Position numbers and translations under genes: made by a program
From: Ianthella basta
Taxonomy: Eukaryota > Porifera > Demospongiae > Verongiida > Ianthellidae
DNA length: 64,000 bases
Assembly: GCA_964019415.1 (NCBI GenBank)
Contig: OZ025880.1
Span: 3,712,813-3,776,812, forward strand
Direction: 5' to 3'
The notes under the pieces: generated by a model
The model's input: only the letters and a program-made list of their open reading frames with translations
What the model was told of the DNA's origin: nothing
Databases searched by the model: none
Shown here: piece by piece, positions 1-64,000 of the stretch
Layout of the letters: each line of letters starts with the position of its first letter
Position numbering within the stretch: the stretch's first letter is position 1

Positions 1-1065
1 CACCATTTTACATTCCTGGCAAAAATGGCGGCCCACAGAAAGCATCACTTAGTTGGCAAATGCTGCAAACACCAGTGATACTGAATTGATTTGAAGGAGC
101 TGGAGCCAGTTTTACACCAGTAGCAACCCCTAAGTGGCGCTTACAAGCGGCGCAGGTGCCTTGATGTTGAGATATGCCGAAATTTGTGTCGACGACGACA
201 ACAACAACAAGAACCGATCACTTTACCCCTTTTGCAATCGCGCGGGGTAATAAACACATTTACACACCAGCTTACCCAAAGCAACTGTCACCATGAATCT
301 CAGATACAACAGCACTTGAGCCTCTTCCTGGCCTAACGTCAGTTCAGCTGAACTCGGCATGGAACTCCCAACCAACCTGAGTAAGAAGATGACTGTACTG
401 CATCAGCATGGCTAGAGGAAGTTAAGTCACAGGAGGAAGTTCTCTCAGAAGTAACTAATCAAAGATAGGATTTCACTAAATGTTTCAGCAGTGGATGGCT
501 GCCTCCTTCAGATATGAGGGTCTCAGAGATGCAAGATTCATAGTTTACACTCCACAAACTGCTAATCATTAACATTCTGTGCAATTGCATTCTACTGTTT
601 TCATTACTACGTATGTACCTGTCACCTCAGTGAGCTACAAGATGGCAGCAGCTAGCTGCTGGAACATTTGGTGAAGTTAAATCTTTGGCTAGGGATTTAC
701 AAGAGAACTACTGGTGAATCCAGCATAGTAAGGAAATGGACAGTTAGTAACTAATACGTGTTACCATAGAAAAATGAGGCAGCACAATACAGAAATGCTG
801 GATGCATGTATAGCCACATGGAGTGCTTGGCAAGACAAAACCCCATATTACTCTTATAGACACAAGTCATACAACACAGTCACTCACATGTTTACGAGTA
901 CTAAGGCATGCAGAGATCATTCAAGGATGTAGCTACAATTATAATACCATTTCACTTACTGGCTTACAAGCAAAACTTAATGTCATAACATTACATCAAA
1001 ATGGCTGCCATGCACTACTGTAGGTACACTTGTAGGAAGCTGAAATCATTGGGCAATGACATGAA
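1..1065. other. Left edge, no supported gene
   Basis: No long reading frame or convincing exon is visible. Near base 26 there is an ATG inside an AAAATGGCGGC context that could begin a short first exon (Met-Ala-Ala-His, about 17 codons to a stop), but no partner exon was found. The rest is AT-leaning DNA that probably includes the 3' flank of TEX10. Confidence 0.4.
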
Positions 1066-4000
1066 CTATGCTAACGTCTTGTGTGGTTTCAAATCAACTG
1101 AAAGGCCCCCAAAACAGCAATATGTTATCCCTTTAATGAACTCTACAGTGCTTGGCAACGCCCTTTGAAATTCATTGTTGTCATTTCTAAAAGGGTCTTC
1201 AGCCCTGAAACTCTTGGAACCCCCCTGCACTACACCCTTGGACAAGCACATCACAACTGGTCATGGTGAGTGCTATGCTGCATATCAATGGGCCACACAT
1301 ACAACACATGCTACTAGTGGCTCTATATGCATGCCCTTTGCAGCAGGTGAGGAAACACTTCATGATCCTCTAGGACTCACCTCTGGTCTACCAGGTCCAG
1401 GAGGTACCTGGCTGCCGGCCCATCCAGGGAGCCTGTCCAGAGAAGTGTTGCAATCTGCCTCAGCTCAGCAGCACCAAGGATGGGAATGTACAGCAAGAGC
1501 TCCACAAAGCGGGACTGAGCATTAGAAGGTAGGGTCTTCCCCTTCAGCCCATCTGCAAGATGGCATGGACTGCACTGGGTGATGCTGCACTACTGCACTG
1601 GCACAATTGTAGTTCTGTACTGCATTAGTATGTTTAATGAATGGTGAAATGTACCCACACAAAGCTAAAAGCGTTTGTACATACACATAAAGGGGTACAG
1701 TGGCTGACACATGTCTCCACTCACCAATCATGCCCAGTGCACTGTCCTGCAGTGCCTCTCCAAAGTCCATGATCCCCACTGGTGCTGCAGCCACCATGAT
1801 GTCCAGCAGCAATGGGCAGTCCTCCAAGAGGCCACTGCTCAGCAGCTGCACCAGCTGCCTGGGGAGGGACATCAACCAAGGCACCAGCAGATGGCGGAAG
1901 GTGACGTTGCTGAAGAAATACAAGCAGGAAAAGTTTGATGGAAAGGGGCAGGCATAAGCGGGGGCATAGATGATACTTTAAATGGAGATTTCATTTCCAG
2001 TTTGCTATTTACATGATGCAATGACAGGATAACATGGCCGCACAGCACCACATTGAGTCAAACATTACAGTCCACAGGGTGTTGGCCTTACTCGGTGTCG
2101 ATCTGTCCTTCATTTCTTATCTTCTCCATCAGTTTGGCAAAGGCTTTGTTGAGTGTCATTCTAGCTGAGGACTGTGGGTGGGTGTTCAAGTAGAACTGCA
2201 GTGCACAAGAGAGCACCGGGAGAGACACATCCATTCCAATCTTCAGAGGTCCCGATACTAGCTCTAGAAGGTTGAGCAAGGTGTTGAGGGATGTGGTGAT
2301 GACAGGAGAATACGTTGAAGAGCTATGTGTGCGAGGCATCTTGCTTAGGACATCACTAATGAAAGCAAACAGTGGACGGAAGATTTGTGCTTGCATTCTG
2401 CTTCCTTCTGCTGTTGCCACGAGTGTGAGGATGGACTCACAAATGTAACTATCCAGTGAAAGTAGAGCAGATAGCATTTCTGGCTTTGAGCAGTATTGCC
2501 AGGGAAGAAGGCTGGGAATAGACTTGGAATGCGGGAAGAACAGTAGGAGATGCTTCACAAGCTGATTGCCGTGATCCCGCCAGAGCTGTTTTACAATACA
2601 GCTGCTTATCAGTTGGCTATTGGATGAGACCGATAGGCTCCCTTGACACAGCAGTGCCACTCTCAACAGCACAACCAGGATGTGTGCTACTCGCTCCATG
2701 GTCTCCACTGCATGTGGTGATATGCTTTCTGCTGACTGCAGAGTGTCAGGGACAGAGTCGATCCAGCTCTCGAGCAGAAGAGGCACCATCTTGGGGCAAA
2801 TGAGGGAAAGCTCCTTAGAAACCGATTCCTGGCTTGAAGTGGAACCATCACACCCCAATTTGCTCATTCTCTCACTTCTGGACATTGAACTGCATGATAA
2901 TTGTTCCTCCCAAACGTTGTTTTCAGTTGGCAGCAGACCAAACTGATTCAGCACCATCAGGTGAGGCTGTCCACTGCTTATGGTGAAGAATTGGCAAAGG
3001 GTATCCATGGGCAACTGTGTGATCTGAGGATAGACAGCAGTCTGAATCCGTCCTTCCCTCACACATAGCGTTGGCAGTGGGGTGACGGCAGCATGATCCT
3101 CCTTGTTGCTGCAGTTTGATTTACTCTGGACAACAGCTTCCAGAAACCTTAGCAGCTGGTTAAGAATCTGCAGCTTTTCTGGGTTGTGAGGCTTATCCAA
3201 AGGCACCTTCTTACGGTCAGCATGAGTACGTCCCTTTTGCAAACATGATTGGCTGGCCAATATAGAAACATGCAGCTTAAGGAATTTGAAGATATTCTCC
3301 TGAAATAGAGACGGGTGCAGAGAGAAATAGAGATCAACCACTTTCAGTGTGTCTACACGGATGGCTGATGTGATGTGTGTCAGTCCACACTCCACACAGG
3401 CCAATGCCTGCTGCTGGAAGGGCTGCAGCTTGGCTGAGTCCACCTGCGACAAGATGGCCTTCAGGAGCAGCTGTAAGCTGTGACGCACGCTGGGCTCCGC
3501 ATCTGTGTACAGGTGGGCAGTGTTGGTCATCAGCGACTGAAGGTGCTGGAGGGTAAGGTCCGCATGCTTAGTGAAGATCTCACGAAGGCCATCAAGGGCA
3601 TCACGGCGCTTGACTGTGTTGTGTTGTTTGAGCTGAAACAACAGAACCTGTCAGTGAGAGACAAATGAGAAAGAAGAGAAATGTTCATATGCTGTTTACA
3701 TACGTATGTGCATGATCAAAGTTAGTGGCTACAGGCACTGCCCTACAATTAGTTCAACACAAAAGGAAACAAGTCCCATTCTTCTTCACTCCTTTGTACC
3801 ATGTGGTATATACACATGCTACAAAGGATTGCAAAGTAAACACATGCAGAACTGCTCAAACAGCACTGCTCCAATGTGCAGTGTCAGTTGGCAACCAGAT
3901 GCTACTTCCTATAGCCTGTTTGAGATACATAATGAAGTCAGGGTACATGTGATAATGTCAGAAGATGTGCTATGCCCTGCACTGCCACATGTACATAGCC

Positions 4001-5181
4001 AACAGCAGCAATGGTCCTGGCTACACCCAATGGAAGCATGAAGTTACAGTAGGCTGGGTGGTGGCTGCAGGCAAAGTGGCCCCCTCTTAGCTAGTTAGAC
4101 ACTACAGCTGTAGCAGCAGCAGGAGTGTTTTCCACAAGCATAACTACAGCTGTCTCAAGTGGTGTCGTATACATACACGACAGAGAATGCTGCTGTTGTA
4201 CTGTGCGAGTGACTACCAGTTTGAATAGCATACTCAGATAAAGAGCACAATTTGTTACTGACTATTGTGTGTGCAGTGGACCAGCTCTATTTGAAGATTG
4301 GCCATCAGGATCTGCCTGGATTGGCAGTCCATTGCATTCCACATAGTAATGAGTTAGGAGCTGGAGGTATTGCTTCATCAAAAGGAAGTGGTGTTTCAAG
4401 AAGAACTGGGCACCACTTGTATCCCACCTTTAAATTTGCCACTCATGTAGAACAACCAGCTCAAGATTGTTCCTGCACAGTCAGTACCATTTGCTATCAG
4501 AGATAGAGTCCATTGACATCTTGTAAAGTGGAGTACAGTCATTTGGCTATTGGCAGGTGGTTAGCTGAAAAGCACCTCCTCCTTAGCAACTCAACATGCT
4601 CTCTCCATGTTAATCCATCATCGACACTCACACCAAGGACCTATGAACCAACTTCTGGCTCACTATGATCCTACCCTGACCACACTCACTAGCCCACTCA
4701 ATGTTTTACACTCTTCTAGTTCTGTTATACGTAGATTGCTAGCTGTTTGCCCTTACAGCTGGCCAGGTGGAGTCAGGGCATGACGGTCTAACTAGTGATT
4801 ACATGAGTCTACGCCCATCCGCCTAGTCACTAAACAACACAAACTGCACCAGCTACTATAAAAGGTCCTTCCCTAGGTCAGACATAGCCAAATACCTACA
4901 TATTCACTGATGAGGAATGACGCAAAACTAGTAGCGTGTTATGAACTGATCCCTACCCACACCGTACCCCTACGGAAACGACGAGCGCTCACCGGGATGG
5001 TTTGCTTTCTCTTCGTTACCACCTCATCCTCATCGGGCAGCGAGAGCTGTGTGGAGATCACAACCTTGCCAGTTGTGAAGGACGCCTTCGTGGCATTCTC
5101 GGGAAGACGTTTATCTTTGCCAACCTTGCGTTTCTTCCTTTGAAAACTAGCAGTCTCTACAGATTTGCGCTTGCCCGCCAT
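1066..5181 (-). CDS. TEX10: TEX10/Ipi1-like ribosome biogenesis protein
   Basis: Five-exon gene on the minus strand; 4993-5181, 2092-3647, 1725-1909, 1381-1552 and 1066-1204 join in frame to 746 aa. Exon 1 gives a basic, lysine-rich N-terminus (KRKKRK-type runs, likely nuclear/nucleolar). Exon 2 opens VLLFQLKQHN and continues into helical repeats (LREIFTKHADLTLQHL, SVRHSLQLLLKAILS) like the Ipi1/TEX10 N-terminal ARM-type domain. In this family the protein works with PELP1/WDR18/LAS1L/SENP3 (yeast Rix1 complex) in 60S pre-ribosome maturation. A stop at 2088 appears only if the donor at 2086-2091 (GTAAGG) is ignored; splicing there continues in the right phase into exon 3. Vertebrate TEX10 is longer (about 930 aa), so the C-terminal part is shorter or diverged. 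Start at 5181 sits in an AAAATGGCGGGC context. Family call strong, last two exons less sure. Confidence 0.85.
3648..4992 (-). other. TEX10 intron 1
   Basis: A 1345-bp phase-0 intron, far longer than the other introns of the gene. It holds no clear gene. Near its 5' end (4907-4930) is a CTGATGA...AAAAC string resembling a degraded hammerhead/Penelope tail. The open frame at 4252-4506 resembles nothing I recognise and has no splice support. Confidence 0.55.
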
Positions 5182-5451
5182 TTTATGAAAGTCACGCCCA
5201 CTACACATGTGCCTACAGCCAGCTTGTCCACTCAATACTAATCCCCTAGGATACGTCCTAACACTAATACTGTTGAGTGTTCTATACTGCAAGTTGATTT
5301 CCCCTTTAGCCAGGCATCCATAGATCCTCCAGCAACCTACGAGCTACTAGGATGCCACTGCAGGGAATGGAAGAGCAGGACCAACAACAAATCATGCTGT
5401 TTACCATCTATAATACTACTACTATTTACACAGTTCCCCTAATTACGTACC

Positions 5452-7870
5452 TTATACTTTCTTATTACTACGTCCATCCCACTCAGGCCTCACGTTTGAG
5501 TGGGGCGTGGGATAGAAGTGCGTACGCATGGTGTCCAATCCACTGTCACGGTAGTTGGGAGGTGGGGCAAACTTGGGCTGCAAGGCACTTGCACTTGTTT
5601 CAGCAGCTGCAGCGGACACCTATGAAATGTAACATGGAAACATAAGCATAGCTACAAATTGAATACTACCAATATGAATTTGTTGAAATAAAGGATGAAC
5701 ATAATTATGTGTACACTTATGGGGGAACCATTGCAGACCCACTGTGATAGATGTACCTGAGTATTTGGGTCCAAACGCTTGACCCTCATGCCTTTGCCCA
5801 GCTTCTCTCCAAGGGTAGCAACAGGAGAACTGTCCTTAGCCACGGTGAAAGGGGGATCCTTGGTAGGTGGGGGATGGGATTCCTCAGTGGAGGTTGGTTC
5901 TTTTGGAGCCCTGGGAGGGTCTTTGTTGGTTGGTATTGAGTCAGGTTTCAGGAGGCCTTCCTCAGCAGCATGAGTTGAATCCTCAGGGGAACCCACAGGC
6001 AAATCACCAGAAGTGGCATTGCTGCCTTCCTTCTCATTGACCACTTCTTCCGGCTTAAGCTTCCAGCTGTCTTGTTTGGTGGCACTGACTACAGCTGGAT
6101 TGATGTCAGCCAGAGCCTGTGAGGGCTCATGCTCCCCATTGGTGCTTGCCTCCTGAGACACAGCAGCTAAGGGCATGGGGTCCTCACCAAGCTGGAGCCC
6201 ATGTTGGAAAAGGGGTGTGGGCTTCATGGATGGTCCTGCAAGCACTAGTTCACATGAACCAGCAGTCTGCATCTGCATTACACATGAAGATAAAACAACA
6301 TAAAATTCCCCTCACCCTGCTAGTGCTCATATGCTGGTACAGAGAGAAGATGGCTACTGCGGTAATGGTTCCTGTGCAGCTGCAGTTTACACATGGTAAC
6401 CTCCACTGCACAGCAATCTACATACTGGTTCTAAATCAGCTGGGTTCAACATGCAGTAGATGGTGTAAATGACAATGAAGTTAGCTGCATATGCAATATT
6501 CATACCTCCTGTGCAGCCTGCACCAACTCCATATGACACTCAACGTCGGGCTGTAGATGTAGTGCAAATGGTACAAATCATGAAGTCAGCACAATCATTA
6601 CAGCGGATTGGGGTATCAAAACAAGGCCTGCAGTACCTCCATGTAATTGAACTGTTGTTGTCCAAATGGGGTTGGCACATTGCCATCTGTGGCCTGACAC
6701 TGTCTATCCCATTCCCGTTTTCCTTCACCAGGTCTATCAACTGAGGTAAGGCAGGCCTCCTGGGAGTCCTCCTCACCTCCTGTGATGATAGCATGACAAA
6801 GCATTTACAGTGAGGGAAGAGCACAGTCACTGCAAATCACCTTTGCCAGTGGCCTTCAACTCCTTCTCGAAGTCAGGCTTGTCCCCAACTGTCTGCGCCT
6901 AAGCCAAAATGGAGACCAAATATGAACAAGGACATAAACTGTAGCATTTTGAGTGAAAACTGTTCACTCACTTGTTGCAGATGGTCAACAGAGCTCAGCA
7001 CATCACTGGACTCTACGTCACTCCCTCCTGCAGAGATAACATGACAGATATTAATGGGCCTCAATGGTGACAAATAAAGTGAGGGGCCAATAAAGTATGT
7101 ATTTCTTGACAGGATACAAGACATACAGGGTTTATGAAGTTTCTCCAATATTAGTGGTATCCACTTATGTAGAAACAGGTAGTAGTAATGCAAACCCAGC
7201 AATACATACACTGTGATCAGGAGTTGGTGCTATGTACTTAACACATTAGCGAGAGGTGCTACTGTATAATGAACTATATCCACCATTAATGCTCATGCAA
7301 CAAGTAACCTTTTCCAAACAGCCTGGAGCACAGAGCAATCAGAAAGGAGAAGTGCATGATCCCACTGGCCGCAGAAAACATGTTCCCTTCACAAAGGAGA
7401 GTATAATCAACATCACCAGAGCAACACATAGCAAGAAACAATTCCTAGTTATCACATGCCCATGTGACATCCAGGTGACTTCACTGACACAGCAAATTTA
7501 TTATTGAAGGTAACGCGGTGTCTACACAGCAACACTTGGTACAAGCAAAAGGTACATCACTTTTGTACATTACTTAGTTGTGTACCACTGGCCCTCCGAT
7601 TTGATATATGTAGGACATGATGAATGTGACATACGCATATTGATGGGGTCCTTGCATAGGCAGATCGCATATCTGTACAATAATGTACATGCATATACTG
7701 CACAAGGGGATACCATAATTATAATTATATTCAACACAGCTAACTCCATGTGCCACATATTACCAGAAAGAGACTTAAGGATACTCCCGAACAGTGCTTG
7801 ATCATCACTAGGGGATGGTTCCTCCACCTTCCCTATGTATGCAGGGACATTTGGATGAGTTCGTACATTG
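5452..7870 (-). CDS. Unrecognised multi-exon gene, disordered acidic protein, 5' end unresolved
   Basis: At least six minus-strand exons join with matching phases: 7764 to about 7870, 6972-7027, 6841-6898, 6637-6779, 5757-6272 and 5452-5619 (stop 5452-5454). They encode roughly 340 residues of low-complexity acidic, Pro/Ser/Thr/Glu-rich sequence (for example NKDPPRAPKEPTSTEESHPP). A more ordered-looking C-terminal end reads KFAPPPNYRDSGLDTMRTHF followed by YPTPHSNVRPEWD. No domain or signal peptide is visible and I do not recognise the family. Consistent phases over five introns argue for a real gene. The first coding exon was not found; the acceptor near 7870 is weak, and the true 5' end probably lies between 7.9 and 8.4 kb. 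The gene lies upstream of TEX10 on the same strand, its stop about 270 bp from the TEX10 start. Confidence 0.6.
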
Positions 7871-7899
7871 GTCACTCGTCAAGCACATTACTTGCATGA

Positions 7900-10370
7900 T
7901 GTGATGCATACACCTACCACATGCTTTTACCATGCTGACTTGGTACCAAAGTTGATAACAACTGCAATGCTAAGAAAAACATATCAACAATTGAACTCCC
8001 CTAGTGACACAGCCTGACTGTGCAGCGTGTCAAGTGAAGCCGATACAGGTACAGACAAAATTGTTGCTCATAACATATCATTCGCACATGCCCATGCACA
8101 CCTGGTGAATTAACAGAGGGATGAGAATACACATGTACGTACATGCAAACACCCTGCACTCACTACCTTAACACAGATACATTTGACAGATATGCTGACT
8201 ATGTACATCTACATAATATTATATATTAACTTTTACTGTATATATAAAGCAAAGGCGGAACATTTGTCCTGGTTGTTCTCGGGTGCATGGCGACGGATGG
8301 CTGCCGAACTTGCCCAGCAATGTGACACGCGAGGTATGGTGTTCGAAAGCTTCGGTGTTCTTTAATTGCCTACGCGACACTCTTCCAGCAAGCTTATACT
8401 TAAGCGGTATGCATTACCTGCTACATTGTATAGTAACTACACTGTGTGCTATGCTACACCTTTAATTTCCAATGGAGATTTTAGTTTCGACTACTAACGC
8501 AATAAAGTTAGTGAATAATGCATGCACTAGCTATTGATTTCAATACAATCATTATTATGACATGCATATATACCGTATGTGTGCTCATATAAAAATCTTG
8601 TAAAAAGTTAGAATACAGAACATCTCATAGTACAGAAAGAACATATGGCAATGTTGTATACACACCTACAGTAAAAAATAATTACTGATAAAACTAAGAA
8701 TTCATTGTTATTGTTATGGTCTGCAATGGCCTTGAATGACAAGCTACGTACAGTTTAGTTATAAATTGAAATGACATGTTCACATTCCACAGTTTCTTTA
8801 TCTATAGCAGCCCCTTGCAGTAACCATACTCCACTACAACAACATAAGCATGTACATTTCTAGCTACATCTTTGCACTCATCAGAAACCGAGACTGTATG
8901 TCCAATTTAAGAGACATTATCAACGCTCTAGTCAAAACTACGCCCTCTAGACTATCTACATCCAGACTCACCCCACAGGTAGAGCTCCTGAGTCAGAGAT
9001 GTAACAGTATAAAACGTTCTGCCCTTACCCAACCACGTGATTATACCGTATGTGCTTTAATTTTCACTGGGTATTCCCCGGTATATATTTCGTCAGTGCT
9101 GGAGAAGAGGTCTAATCGATAAAAAAAAACGCCGCCTCTGGTGGCCGATGCGAGAGACGGGGGGGAGGGCACGGGAGCAATCGCCCCCTTTCAGTTCCCC
9201 CATCAAAATTATCTATTTAGTTGAATACTCTTCTAATAGTTGATTTGCCTGGGAATCATTCAGAACACTTCTATTTAGTAGTTTACTGTCTTACAGCTTA
9301 TTTTCGATTGACATAGATGTTGTTAAAACGGAATAACAGGATCCTAAACACAGCCACGCTAATCGATCAGTGACGTCATATAAAATGGCCAACCACGTCA
9401 CAAGCTAATTTGTATACTCATGGCATCTGAATTAATTTATGGATGGGGATGGGTCCGGTTGTACTGTTATTGTATGCAGCTGGCGAAGGCCTACATGGCC
9501 GAAACGTCTTGCAATCAGCTGTTGACTGAGTTTTGCCACGTCTTTGCTCACAATCTTTTCGCCTGTGTGTAGGACAGTTGCCTAGAGTGTAGTCTTCTGA
9601 GAGGTGGAGTGGTACATTTGCTCAGTATTTTGATACCGCCTCCCGTGCGTTTACCAAGACCTTCCAGCGGGTAAGCGTATCGTCCCGAAAGGACGTAACG
9701 GTAGGTGGTTAATCGGAGATATCAGATCTGTTGAGACGATTGCAAAGAGGTTGGGAATTGCACCCTCCTCAAACCAGCTGAAATTCTAGCATGCTTGCTC
9801 GGACGCAGTTATATGGTATTGGATGGCGTTGAATAGGCTCAGCGCCGAAAGTGACTCGATGCATCGATTCTTGGCAGCACACAATAGCTACATTTGGCAG
9901 CTGCCATCATGTGATATGCTGAAAGCTTTCGACTGCTTAAGATATTGTGCAGTTGTACCAGATCACCTTTTGATTTGCAAGGGCAACTTACTTGAAGAAA
10001 ACCTCATTTAGGGCCAAACATCAGAAGAAAATACAACATTTTCATAATCTCAAAATATTAATTCTCCGGGGGTGGATGCCCGGGCCCCCTACAGGCTGCT
10101 CCCCTAATTACAAACTCGTAGATCTGACACCGGCCTTGATGCCAGAGCTGCCATATTTAAATCGCCACAATGTTGCTTATGCCACTTCTTAGCCCAAGCC
10201 TATGAACTGAAAAAATTCAAGAATGTTTGAAATGCTTCAATGTTTAAAGTGTACCAAGTACATCCATAGTAGCTATCCACTAGGACAACAAAAAGCCTAT
10301 ACTGTATATAGATAAATGAGATGAACATGCTACCAATGAAATGGGTGGCAATGAAGAGAAGTATTGAGTT
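7900..10370. other. Gene-poor spacer
   Basis: No supported coding sequence. It probably contains the promoter and first exon of the minus-strand gene ending at 5452. An A-run follows 9120. A GGCC hairpin followed by GAAAC lies at 9480-9506, and a perfect 5-bp-stem hairpin (CGTCC/GGACG) at 9681-9695. Short open frames here look like chance. Confidence 0.45.
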
Positions 10371-11040
10371 CTAAGTGCAGGTAATGAGGATGACTGATGG
10401 CAGGTTATTGAAAGTTGCGATACTTGAAGCCTTGGAAGTAGGGTGTAAAGTGCGATGGGTGAAAGAGCTGCAACAAAGTTTGGTGAGGTTTGGATGGAAG
10501 GGGTTAGATGCCAAGGCCGTGAGTGGGTTGACAATTAAAGAAGTAAAGCAGGTGTTGAATGACATAGCATGGAGGAAAGTGAGAGAGGGATGGAGGGAAG
10601 CAGCTAGGGAGCGGCCAAAGCTGGAAGTAATTGGGAGTTTAATGGATGCTGAATGCAAGGCATAGTGTGTGGAGATAGAGTGAAAGATGCAAAGGAGTAT
10701 GATGGTGAAACTACAAGGGGGAACAGCAGAATTAAGGGTAGAAACTGGCAGATGTTGTGGGTTAAGTAAGGGCAAGCGACCTTGTAAGAACTGTGACAAT
10801 GGTGAAGTGGAAGATTTCAAGCACTTTATGTGCTGGTGTGTATTTGTGGCAGAAGAGAGGAGAGAAATGGCAAGGCTGATGAATGAGATAGTGGTGGGAT
10901 GGGAGAGCATGAAGGACGGCGAGAGGGTAACATGGGTACTGGAGGAGGCATGCAGAGATGGAGGAGTGCGAAGGTGCTGCAGAGGAAGTGGCAGAATAGG
11001 ACAAGCTGCCCTTAAAGAACTATGCCCATTGTGATTCTTT
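10370..11040 (+). mobile_element. 3' fragment of a non-LTR retrotransposon (LINE)
   Basis: Two plus-strand frames, 10375-10662 and 10687-11034, read as pieces of one C-terminal LINE polyprotein region. The second contains the pattern MVKLQGGTAELRVETGR, then a Cys-X2-Cys-type stretch (PCKNCDNGEVEDFKHFMCWC), typical of the zinc-knuckle-like tail after reverse transcriptase in several LINE clades. No RT catalytic motif is present, so this is a 5'-truncated relic with at least one stop between the pieces. Clade not assignable by eye. Confidence 0.7.
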
Positions 11041-11356
11041 TGACGATTTGTTACATTCAATTACATTATAGTGCTGCATGGGGCTGACACCCTAGTGTTT
11101 GTATTATACAACACGGTACACTTAAATAATAATAGTATAATATAGTACTACTACATTGAATGAATTCACGCTGCTATACTGAATCACCTATAAATAGATA
11201 ATTGCAAGCTGCATTGCTGTGACTCTATTGTGCATAAATACATTCTCAGCTTCATTTTCTGTGTGATGATGTTAGAAGTATGCACACAATAGTACAACTG
11301 GTCGCAATTAAACCTCTGCAGCAGCTGGCTCGAGGACTGCAAAGGTTCGCTACAAG

Positions 11357-14271
11357 ATGGAGTTCTGGGTAGTTGCTTTTCTCTTTCTCGTGGCATTCTT
11401 TCCCCAGGGGAGGGCTACATCGGAGCACAGTAAGTTATTAGTGCACCTCTCTTCCAATAGAAGCACCCTCTCGTCACCCTGCATCTACTTCTTCTGCAAC
11501 TTGCTCTCTCACGCAGGTATTCGCCTTCTCTACTACAACTTCACAACATGCAACTCGTACGGTCAGTTCGGCCCAACCATCGCCGAGTGCAGGGACTACT
11601 ACGAGAACAAGCTCTCCCCAATAGCGGGTCGGCTGACGGAGGATGTCGGCGACCTAACTGGAGTGCAGCATTTTGTTGTTCCTCAAAGTGGTCGCTACGT
11701 GGTGACGGTGGCCGGTGCTCGTGGAGGGAAAGGTGTGTGCACGCGCTGGCCAGGACTGAGTCCGATGGCGCAGTTGACGGTGACGTTAGAGAAGGACGCT
11801 GTGCTCGAAGTTGTGGTAGGACAGATGGGGAGAGATGCGTGCGACAACAATGTAAACGGCATGCATCTGTGCGACGTGGTAATTTCAGACATCGCAGAAG
11901 CAGTTAACTGCTCGATGCAGTGGGAGAGCATGGTCCCTGCAGAAGTGAACTTATATGATGGTGGGGGTGGAGCAGGAGGCGGCAGTCTGTTACGGTATAC
12001 TGGGTCTACTATCCCAATAATACTAGTTGGTGGAGGAGGTGGAGAAAGTGCTCAGTTTCCTAACATCACAGAGGAGCAAAACATGCAGCGAGTGACAGAG
12101 AAGAATGGTCAAGTATCTCAAGGCTTCACTACAGGGCCAGGAACCCGTCCTGTAGCAGCAGGTAAGCAAGCATTCAGACAAGGAGGCATGCACATAGCCC
12201 GACAGGCATGTGGTTTACAGTTGTCACTTCAACTTTGTACCTGCAGGGTTGCTAACTGCAGGAAGAGGTAGTGGAAACAGGTTTTCAATCCTGGATGGTG
12301 CCACTGCTATTGATGGTAAATCATTTGGTATTTCAACTGCTGAGTTTGCACAAGGTGGCCGAGACTGTTACACCATTACTGATACCCCTGCTTATTTCCC
12401 TGACACCTATGGTGGGTATGGTGGTGGAGGGGGAGGCTGTGGGAATGGACCAGGAGGAGGAGGCTACCAAGGGGGGTCTGTACGTAGCACATCAAATACC
12501 CAAAATGGGGAGGGTGGCTACTTGTTTCCCAGTAATGAAGTACAGATCTTGGGCTACAACTCTGGTCATGGCTTTGTCAGCTTGCGTCTGGAGGGCTGTG
12601 GATGTGCTCATAACTGCTCCATTGACTTTGAGAGGTCCGTCTTTGCCTGTTCTTGCCCTGAAGGGGCTATTCCTAGTCCAGATGGTTTTGATTGCCATAG
12701 AGGTAAGGTATTTGATTGAATGTGTGCTTTATCTTGTTATTCACTGAAGGCCACATAGTTCTCTCAGGGTTGGTCATGCAGTGAAGTGCTGATGAAATAT
12801 TCTAGATCTGCTTCAATTTTCATCTGTAGAAGTTGTCTTGAGCTTCACCAGCACTTCTTCACTGGAACCGTTGACCACCATCTCAATGGAATATGGCCAG
12901 ATAGTCCTCACTCCACTGTTACTGGATAGTACCCAGACAGTGTACATTGTTGGCCTGTCTCTGTCATTGTCAAAATCACCTCCATCTATGGATGCCTTAT
13001 GTGGGGTCATCCTCACTGATTCTGGTGGGAACATTGTTGCAGTTATACACAACACACTTGGGTGAGTGTATTAATCACAGCAAGACACATAATGTCCGTA
13101 GTACTATATGTGATAGGTGATAGCGACTGATGTGGTTCATTGTCTTGTCCGATCTCAGTTTTTGGTAGAGTGGGGTGTGCTATTACATCTTTCAAGATGA
13201 TGTCACAATCAATCTGTTTGACAGTTCTATAACTTGCTTTTCACCCAATTTAAAATCATTGTCTTTATTATTATCCCATTGTCTAAGTCACAATATACTT
13301 TAAGCATTACCATTACACTGAATGAATAATTCATATCTTGCTGCATATGAGTGACTATTGTATGATTAAACTGTGAGTTCTTAGTAGTACTTCTCTGAAG
13401 AGCTCATTATGATATATGTGGCATGTTGAAACGTACAGCACCTCTATGTACACTAAACAACTATCTCTCTTTGTACATGCACTGTTTTGCTTCTGGTCAT
13501 GGCCACAACAGGTCTGCAGGTAGTTCTCTCATCCAGCGTGTGACATTGCTGGATTCCTGTTGTGGCAATGTCAGCTTCACTGTGGAGAGCCCTGTGTTAC
13601 TGCTGAATGGTTCAGTGGAGGTGGCTGGTGGTTATGTCTACCACTCAGAAGGAGTCAGTTGTGATGTGAATATGATGGCAGTGCAGGCTAACGTCAGCAT
13701 TAGGGAGGGGATGCCAATAGGTGAGGTGCTGTGTGAATGGCTTTTGTTTCATGATGGAATGTGTCATGATCCTTTTGAAATGTGAGGTAAATTTGTGCAT
13801 TGTCTGCACATTCAATACAGTATAAAATATATGCATTAAACTATGCATATAAGCCTTGCAGTTGTGTAGTCAATGTATGCACATTTGTCATGCATGCTGA
13901 ACACCCATTAAGTATGCTGTAATACTTGTTTCTTCCCAGGCAGTGCAACTGCACTAAACAGCGCCTTGCTACCCGCATTCTTTGAGTCTCTTTCTGCCTT
14001 CAGTAACTCTCCAAACAACACCAGTGGCCCTGACCACAATCCATCAATTGTGGAGCCTATTCCATACATCTGGTGGATTGTGGGTGCAATGGGAGGGACC
14101 ATACTAGCCCTCTTTTTCATTGTATCTATACTTGTGACGGGTTATGCCACTGTCAAGAAAAGAAGTGAGTGCACAAATATTTGTATGTATAACATATGTA
14201 TGGTATATTGTTGTCATTGTGGGATTCACTGTACAAGGATAACAAATTTGTCAGGCCTGTACACGTGTTGA
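11357..14271 (+). CDS. Gene A: ALK/LTK-type glycine-rich receptor ectodomain, kinase-less
   Basis: Exons 11357-11429, 11517-12161, 12247-12702, 12830-13061, 13512-13720 and 13940-14164 encode, in order: a signal peptide (FWVVAFLFLVAFF core); an ALK/LTK-like glycine-rich domain (FTTCNSYGQFGPT, VVVGQMGRDAC, LVGGGGGES, GGYGGGGGGCGNGPGGGGY); a Cys-rich EGF-like module (CGCAHNCSID, CSCPEG); a region of about 170 aa I cannot classify; and a transmembrane helix (WWIVGAMGGTILALFFIVSI) with a basic stop-transfer KKR. The first five exons have the same lengths as in gene B (73, 645, 456, 232, 209 bp) and the proteins are roughly 94% identical over exon 2. The TM exon is 1 bp shorter than in B and ends in a different phase. 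No kinase exon follows before gene B. Reading on after 14164 gives a short tail and a stop at 14269-14271. Probably a membrane protein without kinase; a degrading partial duplicate is the alternative. Confidence 0.82.
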
Positions 14272-15100
14272 TCTATAGAGTGAGTCAAGCAAGACTTGTG
14301 TCTGTCATGAGTTGGATGGTATAGTAATAGGAGCGGAGAGTAGGGAATATAATGGAATGGGGTGTGGCAGAGTGCTGGAGGTTCGGTGTGTGTTGGGGTG
14401 GGTGTTAGTAGTGTGGGAGGCAGTGGGGAGGTGTGGAAGTGAGTGGCCATGGTAGAGTTTGGTGGCAGTGGTAGAGGCAATACCATCTTCTTCCTGACAT
14501 ACATAGGCAGGAAGTACAATAGGAAGTGACAACTACTTCACATATGTATGAATAGCATGCATAGTGTATGCACTCAGCTCACATAGTGACACACCTACGT
14601 ACGTATGTATGCCAGGATGAAGCAGCAGTAGGAAGTGTGTGTCACTATGTGAGCTGAGTGCATACTGTATGCATGCTATTCATACATATGTGAAGTAGTT
14701 GTCACTTGCAGCAGTAGGAAGTGCTACCAAGGCAACTGTATATGTGTTGGGTGAAAGTAAAATGCTTTCATTTGTAGAGTTCACATGTATAGTTTGGACT
14801 TGGTGTATTGACACATTCAAGTGTGAATTTCTGTGTTGCCCTGGCTACACATGTGATGTGCATGTGATCTTAAAGCCTGAGACATTAATTATCAATTAGT
14901 CACTGAAGCGACTTCATCAAATGTAATTTATAGAACAAGGGATAAGCTGGGTAAGAAGGAGATGTGGCTAAAAACTTTGTCATTGTCAAGCTGAGAATTT
15001 CCAATGAGGCTGACAATCCCCTATGATTGCGACAAATTGCCTGCTTTTAATGCATAGTAACTGTAAAGTGATGTGTCAAAGGGGACCGGTTACTGTCACG
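14272..15100. other. 3' flank of gene A with end of the duplicated segment
   Basis: G-rich DNA at 14330-14480 matches the G-rich stretch after the TM exon of gene B (23930-24120). The stretch 14705-14780 (GGAAGTGCTACCAA, GTGAAAG) resembles 24255-24325. Similarity fades after about 14780, which marks the distal edge of the A/B duplication. A 68-bp inverted repeat is listed separately. Confidence 0.55.
14527..14704. repeat. Inverted repeat, 68-bp near-identical arms
   Basis: Arms 14527-14594 and 14637-14704 are reverse complements apart from a few bases near the middle (GTGTATGC against CAGTATGC), separated by about 42 bp. The shape suits a foldback/MITE insertion or a long hairpin RNA. Gene B has only a diverged single-arm-like sequence at the corresponding place (24150-24245). 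Confidence 0.85.
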
Positions 15101-15800
15101 TGAACACCAATAACTGGATGACCAGCAATGGGCTGAAGCTCATCCATTGATAAGACCCAGTGTATGCTCATCCATTAACCAAGAGCCAGAGAGTTGATCC
15201 ACCAACCCTCGATCTGCATCCACCTCACTGGTTCTCAAATTGAGCAGGTGTCTAGTTTCAATCTTTTTGGTGTAGTTGTAAATGGCACTTGACCTGGTCC
15301 AACCACATCAACCATATTGTTACCAAAGTGTACATCTCATAACTTCATCCTCAGGTGTCTTACCTGGTTTCTTCCGCAATCTCCCTTGGTCCTCTACCTA
15401 AGTCTTGCATCCTGCCTTTGGTTGACTACTGTGATACTGTATGGGACAACTGTACCCAGGACGGCTCTTCTCACCTCCAATCCCTTTTCAACTACAGTGA
15501 ACTACAGTATGCCTGTCGATTGCCTGCCATCACCTTCGTCTCTCCTTCTCCTCTGCCCTCTGGAAGGAACTAGGTCTTTCTTCACTTTGCTGCTTCATCT
15601 TACCAAGTTGACTTACAATACAAATGCCATTAATCATTTGTTCCTCTCTATCTATCATCCCTCTTTTGTCTACACACCCACATGGACAAGAACCTTTGTC
15701 AACCTTCCCGTGGTGAGGACAACTTTTGGGCAACACACATTTGCGTACACTAGTGCTTCCCTGTGGTGCTCTCTACCTGCCTCACTAGCTACATGAATCT
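15100..15800 (+). mobile_element. Decayed CR1/L2-like LINE fragment
   Basis: Plus-strand pieces correspond to the C-terminal part of an RT polyprotein: a 'NNWMTSNGLKL'-like stretch at 15105-15140, then HLTWSNHINHI at about 15285-15320, then ILPLVDYCDTVWDNC near 15410-15450. The same order occurs in the longer relic at 30.1-30.8 kb (TWMSNNGLKLN, LTCTDHINHV, ILPHLDYCDVVWY), so both come from one family. Several frameshifts; not functional. Confidence 0.7.
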
Positions 15801-15849
15801 GGATTCCCAGAGGAATTTTCAAGAGCTGCTTAATCTTACATTGACTCAC

Positions 15850-18700
15850 TCACATCACAATGACATCTGAATGTTTAATTATGCATGCTACATATTAAAT
15901 TTCTCCTGGTGCCTGCTTTTGTCTTTTCTTTCTCTTTTTTCGCTTTGTCTTGTACTGTATTGTTTCTTCCACTGCATAAATAAGCTTACCAAATGTACAT
16001 AGCAAGTCAATAGATAGACAAACTAAGACATTTCAACCACAAAGTTCTTCATCAGTTACAAAACTTCCTTACCAAGTGTATGCAATGGACGAAAGCTAGA
16101 AGGGTAGCACTATAAAATGGCTGGCAGGCAACAAGGTTGTATCTTATGGACTGCTACTGTAACTAGTGTAGCCAGCAAATCATTATTTGTCAAATTGTCC
16201 TGCACAGAATTGAATGATTCCCAAGCCAAGGACATTATCTAACTATTCCTGTGTATAATTTGTTTATACATTAGCTGTTTATGTGTGAAGTTATAAGATG
16301 TGTAATGTGCACTGAATTTGAATGGGAATGGAGCTGGATTACTCCATGTAACCTTACAGTAGACTAATTTACATATGTATGACCTGCATGCATGGAACAC
16401 CTAGGGTGTGTGATGCCATGCTTACAGTTTCTTAATCTATTTCTTCCTCACTTGCAATGACTGAATTGTGCTCTTTATCTGGGGTGTACTGTACTTTGGA
16501 ATGTGACAGAGTAGATGTAGGGTACAATCTAGTACAAATGAAATCAGTCAGTAAAGTGACAGTACAGGCTCATGTCTTGGCTCTTGTCCTTGCAATCAGT
16601 GTCTTATGTGAGTCTGTACTCTGAAGTGATTTACTATGTTTCCTCAATTCCCTAGATCTGTCGACTAAGGCAAGGCAGTCTCCTCTACGTGTACTAACAG
16701 TGAACCCAGAGTAACAATGGCTGAACACCACTATCAGATCGCATTCACTGATATTTTCATTGTGTGCAGTTTGTTTTCAGTATAAGCTTGCACCTGTTCC
16801 TAACAGAACAAAGTTTGACAAAATTTATGCTCAATAACATGTTTGGTAGAGAGTCATTGCTACAATGTGCATAGCAAGAAATGAGATAAGGTAATGCTTA
16901 GCCAATACTAAACAAAGGTAGTGTCCAGAATAACAAGTCCTGAGTGCATGATCGAGGGCATTAGGAGCAGCGAAATTATATATACATTAGGGGAAGCGGT
17001 GATGTATATAATTACCGCCAAGATGGCGCAGATCCAGCACACTCGAATTAGAGTTCGAACTCACTAAGCCACCATGTATAACTTCTGGTTCTTAGCGATG
17101 GTTCATTCACCTGGTAACAGCTACTGAAGCAACTTGTACCCACTCTCCACAATCTCCTGTCTTGGTCCTACTCCATTGCACTAAGTTAGATAGCTATAGC
17201 TAGCTATTATTCCAGTATATTGTGCCATCTACTTTGTTCAGTTATAACATTGTCATCCTCTGAGTAGTTTTGCTAATGTATAGTGTCTCAGTTAGTGGTG
17301 CATCAGTTATATTACTACATGCCTTTGGTTTGTTCCAGTTCTTGGTCTCCTGGCCAGGTTCTGCAGTTTTTTTCCATTGTTTTTTCAATGTGATCAGGCC
17401 AAGATAGGGTATGTGGCATGTGGTTTAATACTGCATTTCCAAAACACTTTGACATGGGATATCAACAGATATGTATACTGTAATGAAGGTTATTCATAAC
17501 ATCTAACTTGTTTAGTTGGAAATCTTGGTTGCTTGGCAACCATGTTGAATTCCAATACTAAGTCTTCTACTATGATTGGCGAAGGCATCCTCTCAAATTC
17601 AAACGATATGTGTTTTACAATGGACTTGGAATGTTTCCATGGATACAGTTCGATTGGGCTGTTGAATCAATCAATGGCATTCACAATCCATATTTAAGGT
17701 ACAGTTGTAGTTAGCTATTAGAAGACATACATAAAGATAGACAGATAGATAGGTAATCTATTCAAAAGGAAAGCCCCTTCAGTCAAAGACTGGTATTAAT
17801 GGTGATCCTGAAGTACATACACAGTTATTTAAAATAAAGTGATGTCGTAGCAAATATGTAAATTGTTCGTAAATTTAAGTGACTGCATGTAGGGCATTAA
17901 ATGTCTCTTAGCCTATGCAGGTGAGGTAAAGGGAGGTAAGTAGGGACAGGGGAGGAAATTAAGAAGGAGATCTTGCAGATGTTATATAGTACATAGCGTC
18001 TGCGGGACCTAGCTCCTCCTTACCTCCCCTGTCCCTACTACCAGAAGGAAGCAATTCATGGATTCTTCAGTGAGGTTATATACGAACTATGGCTGCAAGT
18101 TAACCATCCCTAAAGGAATCAGTGCACTGTACAGCTAGTGCTTGGGTAGTAGCAAGAGTTTTTATTAAATTTTGAACTTAGATAGGTACTGTAGGAGCTT
18201 GTTGAAAAACACATTGGTGTACCTGACACAGCATGAAGCTAACTGCAACTGTACCTTGCTGCATCTCCCAACCAAGTCCTGAAGGAAAGTAAAACTTTAG
18301 AACCCACGTATATGAATGTGTATAATGAGCAGACCAGTGTATACGTATGTCACAATATTTAATTATATGGTTTACTATGGTTGCCATGAAAGGGCCACTG
18401 ACTGCACATGGCATTATTGCTTAGCTCAGAGATTGCATGTACAAGCATTTTGTATTATACGGTACATAAGAGTGCATTGATTGTGTATACATGCCCCTGA
18501 GGAGAAGAGTCCAGTCATATCGTTATGTTATGACACATAGGGTGAAACTCTAGAACACTTCTTGCATCTATAAATTTTATCAGCTTCTGCTATCAATTAC
18601 CTCATTTTACCTTTCCCTCAGTCCAAATTTACACTTATGGTCTCCTCTGGAAACTATTGAGATCCACACTGATTGTAGACAGATGTCCAGGGAATGTAGA
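15850..18700. other. Intergenic spacer between genes A and B
   Basis: No coding sequence supported. It includes an imperfect inverted repeat at about 17936-18046, in which an AGTAGGGACAGGGGAGG-type stretch is repeated in reverse orientation after roughly 50 bp. A short GTTCGAAC palindrome at about 17070 lacks any surrounding tRNA fold. Confidence 0.45.
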
Positions 18701-18744
18701 GAATAAATTCAACTAAAGCACAACAGGCCTAGGTTGGCTCCTCT

Positions 18745-20300
18745 TCTTCTAGGCTGCTAACTTGTGCTGCCAGCCTGAGCTAATCCTGTTTCTCTGGCTA
18801 TGTGGTTTAATACATCCTGTAGCATTAATTCTCTGATGTAGCATTACATTAACCGAAAGGTTCAGACCGGAGTAGAACCTGCTCTCATGCACAACTTTGA
18901 TCTTCTGTTGGCCCTCAGCTGGATGTATGTAATAGATCAGATCATACATAGAGAACAGAAGTGCCTTGCCAGGGTTGCTGCAATGAGGGGCATACAGAAT
19001 TTTCCTTTAAGTGAGGATTCATGTAGCTACACTGGATCCCTGTCCTTCTATTATTCACTCTTCAACAAATCAAAATCTGCTTCATCCTACCACAGATCAT
19101 CTTCAGGTGATCCTTGGCAAAGTGATGAACCAGCTCCAGATTTCCACTTTGGTAGGTCAACATTGTAGTCTGCTCTGAATCTGGGATCTCTTCCCTATAA
19201 GTGTATGCATAATACACTAATAGGTACGCGTAGGTCTCCTCCAGTGAGTGCTGGAGTGCAGTTTATGGATTCATGCAAATGGCAGACAATATGAAGTATC
19301 AGGTACACTCATCCCAGTCTTGAAGTGTGTCATAATAGTCTGTAAGCTTGACTACCAGGACTGGTCATCAATGCTCCTATATGCAAACCATCTCATCTGC
19401 TTGCAGTTGGTATTAATTTGTCTTGTGCGTCCTAGCTGCAGCAACTGGTGCATTTCAGCAAATGTATCCATTTCAGGGTGCAAGTTGGTGTGAAGACTGT
19501 ACAAATGTTCAGTGGGGTGTATGTTCCCTTCAGCCTCTCGCTTTCTCCGCGGACATGTGGGATGCAGATAGTAAGTGAAGGTGGTGGGTGAGGTACATTG
19601 CGGGTGGTGTTAACAGAGTCTTCTTCACAAGTCAGGCAGGAAAGTCATTTGCCTGTAACACATCCTCCAGCTGCAGATGGTGTAATTCGTGCTCCCTGGA
19701 TTCTGGGTGTGCCTGATTCTTCAGGTACCTCAGCACTCCAGAGATAGTCTTAGGGTGGTGGTGCAAGCTCTGTGTGGGTGCACGGGTTTGCGATGGACTG
19801 ATGTAAGTAGATTTATCACTTCTTCTTGGATGATGGCACCTAGGGATGGTAGTGTGCCTCCTTTTTCTTCTTCCATGAATGGAAAATTTGGGTGGAGGTT
19901 GTTCTGGTGCTGATGGTATCTGTGCAGCTCCTCCTGCCTACGTGACCAGATAACAAAGGTAACATCAAAATACCAACAGCACAACCTGAACTGCAGTCAG
20001 AGTGATCAGATGGCCTCCTCTTCCAAGTTCAACATAAACAATGTGGCGATGATGGGTGAGACAGGAGAACACATGGCTGTCCCCTCAATCTGTTCATAGT
20101 ATACACTGCTCACTCTTTAAGCAGTTGAGAAAAGCTCTTTAGTTAGAACATCCTGCAATCCCTCTCCCAGAAGCTGCTGTAGCTATGGCTCATTCACTTC
20201 CTGCTTAGCTAGATAAATGTGCTGACACAGCCAAGGGACCCCATATGGGGTGCCCAATATCATCCCTATTCTTGCATGACACCAGTGTCATGTGTGAATG
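18745..20300 (-). mobile_element. Degraded Penelope-like element (RT plus endonuclease tail)
   Basis: Reading the minus strand downward from about 20110 gives YYEQIEGTAMCSPVSPIIAT, then FVIWSRRQEELHRYHQHQNN and LHPNFPF...GTLPSL...LLTSVHRKPVHPHR at 19984-19760. This is the usual motif order of Penelope-like reverse transcriptases (YEQIxGxxMGSPVSP, YVDDTFVIW, NxxHPxIxF, LPFLD, SVYRKPTHTDR). The YVDD box has decayed to Y-F-D-V and several stops interrupt. Further down, 18949-18800 encodes KIKVVHESRFYSGLNLSVNV, which resembles the end of the GIY-YIG endonuclease domain of these elements. Inactive relic. Confidence 0.72.
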
Positions 20301-20824
20301 GGTCCAGCTGGATTCTCATGACTAGCTATGGGGAACCGGGTTCCCAATCTCATAAAATTATGGGGACCCCCTTATGAATATGGGTCCCCCTAATTTACAT
20401 CATAAACAAAAGTATAATACATTGTTAGATATAACGTGGCATTAATGAGTGTTACTATTCCACACATGGGGTGGCACCACAACACATGATCACTCTGTCT
20501 TGTCACTCTCAACGGTGGAACCTGACTAAGATAGTCACTGTGCTAGGCAACCACCTCATAACCAGCATAATTATCCTTTCATGAGTGGAATTCGAAGGTC
20601 TGTAGGAAGGAAGCGACTACGCAGCTACTCGGTACCCGTGCTACTTACTACCGGTATGCGCTTGACTACGTATGTACCACAACATAGACACACCGACCAC
20701 ATTTGTATACCAAAAGGGTGAATCCCGCCACCTTACGTCATCCGGTTTGGTGACAATCAGCTGTGGGTACGTAGTTCAAGGCACGCCGGGATCATCCTCC
20801 GCACTCAGTCGGGGCTGGAGCAGG
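20300..20824. promoter_or_regulatory. 5' flank of gene B
   Basis: About 520 bp upstream of the gene B start, with no coding signal. It must carry the promoter. An upstream in-frame ATG exists at 20672 but lies outside the segment shared with gene A and precedes the signal peptide, so it is unlikely to be used. Confidence 0.3.
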
Positions 20825-29321
<8,497 letters not shown>

Positions 29322-30060
29322 GTATCTAGCAATATACTGTATGTATGCAGCATGACAAGTGCTGAACGCTCATATTTGACTATCACTTCTCTTGCTTTAT
29401 TTATAGTGCAAAACACCATTTCACTTCAAACAGTTAACCTGATCATCAATGTATTGATTATTCAATTTCTTTGTACAGTATTATACATAGGAGTATTGTG
29501 TGTGTTGATGCGTTGATCCAAGTGCAATCATGACTACTGCCTGGCTTGCATGTGTACAGCTGCAGGTGCATGCATGAAGTGATACGTACATTCACCACTG
29601 CCCACAAGCTATTACTGTGCTCTCATGTAATGTTGAACTAGCTACAGTCAAGCTTGAATGCAATCCTTTCAACATGTACATGTGATGAATATAGTTAGCT
29701 AACTTTGTTTTACTGTAATTTATTCATATTGTCTGAAGGGACACGAATGATTGAAAGGATGCAGCTATGTGGCATGGTGTTGGATTGAGCATGCTGTAAA
29801 TAATGAAAGCAGAGTTGTAATAGCAGATAGTGGAGAGAATGTGCAAGTGTGTCATCTCCTATAAATTGTATACAAGCAATGCTATGTATATTTCATATAG
29901 GCCAATTTGCCCTAAGTAGTGTGCCTCACACATGGTACATAGTATGTAAATAATTAAAGTATGATCGAGACAGTTAATCAATGAATATAATATATTACCA
30001 CTATTATACTAGCCAGCTAAAGCCAGTGACATTGATGGGGTCTTAGCAAGGTCACGCTCG
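29322..30060. other. 3' flank of gene B
   Basis: AT-rich, without coding signal. Probably contains the 3' UTR and polyadenylation region of the receptor kinase; an AATTAAA-type hexamer occurs near 29952. Confidence 0.4.
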
Positions 30061-30069
30061 TGATGTCTA

Positions 30070-31150
30070 TTTAGGAATGTGCCTAATAAAAATGGCGTCT
30101 CCTATCTTGTGTACATTACAAGTTACATTACATTCCAAGTCACTAGTGTACTCTTCCTTGATGTTTCAAAAGCATTTGATACAGTCAATCATCCTCTCCT
30201 TGTCTCCACAAGTCACCAACATTGCAGGGTCACTTTCCTCTTCCAAGTGCACTACATCCGGTGTGCCTCAAGGTTCTGTCCTTGGTCCAACCTTTTTTCA
30301 GTGTTTATTAATGACCTCACATAAGTCCTTTCTCCAGTCTGCACTGTCCTCTTTGCAGATGATTCTACGTACCATCTTCCTTTTCTCCAGACACTGTTGT
30401 TCGAGCTCCTTGAATAGTCTCTCCAATCCTGTCTTGACAGAGCCAATACCTGGATGAGCAACAATGGGCTGAAACTGAACACCAACAAGACCAAGTGCAT
30501 GCTGATATGTTCACCAAGAGCCAGGGTTGTTCCACCTCCTCTCCAGCTGTCATTGAATGACTGCGGCATTGAACAAGTTCGATGCTTCAAGCTGCTAGGA
30601 GTAGTCATGAATGACATCCTAACTTGTACTGACCATATCAACCATGTCATTAAGAAGGTGTCAAGGAAAGTGAATCACCTCAGACGTCTCTCTTGGTTTC
30701 TTCCTAGCTCTCTCTCACCATTTTTCTAAAGTCCTGCATTGATCCTTCCACATCTTGACTACTGCGACGTTGTCTGGTATAGCTGACCCGTAAAGATGCA
30801 TCATGTCTCCAATCTCTCTTTAATTTTGCATGCAGACTAGCCCTTCACCGTCCCGGACTGTCATCCTCCACTGAACTCTGGTCAGACCTAGGCCTCACCC
30901 CCTAGCTTGAAGTCCACAGGAAGATCCATGCAGCAGAGCTCACCGTCAAGTGCCACAATTCATCAGCTCCTTCTTACTTATCATCACTGTTTCATCACCC
31001 CACTAATCATCATAATACACGTACCAGGACTCTCATCAATCTACCATCAGCTTGCTCATCAGTTGGCCAACACACTTTCTCTTATGTCGGAACATCAATC
31101 TGGTGTTCACTCCTGTTGTAGACTAGTAATTGCAGCTACCATACCCTTTG
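30070..31150 (+). mobile_element. Decayed CR1/L2-like LINE reverse transcriptase
   Basis: Plus-strand fragments in shifting frames give the RT motifs in order: VLFLDVSKAFDTVNHPLLVS (30147-30210), SGVPQGSVLGPTFF (30256-30300), FINDLT, a damaged FADDSTYH, TWMSNNGLKLNTNKTKCML (30450-30505), FKLLGVVMNDILTCTDHINH and LPHLDYCDVVWYS (to about 30780). About 90 residues expected between the first two motifs are missing, so there is an internal deletion as well as frameshifts. The frame at 30907-31185 may continue the 3' end. Same family as the 15.1 kb relic. Confidence 0.85.
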
Positions 31151-31199
31151 CTGCACTGAGCTCTATTTGGCTATGTATGGGCTGATAGATAATGAGTAC

Positions 31200-31850
31200 A
31201 GCAGCCAGTCAGATAAGCTACCTGATAATAATGCAGAGGAACTGCCCCTTCCTTACCAAACAGAGAAGCATCATCAGCAAACAGTAACAGGAAGGAGCAG
31301 ACCACACCTCCTCAGTTATAACTCTATGATTAAAGGCATTGATGTACAGTGTGTACCCCGTACTGAAATCAATGAAGGCAGCCAAAAAGCCACCATTCTG
31401 TGCATCCTGCATTGCTTTTAGCCTAGCCCAATAACATCAGTGAAACCCTAAAGCCCTGCCTCTCCTGAAGCCACTTTGTTCTTCCATAGCCAAATTGTTC
31501 TCCCAGAGCACTGTAGCTAACCTCTCCTACTCCATTCTGAAGGTCATACCACTCCAGCAACATGCTCCAAAGAAGGCAAGCCACACATCTCTTTAAACAG
31601 CAACAGTCGCCATTTGCAATTGAAAGGAGATACCATCCTTTCAGGAGCTGTTCTTGCTTCACCCAGGAGAAGGCACAATCCACTTCATCCTGGAATATAG
31701 GCATATCCATCTGACCACTCATGCCACGTTGAGAGCCATCTCCACTGTACATTGTTGGCTGTAGAACACCAAATTCACCTCCAGTGTCTGCTTCACGCTG
31801 CGCACTTACACCACCCAGCAGCGACTGAAGTAAGATCTCCATACCTCCAC
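31200..31850 (-). mobile_element. Reverse transcriptase relic, minus strand
   Basis: Minus-strand frames contain recognisable RT scraps: an EEQSGFRRGRA-like stretch followed by LKAMQDAQNGGFLAAFIDF around 31480-31380, and a FADDASLFGK-like stretch near 31270. Stops and frame changes separate them. Clade undetermined; orientation is opposite to the neighbouring LINE, so it is a separate insertion. Confidence 0.55.
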
Positions 31851-32318
31851 CACATCATCCCAGTTTTAGTCTCATGCACCCTGTTGGTCATATGTCTCCT
31901 CTAGCTAGGTTAAACAGCATGTGCTTCTGCAGAATGACCTTTGGCATATTCTGTTGTTTTTGTTTTCTTCTCTGACAGCAATATAGTGCACGAACCATAT
32001 AGAAGACAATTTTAACCGTGGAGTTATACCGCCTACAACTGGCTGTATTCCTTTGTATAGGTTAGGAAACTCCACGAGCAAGTTTCACACACAATTGGAG
32101 GTTTCCAGTGTCATGGTTTACTCCATCCACCCAATTCTGTAGTCCCCAGGTAAATAAACTGTATAGCATACTTCCCCCCCAATTTGAATTTCTGAGTATT
32201 TCTGAACTCCTTTTGGTGTATTCTGCACCAGGGGTTGTTGTGACATCCATCAACCTTGTTGGGGACAGGCTGCTGTTAAGATTTGGACTGTTTCCTCAAG
32301 CATTTTGAAAGATTTTTA

Positions 32319-32431
32319 CACAGTGGAGCATTAACCATGGTCCCTACATTCAAGAATGCAGGACTATATACTGTACAGTGCTACATGCATTCTTGCATGT
32401 ATGTATGGACCATGGTTGATGCTCCACTGTG
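32319..32431. repeat. Hairpin-forming inverted repeat
   Basis: Arms of about 42-46 bp, starting CACAGTGGAGCAT and ending ATGCTCCACTGTG, pair with a few mismatches and a small bulge around a loop of roughly 25 nt. Either a miRNA-precursor-like hairpin or a tiny foldback element. No coding potential. Confidence 0.8.
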
Positions 32432-32682
32432 TAGCAACCTTTTACTCGTTTCTGTCCTTTTAAGCCATTCCTATATTCTTATAGTATTATTGTAGAAAGT
32501 TTTATTCTGGTATAATTTGTGAAGTGTACCTACCTACGTAGTACTGCCATACAAAGAATAGGTAGGTATTTACAGATGAATTCCAGTAAGAAAAGCTTAC
32601 TACCGGTCCTACATAATATCAACAAAGTAAGAGTTCATATAGGCAAAGAATGCTAAATGGACTTCTGCTAGCAAACAGCAAA

Positions 32683-33090
32683 CTACACTAGTAGAATGTC
32701 CATGTGCAGCACATTGGAGGGCACCACTGTCGCCTGGTTGGGCTGCTGTCCACCCACAAACAGCCTCAACTTCCCTGGTTCTACAATCCACTTGTAGTCC
32801 TTACCCAGGACAGCAAGCCAGCGATTGGGAACAAAAAGGTTGACCTGCGTATGGAGGTGATAGAGTATTCACTGACAATAAGGAAAGGATTGATGTGCAT
32901 TATATTTTATGTAGGTTATTGGACAGAGTGTACTGACACTGGAAGTACCTACTGTGTGCATTAGTTACATGCGGAGTACTACAGGCATGACATATGTATA
33001 CAAGGGAGACAGAAACTGTACCCTCAAGACAGATAATGCAAGCATTAACAGGCATTTACACAGACAAATGGACAGACAGGCAGACAGACT

Positions 33091-33133
<43 letters not shown>

Positions 33134-33231
33134 TGACAGACAGGCAGATCTACAGACAGGCAGACCGACAGGCAGACTGACAGACAGACAGACAGGCAGA
33201 CCGACAGACAGATGGACAGATAGGCAGACCA

Positions 33232-33262
<31 letters not shown>

Positions 33263-36200
33263 GGCAGACAGACAGACAGACAGGCAGATAGGAAGACCGA
33301 CAATCAGACAGACAGACAGGCAGACAGACAGACAGACAGACCGACAGACAGACAGACAGACGGACAGACAATATACGTTGATATCAGTGACATTTTGGCC
33401 ATGTGCAACTGCTGGGTGTAAATATGCTTAAATCACAGTGCTCACAGGAATATTATTCCACCTGAACATTACATAACTGTAAGGCAATCAAGTACATTTG
33501 AATGTGTCTGATACAACGTCTAAACAGGTTCTAGTTGTGTACCTGCAGCATAGAATCAGCCTTGATGTAGACTCTCTTCACTGCAACAAGCTGGACAAGT
33601 GGAGTGGGGACGCTGGCATTTAGCCACTGAATGTACACCTGGACCGCCTGCAAACAGAATTCAAAGATATACGTCAGTGCTGTATCTAGAAATTTCCCAA
33701 AAGGGGGGGGGGGGCAAAAACTGAGGTTCCAAGAATTAAGGGGGGGGGGGGACACAAGCAGTGGGGGGATTATATTAACATATGGCTTGCCAATTTTTCA
33801 AAGGGGGTGAGATTACAGCAAGGGGGGAAAATGCCCCCTTGAAATATCCCTCCCCCTAAATGCACCCCTGTACCCACAAGAGATGAAACTGTATGCATGT
33901 ATTATGCACTAGTACGGATCACCTTGAGGAGTGTGAACTGCCGTCAGTAGTAACGGCCTAAACCAGTCACCTACCTACATGGGACCTCTCGGTGAGGCTA
34001 TGGCTGATTGTTTTAAGTAGGTGGTTGCATTAGATACTGTACAGTTACAACACTTATTCTATGCATGCATAAACCATAATCTGTCAAGTCAATCCACACA
34101 CTGTACATAATGTCTACACACCTCATCTCCACTGTAGACACCAGCATTTGTAACAGACACTGTTACAGTGAGGTTGTCTTTGGTACTAAGTTTCTCTGGC
34201 ACCTTTAGTCCAGAGTAGGCAAACTTGGTAAATGACCTATATACAGATCACAGGCAGTACATTGCTGTGTGATCGACACACAATAAGACAAGCAGCATCA
34301 TATTATAGAAAAAGCATGATCATCATCATGTCTTTCACTACTACATCCTGACGTGGGTAGACCTTCATCAGCATACAGCACACACTATCCAGAAGCTAGA
34401 CTCCACCAGACTCATTGGCATGTGGGGGCAAAGGCTTCAGCCCCACATGCTAATGAGAATTAGGGGACGTCTACCAACTAGGCTAAACACTCACTGGAGC
34501 ACTGTGATGGCAGATGTCAAACACACGGACACTTACAGGCCATATCCAAATGGATACAGTGGCTGGTGTGTGGAGTATCTGTATGTCCTCTGGACCATTG
34601 TGTAGTTGGTGATGGCCGGGACATCACTGAGGGACATGGGCCAGGTGTTGGGCAGCCTCCCTGCTGGGTTGTACTTCCCAGTCAGCACCTCCACCAGTGC
34701 ATCACCAGCAGACTGCATGGTATGGAAGTGGAAGCATGTGAACTGGAGCAGCAGCAGTGAATAGGTTTAAATAAGTCATACTTGTGCTGGGAAGTAGCTC
34801 AGCAAGATGGCCTGCACATTAGGGTTAGACTTGGCCCATGAGATGTTAAGAGGGCCTGCATTATACAGGACCAGGGCAACAGGAGCCTCTGAGTAGGGGA
34901 AGCAAAGATGCTGCACATGGTCATACAGAGATCAGTGGTTCAAAATAAAGAAACCTTAGAGTTTAGCAGAAACCAGGAAGCAGAGTAAACGTCTTCCTTT
35001 ACAATTCACATTAGCGCACACATACAGTATGTACATGGGCAAGCATACATACAGAACCCACACATGTCTACATACACATGGGCAACCACACACAGGCATA
35101 CACAGAGATACACTGTAGGTATGTACCCCCCCCCCCCCCCCCCCACACACACACACATACTTGAGTAGCTGACTGCATCCTGGAGTAACTGAAACTGCTT
35201 CCCTGGGAGTTCAATATCTGCTCGGTCATTGCCTTCTGACTCAATAGAATTGCCAGTTCCAAGACACACAATGACCAAATCTGCTCCAGTGACAGCAGTC
35301 TTGACACTGTTGCTGTCATACGTCCTAGATGGAGAATCAGCCATTAAGCAACTGAATGGGTATGTACAGTGCAGATTAGCATTACAAGCTGTACAGTTCT
35401 CTCTCTTGTTGCACTCACTGGCACTTTGGGTCAGTACAGCCAGCAGCACTGCCAATGAAGGTTTTGAATGTGTTGGAGATGGCTGTCAGTGGAGTTACAA
35501 TGTAGTCCAACTACACAGAGTATGCACCAATAGGGAGGTAAGAGGGAAGGCATGTGCACATGGAGAAGTGAATAGGACATTAAGTTTAGAATTACTTCCA
35601 TAAATAAACTATAGCTGTACTAAACACATGCAAACTACTGTATGAGTGTTTCCGCTGATGTGCAAATCTCACCATGGGTGTTGGAGCATAGTCTCCAAAC
35701 AGAGCAGTAGGATTGTCAATAAAGGGACCAACAACCTGTAAAGAGAAGGCAGCAGCATATTGGTACGTTACTTGAGTCACAAAGGTATTTCTATAGCATA
35801 CAGTGACTGATACACAGAAGGCTAACCAATCAGTGAAATGAATCACTGAAGCATGCATGCTATAGAGACTGTCCTGCAGGAAGTGCACCAGAGCAAGGAC
35901 AAAGACAGCTCAGCACATGCTCTGTACTCCTCTCACTCACTGCTATCTTGCTGTAGGTCTCCTGAAGTGGTAGAAACATGTGGCTGTTCTTCAGCATCAC
36001 TATTGTTTGAAGGGAGGCATTGAGAGCCAGAGAACGATGAGCAGGGCTTTGGATGAAGTCACTTACATTCAGCCTGTAGCACAACAGGGTAGGGGAGGGG
36101 GAGGGGCACAGGGGAGGGACAAAGGTGAACACAAAAAAGATATTCATGAATTCAACAAGGACGTGAAGAATTCAATACTATAAGTTGGGATGAGGGCAGC

Positions 36201-36855
36201 TACCTCGACAGCATAAAAAACTGGTGCATACACCAGCATGCCCACTACTCTGTTAGGTTGGATTGCAGGCTCAGCCTGTACACGTTTTGGAATTAGTGTG
36301 GAATACCCCAACTTTGCTGACAGCCTGCCAGGCTGGTGGTGGCTCCGTTACAATAACCCTACAGTATTGTATGCTGCAACCTCCCATTTCATATCAGTAC
36401 ATGAGCAGTACATGCAGTTCTGTGCAATCCACTTAGCAGGTCTCAAGCAATAAAAACAAACAAGCCAAACTAGAACCCAAACATTTCCTGGCTATACATT
36501 AATACTGTGTCTCACTTTGTGTACGGATTCATATCAGGTGGGTCGAATTCCCCCAGCCTCATGCGGGTCAGGAACAGCCGACTCACTGCATCCTTCACAG
36601 TATCCATGGTGATCAGGTTCTGCCATTTACAAGGAAGAAAGCGAATAGTATGTGACCATGGGGTGTCCCATCTTGCAAAGTTGAACGAGGCATACGTATA
36701 CTGTAACATGGGCTGGAGTGGCAGGTGTGAAGTGGGATCCTCGGTTGGCTGTTGAACAATTAGGTCAAGATCTGCTCTGTTCCAACATAATCAAAACTGG
36801 CATTTCGATCACATGCTGATGAAGGGGCACACACACACACACACACGCACGCGCG

Positions 36856-36900
<45 letters not shown>

Positions 36901-39900
36901 ACCTGTTCAACAGCCTCTCCAATGTGAGAGAACACATTATCCTCTTCATTGGCATCCTCCAAGCATGTCCCAGCATTGACTGCCGCAGCTGCTGTCTCCA
37001 CTACAGTGCTAGTGTAGTGATGAGCAGTCATGATATTCTCTGTGCATGGGTAACAATCAGGTACACAGTAAGGAGGGTGAGTGCATGGTGTACCACAGAG
37101 TGGGAAGGAATCCCTCTTTGTGTCCAGTTAATGACTTTACAGCTAGCATGGATTACCTGAATACGGACACCTCTGAGGGGACACAGTGTGAAACAAGGGC
37201 ACCTTCCTATTTAGGTAACGGCCTGTCCGCAAATGACTTCTAATGCTGATCTACATTCCACTCTACTAATCAACACATCACAAGGTACATACTGTACAAA
37301 CTGGTACAATGTAGTTCATAAAAAATCACAATCTACTCCATGGCCTGCAGCTGTGCTATCATATAGGGCAAGACCGTACTGTAGCTACGTACTGTATGCA
37401 CCAGAGTGCACAGGTCATCTCACCGATAGCTCCCTGGTCACTGACAATGTAGCCCGTGAAGTTCCACTCTTGTCTGGCAATATCCGTCAGCAACTTCTTG
37501 TTTGCACATGCTGGGACACCATTGATACTATGTGTAGAGATGTACATCAAATGCACAAGTAAAGTGTTGATTGCACCTGGGCTTACTGCACATGACATGA
37601 GTAACACACAGTTTCACATAATACTACAATTACGTATGTGTTACTGTTAAGACTAGAGACTGTGCCAGCAATGTAAGCAAGAGCTGGGTAAGGAGCAAGT
37701 GCTGCATAAAGTGCATTATTCTCTCCAACTCATCAGTTAACCTGTTGTAGCTGCACATGAAGCTGAAGGTTCCTGCTCTAGCACATGCCTCAAACTGTGG
37801 CAGGAAGGTAGTCCTCCAGTCTCTCTCTGACACTTCTGCATTGAAACTGAACCGTGACACAGGGATGTTCTCCGGCCCACCGTGGACATCAAAGTGCTTG
37901 CAGCCAGCATTGGCCTCAATGTAGCGAGGGTGGTCTGCACAAACAGAAGGTGCACACTTCTACTATGGTTTGGGTACAGCAGACAAAGAACTGTCATCAT
38001 CTTGGGTGCACTCACTATCATTTGCATTGTTTGATCTGCGCATACTGCTTTAATGCAGATAACAGGAATTGTACATTACACACTTTATTGCATGTAGATA
38101 TTTGCTGTGCTTTACATTAGCTAATTGGCAATACTAATAACAAATGTTTCAGTAGATGTGAATTCACCTACCATCATCAATGGTCAATTCCCTAAGCTAC
38201 AATTTCCATTATAACAGGTCTTGCTATAAATTCATTCTACTGTACCACATCAACTGCTGTCACAAGCCCCCTATATGTACAATGTGTAATGCAATTCAAT
38301 GGAATGTGTATAGCTACCAAAACACCTGGTTATTATCATCTCCAAATTGGCTAGTGAATTTCACCAAAATAAGTACACTCAAGACAATATACTAAATCAG
38401 AACTAGAGACAAAGAAATCTCAGGTGATCCAGTACTCAAAGGGCATGCAGACAGACTCACCTCCCTGCAGCCCACGGACAGAGGCATCAGCATGGAGGGA
38501 GGAGAGGTAGGGACACTCCCCATAGGTTTCCTGCATGCAGGGAAATGACCGGTTAAGTTGTCTTGTATCATGAGTGTCCATACTATACATCAATAATCAA
38601 TGATTAGATTCTGCACCTGATTTCTTCCCCATCTTGGGTCTCTTAGGATGTTCACCACTGGACTCCTGCAGAGGAGGACAATTGGCAGACAAGCAGTATG
38701 CACAAATTGGGTATGTACGTTCTAATTTGATTGGCAGTCTCAACTAACCAGCAGCTCAATCCGGTATGGAAACTGTATATGCCGTGAGCAGTGTAGTTGT
38801 TGTTCTACAGAATGCAAATATATATAGCACTATGGACATGATTAATTTACGAAACACATTGCAACTCTTGAGATGCGTCACAGCATATTGTATGCTTACT
38901 TTAGCTCTGACTTCATCACTGGTTGCTTTGGAAACTGCATATACAATGTCTGGATTAAAGGTGGCAGCCTGTACAATGAAAAATGGATAACACAGAGCAA
39001 GTACAGTTGTTCAGTCAACAGTGATGCTAACACACTGTCATGTGATACATCACAGAAGGTCACATACTCTAGGCAATGGGAGGATAGCCTTATCAGATGC
39101 TAGTCACATGCTGCAATGTGTATACATGAGCTGACTACTGCCATGTGATCAGCAGGTGCTATGTACATATGTAGTGTTTGCCACTGTCAAGCAGTGAACA
39201 ACGCACACCTATCGTGTATCCAGTGCACACATATATAAGAGATGCCAATGACCCACACACTACACCACACATCAGCTTACCATTCCCAAAGACTGTGGGA
39301 AGGAGGTTGCTGGCCCTGCACCCACATCCCCACTCAGACACTCTGTCCCAAACTGGTATGGCTTTATGCCCAAACGGCTGATAGCAGGGGCTGGACCTGA
39401 GTAGGGCACATTTAGTTAAACAGAATGATGGAGATTGACCACAGCTAACAGTGAATGCACAAAGAAGACTTTACAGCTAGTAGTACCTGTGCTGACTACA
39501 CCTTCAATACAAGCAGCCTGTACTGCAGATAAGGGTCCAAAACTGACCACAATCTATGCTACAAGTCGAGCTCCTGCTACTGCAAACACATCTGCTCGCC
39601 GGTAGGAGTCTAGACTAGTAACTGGTTTGCTCCAGTTGGCCTTTCCTGCTTACCGTTATTGCCAGCTCCACCATGCGACATCTGCGCCACCATTTCGTCC
39701 AGCGTTAGCCTATCCACAAGATCCTAATTGAGATGGCAGAGGGAAGGACAGTGAGAGCTGCATGAATCATGTGAACATCACGTATACTTGGCCGGAGCTA
39801 CCTTCACTCGCTCAGGGAAGGGCAGTGAAGTGTTTTGAAAGGGATACTCTTGGCTCAGTCCAACTCGAGCGAGCCCCAAGAGAAGCAGGACAGCTATCTG

Positions 39901-39912
39901 TGCTCGCCCCAT
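32683..39912 (-). CDS. Secreted glycoside hydrolase family 3 enzyme (beta-xylosidase/beta-glucosidase type)
   Basis: Twenty minus-strand exons join in frame to 731 aa: 39802-39912, 39654-39723, 39281-39396, 38900-38968, 38749-38804, 38617-38665, 38461-38530, 37742-37934, 37424-37527, 36903-37039, 36516-36619, 35941-36073, 35673-35735, 35419-35510, 35161-35324, 34782-34888, 34537-34712, 34122-34236, 33543-33647, 32683-32844. Signal peptide (IAVLLLLGLARVGLSQ), then the GH3 N-terminal barrel (LTLDEMVAQMSHG, NILRDPRWGRNQETYGE, KHFDVHG, CSYN) with the catalytic Asp in GYIVSDQGAI, the second alpha/beta domain (VMLKNSHMFLPL, VGPFIDN, ADLVIVCLGTG), and a C-terminal fibronectin-III-like domain (KFAYSGLKVPEKL to VNLFVPNRW). 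The set DPRWGR, SDQGA and GDYAPTP resembles exo-beta-xylosidases more than cellobiases. Probably extracellular or lysosomal digestion of plant or algal glycans. Confidence 0.92.
33060..33372. repeat. (CAGA)n microsatellite with variants
   Basis: Roughly 310 bp of a 4-bp CAGA/GACA repeat with scattered single-base variants, inside the last intron of the GH3 gene (32845-33542). Cys-Leu-Ser-Val open frames across it are repeat artefacts. Confidence 0.97.
33680..33870. repeat. G-run/C-run block, possible MITE
   Basis: Inside a GH3 intron. Starts near TATCTAGAAATTTCCC, contains two long G homopolymers (about 33703-33714 and 33740-33752), and ends in C-rich sequence (CCCCCTTGAAATATCCCT) that partly mirrors the start. 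Suggests a small non-autonomous element, but no clean terminal repeats or target duplication could be seen. Confidence 0.4.
35127..35156. repeat. Poly-C run followed by (CA)n
   Basis: A C homopolymer of about 18 bases followed by a short CA tract, just beyond the donor of the GH3 exon at 35161-35324. Length is likely polymorphic. Confidence 0.9.
36827..36902. repeat. (CA)n microsatellite with CG variants
   Basis: About 75 bp of CA dinucleotide interrupted by CG, ending directly at the splice donor of the GH3 exon 36903-37039. On the gene's strand the donor GT is itself the first unit of the GT repeat. Confidence 0.95.
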
Positions 39913-40014
39913 TCTCCTTCTCGCACTGCAACCTTTGCAAAAGTCACATGACCACTTCGAACTTCGGCCATGAATAATTATACTCAGAAATTTGACCTCG
40001 CGTGGCCCTGACAC

Positions 40015-41428
40015 AAAATAGTCAATTCATGCATGCAGTGTCTACACATGTTGATTGCATGGGTCGAGGAAGTACCATTTCCCCCTTAAATCGATCGCGG
40101 TATCCCTGCATGTGCACGCAGCACTCACCACTCTTCATACACCACGCAAGTTTCATGGCACAAGTACTTAGTTTACCTCTAGCTAATGGACTCGATTATC
40201 TCGGTGGAAGGGATTGAGGCTAATGACTGCCCAGCAACTAGTGGCCTAGGTGAGCTAATTGCCAGTAGTGAGGCATGCATGCATGATAAATGAGCCCACC
40301 ACACAGATGGAATTGACTTCATTTAATTTTATTCAGGCAGGGAATGAAGTGAAGACCAGAACATCTGTCAAAACTGTTGTCAAGGTTCCGACCTTGTTGT
40401 TTCAGCTGGTAATTGGAGAGCTACCCTTTTCCTGTTGCCGTGTGTGTGTGTGCATACGTATGTTGGGTGTAGGTGTGTGTGGGTGTGTGTTGCATGTAAA
40501 GTGTGATGTTGTATTGCTCCTCCAGGAATCTGAAACCACTGTTTGTGTCTAGCTACAACTAGCAATCCCTATACAGTGGAAGTGCAGTAGTTATTCATTT
40601 CATTTCAAAAAAGATAATTTCTTTCCTTATTGATGTAGCTTTTGAAGATCTGCATACGTTCAAATGTATAATTTTGTTTTCACCACTTGGTGCATGTATA
40701 TGCCTCATCCCGGCTTAAACATGCACTACCACAAGGGCAGCTCCTTGAGATGCATATAATACAGGGCATGGCCACCTCAGAGGCTAGAGGCTGATAGTCA
40801 TAGTTGTAATCAATGGGTATTACACCTAGCAGTCTGCTATACCAGTTTATTGCATTGCGGTCTCAGTGTGGTACCTGCATCAGGCCTGACCCTGCACTAA
40901 CATGAAATAGTCAATGGTAAGCCACAGCACTGCAGCAGTTTCAGTTTCCATCCATAATATGAGGCACCATCAGCAAGTACAAGTACATTATCATATTTTG
41001 GGGGGGAAGTGGGAATGTTTGGGGGAGAAGTCCCCCCCCCCCCCCCCCCCCAGTAGATTGAACCTGGGCACCATTAGCAAGTACATGTACATTATCACTA
41101 ATTTAATTTATTATTTATGTTTAGTCATTTAGCATAGCATGGATGTGTTCTAACATGCCCATGTCTACCTGATCACAAACAAGACCTTCAGCTATTGGCC
41201 TAGTAGTGCACCACCACAGATGTCAATCACTTTGTGTACAGTCATTGCCATTCATATTATAAGCAAGTCTAGTGATTGAAAATGTGCCAGTTCACTGGCT
41301 TGCTCTTTGTAGCACTTAATGCAGCAGTGCACGCTGCCATGCAGGCCATAGTGAACTATAGCTACAGGATGGGTAGTCAGGTGACAAGCAATTCATTGAC
41401 AAGCAGTCCATACCATAAATACAACTAG
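40015..41428. other. Spacer between GH3 gene and D-amino-acid oxidase
   Basis: No supported gene. It carries the GH3 promoter (right of 39912) and the 3' flank of the oxidase. Contains a GT-rich stretch at 40440-40490 and a poly-C run at about 41034-41052. A diverged direct repeat (CACCATCAGCAAGTACAAGT near 40967 and CACCATTAGCAAGTACATGT near 41070) lies about 100 bp apart. Confidence 0.5.
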
Positions 41429-42499
41429 CTACAGCTTTGCAACAGCTCCTGCATGTATTGTCAGGGCTACCCGCAATAGTCTCACAACTTCTTCTGCACA
41501 GCCCCAAGAGCAATTAATACCATTTCCACCATGCCCATAGTTGTGGATCACTGCCTGGCCACCCATGTGCTCCAGCTCGATGCGAATGTGCTTCCTCCCT
41601 GGTCGAGCAGCAGTGTAGGTATCCAGCACCTCTGCTCCCTTGAGAGTGGGGAACATAGCGGTCACCCGTTCCATCACTCTCTCTGTAACATCTGGTGTGA
41701 GGTCCTCTACATCTTTATCTGGAAACATGCATCCCCCAACATACACCTCTTCTGCCCGTGGGCAAACCAGTGTGTAGTAACTATCTGAGACATCTTCTAT
41801 GAAGGTGAAGTGCTTCACCCAGGGAGCACGCAGAGCAATGGCATGTCCAAGGACGGGTGAAAGTGAGTGATCAGGTACTAGCTCACGGGCACCAATACCG
41901 GTGCAGTTGATGACCACATCGTAGTCCTGCAGCAGAGGAGCAAATGACGAGACCTTTTGCTTCTTCACTGTTGCTCCACACTGCAGTATTTTCTTTGTTA
42001 ACCACGGCAGGTACTTGTTGCATTCCACTACGAATGCAGACATTGTCCACGCAGTAGGACAGGGTGGAAGGCCAAGCTCCTTCAGTTCCTTCTGTGAGAC
42101 GGTACCGAAGCCGATAAACCCGTCTTTGTGCAACGGCTCCGGTTCCGGATGCGCAAACAGCAGAAAACCTGGGACAAGAGACACGCCAGCCTCTCTAGCT
42201 TCCGGAGAAGAGAACACACCCATAAGATGTTGCTGTGTAGAGAGGAACCACTCGCTTATCTTCTGCTGGTTGTCTACGTCGGGATTGAAGGCTTTGGTCC
42301 CGAGGATATTCAGGGGAATGACAATAGCTGCAGCGTAATCGCTAACGATGCCCGGGCTGAACTTGTCTGCGATAACAGTTACATCGATGTCGTACTCCTT
42401 CATCGCCGTGAGGATGCAGTAAGCAGTGGACAGTCCAGACACGCCTGCTCCCACAACAACAACTCGAGCTCTTGCCGCAATCCTTGGGACGGCGGCCAT
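41429..42499 (-). CDS. FAD-dependent D-amino-acid / D-aspartate oxidase, intronless
   Basis: A single 356-aa exon. The FAD-binding Rossmann motif VVVVGAGVSGLSTA is at residues 13-26. The family C-terminal blocks follow: NCTGIGARELVPD, SPVLGHAIALRAPW, YYTLVCPRAEEVYVGG, TAARPGRKHIRIE and HNYGHGGNGINCSWGCAEEV. The Arg of the RPGRKHIRIE block fits the substrate-carboxylate-binding position of DAO/DDO. The enzyme oxidises D-amino acids to 2-oxo acids with release of ammonia and hydrogen peroxide. The last three residues are AKL, an accepted peroxisomal PTS1 variant. The usual 'TAAG' motif after the N-terminal domain is replaced by YAAAIVIPL, so FAD contacts or substrate choice may differ. DAO and DDO cannot be separated by eye. 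Start at 42499 lies in CAAAATGGCCGCC. Confidence 0.92.
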   Translation of the reverse strand: MAAVPRIAARARVVVVGAGVSGLSTAYCILTAMKEYDIDVTVIADKFSPGIVSDYAAAIVIPLNILGTKAFNPDVDNQQKISEWFLSTQQHLMGVFSSPEAREAGVSLVPGFLLFAHPEPEPLHKDGFIGFGTVSQKELKELGLPPCPTAWTMSAFVVECNKYLPWLTKKILQCGATVKKQKVSSFAPLLQDYDVVINCTGIGARELVPDHSLSPVLGHAIALRAPWVKHFTFIEDVSDSYYTLVCPRAEEVYVGGCMFPDKDVEDLTPDVTERVMERVTAMFPTLKGAEVLDTYTAARPGRKHIRIELEHMGGQAVIHNYGHGGNGINCSWGCAEEVVRLLRVALTIHAGAVAKL

Positions 42500-43240
42500 T
42501 TTGGATTATCACCTTTCTATATAGGCCTGTGATGCTCGTACCCAACCCACATGCACACGACTAATGGTACACATGTAAACGGGCGGGGCTAGCAACATAT
42601 GTAGGGGCTCTAATTGCACAGGGCAGACAAGCCGAATCCATAATGAACTAATAATATACTATACACATCATGGCCATCCGCACTGTCTATACTACGTACG
42701 TATTAGAGTATAACTAGCATACGCTAAGCGCATAAGAATTGCCTCGCAGCCTGAATAGTATGTGGCCAGTAGACAAGTGTAATGTGATGTTGCAGACTGG
42801 AGTTGTCTTAGTAGCCAAGGGCCTTGTTTGTTACTGCCAAAGCATCTCAAGCCTGTATGGACTGCCGCTGCTTGTCCGTCGCCGACGCCAGTAGCCTTGC
42901 GCCATTCTGCCGCATTCGCTTCTAGTCTGGCCTATCTTTGCCCCACTGTCTCCGTATCAAGTCGCGCGCACCGTCTTGCAGCGTGGCCCCCTCGGCGTGC
43001 TGGACGCAGCCGCGTCGTTGCCATTCCCATCTGCTCTCCTTCTGTGCCCCTCTTCCGCGGGAGCATGCGGGCAAAGATGAGCGGCGGGCCGCAGGAGCAG
43101 AAGCACCCCTTGAAAAGACGAACCGTCACGTGACGGAGTCACATGCGCAGTCACGTGTCGTGCGATACAAATATATACATCGCCGATCACTGGACTCGCT
43201 TCGCTCGCTTACGCTCGCCGCTCGGCAATTAAATAGATCA
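42500..43240. promoter_or_regulatory. CpG-rich promoter-like region
   Basis: The stretch 42850-43215 is much richer in CpG than the rest of the window. It contains a perfect 14-bp palindrome CCGTCACGTGACGG (43123-43136), a second CACGTG (43152-43157) and an NRF1-like CATGCGCA (43142-43149). It lies upstream of the minus-strand oxidase and may serve as its promoter or a divergent one. Short open frames on both strands exist (for example 42932-43129 minus) but none has coding support. Confidence 0.5.
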
Positions 43241-43835
43241 TCTAAGATTATTATGCAGCAAACTGCTCAGTTGCCAGTATCCATAGATGAGTACAGCTAT
43301 GTGCATATATACTGCTGGCAAGGTGCAAATGTAAAGCACACCACACATGTCTGTAAGTGCACTGCAACTACATGTCTACTACTACTATCATGAAATAGTG
43401 TGTGTAATATATAATTATCTAGCTATGTAACTAGCTACTAAGTAACTTATAGTCCATTCCGTCCAAATGTTAATCCTTCTCTGGCCCCAACAAGACTATA
43501 GCCCTAAGACTCCATGCATGTAGAAGACGATTGTTGAGCATGACATGAATCTTAGAAAATGCAAGTGGACGTTTCTGCCCCACCTTTAGCTATAGCTACA
43601 CGCATGCAGTATAAGATTATGATTGACAGTATAACGTGATGCCACATCACATGCATCACGCCCATTGCAAGAATATGATCAAAAGGCATATGTTAGTATA
43701 GCTAGCTAGCTATAGGAAGTAAATTATACTTACTAATTACCAAAAAGAAATTGAATGTTATTCAGCACACATATGGACTATACTAGTGTGTGCTTCTTGC
43801 TGTCTCAAAGGAGCTTTACTTTCAAATGTACCTTG

Positions 43836-44369
43836 TTAATCTTCCAGATGCACCAATACTTCATTGAGTTCTGCAGTTCCCTCCCTGTAATTCTGAATGA
43901 AAATTGGTTTGACAACTTCTGGTCCATGCACTGCACTAAGGTCCAGATTGTTGCGCACAGGAGGGTTTTCCTCAGTGTTGAGAGCTACATCAAAGGTGGC
44001 CAGAAAAATGCTTTCTAGAAATTTTGCAACAACAGGCTGCAAATTGTAACTGTACTCAAAAAGGGACCATGGTCCTGCTGGGGTGTTTGGGAATTGATTG
44101 TTCAGCACTTGGTATATCACTCCTCCTTGCCTGGCATGTTCCTGGAACCTCACCTTGAAGTTTCTCCTAGTTTCACCCACATATATAGGATAAATAGGGT
44201 GATCTTCACCTTCAGCATTTCTCCTTTGTAAGAAGAAAACATACAGACCACAGGCATTGGCAGAGCCCCCAGGATTCTGCAGTGAGGTGATCTTTCTAGG
44301 CACACAGTGCCCCTCCGTCTCCAGGACCCACCGGAAGAATTCACCGCACTGCTCTGCCTTGTAGGACAT
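43836..44369 (-). CDS. Stand-alone GIY-YIG domain protein
   Basis: Intronless 177-aa frame with a true ATG at 44369. The GIY-YIG fold signature is complete in order: GLYVF (GIY position, about residues 41-45), IYVGET (YIG, about 62-67), the conserved Arg in NFKVRFQEHAR (about 70-80), a Glu in KFLESIFLATF (about 117-127) and an Asn in PPVRNNL near residue 140. These match the catalytic residues of GIY-YIG nucleases, so it could be an active nuclease. No second domain, targeting peptide or zinc cluster is seen. It does not resemble the endonuclease domain of Penelope elements closely, and no RT is adjacent. Substrate unknown; a domesticated or horizontally acquired nuclease is possible. Confidence 0.72.
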   Translation of the reverse strand: MSYKAEQCGEFFRWVLETEGHCVPRKITSLQNPGGSANACGLYVFFLQRRNAEGEDHPIYPIYVGETRRNFKVRFQEHARQGGVIYQVLNNQFPNTPAGPWSLFEYSYNLQPVVAKFLESIFLATFDVALNTEENPPVRNNLDLSAVHGPEVVKPIFIQNYREGTAELNEVLVHLED

Positions 44370-46080
44370 TGTGAGAGATGCTGCTAACTCTCACACAGCG
44401 GCTGTATTACAGTACAGAATATTGGTAGAGAGTTGAGAGTGTTACTGTATTCTTGGCCAATCTTTCCTTCAAGGTTGTATGAACTGATCTTGATACAGCC
44501 AAGTAATGCAGTTAGCTATGTGACCTGGACATGACTTTGTCAGCAGATCACATGAAGTAGAGATGCATAATTACATTATGAATTGCAAATAGCTGCAGAG
44601 GTCACAAAAACAGTGTTTGTAGGGCTCCCGCATAGTACCTTTATTTAATTATGCTGTACAGGTCAACTTTGGATTGATTAGGTTGCTTGTTATGGCCCAG
44701 TGGGCAACAGACTTTGTCTGCATTGATCATGTGCCAGTGAGTGCGCACTGAAGCAAAATGAAGAGAGATTTGTAATGCTAAACATATACCTGTACTGGTA
44801 CCAATTTCTTGAGCTGGGACACACCTGTTCATGATAAATCAAATGCAGGATGTTTCCATCCAGAGGTCATTGTCAACTGCGTACAATGTGATCCTGTACC
44901 CAGTTGGCAATGACCTCTGGGTTGAATGTCCTGCATTTCAAATGTTGTGTGGGTCATCCTCCATACCAATACTCCTTGTAAATTCATATACTGTGAATAT
45001 CTAAAAATGTTCATGAACCATGTATAGATCTAAGTACTTGCCACTCAACACTCCACACATGAATATATATACATGACACATCCACTATTACATTCCCACT
45101 ATGTAATATTATAATACTAATTCTATAATAAATATCCTTGTATCTCACCCCTCTGGCTGTTCACTAGATGCTTCGGGTACAGCAGGGATATGATGATCAC
45201 ACTGAACTCAAAACAGACAATGAGGTACTGCAAAATTGATGTTCTTAGGTTGTGACAAAACAAGGATCCATCTTTGTTTTCTGTACAGTGGCATCAGTAA
45301 AAGTTTCAAAATTTGAAAAATGATCTTTTCAGTGTAAAACAATACAGTTAGAATCTGAAAATTAAAGTGATTAATGAAATTCATGAGACACTGACAAAAT
45401 GATCACATGTATGACATATACATACTACTCTTGATGACATACATTCTATGTTGTCCTTGAGCCTAGGATTATCAGTAGGAGTGCTCACTCCATGTGGGAT
45501 CATGCTAGTGCCTTGAGAAGGGATGCTCACACCATATGATGTAGGACAGTGCCTTGAGAAGGAGAGCTGACACCTCGAGGAGGAGTGCTTGCACCTTGAG
45601 GGAGTGTGGGCACCTCTCAAGTTCTCTTCTTCAGACATCTTACTGTCACTGTTCCTTCACAATTAATGCTGCTTCATACGGGCACCAAACATAGCCTAGT
45701 TGAAAGCCCATTCAAAGATAGAACTATAGTAGCACATTATCCACCGCTCAATTAACACGTCAGATTGATATTGCATGAAGGCATTATTTTAGACACCAAT
45801 ATTGTGCTCAAAACCAACTTCCAGTACAAGATGTTTTCATACTCTAATCTCATCATCTGGCACATGTTACATACCATGTATATATAATGTTATAGTATAT
45901 TATGAGCAATAGAATGAATGCTGTATTCATGCTCCACCTTGCAACAAACTTGTACATTTGTCATGTGTCAAATACGACTGTACATTAAATATGAGGTGTG
46001 CGCATTCAGTATACATGGTAATAAATCTCCATGTATATAATCGTGAGTGTAGTTGTGAAGTGCATTTACTGTTGCAGAGC
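44370..46080. other. Spacer between GIY-YIG gene and minisatellite
   Basis: No firm gene. Holds a hairpin at 44841-44938 (listed separately). A minus-strand 85-codon frame at 45381-45638 begins MSEEENLRGAHTPSRCKHSS and consists of short imperfect Ser/Pro/Gly-rich repeats. It could be one exon of an unknown gene but has no partner exon that I can find. Confidence 0.4.
44841..44938. ncRNA. miRNA-precursor-like hairpin (candidate)
   Basis: A 98-nt fold: arms 44841-44879 and 44900-44938 (starting AAATGCAGGA, ending CTGCATTT) are about 39 nt each and pair with a central mismatched stretch, around a loop of 20 nt. The perfectly paired CAGAGGTCATTG segment is the longest duplex. Size and shape fit a pre-miRNA, but a minute foldback transposon would look the same. 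Expression unknown. Confidence 0.45.
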
Positions 46081-46097
46081 TGCTGCGAACATAGCTT

Positions 46098-49000
46098 AGA
46101 CTCTCCCCTCCCCTCACACACTAGCCGCTCCCCCTCCCCTCACACACTAGCCGCTCCCCCTCCCCCTCACACACTAGCCGCTCCCCCTCCCCTCACACAC
46201 TAGCCGCTCCCCCTCCCCTCACACACTAGCCGCTCCCCCTCCCCTCACACACTAGCCGCTCCCCCTCCCCTCACACATTAGCCGCTCCCCCTCCCCTCAC
46301 ACACTAGCCGCTCCCCCTCCCTCACACACTAGCCACTCCCCCTCCCCCTCACACACTAGCCGCTCCCCCTCCCCTCACACACTAGCCGCTCCCCCTCCCC
46401 TCACACACTAGCCGCTCCCCCTCTCCTCACACACTAGCCGCTCCCCCTCCCCCTCACACACTAGCCGCTCCCCCTCCCCCTCACACACTAGCCGCTCCCC
46501 CTCCCTCGCACACTAGCCGCTCCCCCTCCCCCTCACACACTAGCCGCTCCCCCTCCCTCACACACTAGCCGCTCCCCCTCCCCTCACACACTAGCCGCTC
46601 CCCCTCCCCTCACACACTAGCCGCTCCCCCTCCCCCTCACACACTAGCCGCTCCCCCTCCCCTCACACACTAGCCGCTCCCCCTCCCCCTCACACATTAG
46701 CCGCTCCCCCTCCCCTCACACACTAGCCGCTCCCCCTCCCCCTCACACACTAGTCGCTCCCCCTCCCCTCACACACTAGCAGCTCCCCTCCCCTCACACA
46801 CTAGCCGCTCCCCCTCCCCTCACACACTAGCCGCTCCCCCTCCCCCTCACACACTAGCCGCTCCCCCTCCCCTCACACACTAGCCGCTCCCCCTCCCCCT
46901 CACACACTAGCCGCTCCCCCTCCCCCTCACACACTAGCCGCTCCCCCTCCCCTCACACACTAGCCGCTCCCCCTCCCCCTCACACACTAGCAGCTCCCCC
47001 TCCCCTCACACACTAGCCGCTCCCCCTCCCCCTCACACACTAGCCGCTCCCCCTCCCCCTCACACACTAGCCGCTCCCCCTCCCCTCACACACTAGCCGC
47101 TCCCCCTCCCCCTCACACACTAGCCGCTCCCCCTCTCCTCACACACTAGCCGCTCCCCCTCTCCTCACACACTAGCCGCTCCCCCTCCCCCTCACACACT
47201 AGCCGCTCCCCCTCTTTTCACACACTAGCCGCTCCCCCTCCCCCTCACACACTAGCCGCTCCCCCTCCCCCTCACACACTAGCCGCTCCCCCTCCCCTCA
47301 CACACTAGCCGCTCCCCCTCCCCCTCACACACTAGCCGCTCCCCCTCCCCCTCACACACTAGCCGCTCCCCCTCTTTTCACACACTAGCCGCTCCCCCTC
47401 CCCCTCACACACTAGCCGCTCCCCCTCCCCCTCACACACTAGCCGCTCCCCCTCCCCTCACACACTAGCCGCTCCCCCTCCCCCTCACACACTAGCCGCT
47501 CCCCCTCCCCCTCACACACTAGCCGCTCCCCCTCCCCTCACACACTAGCCGCTCCCCCTCCCCCTCACACACTAGCCGCTCCCCCTCCCCCTCACACACT
47601 AGCCGCTCCCCCTCCCCTCACACACTAGCCGCTCCCCCTCCCCCTCACACACTAGCCGCTCCCCCTCCCCCTCACACACTAGCCGCTCCCCCTCCCCTCA
47701 CACACTAGCCGCTCCCCCTCCCCCTCACACACTAGCCGCTCCCCCTCCCCCTCACACACTAGCCGCTCCCCCTCCCCTCACACACTAGCCGCTCCCCCTC
47801 CCCCTCACACACTAGCCGCTCCCCCTCCCCCTCACACACTAGCCGCTCCCCCTCCCCTCACACACTAGCCGCTCCCCCTCACACACTAGCCGCTCCCCCT
47901 CCCCCTCACACACTAGCCGCTCCCCCTCCCCCTCACACACTAGCCGCTCCCCCTCCCCTCACACACTAGCCGCTCCCCCTCCCCCTCACACACTAGCCGC
48001 TCCCCCTCCCCTCACACACTAGCCGCTCCCCCTCCCCTCACACACTAGCCGCTCCCCCTCCCCATCACACACTAGCCGCTCCCCCTCCCCCTCACACACT
48101 AGCCGCTCCCCCTCCCCTCACACACTAGCCGCTCCCCCTCCCCCTCACACACTAGCCGCTCCCCCTCCCCTCACACACTAGCCGCTCCCCCTCCCCCTCA
48201 CACACTAGCCGCTCCCCCTCCCCCTCACACACTAGCCGCTTCCCCTCCCCTCACACACTAGCCGCTTCCCCTCCCCCTCACACACTAGCCGCTCCCCCTC
48301 CCCCTCACACTAGCCGCTCCCCCTCCCCCTCACACACTAGCCGCTCCCCCTCCCCTCACACACTAGCCGCTCCCCCTCCCCCTCACACACTAGCCGCTCC
48401 CCCTCCCCCTCACACACTAGCCGCTCCCCCTCCCCCTCACACACTAGCCGCTCCCCCTCCCCTCACACACTAGCCGCTCCCCCTCCCCCTCACACACTAG
48501 CCGCTCCCCCTCCCCTCACACACTAGCCGCTCCCCCTCCCCCTCACACATTAGCTGCTCCCCCTCCCCTCACACACTAGCCGCTCCCCCTCCCCCTCACA
48601 CACTAGCCGCTCCCCCTCCCCCTCACACATTAGCTGCTCCCCCTCCCCTCACACACTAGCCGCTCCCCCTCCCCCTCACACACTAGCCGCTCCCCCTCCC
48701 CCTCACACATTAGCTGCTCCCCCTCCTTTCACACACTAGCTGCTCCCCCTCACCCTCACACACTGGCTGCTCCCCCTCACCCTCACACACTAGCTGCTCC
48801 CCCTCCCCCTCACACACTAGCTGCTCCCCCTCACCCTCACACACTGGCTGCTCCCCTCCCCCTCACACACTAGCTGCTCCCCTCTCCCTCACACACTAGC
48901 TGCTCACCCTCACCCTCACACACTAGCTGCTCCCCTCCCCCTCACACACTAGCTGCTCCCCTCTCCCTCACACACTAGCTGCTCCCCCTCACCCTCACAC

Positions 49001-50053
49001 ACTGGCTGCTCCCCTCCCCCTCACACACTAGCTGCTCCCCTCCCCCTCACACACTAGCTGCTCCCCCTCACCCTCACATACTGGCTGCTCCCCCTCACCC
49101 TCACACATTAGCTGCTCCCCTCTCCCTCACACACTAGCTGCTTCCCCTCCCCTTCACACACTAGCTGCTCCCCCTCCCCCTCACACACTAGCTGCTCCCC
49201 TCTCCCTCACACACTAGCTGCTTCCCCTCCCCTTCACACACTAGCTGCTCCCCCTCCCCCTCACACACTAGCTGCTCCCCTCTCCCTCACACACTAGCTG
49301 CTCCCCCTCACCCTCACACACTGGCTGCTCCCCCTCCCCCTCACACACTAGCTGCTCCCCTCTCCCTCACACACTAGCTGCTCACCCTCACCCTCACACA
49401 CTGGCTGCTCCCCCTCCCCCTCACACACTAGCTGCTCCCCTCTCCCTCACACACTAGCTGCTCCCCCTCACCCTCACACACTAGCTGCTCCCCTCTCCCT
49501 CACACACTAGCTGCTCCCCCTCACCCTCACACACTGGCTGCTCCCCCTCCCTCTCACACACTAGCTGCTCCCCCTCTCCCTCACACACTAGCTGCTCCCC
49601 TCTCCCTCACACACTAGCTGCTCCCCTCTCCCTCACACACTAGCTGCTCCCCTCTCCCTCACACACTAGCTGCTACCCCTCCCCCTCACACACTAGCTGC
49701 TCCCCCTCCCCCTCACACACTAGCTGCTCCCCCTCCCCCTCACACACTAGCTGCTCCCCCTCCCCCTCACACACTAGCTGCTCCCCTCTCCCTCACACAC
49801 TAGCTGCTCACCCTCACCCTCACACACTGGCTGCTCCCCCTCCCCCTCACACACTAGCTGCTCCCCCTCCCCCTCACACACTAGCTGCTCCCCCTCCCCC
49901 TCACACACTAGCTGCTCCCCCTCCCCCTCACACACTAGCTGCTCCCCCTCCCTCTCACACACTAGCTGCTCACCCTCACCCTCACACACTAGCTGCTCCC
50001 CCTCCCCCTCACACACTAGCTGCTCCCCCTCCCCCTCACACACTAGCTGCTCC
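46098..50053. repeat. 4-kb minisatellite of 26/27-bp units
   Basis: About 148 tandem copies of CACACACTAGCCGCTCCCCC followed by TCCCCT or TCCCCCT. Units are 26 or 27 bp depending on one C. Between about 47.2 and 47.87 kb they form a regular 80-bp higher-order unit (27+27+26), seen as exact recurrence every 240 bp. From about 48.54 kb the AGCCGCT core changes to AGCTGCT, with further variants (CTGGCTGCT, CCCTCACCCT). One strand is almost pure C/T within each spacer. It ends about 260 bp from the OSGEPL1 stop codon. The minus-strand EGEGEQLVC open frame in the last part (49774-50238) is a by-product of the 27-bp unit length. Confidence 0.98.
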
Positions 50054-50309
50054 CTTCTTGGCACCATACATGCTGGGTGCCCTGGTGCTTCTCTGCCCAC
50101 ACCACCCACACAGCCATCTGGCCCTTTGTAATGGTCTGCACAAGACTGTCCTGATATCAGTGGTGCACAGTAAGGGATGCTGGGAAATACGCATTGTATA
50201 TAAGGAATGTGTATACTACAGGTGCCAATAAGCAGCACAAATCATGCCAATAACAAATTACTACATTATGTGCGCAGGTATAAGTGATGTGTGTATGGTA
50301 TGGTGTGTG

Positions 50310-52908
50310 TCAAATGCGTGGGGTGGGTACACGAATGTCTGCAGCAATCACCTCTTGTGACATATCTGCTCCTAGTGGCCACCTGAGTGAGAAACGGGTG
50401 AGGATCATGACAAGTAAATGATGATTGAGAAGTATTTCAAGCATGGTCTGCTCGTAACATTACTTTGGTATAAAGTCCAGCGTGCTGTAATCCTCAGTGA
50501 CATCTCCCTTTCCTTGCTGTAGGTGTTCAACAGCGGCCCTAAATGAAAGGGGTGAGGAGGCAGGTGGTCTAGCAAGCTAGGCTAGGTGGCAGTAGGACAC
50601 ATGGGAGGTCTAGCAAGCTAGGCCAGGTGGCAGGTGAACACATGTGGCGCTATAACGTGGTAGCACACATCAGTTCACATGCCAGTTAGCTGTGTCCAGG
50701 TAATGTTGCTTACCATGTCAGTGTCAAGATCTAGTATGGTTTGCTAATGGCACTCACCATGCTATCATGACTCCATTGTCAGTGCACAGGTGAAGTGGGG
50801 GGCACTCCAAAGTGACACCAAATGCCATGGCAACCGTGCTAAGATGCCGACGGAGGTAAACATTGCAGGCCACTCCCCCAGACATCACCTGCAGTAATAG
50901 TATGGCAGTGGGAGGCTGAAAGTGTTGCCATGACGGTTAGAGACTGTCTGCTAGCCCATTCTCTCACCAAATGTGTGACATGGGGGAAATGGTCCTTACA
51001 ATAGACAAGCGCTCTCTGCACCCTCATTGCCAAATGCACTGTCACTGCTCGCTGAAATGAGGCACAGATGTCAGCTACAAACTGACTAGTGACCTCGTCT
51101 GCAGATACAGGAATAGCAGCACTTCTAACAGTGATGTCACAGAGGTTCATTGCTACAGTGTACATATGTAAGTAGAAGAGGGCTAGATGATTCTAGAGCA
51201 GTGGGGTAGCAGAACAGTGTACAACCATGAAGTCTTTGTCGTTACAACAACAAGGACTGGTTGTAGTTGAAGCATCATGCAATTTAGCATCATTCATCAT
51301 TATTGCATTGCAGCTACTGGCACCTTACAGCTCCATAGTCGTATGCTATTAACCACTAGTACGTACGTAAGTATCAATTAAAGAAGCATCACGACAGGCT
51401 GCAATGTCTTGTGCAATGTGTGCTGCTCTCCAGAGGTCTGCTTGCCAACAGCTAGTTTAACAAAGTAAGATGCTGTGTAATGTCACCTTGTACACCTGTA
51501 GGAACATACCTTGGGCCAAATGATGGTCAATGATTCTGTTCACAGCAGTCTTCAAACCAGCAAATGAGAAGTTACAGCAACGCCTGGAGGGGCCCATGTA
51601 ATTTGAGTGCCTTGTGCCAATGTGACTGACTATTCCGTAATGCATCACACACTCTGCATTACCTGTGTAACATAACAGTTGGTAGGAGGAATTTGTGGGG
51701 ATCCCCCTTATCAGCCATACGTTCTACTGCAGCTCCTCCTGGTAGGTTGGCCGTCTCAGGAAGCTTGTGCAGTCCAAGTTTACGAGAGACTTTGTCAAAA
51801 GCTTCTCCAGGTGAGTCATCCTTTGAATTGCCAAGGCGGCTAAACTCCCCTGGCTTGTGGACCACACCCAATATACAGTGACCTCCGGATACAAGTAGCA
51901 CCAAATATGGAAAAGGGATCCTAGCAACCAACAAATTGTAGAAGCGTGTCTTACTGGTTAGGCCACATCATTTCAACATCCAGACGTGTGGTGCTCACTC
52001 TTTTTCTAGTCGTGGCATCAGCGCATGTGCCTCCATGTGATGGATAGGGACAAGGGGCTTCCTGCACTCAAGAAGGCAAGAGCACAGTTTGCTGCTCCTC
52101 CTAGGCTCCTACACCCTGTCATTTAGACCCACACCCGCACACAAACCACACTCACCTTGTCTCCACAGCCAGCTTCTTGGCAAAGTCCAGCCCTGCCCTT
52201 AAGCATGGTGCCAACCCTGGTCCTTTAGTGACAGCAATGTATGTCACTTCCTGCAAAAAGGAAGAGTGGATGGGGCAGGGGATTAGAGGGTGACGGCAAC
52301 GTACTGTACACCAGGTAGTGATTAGCATCACCCTGCTACAACCATGGGTATGTAGCTACCCACCTCCACTGTCAGCCGACTCTGCCTCAGTGCATCCCTC
52401 ATAACCTCTTCCAGGTGTTCCTTGTGGAGGTCGCCTGCTACTGTAGGGACCACCCCACCAGTCCTGACATCATGTGCATGCAGCAGATGGACATGCATAC
52501 ATACAGGAGGGAGGGAGGGAGCAAACAGCACACTATGCTTGGCGTAAAAGGACAGTGCACTCTGTCTAGCTATAGATCTCTCAACACTAGGTAGCTATTT
52601 GGTGCAGTGTGGTCTCAGGTGGCACAGTGTAGTCTCTAGTAGTGGTGATACTGAAAGAGGTGCGCTCACTTCAGGTGAATGCTTAGCTGACTGTGTAGGG
52701 CATTCCCCAACACTACTCCATTTGAAGCGACCACGCCTACTCCTGTATCGTCACAACTGCTCTCTATCCCAAGAACAGTGAGTGGCCTTTCAGACGACAG
52801 TCTGCTGAGACGTAATCGAAGTCCTAAGGGTCTCCGTTTACGTCCGGGGGCGAGGACAGTTGCGGAGCCGCAGCGCCTGAACAATGTGTTCATTGCAGAG
52901 TAGAGCAT
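50310..52908 (-). CDS. OSGEPL1: Mitochondrial tRNA t6A synthase (OSGEPL1/Qri7, TsaD family)
   Basis: Ten minus-strand exons join in frame to 412 aa, close to the vertebrate length: 52670-52908, 52364-52463, 52156-52250, 51999-52061, 51663-51920, 51510-51583, 50968-51098, 50758-50888, 50464-50538, 50310-50382. A basic N-terminus rich in Arg (FRRCGSATVLAPGRKRRPLG) suits mitochondrial import. Then come TVLGIESSCDDTGVGVV, TKGPGLAPCLRAGLDFAKKL, the metal-binding HHMEAHAL (HxxxH), LLVSGGHCIL, GEAFDKVSRKLGL, FSFAGLKTAV, VMSGGVACN and CTDNGVMIAW. These are the ASKHA-fold landmarks of TsaD/Kae1/Qri7, which transfer threonylcarbamoyl to A37 of ANN-decoding tRNAs. The C-terminus WPLGADMSQEVIAADIRVP also matches the family. 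The first ATG is 52908, with an in-frame alternative at 52893. Divergent from the gene at 52926. Confidence 0.95.
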
Positions 52909-52940
52909 GTGCAAGTCACGTGACCATGAAAGTCATAATC
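52893..52940. promoter_or_regulatory. Head-to-head start region shared by OSGEPL1 and nucleotidyltransferase
   Basis: The two ATGs face apart at 52908 (minus) and 52926 (plus), leaving 17 bp between them. Both promoters and 5' leaders must therefore overlap each other or the opposite coding sequence. A CACGTGAC E-box-like string at 52917-52924 lies in the gap. Alternatively OSGEPL1 starts at 52893. Confidence 0.6.
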
Positions 52941-53388
52941 CTTGGGGCTGGATATGGGACCCGTTTGGCCAAGGATTTAGCAACCAAGGGAGGTGAGGTG
53001 CACTCACATTTGGCGGGGCTGCCTAAGCCGCTTCTTCCTATTGGAGGGAAACCACTCATCAGCCATTGGATGAAGTTCCTTTTGGAGGCTGGTGTCTCAG
53101 GAGAAGATGTCTTTGTTGTGGTATGTTAGAGATTAGTCTGCCAACACCTGCAGTAATTGCTTGTGACACACATAACACCGGTTCACTTTTGCCTGCCGAC
53201 TAGACCAATGCTGTCTACCATGGTCTGTTCTTAAGTTGGGCTGAGGACTTCCCAGGAGTTCATGTTCTCAGTGATGGCACCTGCTCTAATGAAGCACGTG
53301 TTGGAGCTGTGGCCGACCTTGCTCTGACAGTAACTCACTTTGGTATCAATGACACTGTGACTATTATAGGCGGGTGGGTGTATGTGTC

Positions 53389-53478
<90 letters not shown>

Positions 53479-54399
53479 TGCGTCGTGCGTGGTGTGCAAT
53501 ATGTGAATGTCTGTTTGAAAGTGTATGCGTGTCATAGTGGGTTTGTAGCACACCACTTCATCATCCCACCTTGGCTGCAATGTAGAGATACCCTCTTTAA
53601 GGATGACTTTTCGCTTGAAGATATTTGGGGGGAGTTCTCCACAATTGACCAGTCGCTGCCTACAGGACTTATTGTGTGTGTACCCTGTACAGATGAAGGT
53701 TGGTGCTGGGTAGTAAGAGCCCTCCTTCTTGTGACAGAGTGTGTGTGATGTTGGCAAATACTTGTACTTCTCTAGACACACAAAAGTATGGTATTGTGGA
53801 AACCGATGATCGTGGGGTGGTTGTTCAGTTTCTGGAGAAACCACCTCCTGCAGCAACCAAGTCTAGAAAGGCGGTGAGTTCTTCCTAGCCAGTCCACTTT
53901 ACTGCAGTGACCACTACTTCCCCATGATGCTTCTCCTGTTCCCTTGCTCCTTCCTCTGCTCTTCTCTCATTCAGAGCACATGTTTCTACATCCTCTCATC
54001 TCCTGCTCTTTCTTTGGTAGACATGTTCCTACAAGAGAAGCAGGTAAGTGGAGTGTGTCTGTGGAGTTGAAGGAAGTAAATGCGATTCACTGTAGGTGGT
54101 GGTCTGTTGTACTTTCTGCAGGGTGCTTCATTGAAGGAGAGGGATGCACCAGGGAACTTGTTCAAATACCTCAGTCATAGGTGCTGTGTAACACACCATC
54201 TATCTTGCATGGTGTGCCACTCCTACCTCTGCCTTCACTCATTGTGATATCACTACCTATGTACCTACATTCATAGTTCACCTTCCATTTCCATTTCCAT
54301 TCTAGAATCTCAATTCACACTTGGAATGTGTCAGGGCGCTATGATGTTGGCAGTCTACAGACCTACCTTGAGTGCTGCCAAGAATGGAGCGGGCGCTAA
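52926..54399 (+). CDS. Sugar-phosphate nucleotidyltransferase-like protein
   Basis: Seven exons join in frame to 265 aa: 52926-53120, 53204-53373, 53586-53698, 53776-53873, 53975-54043, 54122-54180, 54306-54399. The N-terminus carries the nucleotidyltransferase signature, ILGAGYGTRL then LPKPLLPIGGKPLI, which binds NTP and metal in GT-A type pyrophosphorylases (RfbA/GlmU/GDP-mannose pyrophosphorylase group). Further blocks: TNAVYHGLFLSWAEDF, GINDTVTIIGGDTLF (the metal-binding 'GD' position) and YGIVETDDRGVVVQFLEKP, all typical of this fold. There is no left-handed beta-helix C-terminal domain. It would make an NDP-sugar from a sugar-1-phosphate; the sugar is not predictable. The last two exons are copied at 60.98-61.26 kb in the downstream duplication. 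Confidence 0.88.
53393..53470. repeat. (GT)n microsatellite
   Basis: About 70 bp of GT repeat running into GTGC variants, inside intron 2 of the nucleotidyltransferase gene, about 20 bp beyond the donor. Confidence 0.97.
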
Positions 54400-55468
54400 G
54401 CAAGTGGCAGTGGTGTGAACAGGTCTGTCCCAGTGACATCATGTGACATCACATCTAATGACAGTGCAGTGTAGTGAAGTAAACAGACACTGTACAATAC
54501 ATAATAATTAAGTTTATATCACACCACTATTATGCACAATCAACAAGGGATTACTGTAAATGCACTTTGTACAGCAAGTCTATTATGTAACATTTTTGAG
54601 TATAGTGTCACTGGTTGGAAGTGCATGATGTCAAGTCCATGCTGTCCTGTGCTGGTTGGTTGCCATGGTGCCTAGATCCTTGCTATTCTTGGGTGAAGAC
54701 CCCCCAGCCCTCCTCAGTTTCCTCAATCTTTGCAAGTTGAAGTCAAACCCCCATATGTCAAGATGCTCTCTGGCAGATTAAAGCTCTCAAAGTGTGGCTG
54801 CTTACTAATGTGTCTTTGTGAAGGCCAAAAGGTTTGACTGTGGCAACACCAAATCACTTGGCTCAATCTCCGTTGCCATAGGAACGATCATACCTGCCAC
54901 TGCCCCTTATAACTGCTGCATAGCATCACTTTCTGCAAGTGTCTCAGCATTCCTTGAGCCACCTCAGTTGGTCAACGGTCCTTGCACTCTCTCTCTCTCC
55001 CTCAACACCCTCTTCACAATCTGTCAGTGGCACTCTATCAGGTGCATCGCTTGCATTCTGTCTGGGCTGCTTCTTGCATGACAAAGACACATATCTTGAT
55101 GGTGACCACCACCCGCGTGTAGGATAGTGGAGGGGATTGACTTACTACCTGTGAAAGCTCCCACACTAGTACATACTACTGCTTGTGTACAGTAGCTGAT
55201 GTTCAATTCTTGGGCAGCCCGAGACATTAGTCACTCTGGTTCTACAGCCTCCACTGCCATTGGAAATGCCATCATTGGTGTTCTTCCCAGGAAACAGTTT
55301 AAGAAGGGTGCACTGGGCCATGGGTCATGTGAGGAGTGGCTAGTGGATGGTTAGGTGTAGAGAGGTTGTAATGTTTATGTGCAAAATGTAGTACATAGCT
55401 GAGTACAGGGAGAGCCTCATATCACACAGATCTTTACGACAGACTGCACTGCATGAATCATATCATAA

Positions 55469-56102
55469 CTAGTGTACAAAAGTTCCTTTAGAATTAAAAG
55501 GGATTTAGGAATGGCCAGTAGAAAAAGCATAGAAACAAGCAACAGTACCTCAACACCATGATGAACAACATTTCCATGAAGTTCACTCTGCATTCCTACT
55601 TTCCTTGCAGCTACATGGGACTAATTAGCTAGCCATTTGGGTCCATGCCACAAGGAAAATTGTGGCATGGACCCAAATGGCTAGCTAATTAGTCCCATGT
55701 AGCTGCAAGGAAAGTAGGAATGCAGAGTGAACTTCATGGAAATGTTGTTCATCATGGTGTTGAGGTACTGTTGCTTGTTTCTATGCTTTTTCTACTGGCC
55801 ATTCCTAAATCCCTTTTAATGAAGAAATGAAATCAACCTGTCCAATAAGTAATGATACATTCATGGAATAAATAATCGATCCAATGATCATAAATAGAAT
55901 GATGGCAGAAAATTTAAATTAATGAATGATTAATGAGAAAATTTTAATAAATAAATTAACAATATAATTTAAAATAAATTAGAACATGCAACTCATCAAA
56001 TCTCATCTAATCCTAAGAATCATGCAACTAGCTCGTATTGAGCAGCAGATCGAGTCCCTCTCTGCAGTCCCTTTTAATTCTAAAGGAATTTTTGTACACT
56101 AG
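55469..56102. mobile_element. Foldback element with long inverted repeats and a nested insertion
   Basis: The left arm 55469-55653 (starting CTAGTGTACAAAA) is the reverse complement of 55660-55820 plus 56068-56102 (ending TTTTGTACACTAG), with only a 6-bp centre. The right arm is split by 247 bp of AT-rich DNA (55821-56067) flanked by an 11-bp direct repeat TCCCTTTTAAT, the mark of a later insertion. The host element is absent at this place in the second copy of the duplication. No transposase is encoded, so it is non-autonomous. Confidence 0.9.
55821..56067. mobile_element. Nested 247-bp insertion with 11-bp target duplication
   Basis: Flanked by TCCCTTTTAAT at 55810-55820 and 56068-56078. 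The insert is AT-rich towards its left end and more mixed at its right end (reverse complement begins CTGCAGAGAGGGACTCGATC). Length and long target duplication are compatible with a SINE inserted on the minus strand, but no clear tRNA-type A and B boxes are seen. Confidence 0.7.
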
Positions 56103-56403
56103 TGCAAGAAGGATCTTCACTGCCTATGGAGCTAGAATGCACTGTTGACTGTGTTCTGATCAGCAGTGAAGTTTGACGGAGAGTCTGCCAGGAGCCAACT
56201 CATACCCCGAGCAAGATCACAGGTCATGGAGATCGAATATCAGAATGCATGGGTATGTGTGCTTCAGGTTTTGTGTTCACGTGTATGTACGTATGCAGGT
56301 GTATGCATGCCACCTTCTGTCTTGCTCAGTGCCTGGAAATTACTGTACCAACCTAGGCCTAGCACGAGAGGCACCCAGTAGGGCAGGCATGTCGACAGTG
56401 CAA

Positions 56404-56485
56404 AACCCCGCCCCAAACCACCCGTAAGCATGTATATATGGCAGAAATACGTGTTTCCACTGCAGTGTGGTCGAGCATGTGCTGG
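56404..56485 (+). promoter_or_regulatory. Compact promoter of the multicopper oxidase
   Basis: AACCCCGCCCCAAACC at about 56404-56419 (GC-box-like) is followed by TATATATG at 56433-56440. The same two elements precede copy 2 at 63748-63763 and 63777-63784, with slightly different spacing. A TATA box here predicts transcription from about 56465 and a short leader, so the in-frame ATG inside the TATA motif (56438) cannot be the start. Confidence 0.55.
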
Positions 56486-56512
56486 ATGGGTTGGATAGTG
56501 CGCGAGGCAAAG

Positions 56513-58783
56513 ATGTACGCCTCTTTGCCGTTCTTGCTCCTTGCCTTCTTCTTGCTACCGTATCACTACTCCTCAGCTGTGCCATACAGCTACTCCACTT
56601 ATTATCCGTACCAAGAACGAATTTTTGCAAACGGGGAGCCGATTAATCTGTCCCAGCCGTCTAGGGACCTGGACTGTCGCCAAGAAGGACTGGAATGCAG
56701 CATCATTCTGAACGTGACCTACATGCAGACCATGACTGTGTACGAGTATAACTCTTTTGTGGACAGAGAAGTTGGAGGACGGCGAGGGGACGACGGGTAC
56801 GCCGTCAATGTCACTGCTGACGGCATGCTGCGGTTGATGCTTAGCTCGCCTTCTTATCCCGTTAACGAGTTTCTGTACCCAATATTGGCAGATGGAGAAA
56901 GACGAACGGTGATTGCAATTAACAACCAAGTGCCTGGCCCAACCATCATAGCTAACCAGCGGCAGACTTTACAGGTGACGGTGGTTAACAACCTTGCGCC
57001 GGAGTCCCTTTCTATTCATTGGCACGGGCAGCATGCGGTCGACACGCCCTGGATGGACGGAGTGGCCCAGTTGACTCAGTGTCCAATTCCTTCGTTCACC
57101 AACTTCACTTACCGGTTCACCCTGGATCAGGTCGGGACGCACTGGTACCACGCCCATAACGGCGCACAGCGGACTGACGGACTCCACGGCGCTCTCATTG
57201 TCACAAGCGACTCAGAGTTCGATGGTACAGATGTCAACCCCAGTGAATTTGTGGATCTGCCTGAGCAGCACACTTTGATATTCATCGACTGGCAGGTAAC
57301 TGACTCCATCAGTGTTATGGAAATAATTGCTAGTGGTTCACGGTTTCAAGATCCAATTGATGCTAATCGGGTGTATCTGAACACGCTGACATATGATAGA
57401 TCAGAGGCTGCTCCTATGCCTTTTGTGTCTGGCCTCATCAACGGAGCAGGTTGGCGATACACATCTGCAGCCGACCCACCCTGTACTCGCATAGATGACC
57501 AGAATATTCCACTCGCAGTGTTCGATGTGGAGGAAGGGAAGACATACCGTTTCCGACTCATTGGGGCTCAGAATGCATATGCTTTCCGATTCTCTATCCA
57601 GGGGCACACCATGACTCTACTGTCTTCTGACGGTGTTCCAGTGGAGGAGAAAACAACAACGGGTGGTGTTGATTACATTGTCATCCACAGTGGTGAAAGG
57701 TACGATGTTCTGGTACAGGCCAATTCACCATCACCATCCATTGTCAAAGGCAACTATTGGATGATAGCTGAAACACTGGAGGATCCAGCTCTGCTAACAC
57801 AGAGAGGCTATTGCATCAAAGGTCATCGATCTTATGCACTTCTTCACTACAGACAGAATCCTTACCCTCAGTGGCCTCCCAGTGACACAACTTACAATCC
57901 TACCACCAACCCAAAGTGTGAACAGACTACCTGTTATGCAGCAAACTGTCCCTTCTCAAGATTCCCTGCTGAGTACAATATTGAATGTATAAACGTAGGA
58001 ACCATGCAGCAGAGGGCACCTTTACCCATTCCAAACACAGATGTCAGTGCATCTGCATTCTTTAACTTCGGTTTTGCTGGAGTGACTACTGTTCAAGGAA
58101 GCTCAATTAATGGTCGGCACTTCCTTTTTCCTCCGGGTCCATTAGTGACTCAGTACTCAAGTTTGAGTACATTTTGGAATGACAACATTTGCAGCTATCC
58201 AAGGGGAGAATCAGAAATCCGTGGGCGAAGATGCACCCATACCTACAAAGTAGACACTGGTACAGTTGAACTGGTGCTGATGAACTATATCGTAGGTCAG
58301 CAGATCAGCACAACCCAGGCACATCCAGTTCATCTCCATGGTCACCACTTCCGTGTTGTGAAGATAGGCTATGGGAACTGTACTTCGGGAATATGCTTCA
58401 ACTCTGACATAGAGTGTGGCAATGATTTTTGTGACTACAATGTCAGATGGGCCAGTGGCAGTCGTCCATTCAACACAAACAACGCCACAGCAATGACAAA
58501 GGACACCGTCATCGTTCCTCCTGGTGGCTATGTTGTACTTCGCTTTGAGCGAGACAACCCTGGTTGGTGGTTTCTGCACTGCCACATTGAGCCTCATCAG
58601 TTGGAGGGAATGGCCATGGTCATCGACGAGTCCAGCAACATACCCACTGCACCTACTGACTTTCCTGAGTGTGGCAACTACCCCCGAAATACTTGCATCG
58701 CTTCCTCCTACACTGGCGTAGGCATAGCGCTGGGATGTCTTAGCTTTGTGGTGTTCATGCAGCACATCATGACCTTGCTCTGA
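56513..58783 (+). CDS. Multicopper oxidase (laccase-like), intronless
   Basis: A single exon of 756 aa from the ATG at 56513 (alternative ATGs 56486, 56477). It has a signal peptide (SLPFLLLAFFLLPYHYSSA). All four copper motifs are intact: HWHG, HWYHAHNG, HPVHLHGHHF and HCHIEPHQLEGM, the last with the Met axial ligand, implying a working type-1 and trinuclear centre. Three cupredoxin domains are preceded by an N-terminal extension of roughly 110 residues (Cys-containing, NVTYMQTMTVYEYN). The protein ends in a hydrophobic segment (GVGIALGCLSFVVFM) with no basic tail, compatible with a GPI signal or C-terminal anchor. It would oxidise phenols or metals at the cell surface, reducing oxygen to water. 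The complete lack of introns contrasts with most neighbours. A second copy starts at 63853. Confidence 0.95.
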   Translation: MYASLPFLLLAFFLLPYHYSSAVPYSYSTYYPYQERIFANGEPINLSQPSRDLDCRQEGLECSIILNVTYMQTMTVYEYNSFVDREVGGRRGDDGYAVNVTADGMLRLMLSSPSYPVNEFLYPILADGERRTVIAINNQVPGPTIIANQRQTLQVTVVNNLAPESLSIHWHGQHAVDTPWMDGVAQLTQCPIPSFTNFTYRFTLDQVGTHWYHAHNGAQRTDGLHGALIVTSDSEFDGTDVNPSEFVDLPEQHTLIFIDWQVTDSISVMEIIASGSRFQDPIDANRVYLNTLTYDRSEAAPMPFVSGLINGAGWRYTSAADPPCTRIDDQNIPLAVFDVEEGKTYRFRLIGAQNAYAFRFSIQGHTMTLLSSDGVPVEEKTTTGGVDYIVIHSGERYDVLVQANSPSPSIVKGNYWMIAETLEDPALLTQRGYCIKGHRSYALLHYRQNPYPQWPPSDTTYNPTTNPKCEQTTCYAANCPFSRFPAEYNIECINVGTMQQRAPLPIPNTDVSASAFFNFGFAGVTTVQGSSINGRHFLFPPGPLVTQYSSLSTFWNDNICSYPRGESEIRGRRCTHTYKVDTGTVELVLMNYIVGQQISTTQAHPVHLHGHHFRVVKIGYGNCTSGICFNSDIECGNDFCDYNVRWASGSRPFNTNNATAMTKDTVIVPPGGYVVLRFERDNPGWWFLHCHIEPHQLEGMAMVIDESSNIPTAPTDFPECGNYPRNTCIASSYTGVGIALGCLSFVVFMQHIMTLL

Positions 58784-59227
58784 GCTCTCAATGTCTGCTA
58801 GACTGTTAGGTAGTGTGAGTGTAGGCCACTGTGTAAACTTCACAGATGGGACACTATACAAATATTGTGCACTTAATTAGTATGAGCTATTGACTTGTAT
58901 TCTTGATCAATACAATCACTTGAACACCTGTGTCCATTGAGTTATGGGTAGATGGAGAAAGGCCAGGGATAGCACTACAGTACTGAACACTTGTACTGAA
59001 CTTCCTTATTTGTTATAGCATGCTCTATAAGCATTCCTAATGCACCTGAATACATACATAGCTTGTGATCAGGGGCAGAACATTAATAGTTTATAAAAAT
59101 AGTTCAGAAATCAATCAATCAATCAATGCTCAGTGGACATTGAAATCCCCAGTAGCTAAGAGGTTCAAGGTAAAGAGTAATATATGTACTTGTAAAATTT
59201 AATATAACTGGACATTGCACAAACACA
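58784..59227. other. 3' flank of the multicopper oxidase
   Basis: AT-rich, with an (AATC)n stretch at about 59112-59130. No gene. Probably the 3' UTR of the oxidase and the insertion point of the LINE that follows. Confidence 0.5.
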
Positions 59228-60950
59228 TAATCCACATAGTTTTCATCCTAAAGTCTCAGAAGGGGTCTCTCCTTCTCTTCCTGGGGCGTCCTCTCGGTCT
59301 CTTTCCAATTCCTTCCCCTGTCAGCACCTTTTCCACCACACTTCCCCTCCTGCTCTCCACCTTCTCCTTCCAGCATTATCTCATCCTTTCCACTTTCTTC
59401 AATACCGGTTCTATTCTTAGCTTCTCCCTCACCGTCTCATTCCTGACATGGTCCAACCTAGACACACCTGCAATCTTCCTCAGCGCCCTCATCTCTGCTG
59501 CCTGCAGCCTGAACTTTTCCCTTTCCTTTAGAACCCACGACTCGCACCCATATGTCAGTGTTGGGATCGCCACTGCTTTGAACACTGCTACTTTTGTTTC
59601 CCTGCTGATTTCTCTGCTTTCATACACCTTCTTCATTGCCCCTACTGCTTGCATTGCCATTCCAATTCTCCTTTCCACCTAACTCTCCAGCTTCCCATTC
59701 TCACTCAGCTTTACCCCCAGGTACACAGTCTCTTTAACATTCTGCACCCTTTCTCCCTCAATCTCTAAGTTGCACTCTGTCGGATCCCTACTAAAGATCA
59801 TTGTGTTCGATTTACTCCAATTCACTTGCAGTTTGTGCCTCTTCAATGCCTCATGCAACTTCTCTACATTCCACTTTAGATCCTCTTCACTCTCTGCTAG
59901 TAGCACAGTGTCATCTGCAAACATGGTCAGCTGAACCTGACAGGTGGTTAGGCTAGCTCCTCTTCTAAGTAGGGGAAGAGCCTCCTTCACCACCATGTCC
60001 AGGTAGATGTTAAATAGCCATGGTGACATTGGACATCCCTGCCTTACTCCTCTCTGTACTTTGAACCAATCTGTTGTCTCTTCCCCAACTTTCACTGCAG
60101 CTTCACTGTCCTGGTACAGACCCTGTATTGCTCTCAATAGCCTACCTTGTACCCCATACTTCTTCAAGGCCTCCCACAATCCTGCTCTCCACACTCTATC
60201 ATATGCTTTCTCTAGGTCCAGGAAGGCTGCGTACAATTTCTTTCCTCTCTCTAGCATCTTCTCATCAAGTTGGCGTATCACAAACACATTTTCTGCACAG
60301 CCTCTCCCTGGTCTGAATCCAACTTGCTCTTCCATTAACTTCCCTTCAGTTATGCTTCTCATTCTGTCATTCAAGATCGTCCCAAAAACCTTTCCAGGCA
60401 CACTCAGCAGACTGATCCCTCTGTAGTTCTTGCATGCACTCCTACTACCTTTCTTGTGGATTGGGAACATGATCGCTCTCCTCCAATCTTTTGGTGTCAT
60501 CTCTGTCCTCCACGCAACATTATAGATTGCTGTCAACCACTGTACTGTCACCTCTTCTCCTTCAACATATCACCTCGGATATCACAAACTCCTCCAGCTT
60601 CGCCACTTCTTAGCTTCCCAATAGCCCTCCTGGTTTCTTCCATCAAGATCCTGTTGTCTATTCCATTGTTTGGTTCATCCCTCTCTGTCACTTCTGCACA
60701 ATCCTCCCCTTCATTTGGAACAATTCGATGAAGTGTTCTCTCCATCTTCTCTGCACTTCTTTCTTTCCTGTTAGCAATTCACCATCTTTCGTCTCAATAC
60801 TATCACTTATCTGACACGCCCGTTTTTCCTCTCCTTTCACTTTCTGCCAAAACCTCCTTCTATTGCCAAGGTAGTCCCTCTGCAGCCTCTCCCCCTCTCT
60901 GATCAGATGTTTCTCTTTTGCCTCTCTCACTGCCTGCTTTGCATTCACTG
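59228..60950 (-). mobile_element. 5'-truncated non-LTR retrotransposon (RT and C-terminal domain)
   Basis: Minus-strand frames give a nearly complete RT: FPIHKKGSRSACKNYRGISL, EEQVGFRPGRGCAEN, FLDLEKAYDRVWR, RGVRQGCPMSPWLFNIYLD and FADDTVLL, then a C-terminal block (PTLTYGCESWVLKEREKFR, VSRLDHVRNETVREKL). One in-frame stop (TAG at 59679-59681) and frameshifts near 60550 and 60720 break it, so it is inactive but young. The frame upstream (60688-61023) still carries RRWREHFIELF. The 5' end is cut at about 60945-60950, precisely where the second duplication copy begins. Confidence 0.9.
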
Positions 60951-60978
60951 TAGGTGGTGGTCTGTTGTGCTTGCTGCA

Positions 60979-61258
60979 GGGTGCTTCATTGAAGGAGAGG
61001 GATGCACTGGGGAACTTGTTCATATACCTCAGTCATAGGTGCTGTGTAACACACCATCTATCTTGCATGATGTGCCACTCCTACCTCTGCCTTCACTCAT
61101 TGTGATATCACTTCCTACGTACCTACATTCATAGTTCACCTTCCATTTCCATTTCCATTCTAGAATCTCAATTCACATTTGGAATGTGTCAGGGCGCTAT
61201 GATGTTGGCAGTCTACAGACCTACCTTGAGTGCTGCCAAGAATGGAGTGGGTGCTAAG
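60979..61258 (+). pseudogene. Duplicated 3' end of the nucleotidyltransferase gene
   Basis: Copies of exons 6 and 7 of the 52.9-54.4 kb gene, with splice sites and the stop still recognisable (exon-6 copy about 60981-61039, exon-7 copy about 61165-61258). Substitutions change, for example, Lys to Ile in the LFKYLSH block. Without the upstream exons and promoter it cannot make the enzyme. Confidence 0.88.
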
Positions 61259-62382
61259 CAAGTGGCAGTGGTGTGAACAGGTCTGTCCCAGTGACATCAT
61301 GTGACATCACATCTAATGACAGTGCCGTGTAGTTAAGTAAACAGACACTGTACAATACATAATAATTAAGTTTATATCACACCACTATTATGCACAATCA
61401 ACAAGGGATTACTGTAAATGCACTTTGTACAGCATGTCTATTATGTAACATTTTTTGAGTATAGTGTCACTAGTTGGAAGTGCACGATGTCAAGTCCATG
61501 CTGTCCTGTGCTGGTTGGTTGTCATGGTGCTTAGATCCTTGCTATTCTTGGGTGAAGAATCCCCAGCCCTCCTCAGTTTCCTCAATCTTTGCAAGGTGAA
61601 GTCAAACCCCTGTATGTCAAGATGCTCTCTGGCAGGTTAAAGCTCTCAAACTGTGGCTGCTTACTAATGTGTCTTCGTGAAGGCCAAAAGGTTTGACTGT
61701 GGCAACACCAAATCACTTGGCTCAATCTCTGTTGCCATAGGAACGACCATACATGTCACTGCCCCTTATAACTGCTGCATAACATCACTTTCTGCAAGTG
61801 TCTCAGCATTCCTTGAGCCACCTCAGTTGGTCAACGGTCCTTGCTCTCTCTCTCTCTTCCTCAACACCCTCTTCACAATCTGTCAGTGGCACTCTATCAG
61901 GTGCATCGCTTGCATTCTGTCTGGGCTGCTTCTTGCATGACAAAGACACATATCTTGATGGTGATCACCACCCACGTGTAGGATAGTGGAGGGGATTGAC
62001 TTACTACCTGTGAAAGCTCCCACACTAGTACATACTACTGCTTGTGTACAGTAGCTGATGTTCAATTCTTGGGCAGCCCGAGACATTAGTCACTCTGGTT
62101 CTACAGCCTCCACTACCACTGGAAATGCCATCATTGGTGTTGTTCCCAGGAAACACAGTTTAAGAAAGGTGCACTGGGCCATGGGTCATGTGAGGAGTGG
62201 CTAGTGGATGGTTAGGTGTAGAGAGGTTGTAATGTTTATGTGCACAGTGTAGTACATAGCTGAGTACAGGGAGAGCCTCATATCACACTGATCTTAACGA
62301 CAAACTGCACTGCATGAATCATATCATAAACACAATTGATAGACAAGAACTGAAAAGTATGAGAAATTGTATCACATATGAC

Positions 62383-62730
62383 TTTGACCATAGCAAGATG
62401 CAGACACTATCATGTATTTTGCAGGTGTCTGCATTGAGTCATCTACAGTGTATGAGGTTAATTGCTAAGCTGACATCACTTTCAGTATGCATCTTATACA
62501 TAATACAAAATATATATCAGGGCCCAGTCCCTCCCTAGTCTTGCGTGCCAGCCTCTATTATTGCCCTATAATGACTGACCATAGCAAGATTCAAACACTA
62601 TCATGTATTTTGGATGTGTCTGCATTGAGTCATCTACAGTGTATGATCATAAGCTGGCTATATAAGCTGACATCACTTTCAGTATACATCTTATACATAA
62701 TACATAATATAAATCAGGTGCACTTTGTGC
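62383..62730. repeat. Tandem duplication, about 194-bp unit
   Basis: The block starting GACCATAGCAAGATGCAGAC recurs 194 bp downstream (GACCATAGCAAGATTCAAAC). Both continue through TGTCTGCATTGAGTCATC and a TTATACATAATACA stretch, with small substitutions and indels. Confidence 0.85.
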
Positions 62731-63095
62731 CCAGGCCAGTCCACCCCCACCACATGGTTTTGACTACATGGCTGCAATATAATATTATGTATTATAAGTA
62801 ACTGCCCCCACCACCACCACCACACAGTACAAGTTACGAAATGTGTCTCCAGTATATATATGTGCCAGTGCTACAAGGACAATACCCACCAGTGCAGCCA
62901 CCACCTCCACCACCAGCACAACTGCCACGCACCACCATACAGTCCAAGTTACAATCGCTGTAGCCAGTATATGCACAGAACATACTAGAAAAAAACACCA
63001 CCAGTACAAGTTACACAGGGTCATCGCCACCAGTGCATGTAGAGTAGTTGGGAACATTGCTGGAAGGCCACCTCCACCAGTGCATGTTGCTGATG

Positions 63096-63239
63096 GTACC
63101 CACCATAAGTTCCAGTAGAGTATTTGGGCACTATTGGAGAGTATCATGCGACAAGCAAATGTAACTTCTACCCACTTGCTTGCCACATGATGCTCTCCAA
63201 TGGTGCCCAAATACTCAAATGAAACTTATAGTGGGTAAC
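63096..63239. repeat. Inverted repeat, about 65-bp arms
   Basis: The left arm starting GTACCCACCATAAGTT and the right arm ending AACTTATAGTGGGTAAC pair over about 65 bp at roughly 85-90% identity, with a loop of about 10 nt. It lies in the part of copy 2 that copy 1 lacks. Likely a MITE/foldback or a long hairpin. Confidence 0.85.
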
Positions 63240-63852
63240 AGAATATTTGAAAAGTGCCAAATGATGAAAGCTTTAATATCGTGGCAAGCACATTTCTGCC
63301 AGGCCATCCCATGCTGCTGCCCCATAGGCATTCCTTGTACGGATTCACCCTAGTATGTTGTAGCTTGTACTGTATTTATCTGATTATATTATTTTATGTT
63401 ACCATGTGCTTTGATAGTACTAAATTATGCAAGAAGGATCTTCACTGCCTATGGAGCTAGAATGCACTGTTGACTACTATTGGTTCGGTGAGAAGGTGTT
63501 CTGATCAACAATGAAGTTTGACGGAGAGTCTGCCAGGAGCCAACTCATACCCCGCGCAAGAGCACAGGTCATGGAGATCGAATATCAGAATGCATGGGTA
63601 AGTGTGCTTCAAGTTTTGTGTTCACGTATATGTATGTATGCAGGTGTATGCATGCCACCTTCTGTCTTGCTCAGTGCCTGGAAATCACTGTACCAACCTA
63701 GGCCTAGCACGAGAGGCACCCAGTAGGGCAGGCATGTCGACAGTGGAAACCCCGCCCCAAACCATGCACCCGTAACTATATATGGCGAAAATATCTCCAC
63801 TGCAGTGTGGTCGAGCGTGTGCTGGATGGGTTGGATAGTGCGCGAGGCAAAG

Positions 63853-64000
63853 ATGTACGCCTCTTTGCCGTTCTTGCTCCTTGCCTTCTTCTTGCTACCG
63901 TATCACTACTCCTCAGCTGTGCCATACGGCTACTCCACTTATTATCCGTACCAAGATCGAATTTCTGTAAACGGGGAGCCGATTAATCTGTCCCAGCCGT
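63853..64000 (+). CDS. Multicopper oxidase, second tandem copy (partial)
   Basis: The ATG at 63853 begins the same signal peptide as the 56513 gene and stays open to the window end (49 codons). Differences from copy 1 are few, for example YGYST for YSYST and YQDRISVNG for YQERIFANG. The promoter elements at 63748-63784 are kept. An upstream in-frame ATG used by copy 1's longest frame is GTG here, supporting the start near 63853 (or 63826). The rest lies outside the window. Confidence 0.88.
   Translation, partial: MYASLPFLLLAFFLLPYHYSSAVPYGYSTYYPYQDRISVNGEPINLSQP

Follow-up and report, generated by a model that had tools for sequence, protein, structure and literature searches.

ALK-like receptor genes with three kinds of cytoplasmic module in the sponge Ianthella basta: a putative paired-receptor-like cluster

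Which part could a receptor gene without a kinase play beside a kinase-bearing gene with nearly the same ectodomain? The question is raised by two neighbouring genes, A and B, in the stretch of 64,000 nucleotides analysed here (the window). The preliminary description took them for a tandem pair; they prove to be two of eleven genes of two ectodomain families lying within 0.4 Mb, at 3.72-4.12 Mb of contig C13. The anatomy of this cluster is well supported at the sequence level, and from it we infer what its receptors may do. We lean towards a paired-receptor-like system derived from receptor tyrosine kinases, whose short-tail members would counter or modulate the kinase members and in which gene A would be a leftover. 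To our knowledge, the paired receptors described to date are chiefly those of vertebrate immune cells, of the immunoglobulin (Ig) and lectin types. A description of such a receptor cluster was not found in the open-access literature searched, by titles and beginnings of abstracts. If the reading is true, an activating/inhibitory pairing logic arose with receptor kinases in another animal, and the origin of pairing becomes testable.

Genes A and B

The features of gene A and of the DNA behind it, all on the plus strand, are:

11357..11429, plus: exon 1, signal peptide, phase 1 donor
11517..12161, plus: exon 2, ALK-like glycine-rich domain (first part)
12247..12702, plus: exon 3, end of the glycine-rich domain and EGF-like module, by homology to B
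12830..13061, plus: exon 4, membrane-proximal part, without Pfam match
13512..13720, plus: exon 5, nucleotides 97-99% identical to the other five family-1 copies
13940..14164, plus: exon 6, stalk and transmembrane (TM) helix, donor A/GTGAGT, phase 1, shifted by one base
14165..14271, plus: read-through beyond the donor, 35 amino acids (SECTNICMYNIC...LYTC), then stop
14709..14774, plus: patch resembling intron 6 of B (24259-24319), by sequence comparison
15107..15830, plus: dispersed repeat 3' of the gene

Gene B, on the same strand, consists of:

20825..20897, plus: exon 1, signal peptide
20982..21626, plus: exon 2, ALK-like glycine-rich domain
21724..22179, plus: exon 3, end of the glycine-rich domain and EGF-like module
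22259..22490, plus: exon 4
23140..23348, plus: exon 5
23627..23852, plus: exon 6, stalk and TM, phase 2 donor like the rest of the cluster
24630..29321, plus: cytoplasmic module, kinase I, ten exons
24630-24735, 25227-25295, 25926-26090, 26271-26357, 26645-26783, plus: kinase I exons 1-5
26982-27072, 27518-27651, 27930-28089, 28305-28424, 28898-29321, plus: kinase I exons 6-10

The common architecture of A and B that had been described (signal peptide, ALK-like glycine-rich domain, EGF-like module and TM helix) was confirmed and comprises six exons, five of which have identical lengths in both genes (73, 645, 456, 232 and 209 nucleotides) and GT/AG introns. Protein identity in exon 2, put at about 94%, was measured as 93.9%; it is 95.7% in exon 5 and just 56.8% in exon 6. 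Spliced B encodes a receptor kinase of 1111 amino acids with no internal stop, in which hmmscan finds the Pfam family PK_Tyr_Ser-Thr (E 2.8e-82). The best solved-structure match of its ectodomain by phmmer is ALK (7mzw, E 2.6e-27, query residues 5-365); LTK (7nx0) matches with E 9.4e-18. PF12810 lies above the cut-off on exon 2 of A, exon 2 of B is not among the seven Pfam matches listed, and hmmscan does not report it for spliced A or spliced B. As in ALK and LTK, the glycine-rich domain is followed by a membrane-proximal EGF-like module. Unlike ALK and LTK, the cluster genes have 150-odd extra residues between the EGF module and the stalk/TM exon. MAM and LDLa domains are parts of ALK, whereas LTK has neither; no such Pfam family was found in B at E up to 1.

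The top structure match of kinase I is 9p9u (labelled EGFR, no single stretch passing), followed by MuSK, IGF1R, insulin receptor and ABL; for kinase II, the second kinase type of the cluster, it is again 9p9u, followed by a SRC-ABL ancestor, VEGFR1, PDGFR, Kit and FGFR. ALK is absent from the best 60 of 585 matches of kinase I and from the best 60 of 814 of kinase II.

Kinase exons were recovered for B but not for A, as had been stated. The ten cytoplasmic exons of B, used as protein queries, have no other match in the 64-kb window at E up to 0.01, the best one outside B reaching E 0.03 over 22 amino acids. The presence of degraded kinase exons in the interval from A to B was considered and rejected: none was detected by protein at this threshold, and comparison of the 6.4 kb downstream of A with the kinase part of B at the DNA level gave a single 22-nucleotide match. 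For A, protein and DNA comparison revealed neither a kinase nor a tail exon downstream to 20.6 kb, and a search for a hidden short-tail exon gave none.

That A keeps all ectodomain splice sites and frames holds for its six exons, which are free of stops and frameshifts up to the junction and have canonical splice sites including a consensus GTGAGT donor; it does not hold for the phase of the TM donor. The TM exon has 225 nucleotides in A and 226 in B, and the junction reads ...AAAAGAA/GTGAGT (phase 1) in A and ...AAAGGAG/GTGAGC (phase 2) in B. Since the TM exon of A is one base short, its donor is out of frame with all modules tried. Joined on paper, it runs into a stop after six residues (IERELF) on the first cytoplasmic exon of B (kinase I), after seven on kinase II and after twenty on the tail of gene C, and it meets the tail of gene D in the wrong frame.

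The preliminary description had foreseen that A might be spliced to a distant kinase exon. Gene A would then be an alternative 5' half of B, a long transcript joining its TM exon to the kinase exons of B. The two genes do lie on the same strand, 6.7 kb apart, with a weak common patch in intron 6; nevertheless, B owns a signal peptide exon and the join leads through a frameshift to the stop just mentioned. We rejected the chimeric transcript as out of frame for A's consensus donor and regard it as highly improbable.

If the donor is not used, the 35-residue read-through ending with the stop at 14271 is a possible tail. No AATAAA or ATTAAA occurs in the 801 nucleotides past this stop, nor in the corresponding 801 nucleotides of the kinase II gene E. 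The dispersed repeat begins about 0.8 kb beyond the stop; apart from A there are 33 genome matches to 14780-15900, mostly inside 15107..15830, and by eye only the repeat is LINE-like. An unrecognised last exon of A is possible, as the DNA behind it holds several acceptor-led frames; the longest (99 codons) is inside the repeat, and the others measure 47-63 codons.

The similarity of A and B, thought to extend to 14.78/24.33 kb, is not continuous beyond exon 6, where just the weak patch at 14709-14774 and 24259-24319 was recovered (Smith-Waterman score 42, maximum of 29 in 60 shuffles). The same comparison of intron 6 is near background for A-C (30, shuffled maximum 33) and A-D (31, shuffled maximum 30). 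The proposed origin of A, a duplication ending short of the kinase, is possible; the patch would also fit a more extensive duplication whose kinase was lost afterwards. Exons 2-5 of A and B are 91-98% alike and exon 1 75%; introns 1, 3, 4 and 5 are 50-61% identical and intron 2 81%. With introns this different, A seems not to be a recent copy of B.

Ectodomain families and cytoplasmic modules

A protein search of the genome with exon 2 of B gave 16 places, all of which were scored. Six are family 1, with 92-100% identity to B in exon 2. Besides A and B, the genes of the cluster are:

C 3908k, D 3957k, E 3977k and F 4077k, minus strand: family 1
3862k, 3883k, 4059k, 4091k and 4099k, minus strand: family 2, 44-46% identical to exon 2 of B

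The remaining five matches are weaker, lie on contigs C13, C9 and C2, and include two with stops. Exons 1-6 are open in all six family-1 copies and equal in length except for exon 6 of A. Exon 2 is 41-46% identical between the families (E, F and C compared), and within family 2 the identity is 87-93%, regardless of the module.

In ten of the eleven genes the ectodomain exons are followed, on their own strand, by a cytoplasmic module of one of three types; for A none was found. The modules are distributed as follows:

Kinase I: B (family 1); 3862k and 3883k (family 2)
Kinase II: E and F (family 1); 4059k (family 2); also a partial gene, G
Short tail: C and D (family 1); 4091k and 4099k (family 2)

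Hence each ectodomain family is found with both kinases and with the kinase-less tail. The latter has 33-36 residues, a VYYxxV motif and its own stop codon, and is encoded by a conserved tail exon:

Short tail of C: RKSNSAPEKSVYYETVQSDGVEIQANPAHEFTDEEK, then stop
Short tail of D: RKSNCPSEKSVYYDSVQSDGVQMQANPAYERVH, then stop

The motif reads VYYETV, VYYDSV or VYYDTV in all four GRD short tails and in the one tail that was read among 19 on contig C1, by sequence match only. NPAY or SPAY is present in three of the four cluster tails; C has NPAH instead. An ITIM is defined as [SIVL]xYxx[IVL]. We take VYYxxV to be such a motif and NPAY/SPAY to be NPxY motifs. Short tails are 67-79% identical between the ectodomain families; their pN/pS of 0.22-2.29 comes from just 1-5 synonymous differences, too few for the ratio to be informative.

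The predicted junctions to the modules are of one kind. Among the eleven genes of the two families, ten have the TM donor AG/GTGAGY in phase 2 (B to F and all five of family 2), as has the partial gene G; the exception is A. Joined on paper, the donors of B, C and E keep the frame of the leading kinase I exon in B, of its kinase II equivalent in E, and of both family-1 tails (C and D). In family 2 the TM exons likewise sit between ectodomain and module. For F, 3862k, 3883k and 4059k the TM-kinase join is deduced from the order and strand of the parts rather than from a full splice model, and neither 3862k nor 3883k has a recognisable equivalent of B's first cytoplasmic exon.

In kinase II, E shares 92% with 4059k (over 292 amino acids) and 91% with F; in exon 2 the values are 43% and 96%, respectively. 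Since kinase II is alike across families while exon 2 has diverged, the exchange of modules is recent relative to the divergence of the ectodomains. On these gene models, near-identical ectodomains are predicted to be paired with different cytoplasmic parts, as in paired receptors. Genes C, D, 4091k and 4099k are predicted to combine the ectodomain of a kinase receptor, a TM helix and a short tyrosine-motif tail with its own stop, a layout resembling FGFRL1. Gene A, with no tail module found and a phase-shifted donor, does not have this layout.

Homogenised exons, swap points and the state of gene A

Silent sites were compared among the family-1 copies. Between A and B, synonymous differences amount to 0.10 in exons 2-5 and 0.38 in exons 1 and 6 (Fisher p 3e-8); between A and each other family-1 copy, to 0.09-0.13 and 0.33-0.39 (p 6e-9 to 7e-6). 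B and C, of different cytoplasmic types, show the same contrast (pS 0.09 and 0.36, p 4e-8); for C against B, E and F the p values run from 4e-8 to 1e-5. The contrast is weaker in B-D (9e-4), C-D (0.01), D-E (3e-4) and D-F (0.04), and absent in B-E, B-F and E-F. Altogether, exons 2-5 are closer at silent sites than exons 1 and 6 in 12 of 15 family-1 pairs (p<0.05, uncorrected). The simplest reading of this contrast would be gene conversion confined to exons 2-5. Among the copies B, D, E and F, introns 1-3 are 78-98% alike, which fits ordinary duplicates and their divergence.

Shifts of identity occur on both sides of exon 6. D and E are 95% identical over 433 nucleotides of intron 5, yet 78% in exon 6, where D is 86% like C, whose tail type it shares. 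B is 92% identical to E and F in exon 6 and 36-37% in the first 250 nucleotides of intron 6. These shifts, at intron 5/exon 6 in D and at exon 6/intron 6 in B, define swap points flanking exon 6. Gene D, with its E-like intron 5 and C-like exon 6 and tail, points to exon-level recombination that swaps receptor outputs.

What, then, is gene A? It may be a decaying duplicate or early pseudogene without function, its kinase lost or never copied, its donor drifted and its exons 2-5 kept intact by conversion; we give this a chance only a little short of even. The shifted TM donor and the missing tail and kinase exons agree with decay, as do the high similarity of exons 2-5 to B next to much lower values in exon 1 and introns 1, 3, 4 and 5, and 14 nonsynonymous against 2 synonymous private changes in exon 6 (stalk/TM). 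What it explains less well are six open exons with canonical splice sites and a consensus donor, and the fact that all 18 cysteines of A are common to the other five family-1 copies; moreover, the changes in exons 4 and 6 could be adaptive.

The preliminary description preferred a functional membrane-anchored decoy or co-receptor. At the family level the idea of kinase-less receptors stands, as C, D and two family-2 genes have a conserved short-tail exon with its own stop, which suggests that the cluster makes use of receptors of this kind. For A itself it is weaker, because the tail module is missing, the donor is shifted, exon 6 has its 14:2 ratio and a repeat follows soon after the stop. 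Its signal peptide, ligand-domain and TM exons are intact, and in exons 2-5 its private changes (13 nonsynonymous, 12 synonymous) give a dN/dS of about 0.37, which falls within the 0.30-0.61 of the siblings and speaks against plain decay of the ectodomain. On the other hand, A is the sole module-less gene of the eleven, and polyadenylation-type hexamers are missing behind its stop, though gene E is no different. The dN/dS test that had been proposed gave 0.44-0.54 for A against the other five copies (0.12-0.28 in exon 2); because exons 2-5 look homogenised among the copies, such low values are no proof of selection on A and may be borrowed from its siblings. We therefore consider a functional decoy or co-receptor possible, and rate decay slightly higher. 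The best reading of A from its sequence is a membrane-anchored leftover, perhaps a decoy at best.

Pairing, and the nearest known systems

The mechanism that we propose starts from a cassette of exons 1-6 whose phase-2 donor behind the TM helix would lead into kinase I, kinase II or the short tail, each TM exon presumably being spliced to the adjoining module. Copies within one ectodomain family would bind one ligand. Upon binding, kinase I and kinase II members would trans-phosphorylate, and short-tail members, taking the same ligand, would join or compete with them. The kinase siblings could then phosphorylate the tyrosines of VYYxxV and NPAY/SPAY in the short tails, recruiting SH2 and PTB proteins, and this recruitment might counter or redirect the signal as in paired receptors. 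Gene A, if its product is made, would be TM-anchored with a short tail and could just compete for ligand or form inactive complexes; it may also be decaying while conversion by its siblings refreshes its exons 2-5. More tentatively, both ALK-like ectodomain families may each plug through the common phase-2 junction into two kinases and an ITIM-like tail; homogenisation restricted to certain exons would then preserve a common ligand recognition across the outputs, and the tail and kinase II would be general output modules for other receptor classes genome-wide.

Elsewhere in the genome the modules differ in abundance. For the DFG exon of kinase I, 150 of 425 candidates were scored, which gave three matches of at least 77% identity and six with E no higher than 1e-12. 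For that of kinase II, 150 of 672 candidates were scored and 87 matched; 68 of them are at least 75% identical, and 49 of these 68 lie on contigs (C4, C11, C7, C21 and C22) where the exon 2 search gave no GRD match. The short tail has 23 matches, all scored, four in the cluster and 19 on contig C1 (44-59% identity, E 4e-5 to 0.036, one containing a stop). For other contigs these figures for kinase II and the short tail are numbers of matching exons. One C1 locus, L037, was read over 3.5 kb: there TM and tail are in a single exon, and this piece has no Pfam match. A protein query with sponge silicatein gave matches in this genome at the level of cathepsins, the best with 49% identity over 120 amino acids.

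As kinase II and the tail are common elsewhere, their presence in the cluster need not mean pairing. The cluster could be the outcome of ordinary birth-and-death duplication and domain shuffling with no paired logic, the short tails being trafficking signals. The wide spread of kinase II and the further tails on C1 would suit this view, as would the tandem tyrosine motif of FGFRL1, which is reported to work in trafficking (PMC12026108). It fits less easily with the occurrence of all three modules in both ectodomain families and with ectodomain exons that look homogenised across module types, e.g. between B and C. We see in it a serious but lesser possibility than the paired-receptor-like system.

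Such a system has partial precedents. In the paired receptors Siglec-11 and Siglec-16 the ligand-binding exons are kept alike by gene conversion (PMC5701461), and Xenopus CEACAM paired receptors are likewise kept alike by conversion, the inhibitory members having ITIM tails (PMC5112662). The sponge genes resemble both in being clustered, with near-identical homogenised ligand-binding exons and differing cytoplasmic parts. They differ in that the ectodomain is ALK-like instead of Ig, and that the signalling partner is a receptor tyrosine kinase of two types and not an ITAM-type receptor; the opposing function is putative. FGFRL1 is a kinase-less FGF receptor with a short tail containing a tandem tyrosine motif and was at first taken for a decoy (PMC12026108). 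The short-tail genes share with it the ectodomain of a kinase receptor, the lack of a kinase and a short tyrosine-motif tail. FGFRL1, however, is a single gene whose product has Ig domains and a tail some 100 residues long; in the sponge, the short-tail genes number four and are interspersed with kinase siblings, and a tail of related sequence occurs on what seems to be another receptor type. Finally, holozoan receptor kinases combine kinase domains with varied ectodomains (PMC8662651). Kinase domains under differing ectodomains are found here as well, but in addition one near-identical ectodomain is found beside different cytoplasmic parts, including a kinase-less one, within a single cluster.

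Short tails without a kinase

Four receptor genes of the cluster on contig G000:C13 end in a short kinase-less tail, and the motif VYYxxV is conserved in all four of these tails:

G000:C13 3901479-3901586 (L020), kinase-less receptor tail, VYYxxV
G000:C13 3951986-3952084 (L025), kinase-less receptor tail, VYYxxV
G000:C13 4086364-4086462 (L033), kinase-less receptor tail, VYYxxV
G000:C13 4095838-4095945 (L034), kinase-less receptor tail, VYYxxV

NPAY or SPAY is found in three of them, the tail of gene C having NPAH instead. The four lie beside siblings that share their ectodomain family and do carry a kinase. On another contig (G000:C1, 9.47-11.37 Mb) the short tyrosine tail has 19 more matches, which seem to belong to a different receptor type; at the one locus read of these 19 (L037), a single exon encodes TM and tail.

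Kinase-bearing relatives

The DFG exon of kinase II, one of the two kinase modules of the cluster, gave at least 68 genome matches with ≥75% identity, distributed over G000:C4, C11, C13, C7, C2, C21 and C22. Kinase II thus counted forms a large and dispersed family. Fragments of a second kinase II copy lie 3' of the gene F kinase (G000:C13 4068362-4069218, L029). A partial gene was also recorded:

G000:C13 4027895-4032666 (L030, L031), gene G, exons 4-6 and kinase II

No match to exon 2 or exon 3 was found within 4 kb upstream of it, and gene G is either truncated or bears a different N-terminus. G000:C13 4117907-4123038 (L035) holds a third, more distant glycine-rich (GRD) ectodomain and, after it, a kinase I-like exon with 57% identity to the gene B exon at 26271-26357.

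Exon 5 and repeats in the window

Exon 5 (13512-13720 in A, 23140-23348 in B) shows 97-100% nucleotide identity across all six copies of ectodomain family 1 (genes A-F). Despite this near-identity, the introns on either side of A exon 5 are just 50-60% like those of B.

Downstream of A, a near-perfect inverted repeat (14524-14707; 71-nt arms, 97% complementarity, 42-nt loop) looks MITE-like by eye. A GT repeat of 65 copies (24747-24877) lies directly 3' of the first cytoplasmic exon of B. Finally, a C-rich 27-bp unit, matching at 94% over ~149 copies, forms a 3.95 kb tandem array at 46105-50054. The two strands of this array differ extremely in composition, the GC skew being close to -0.75.
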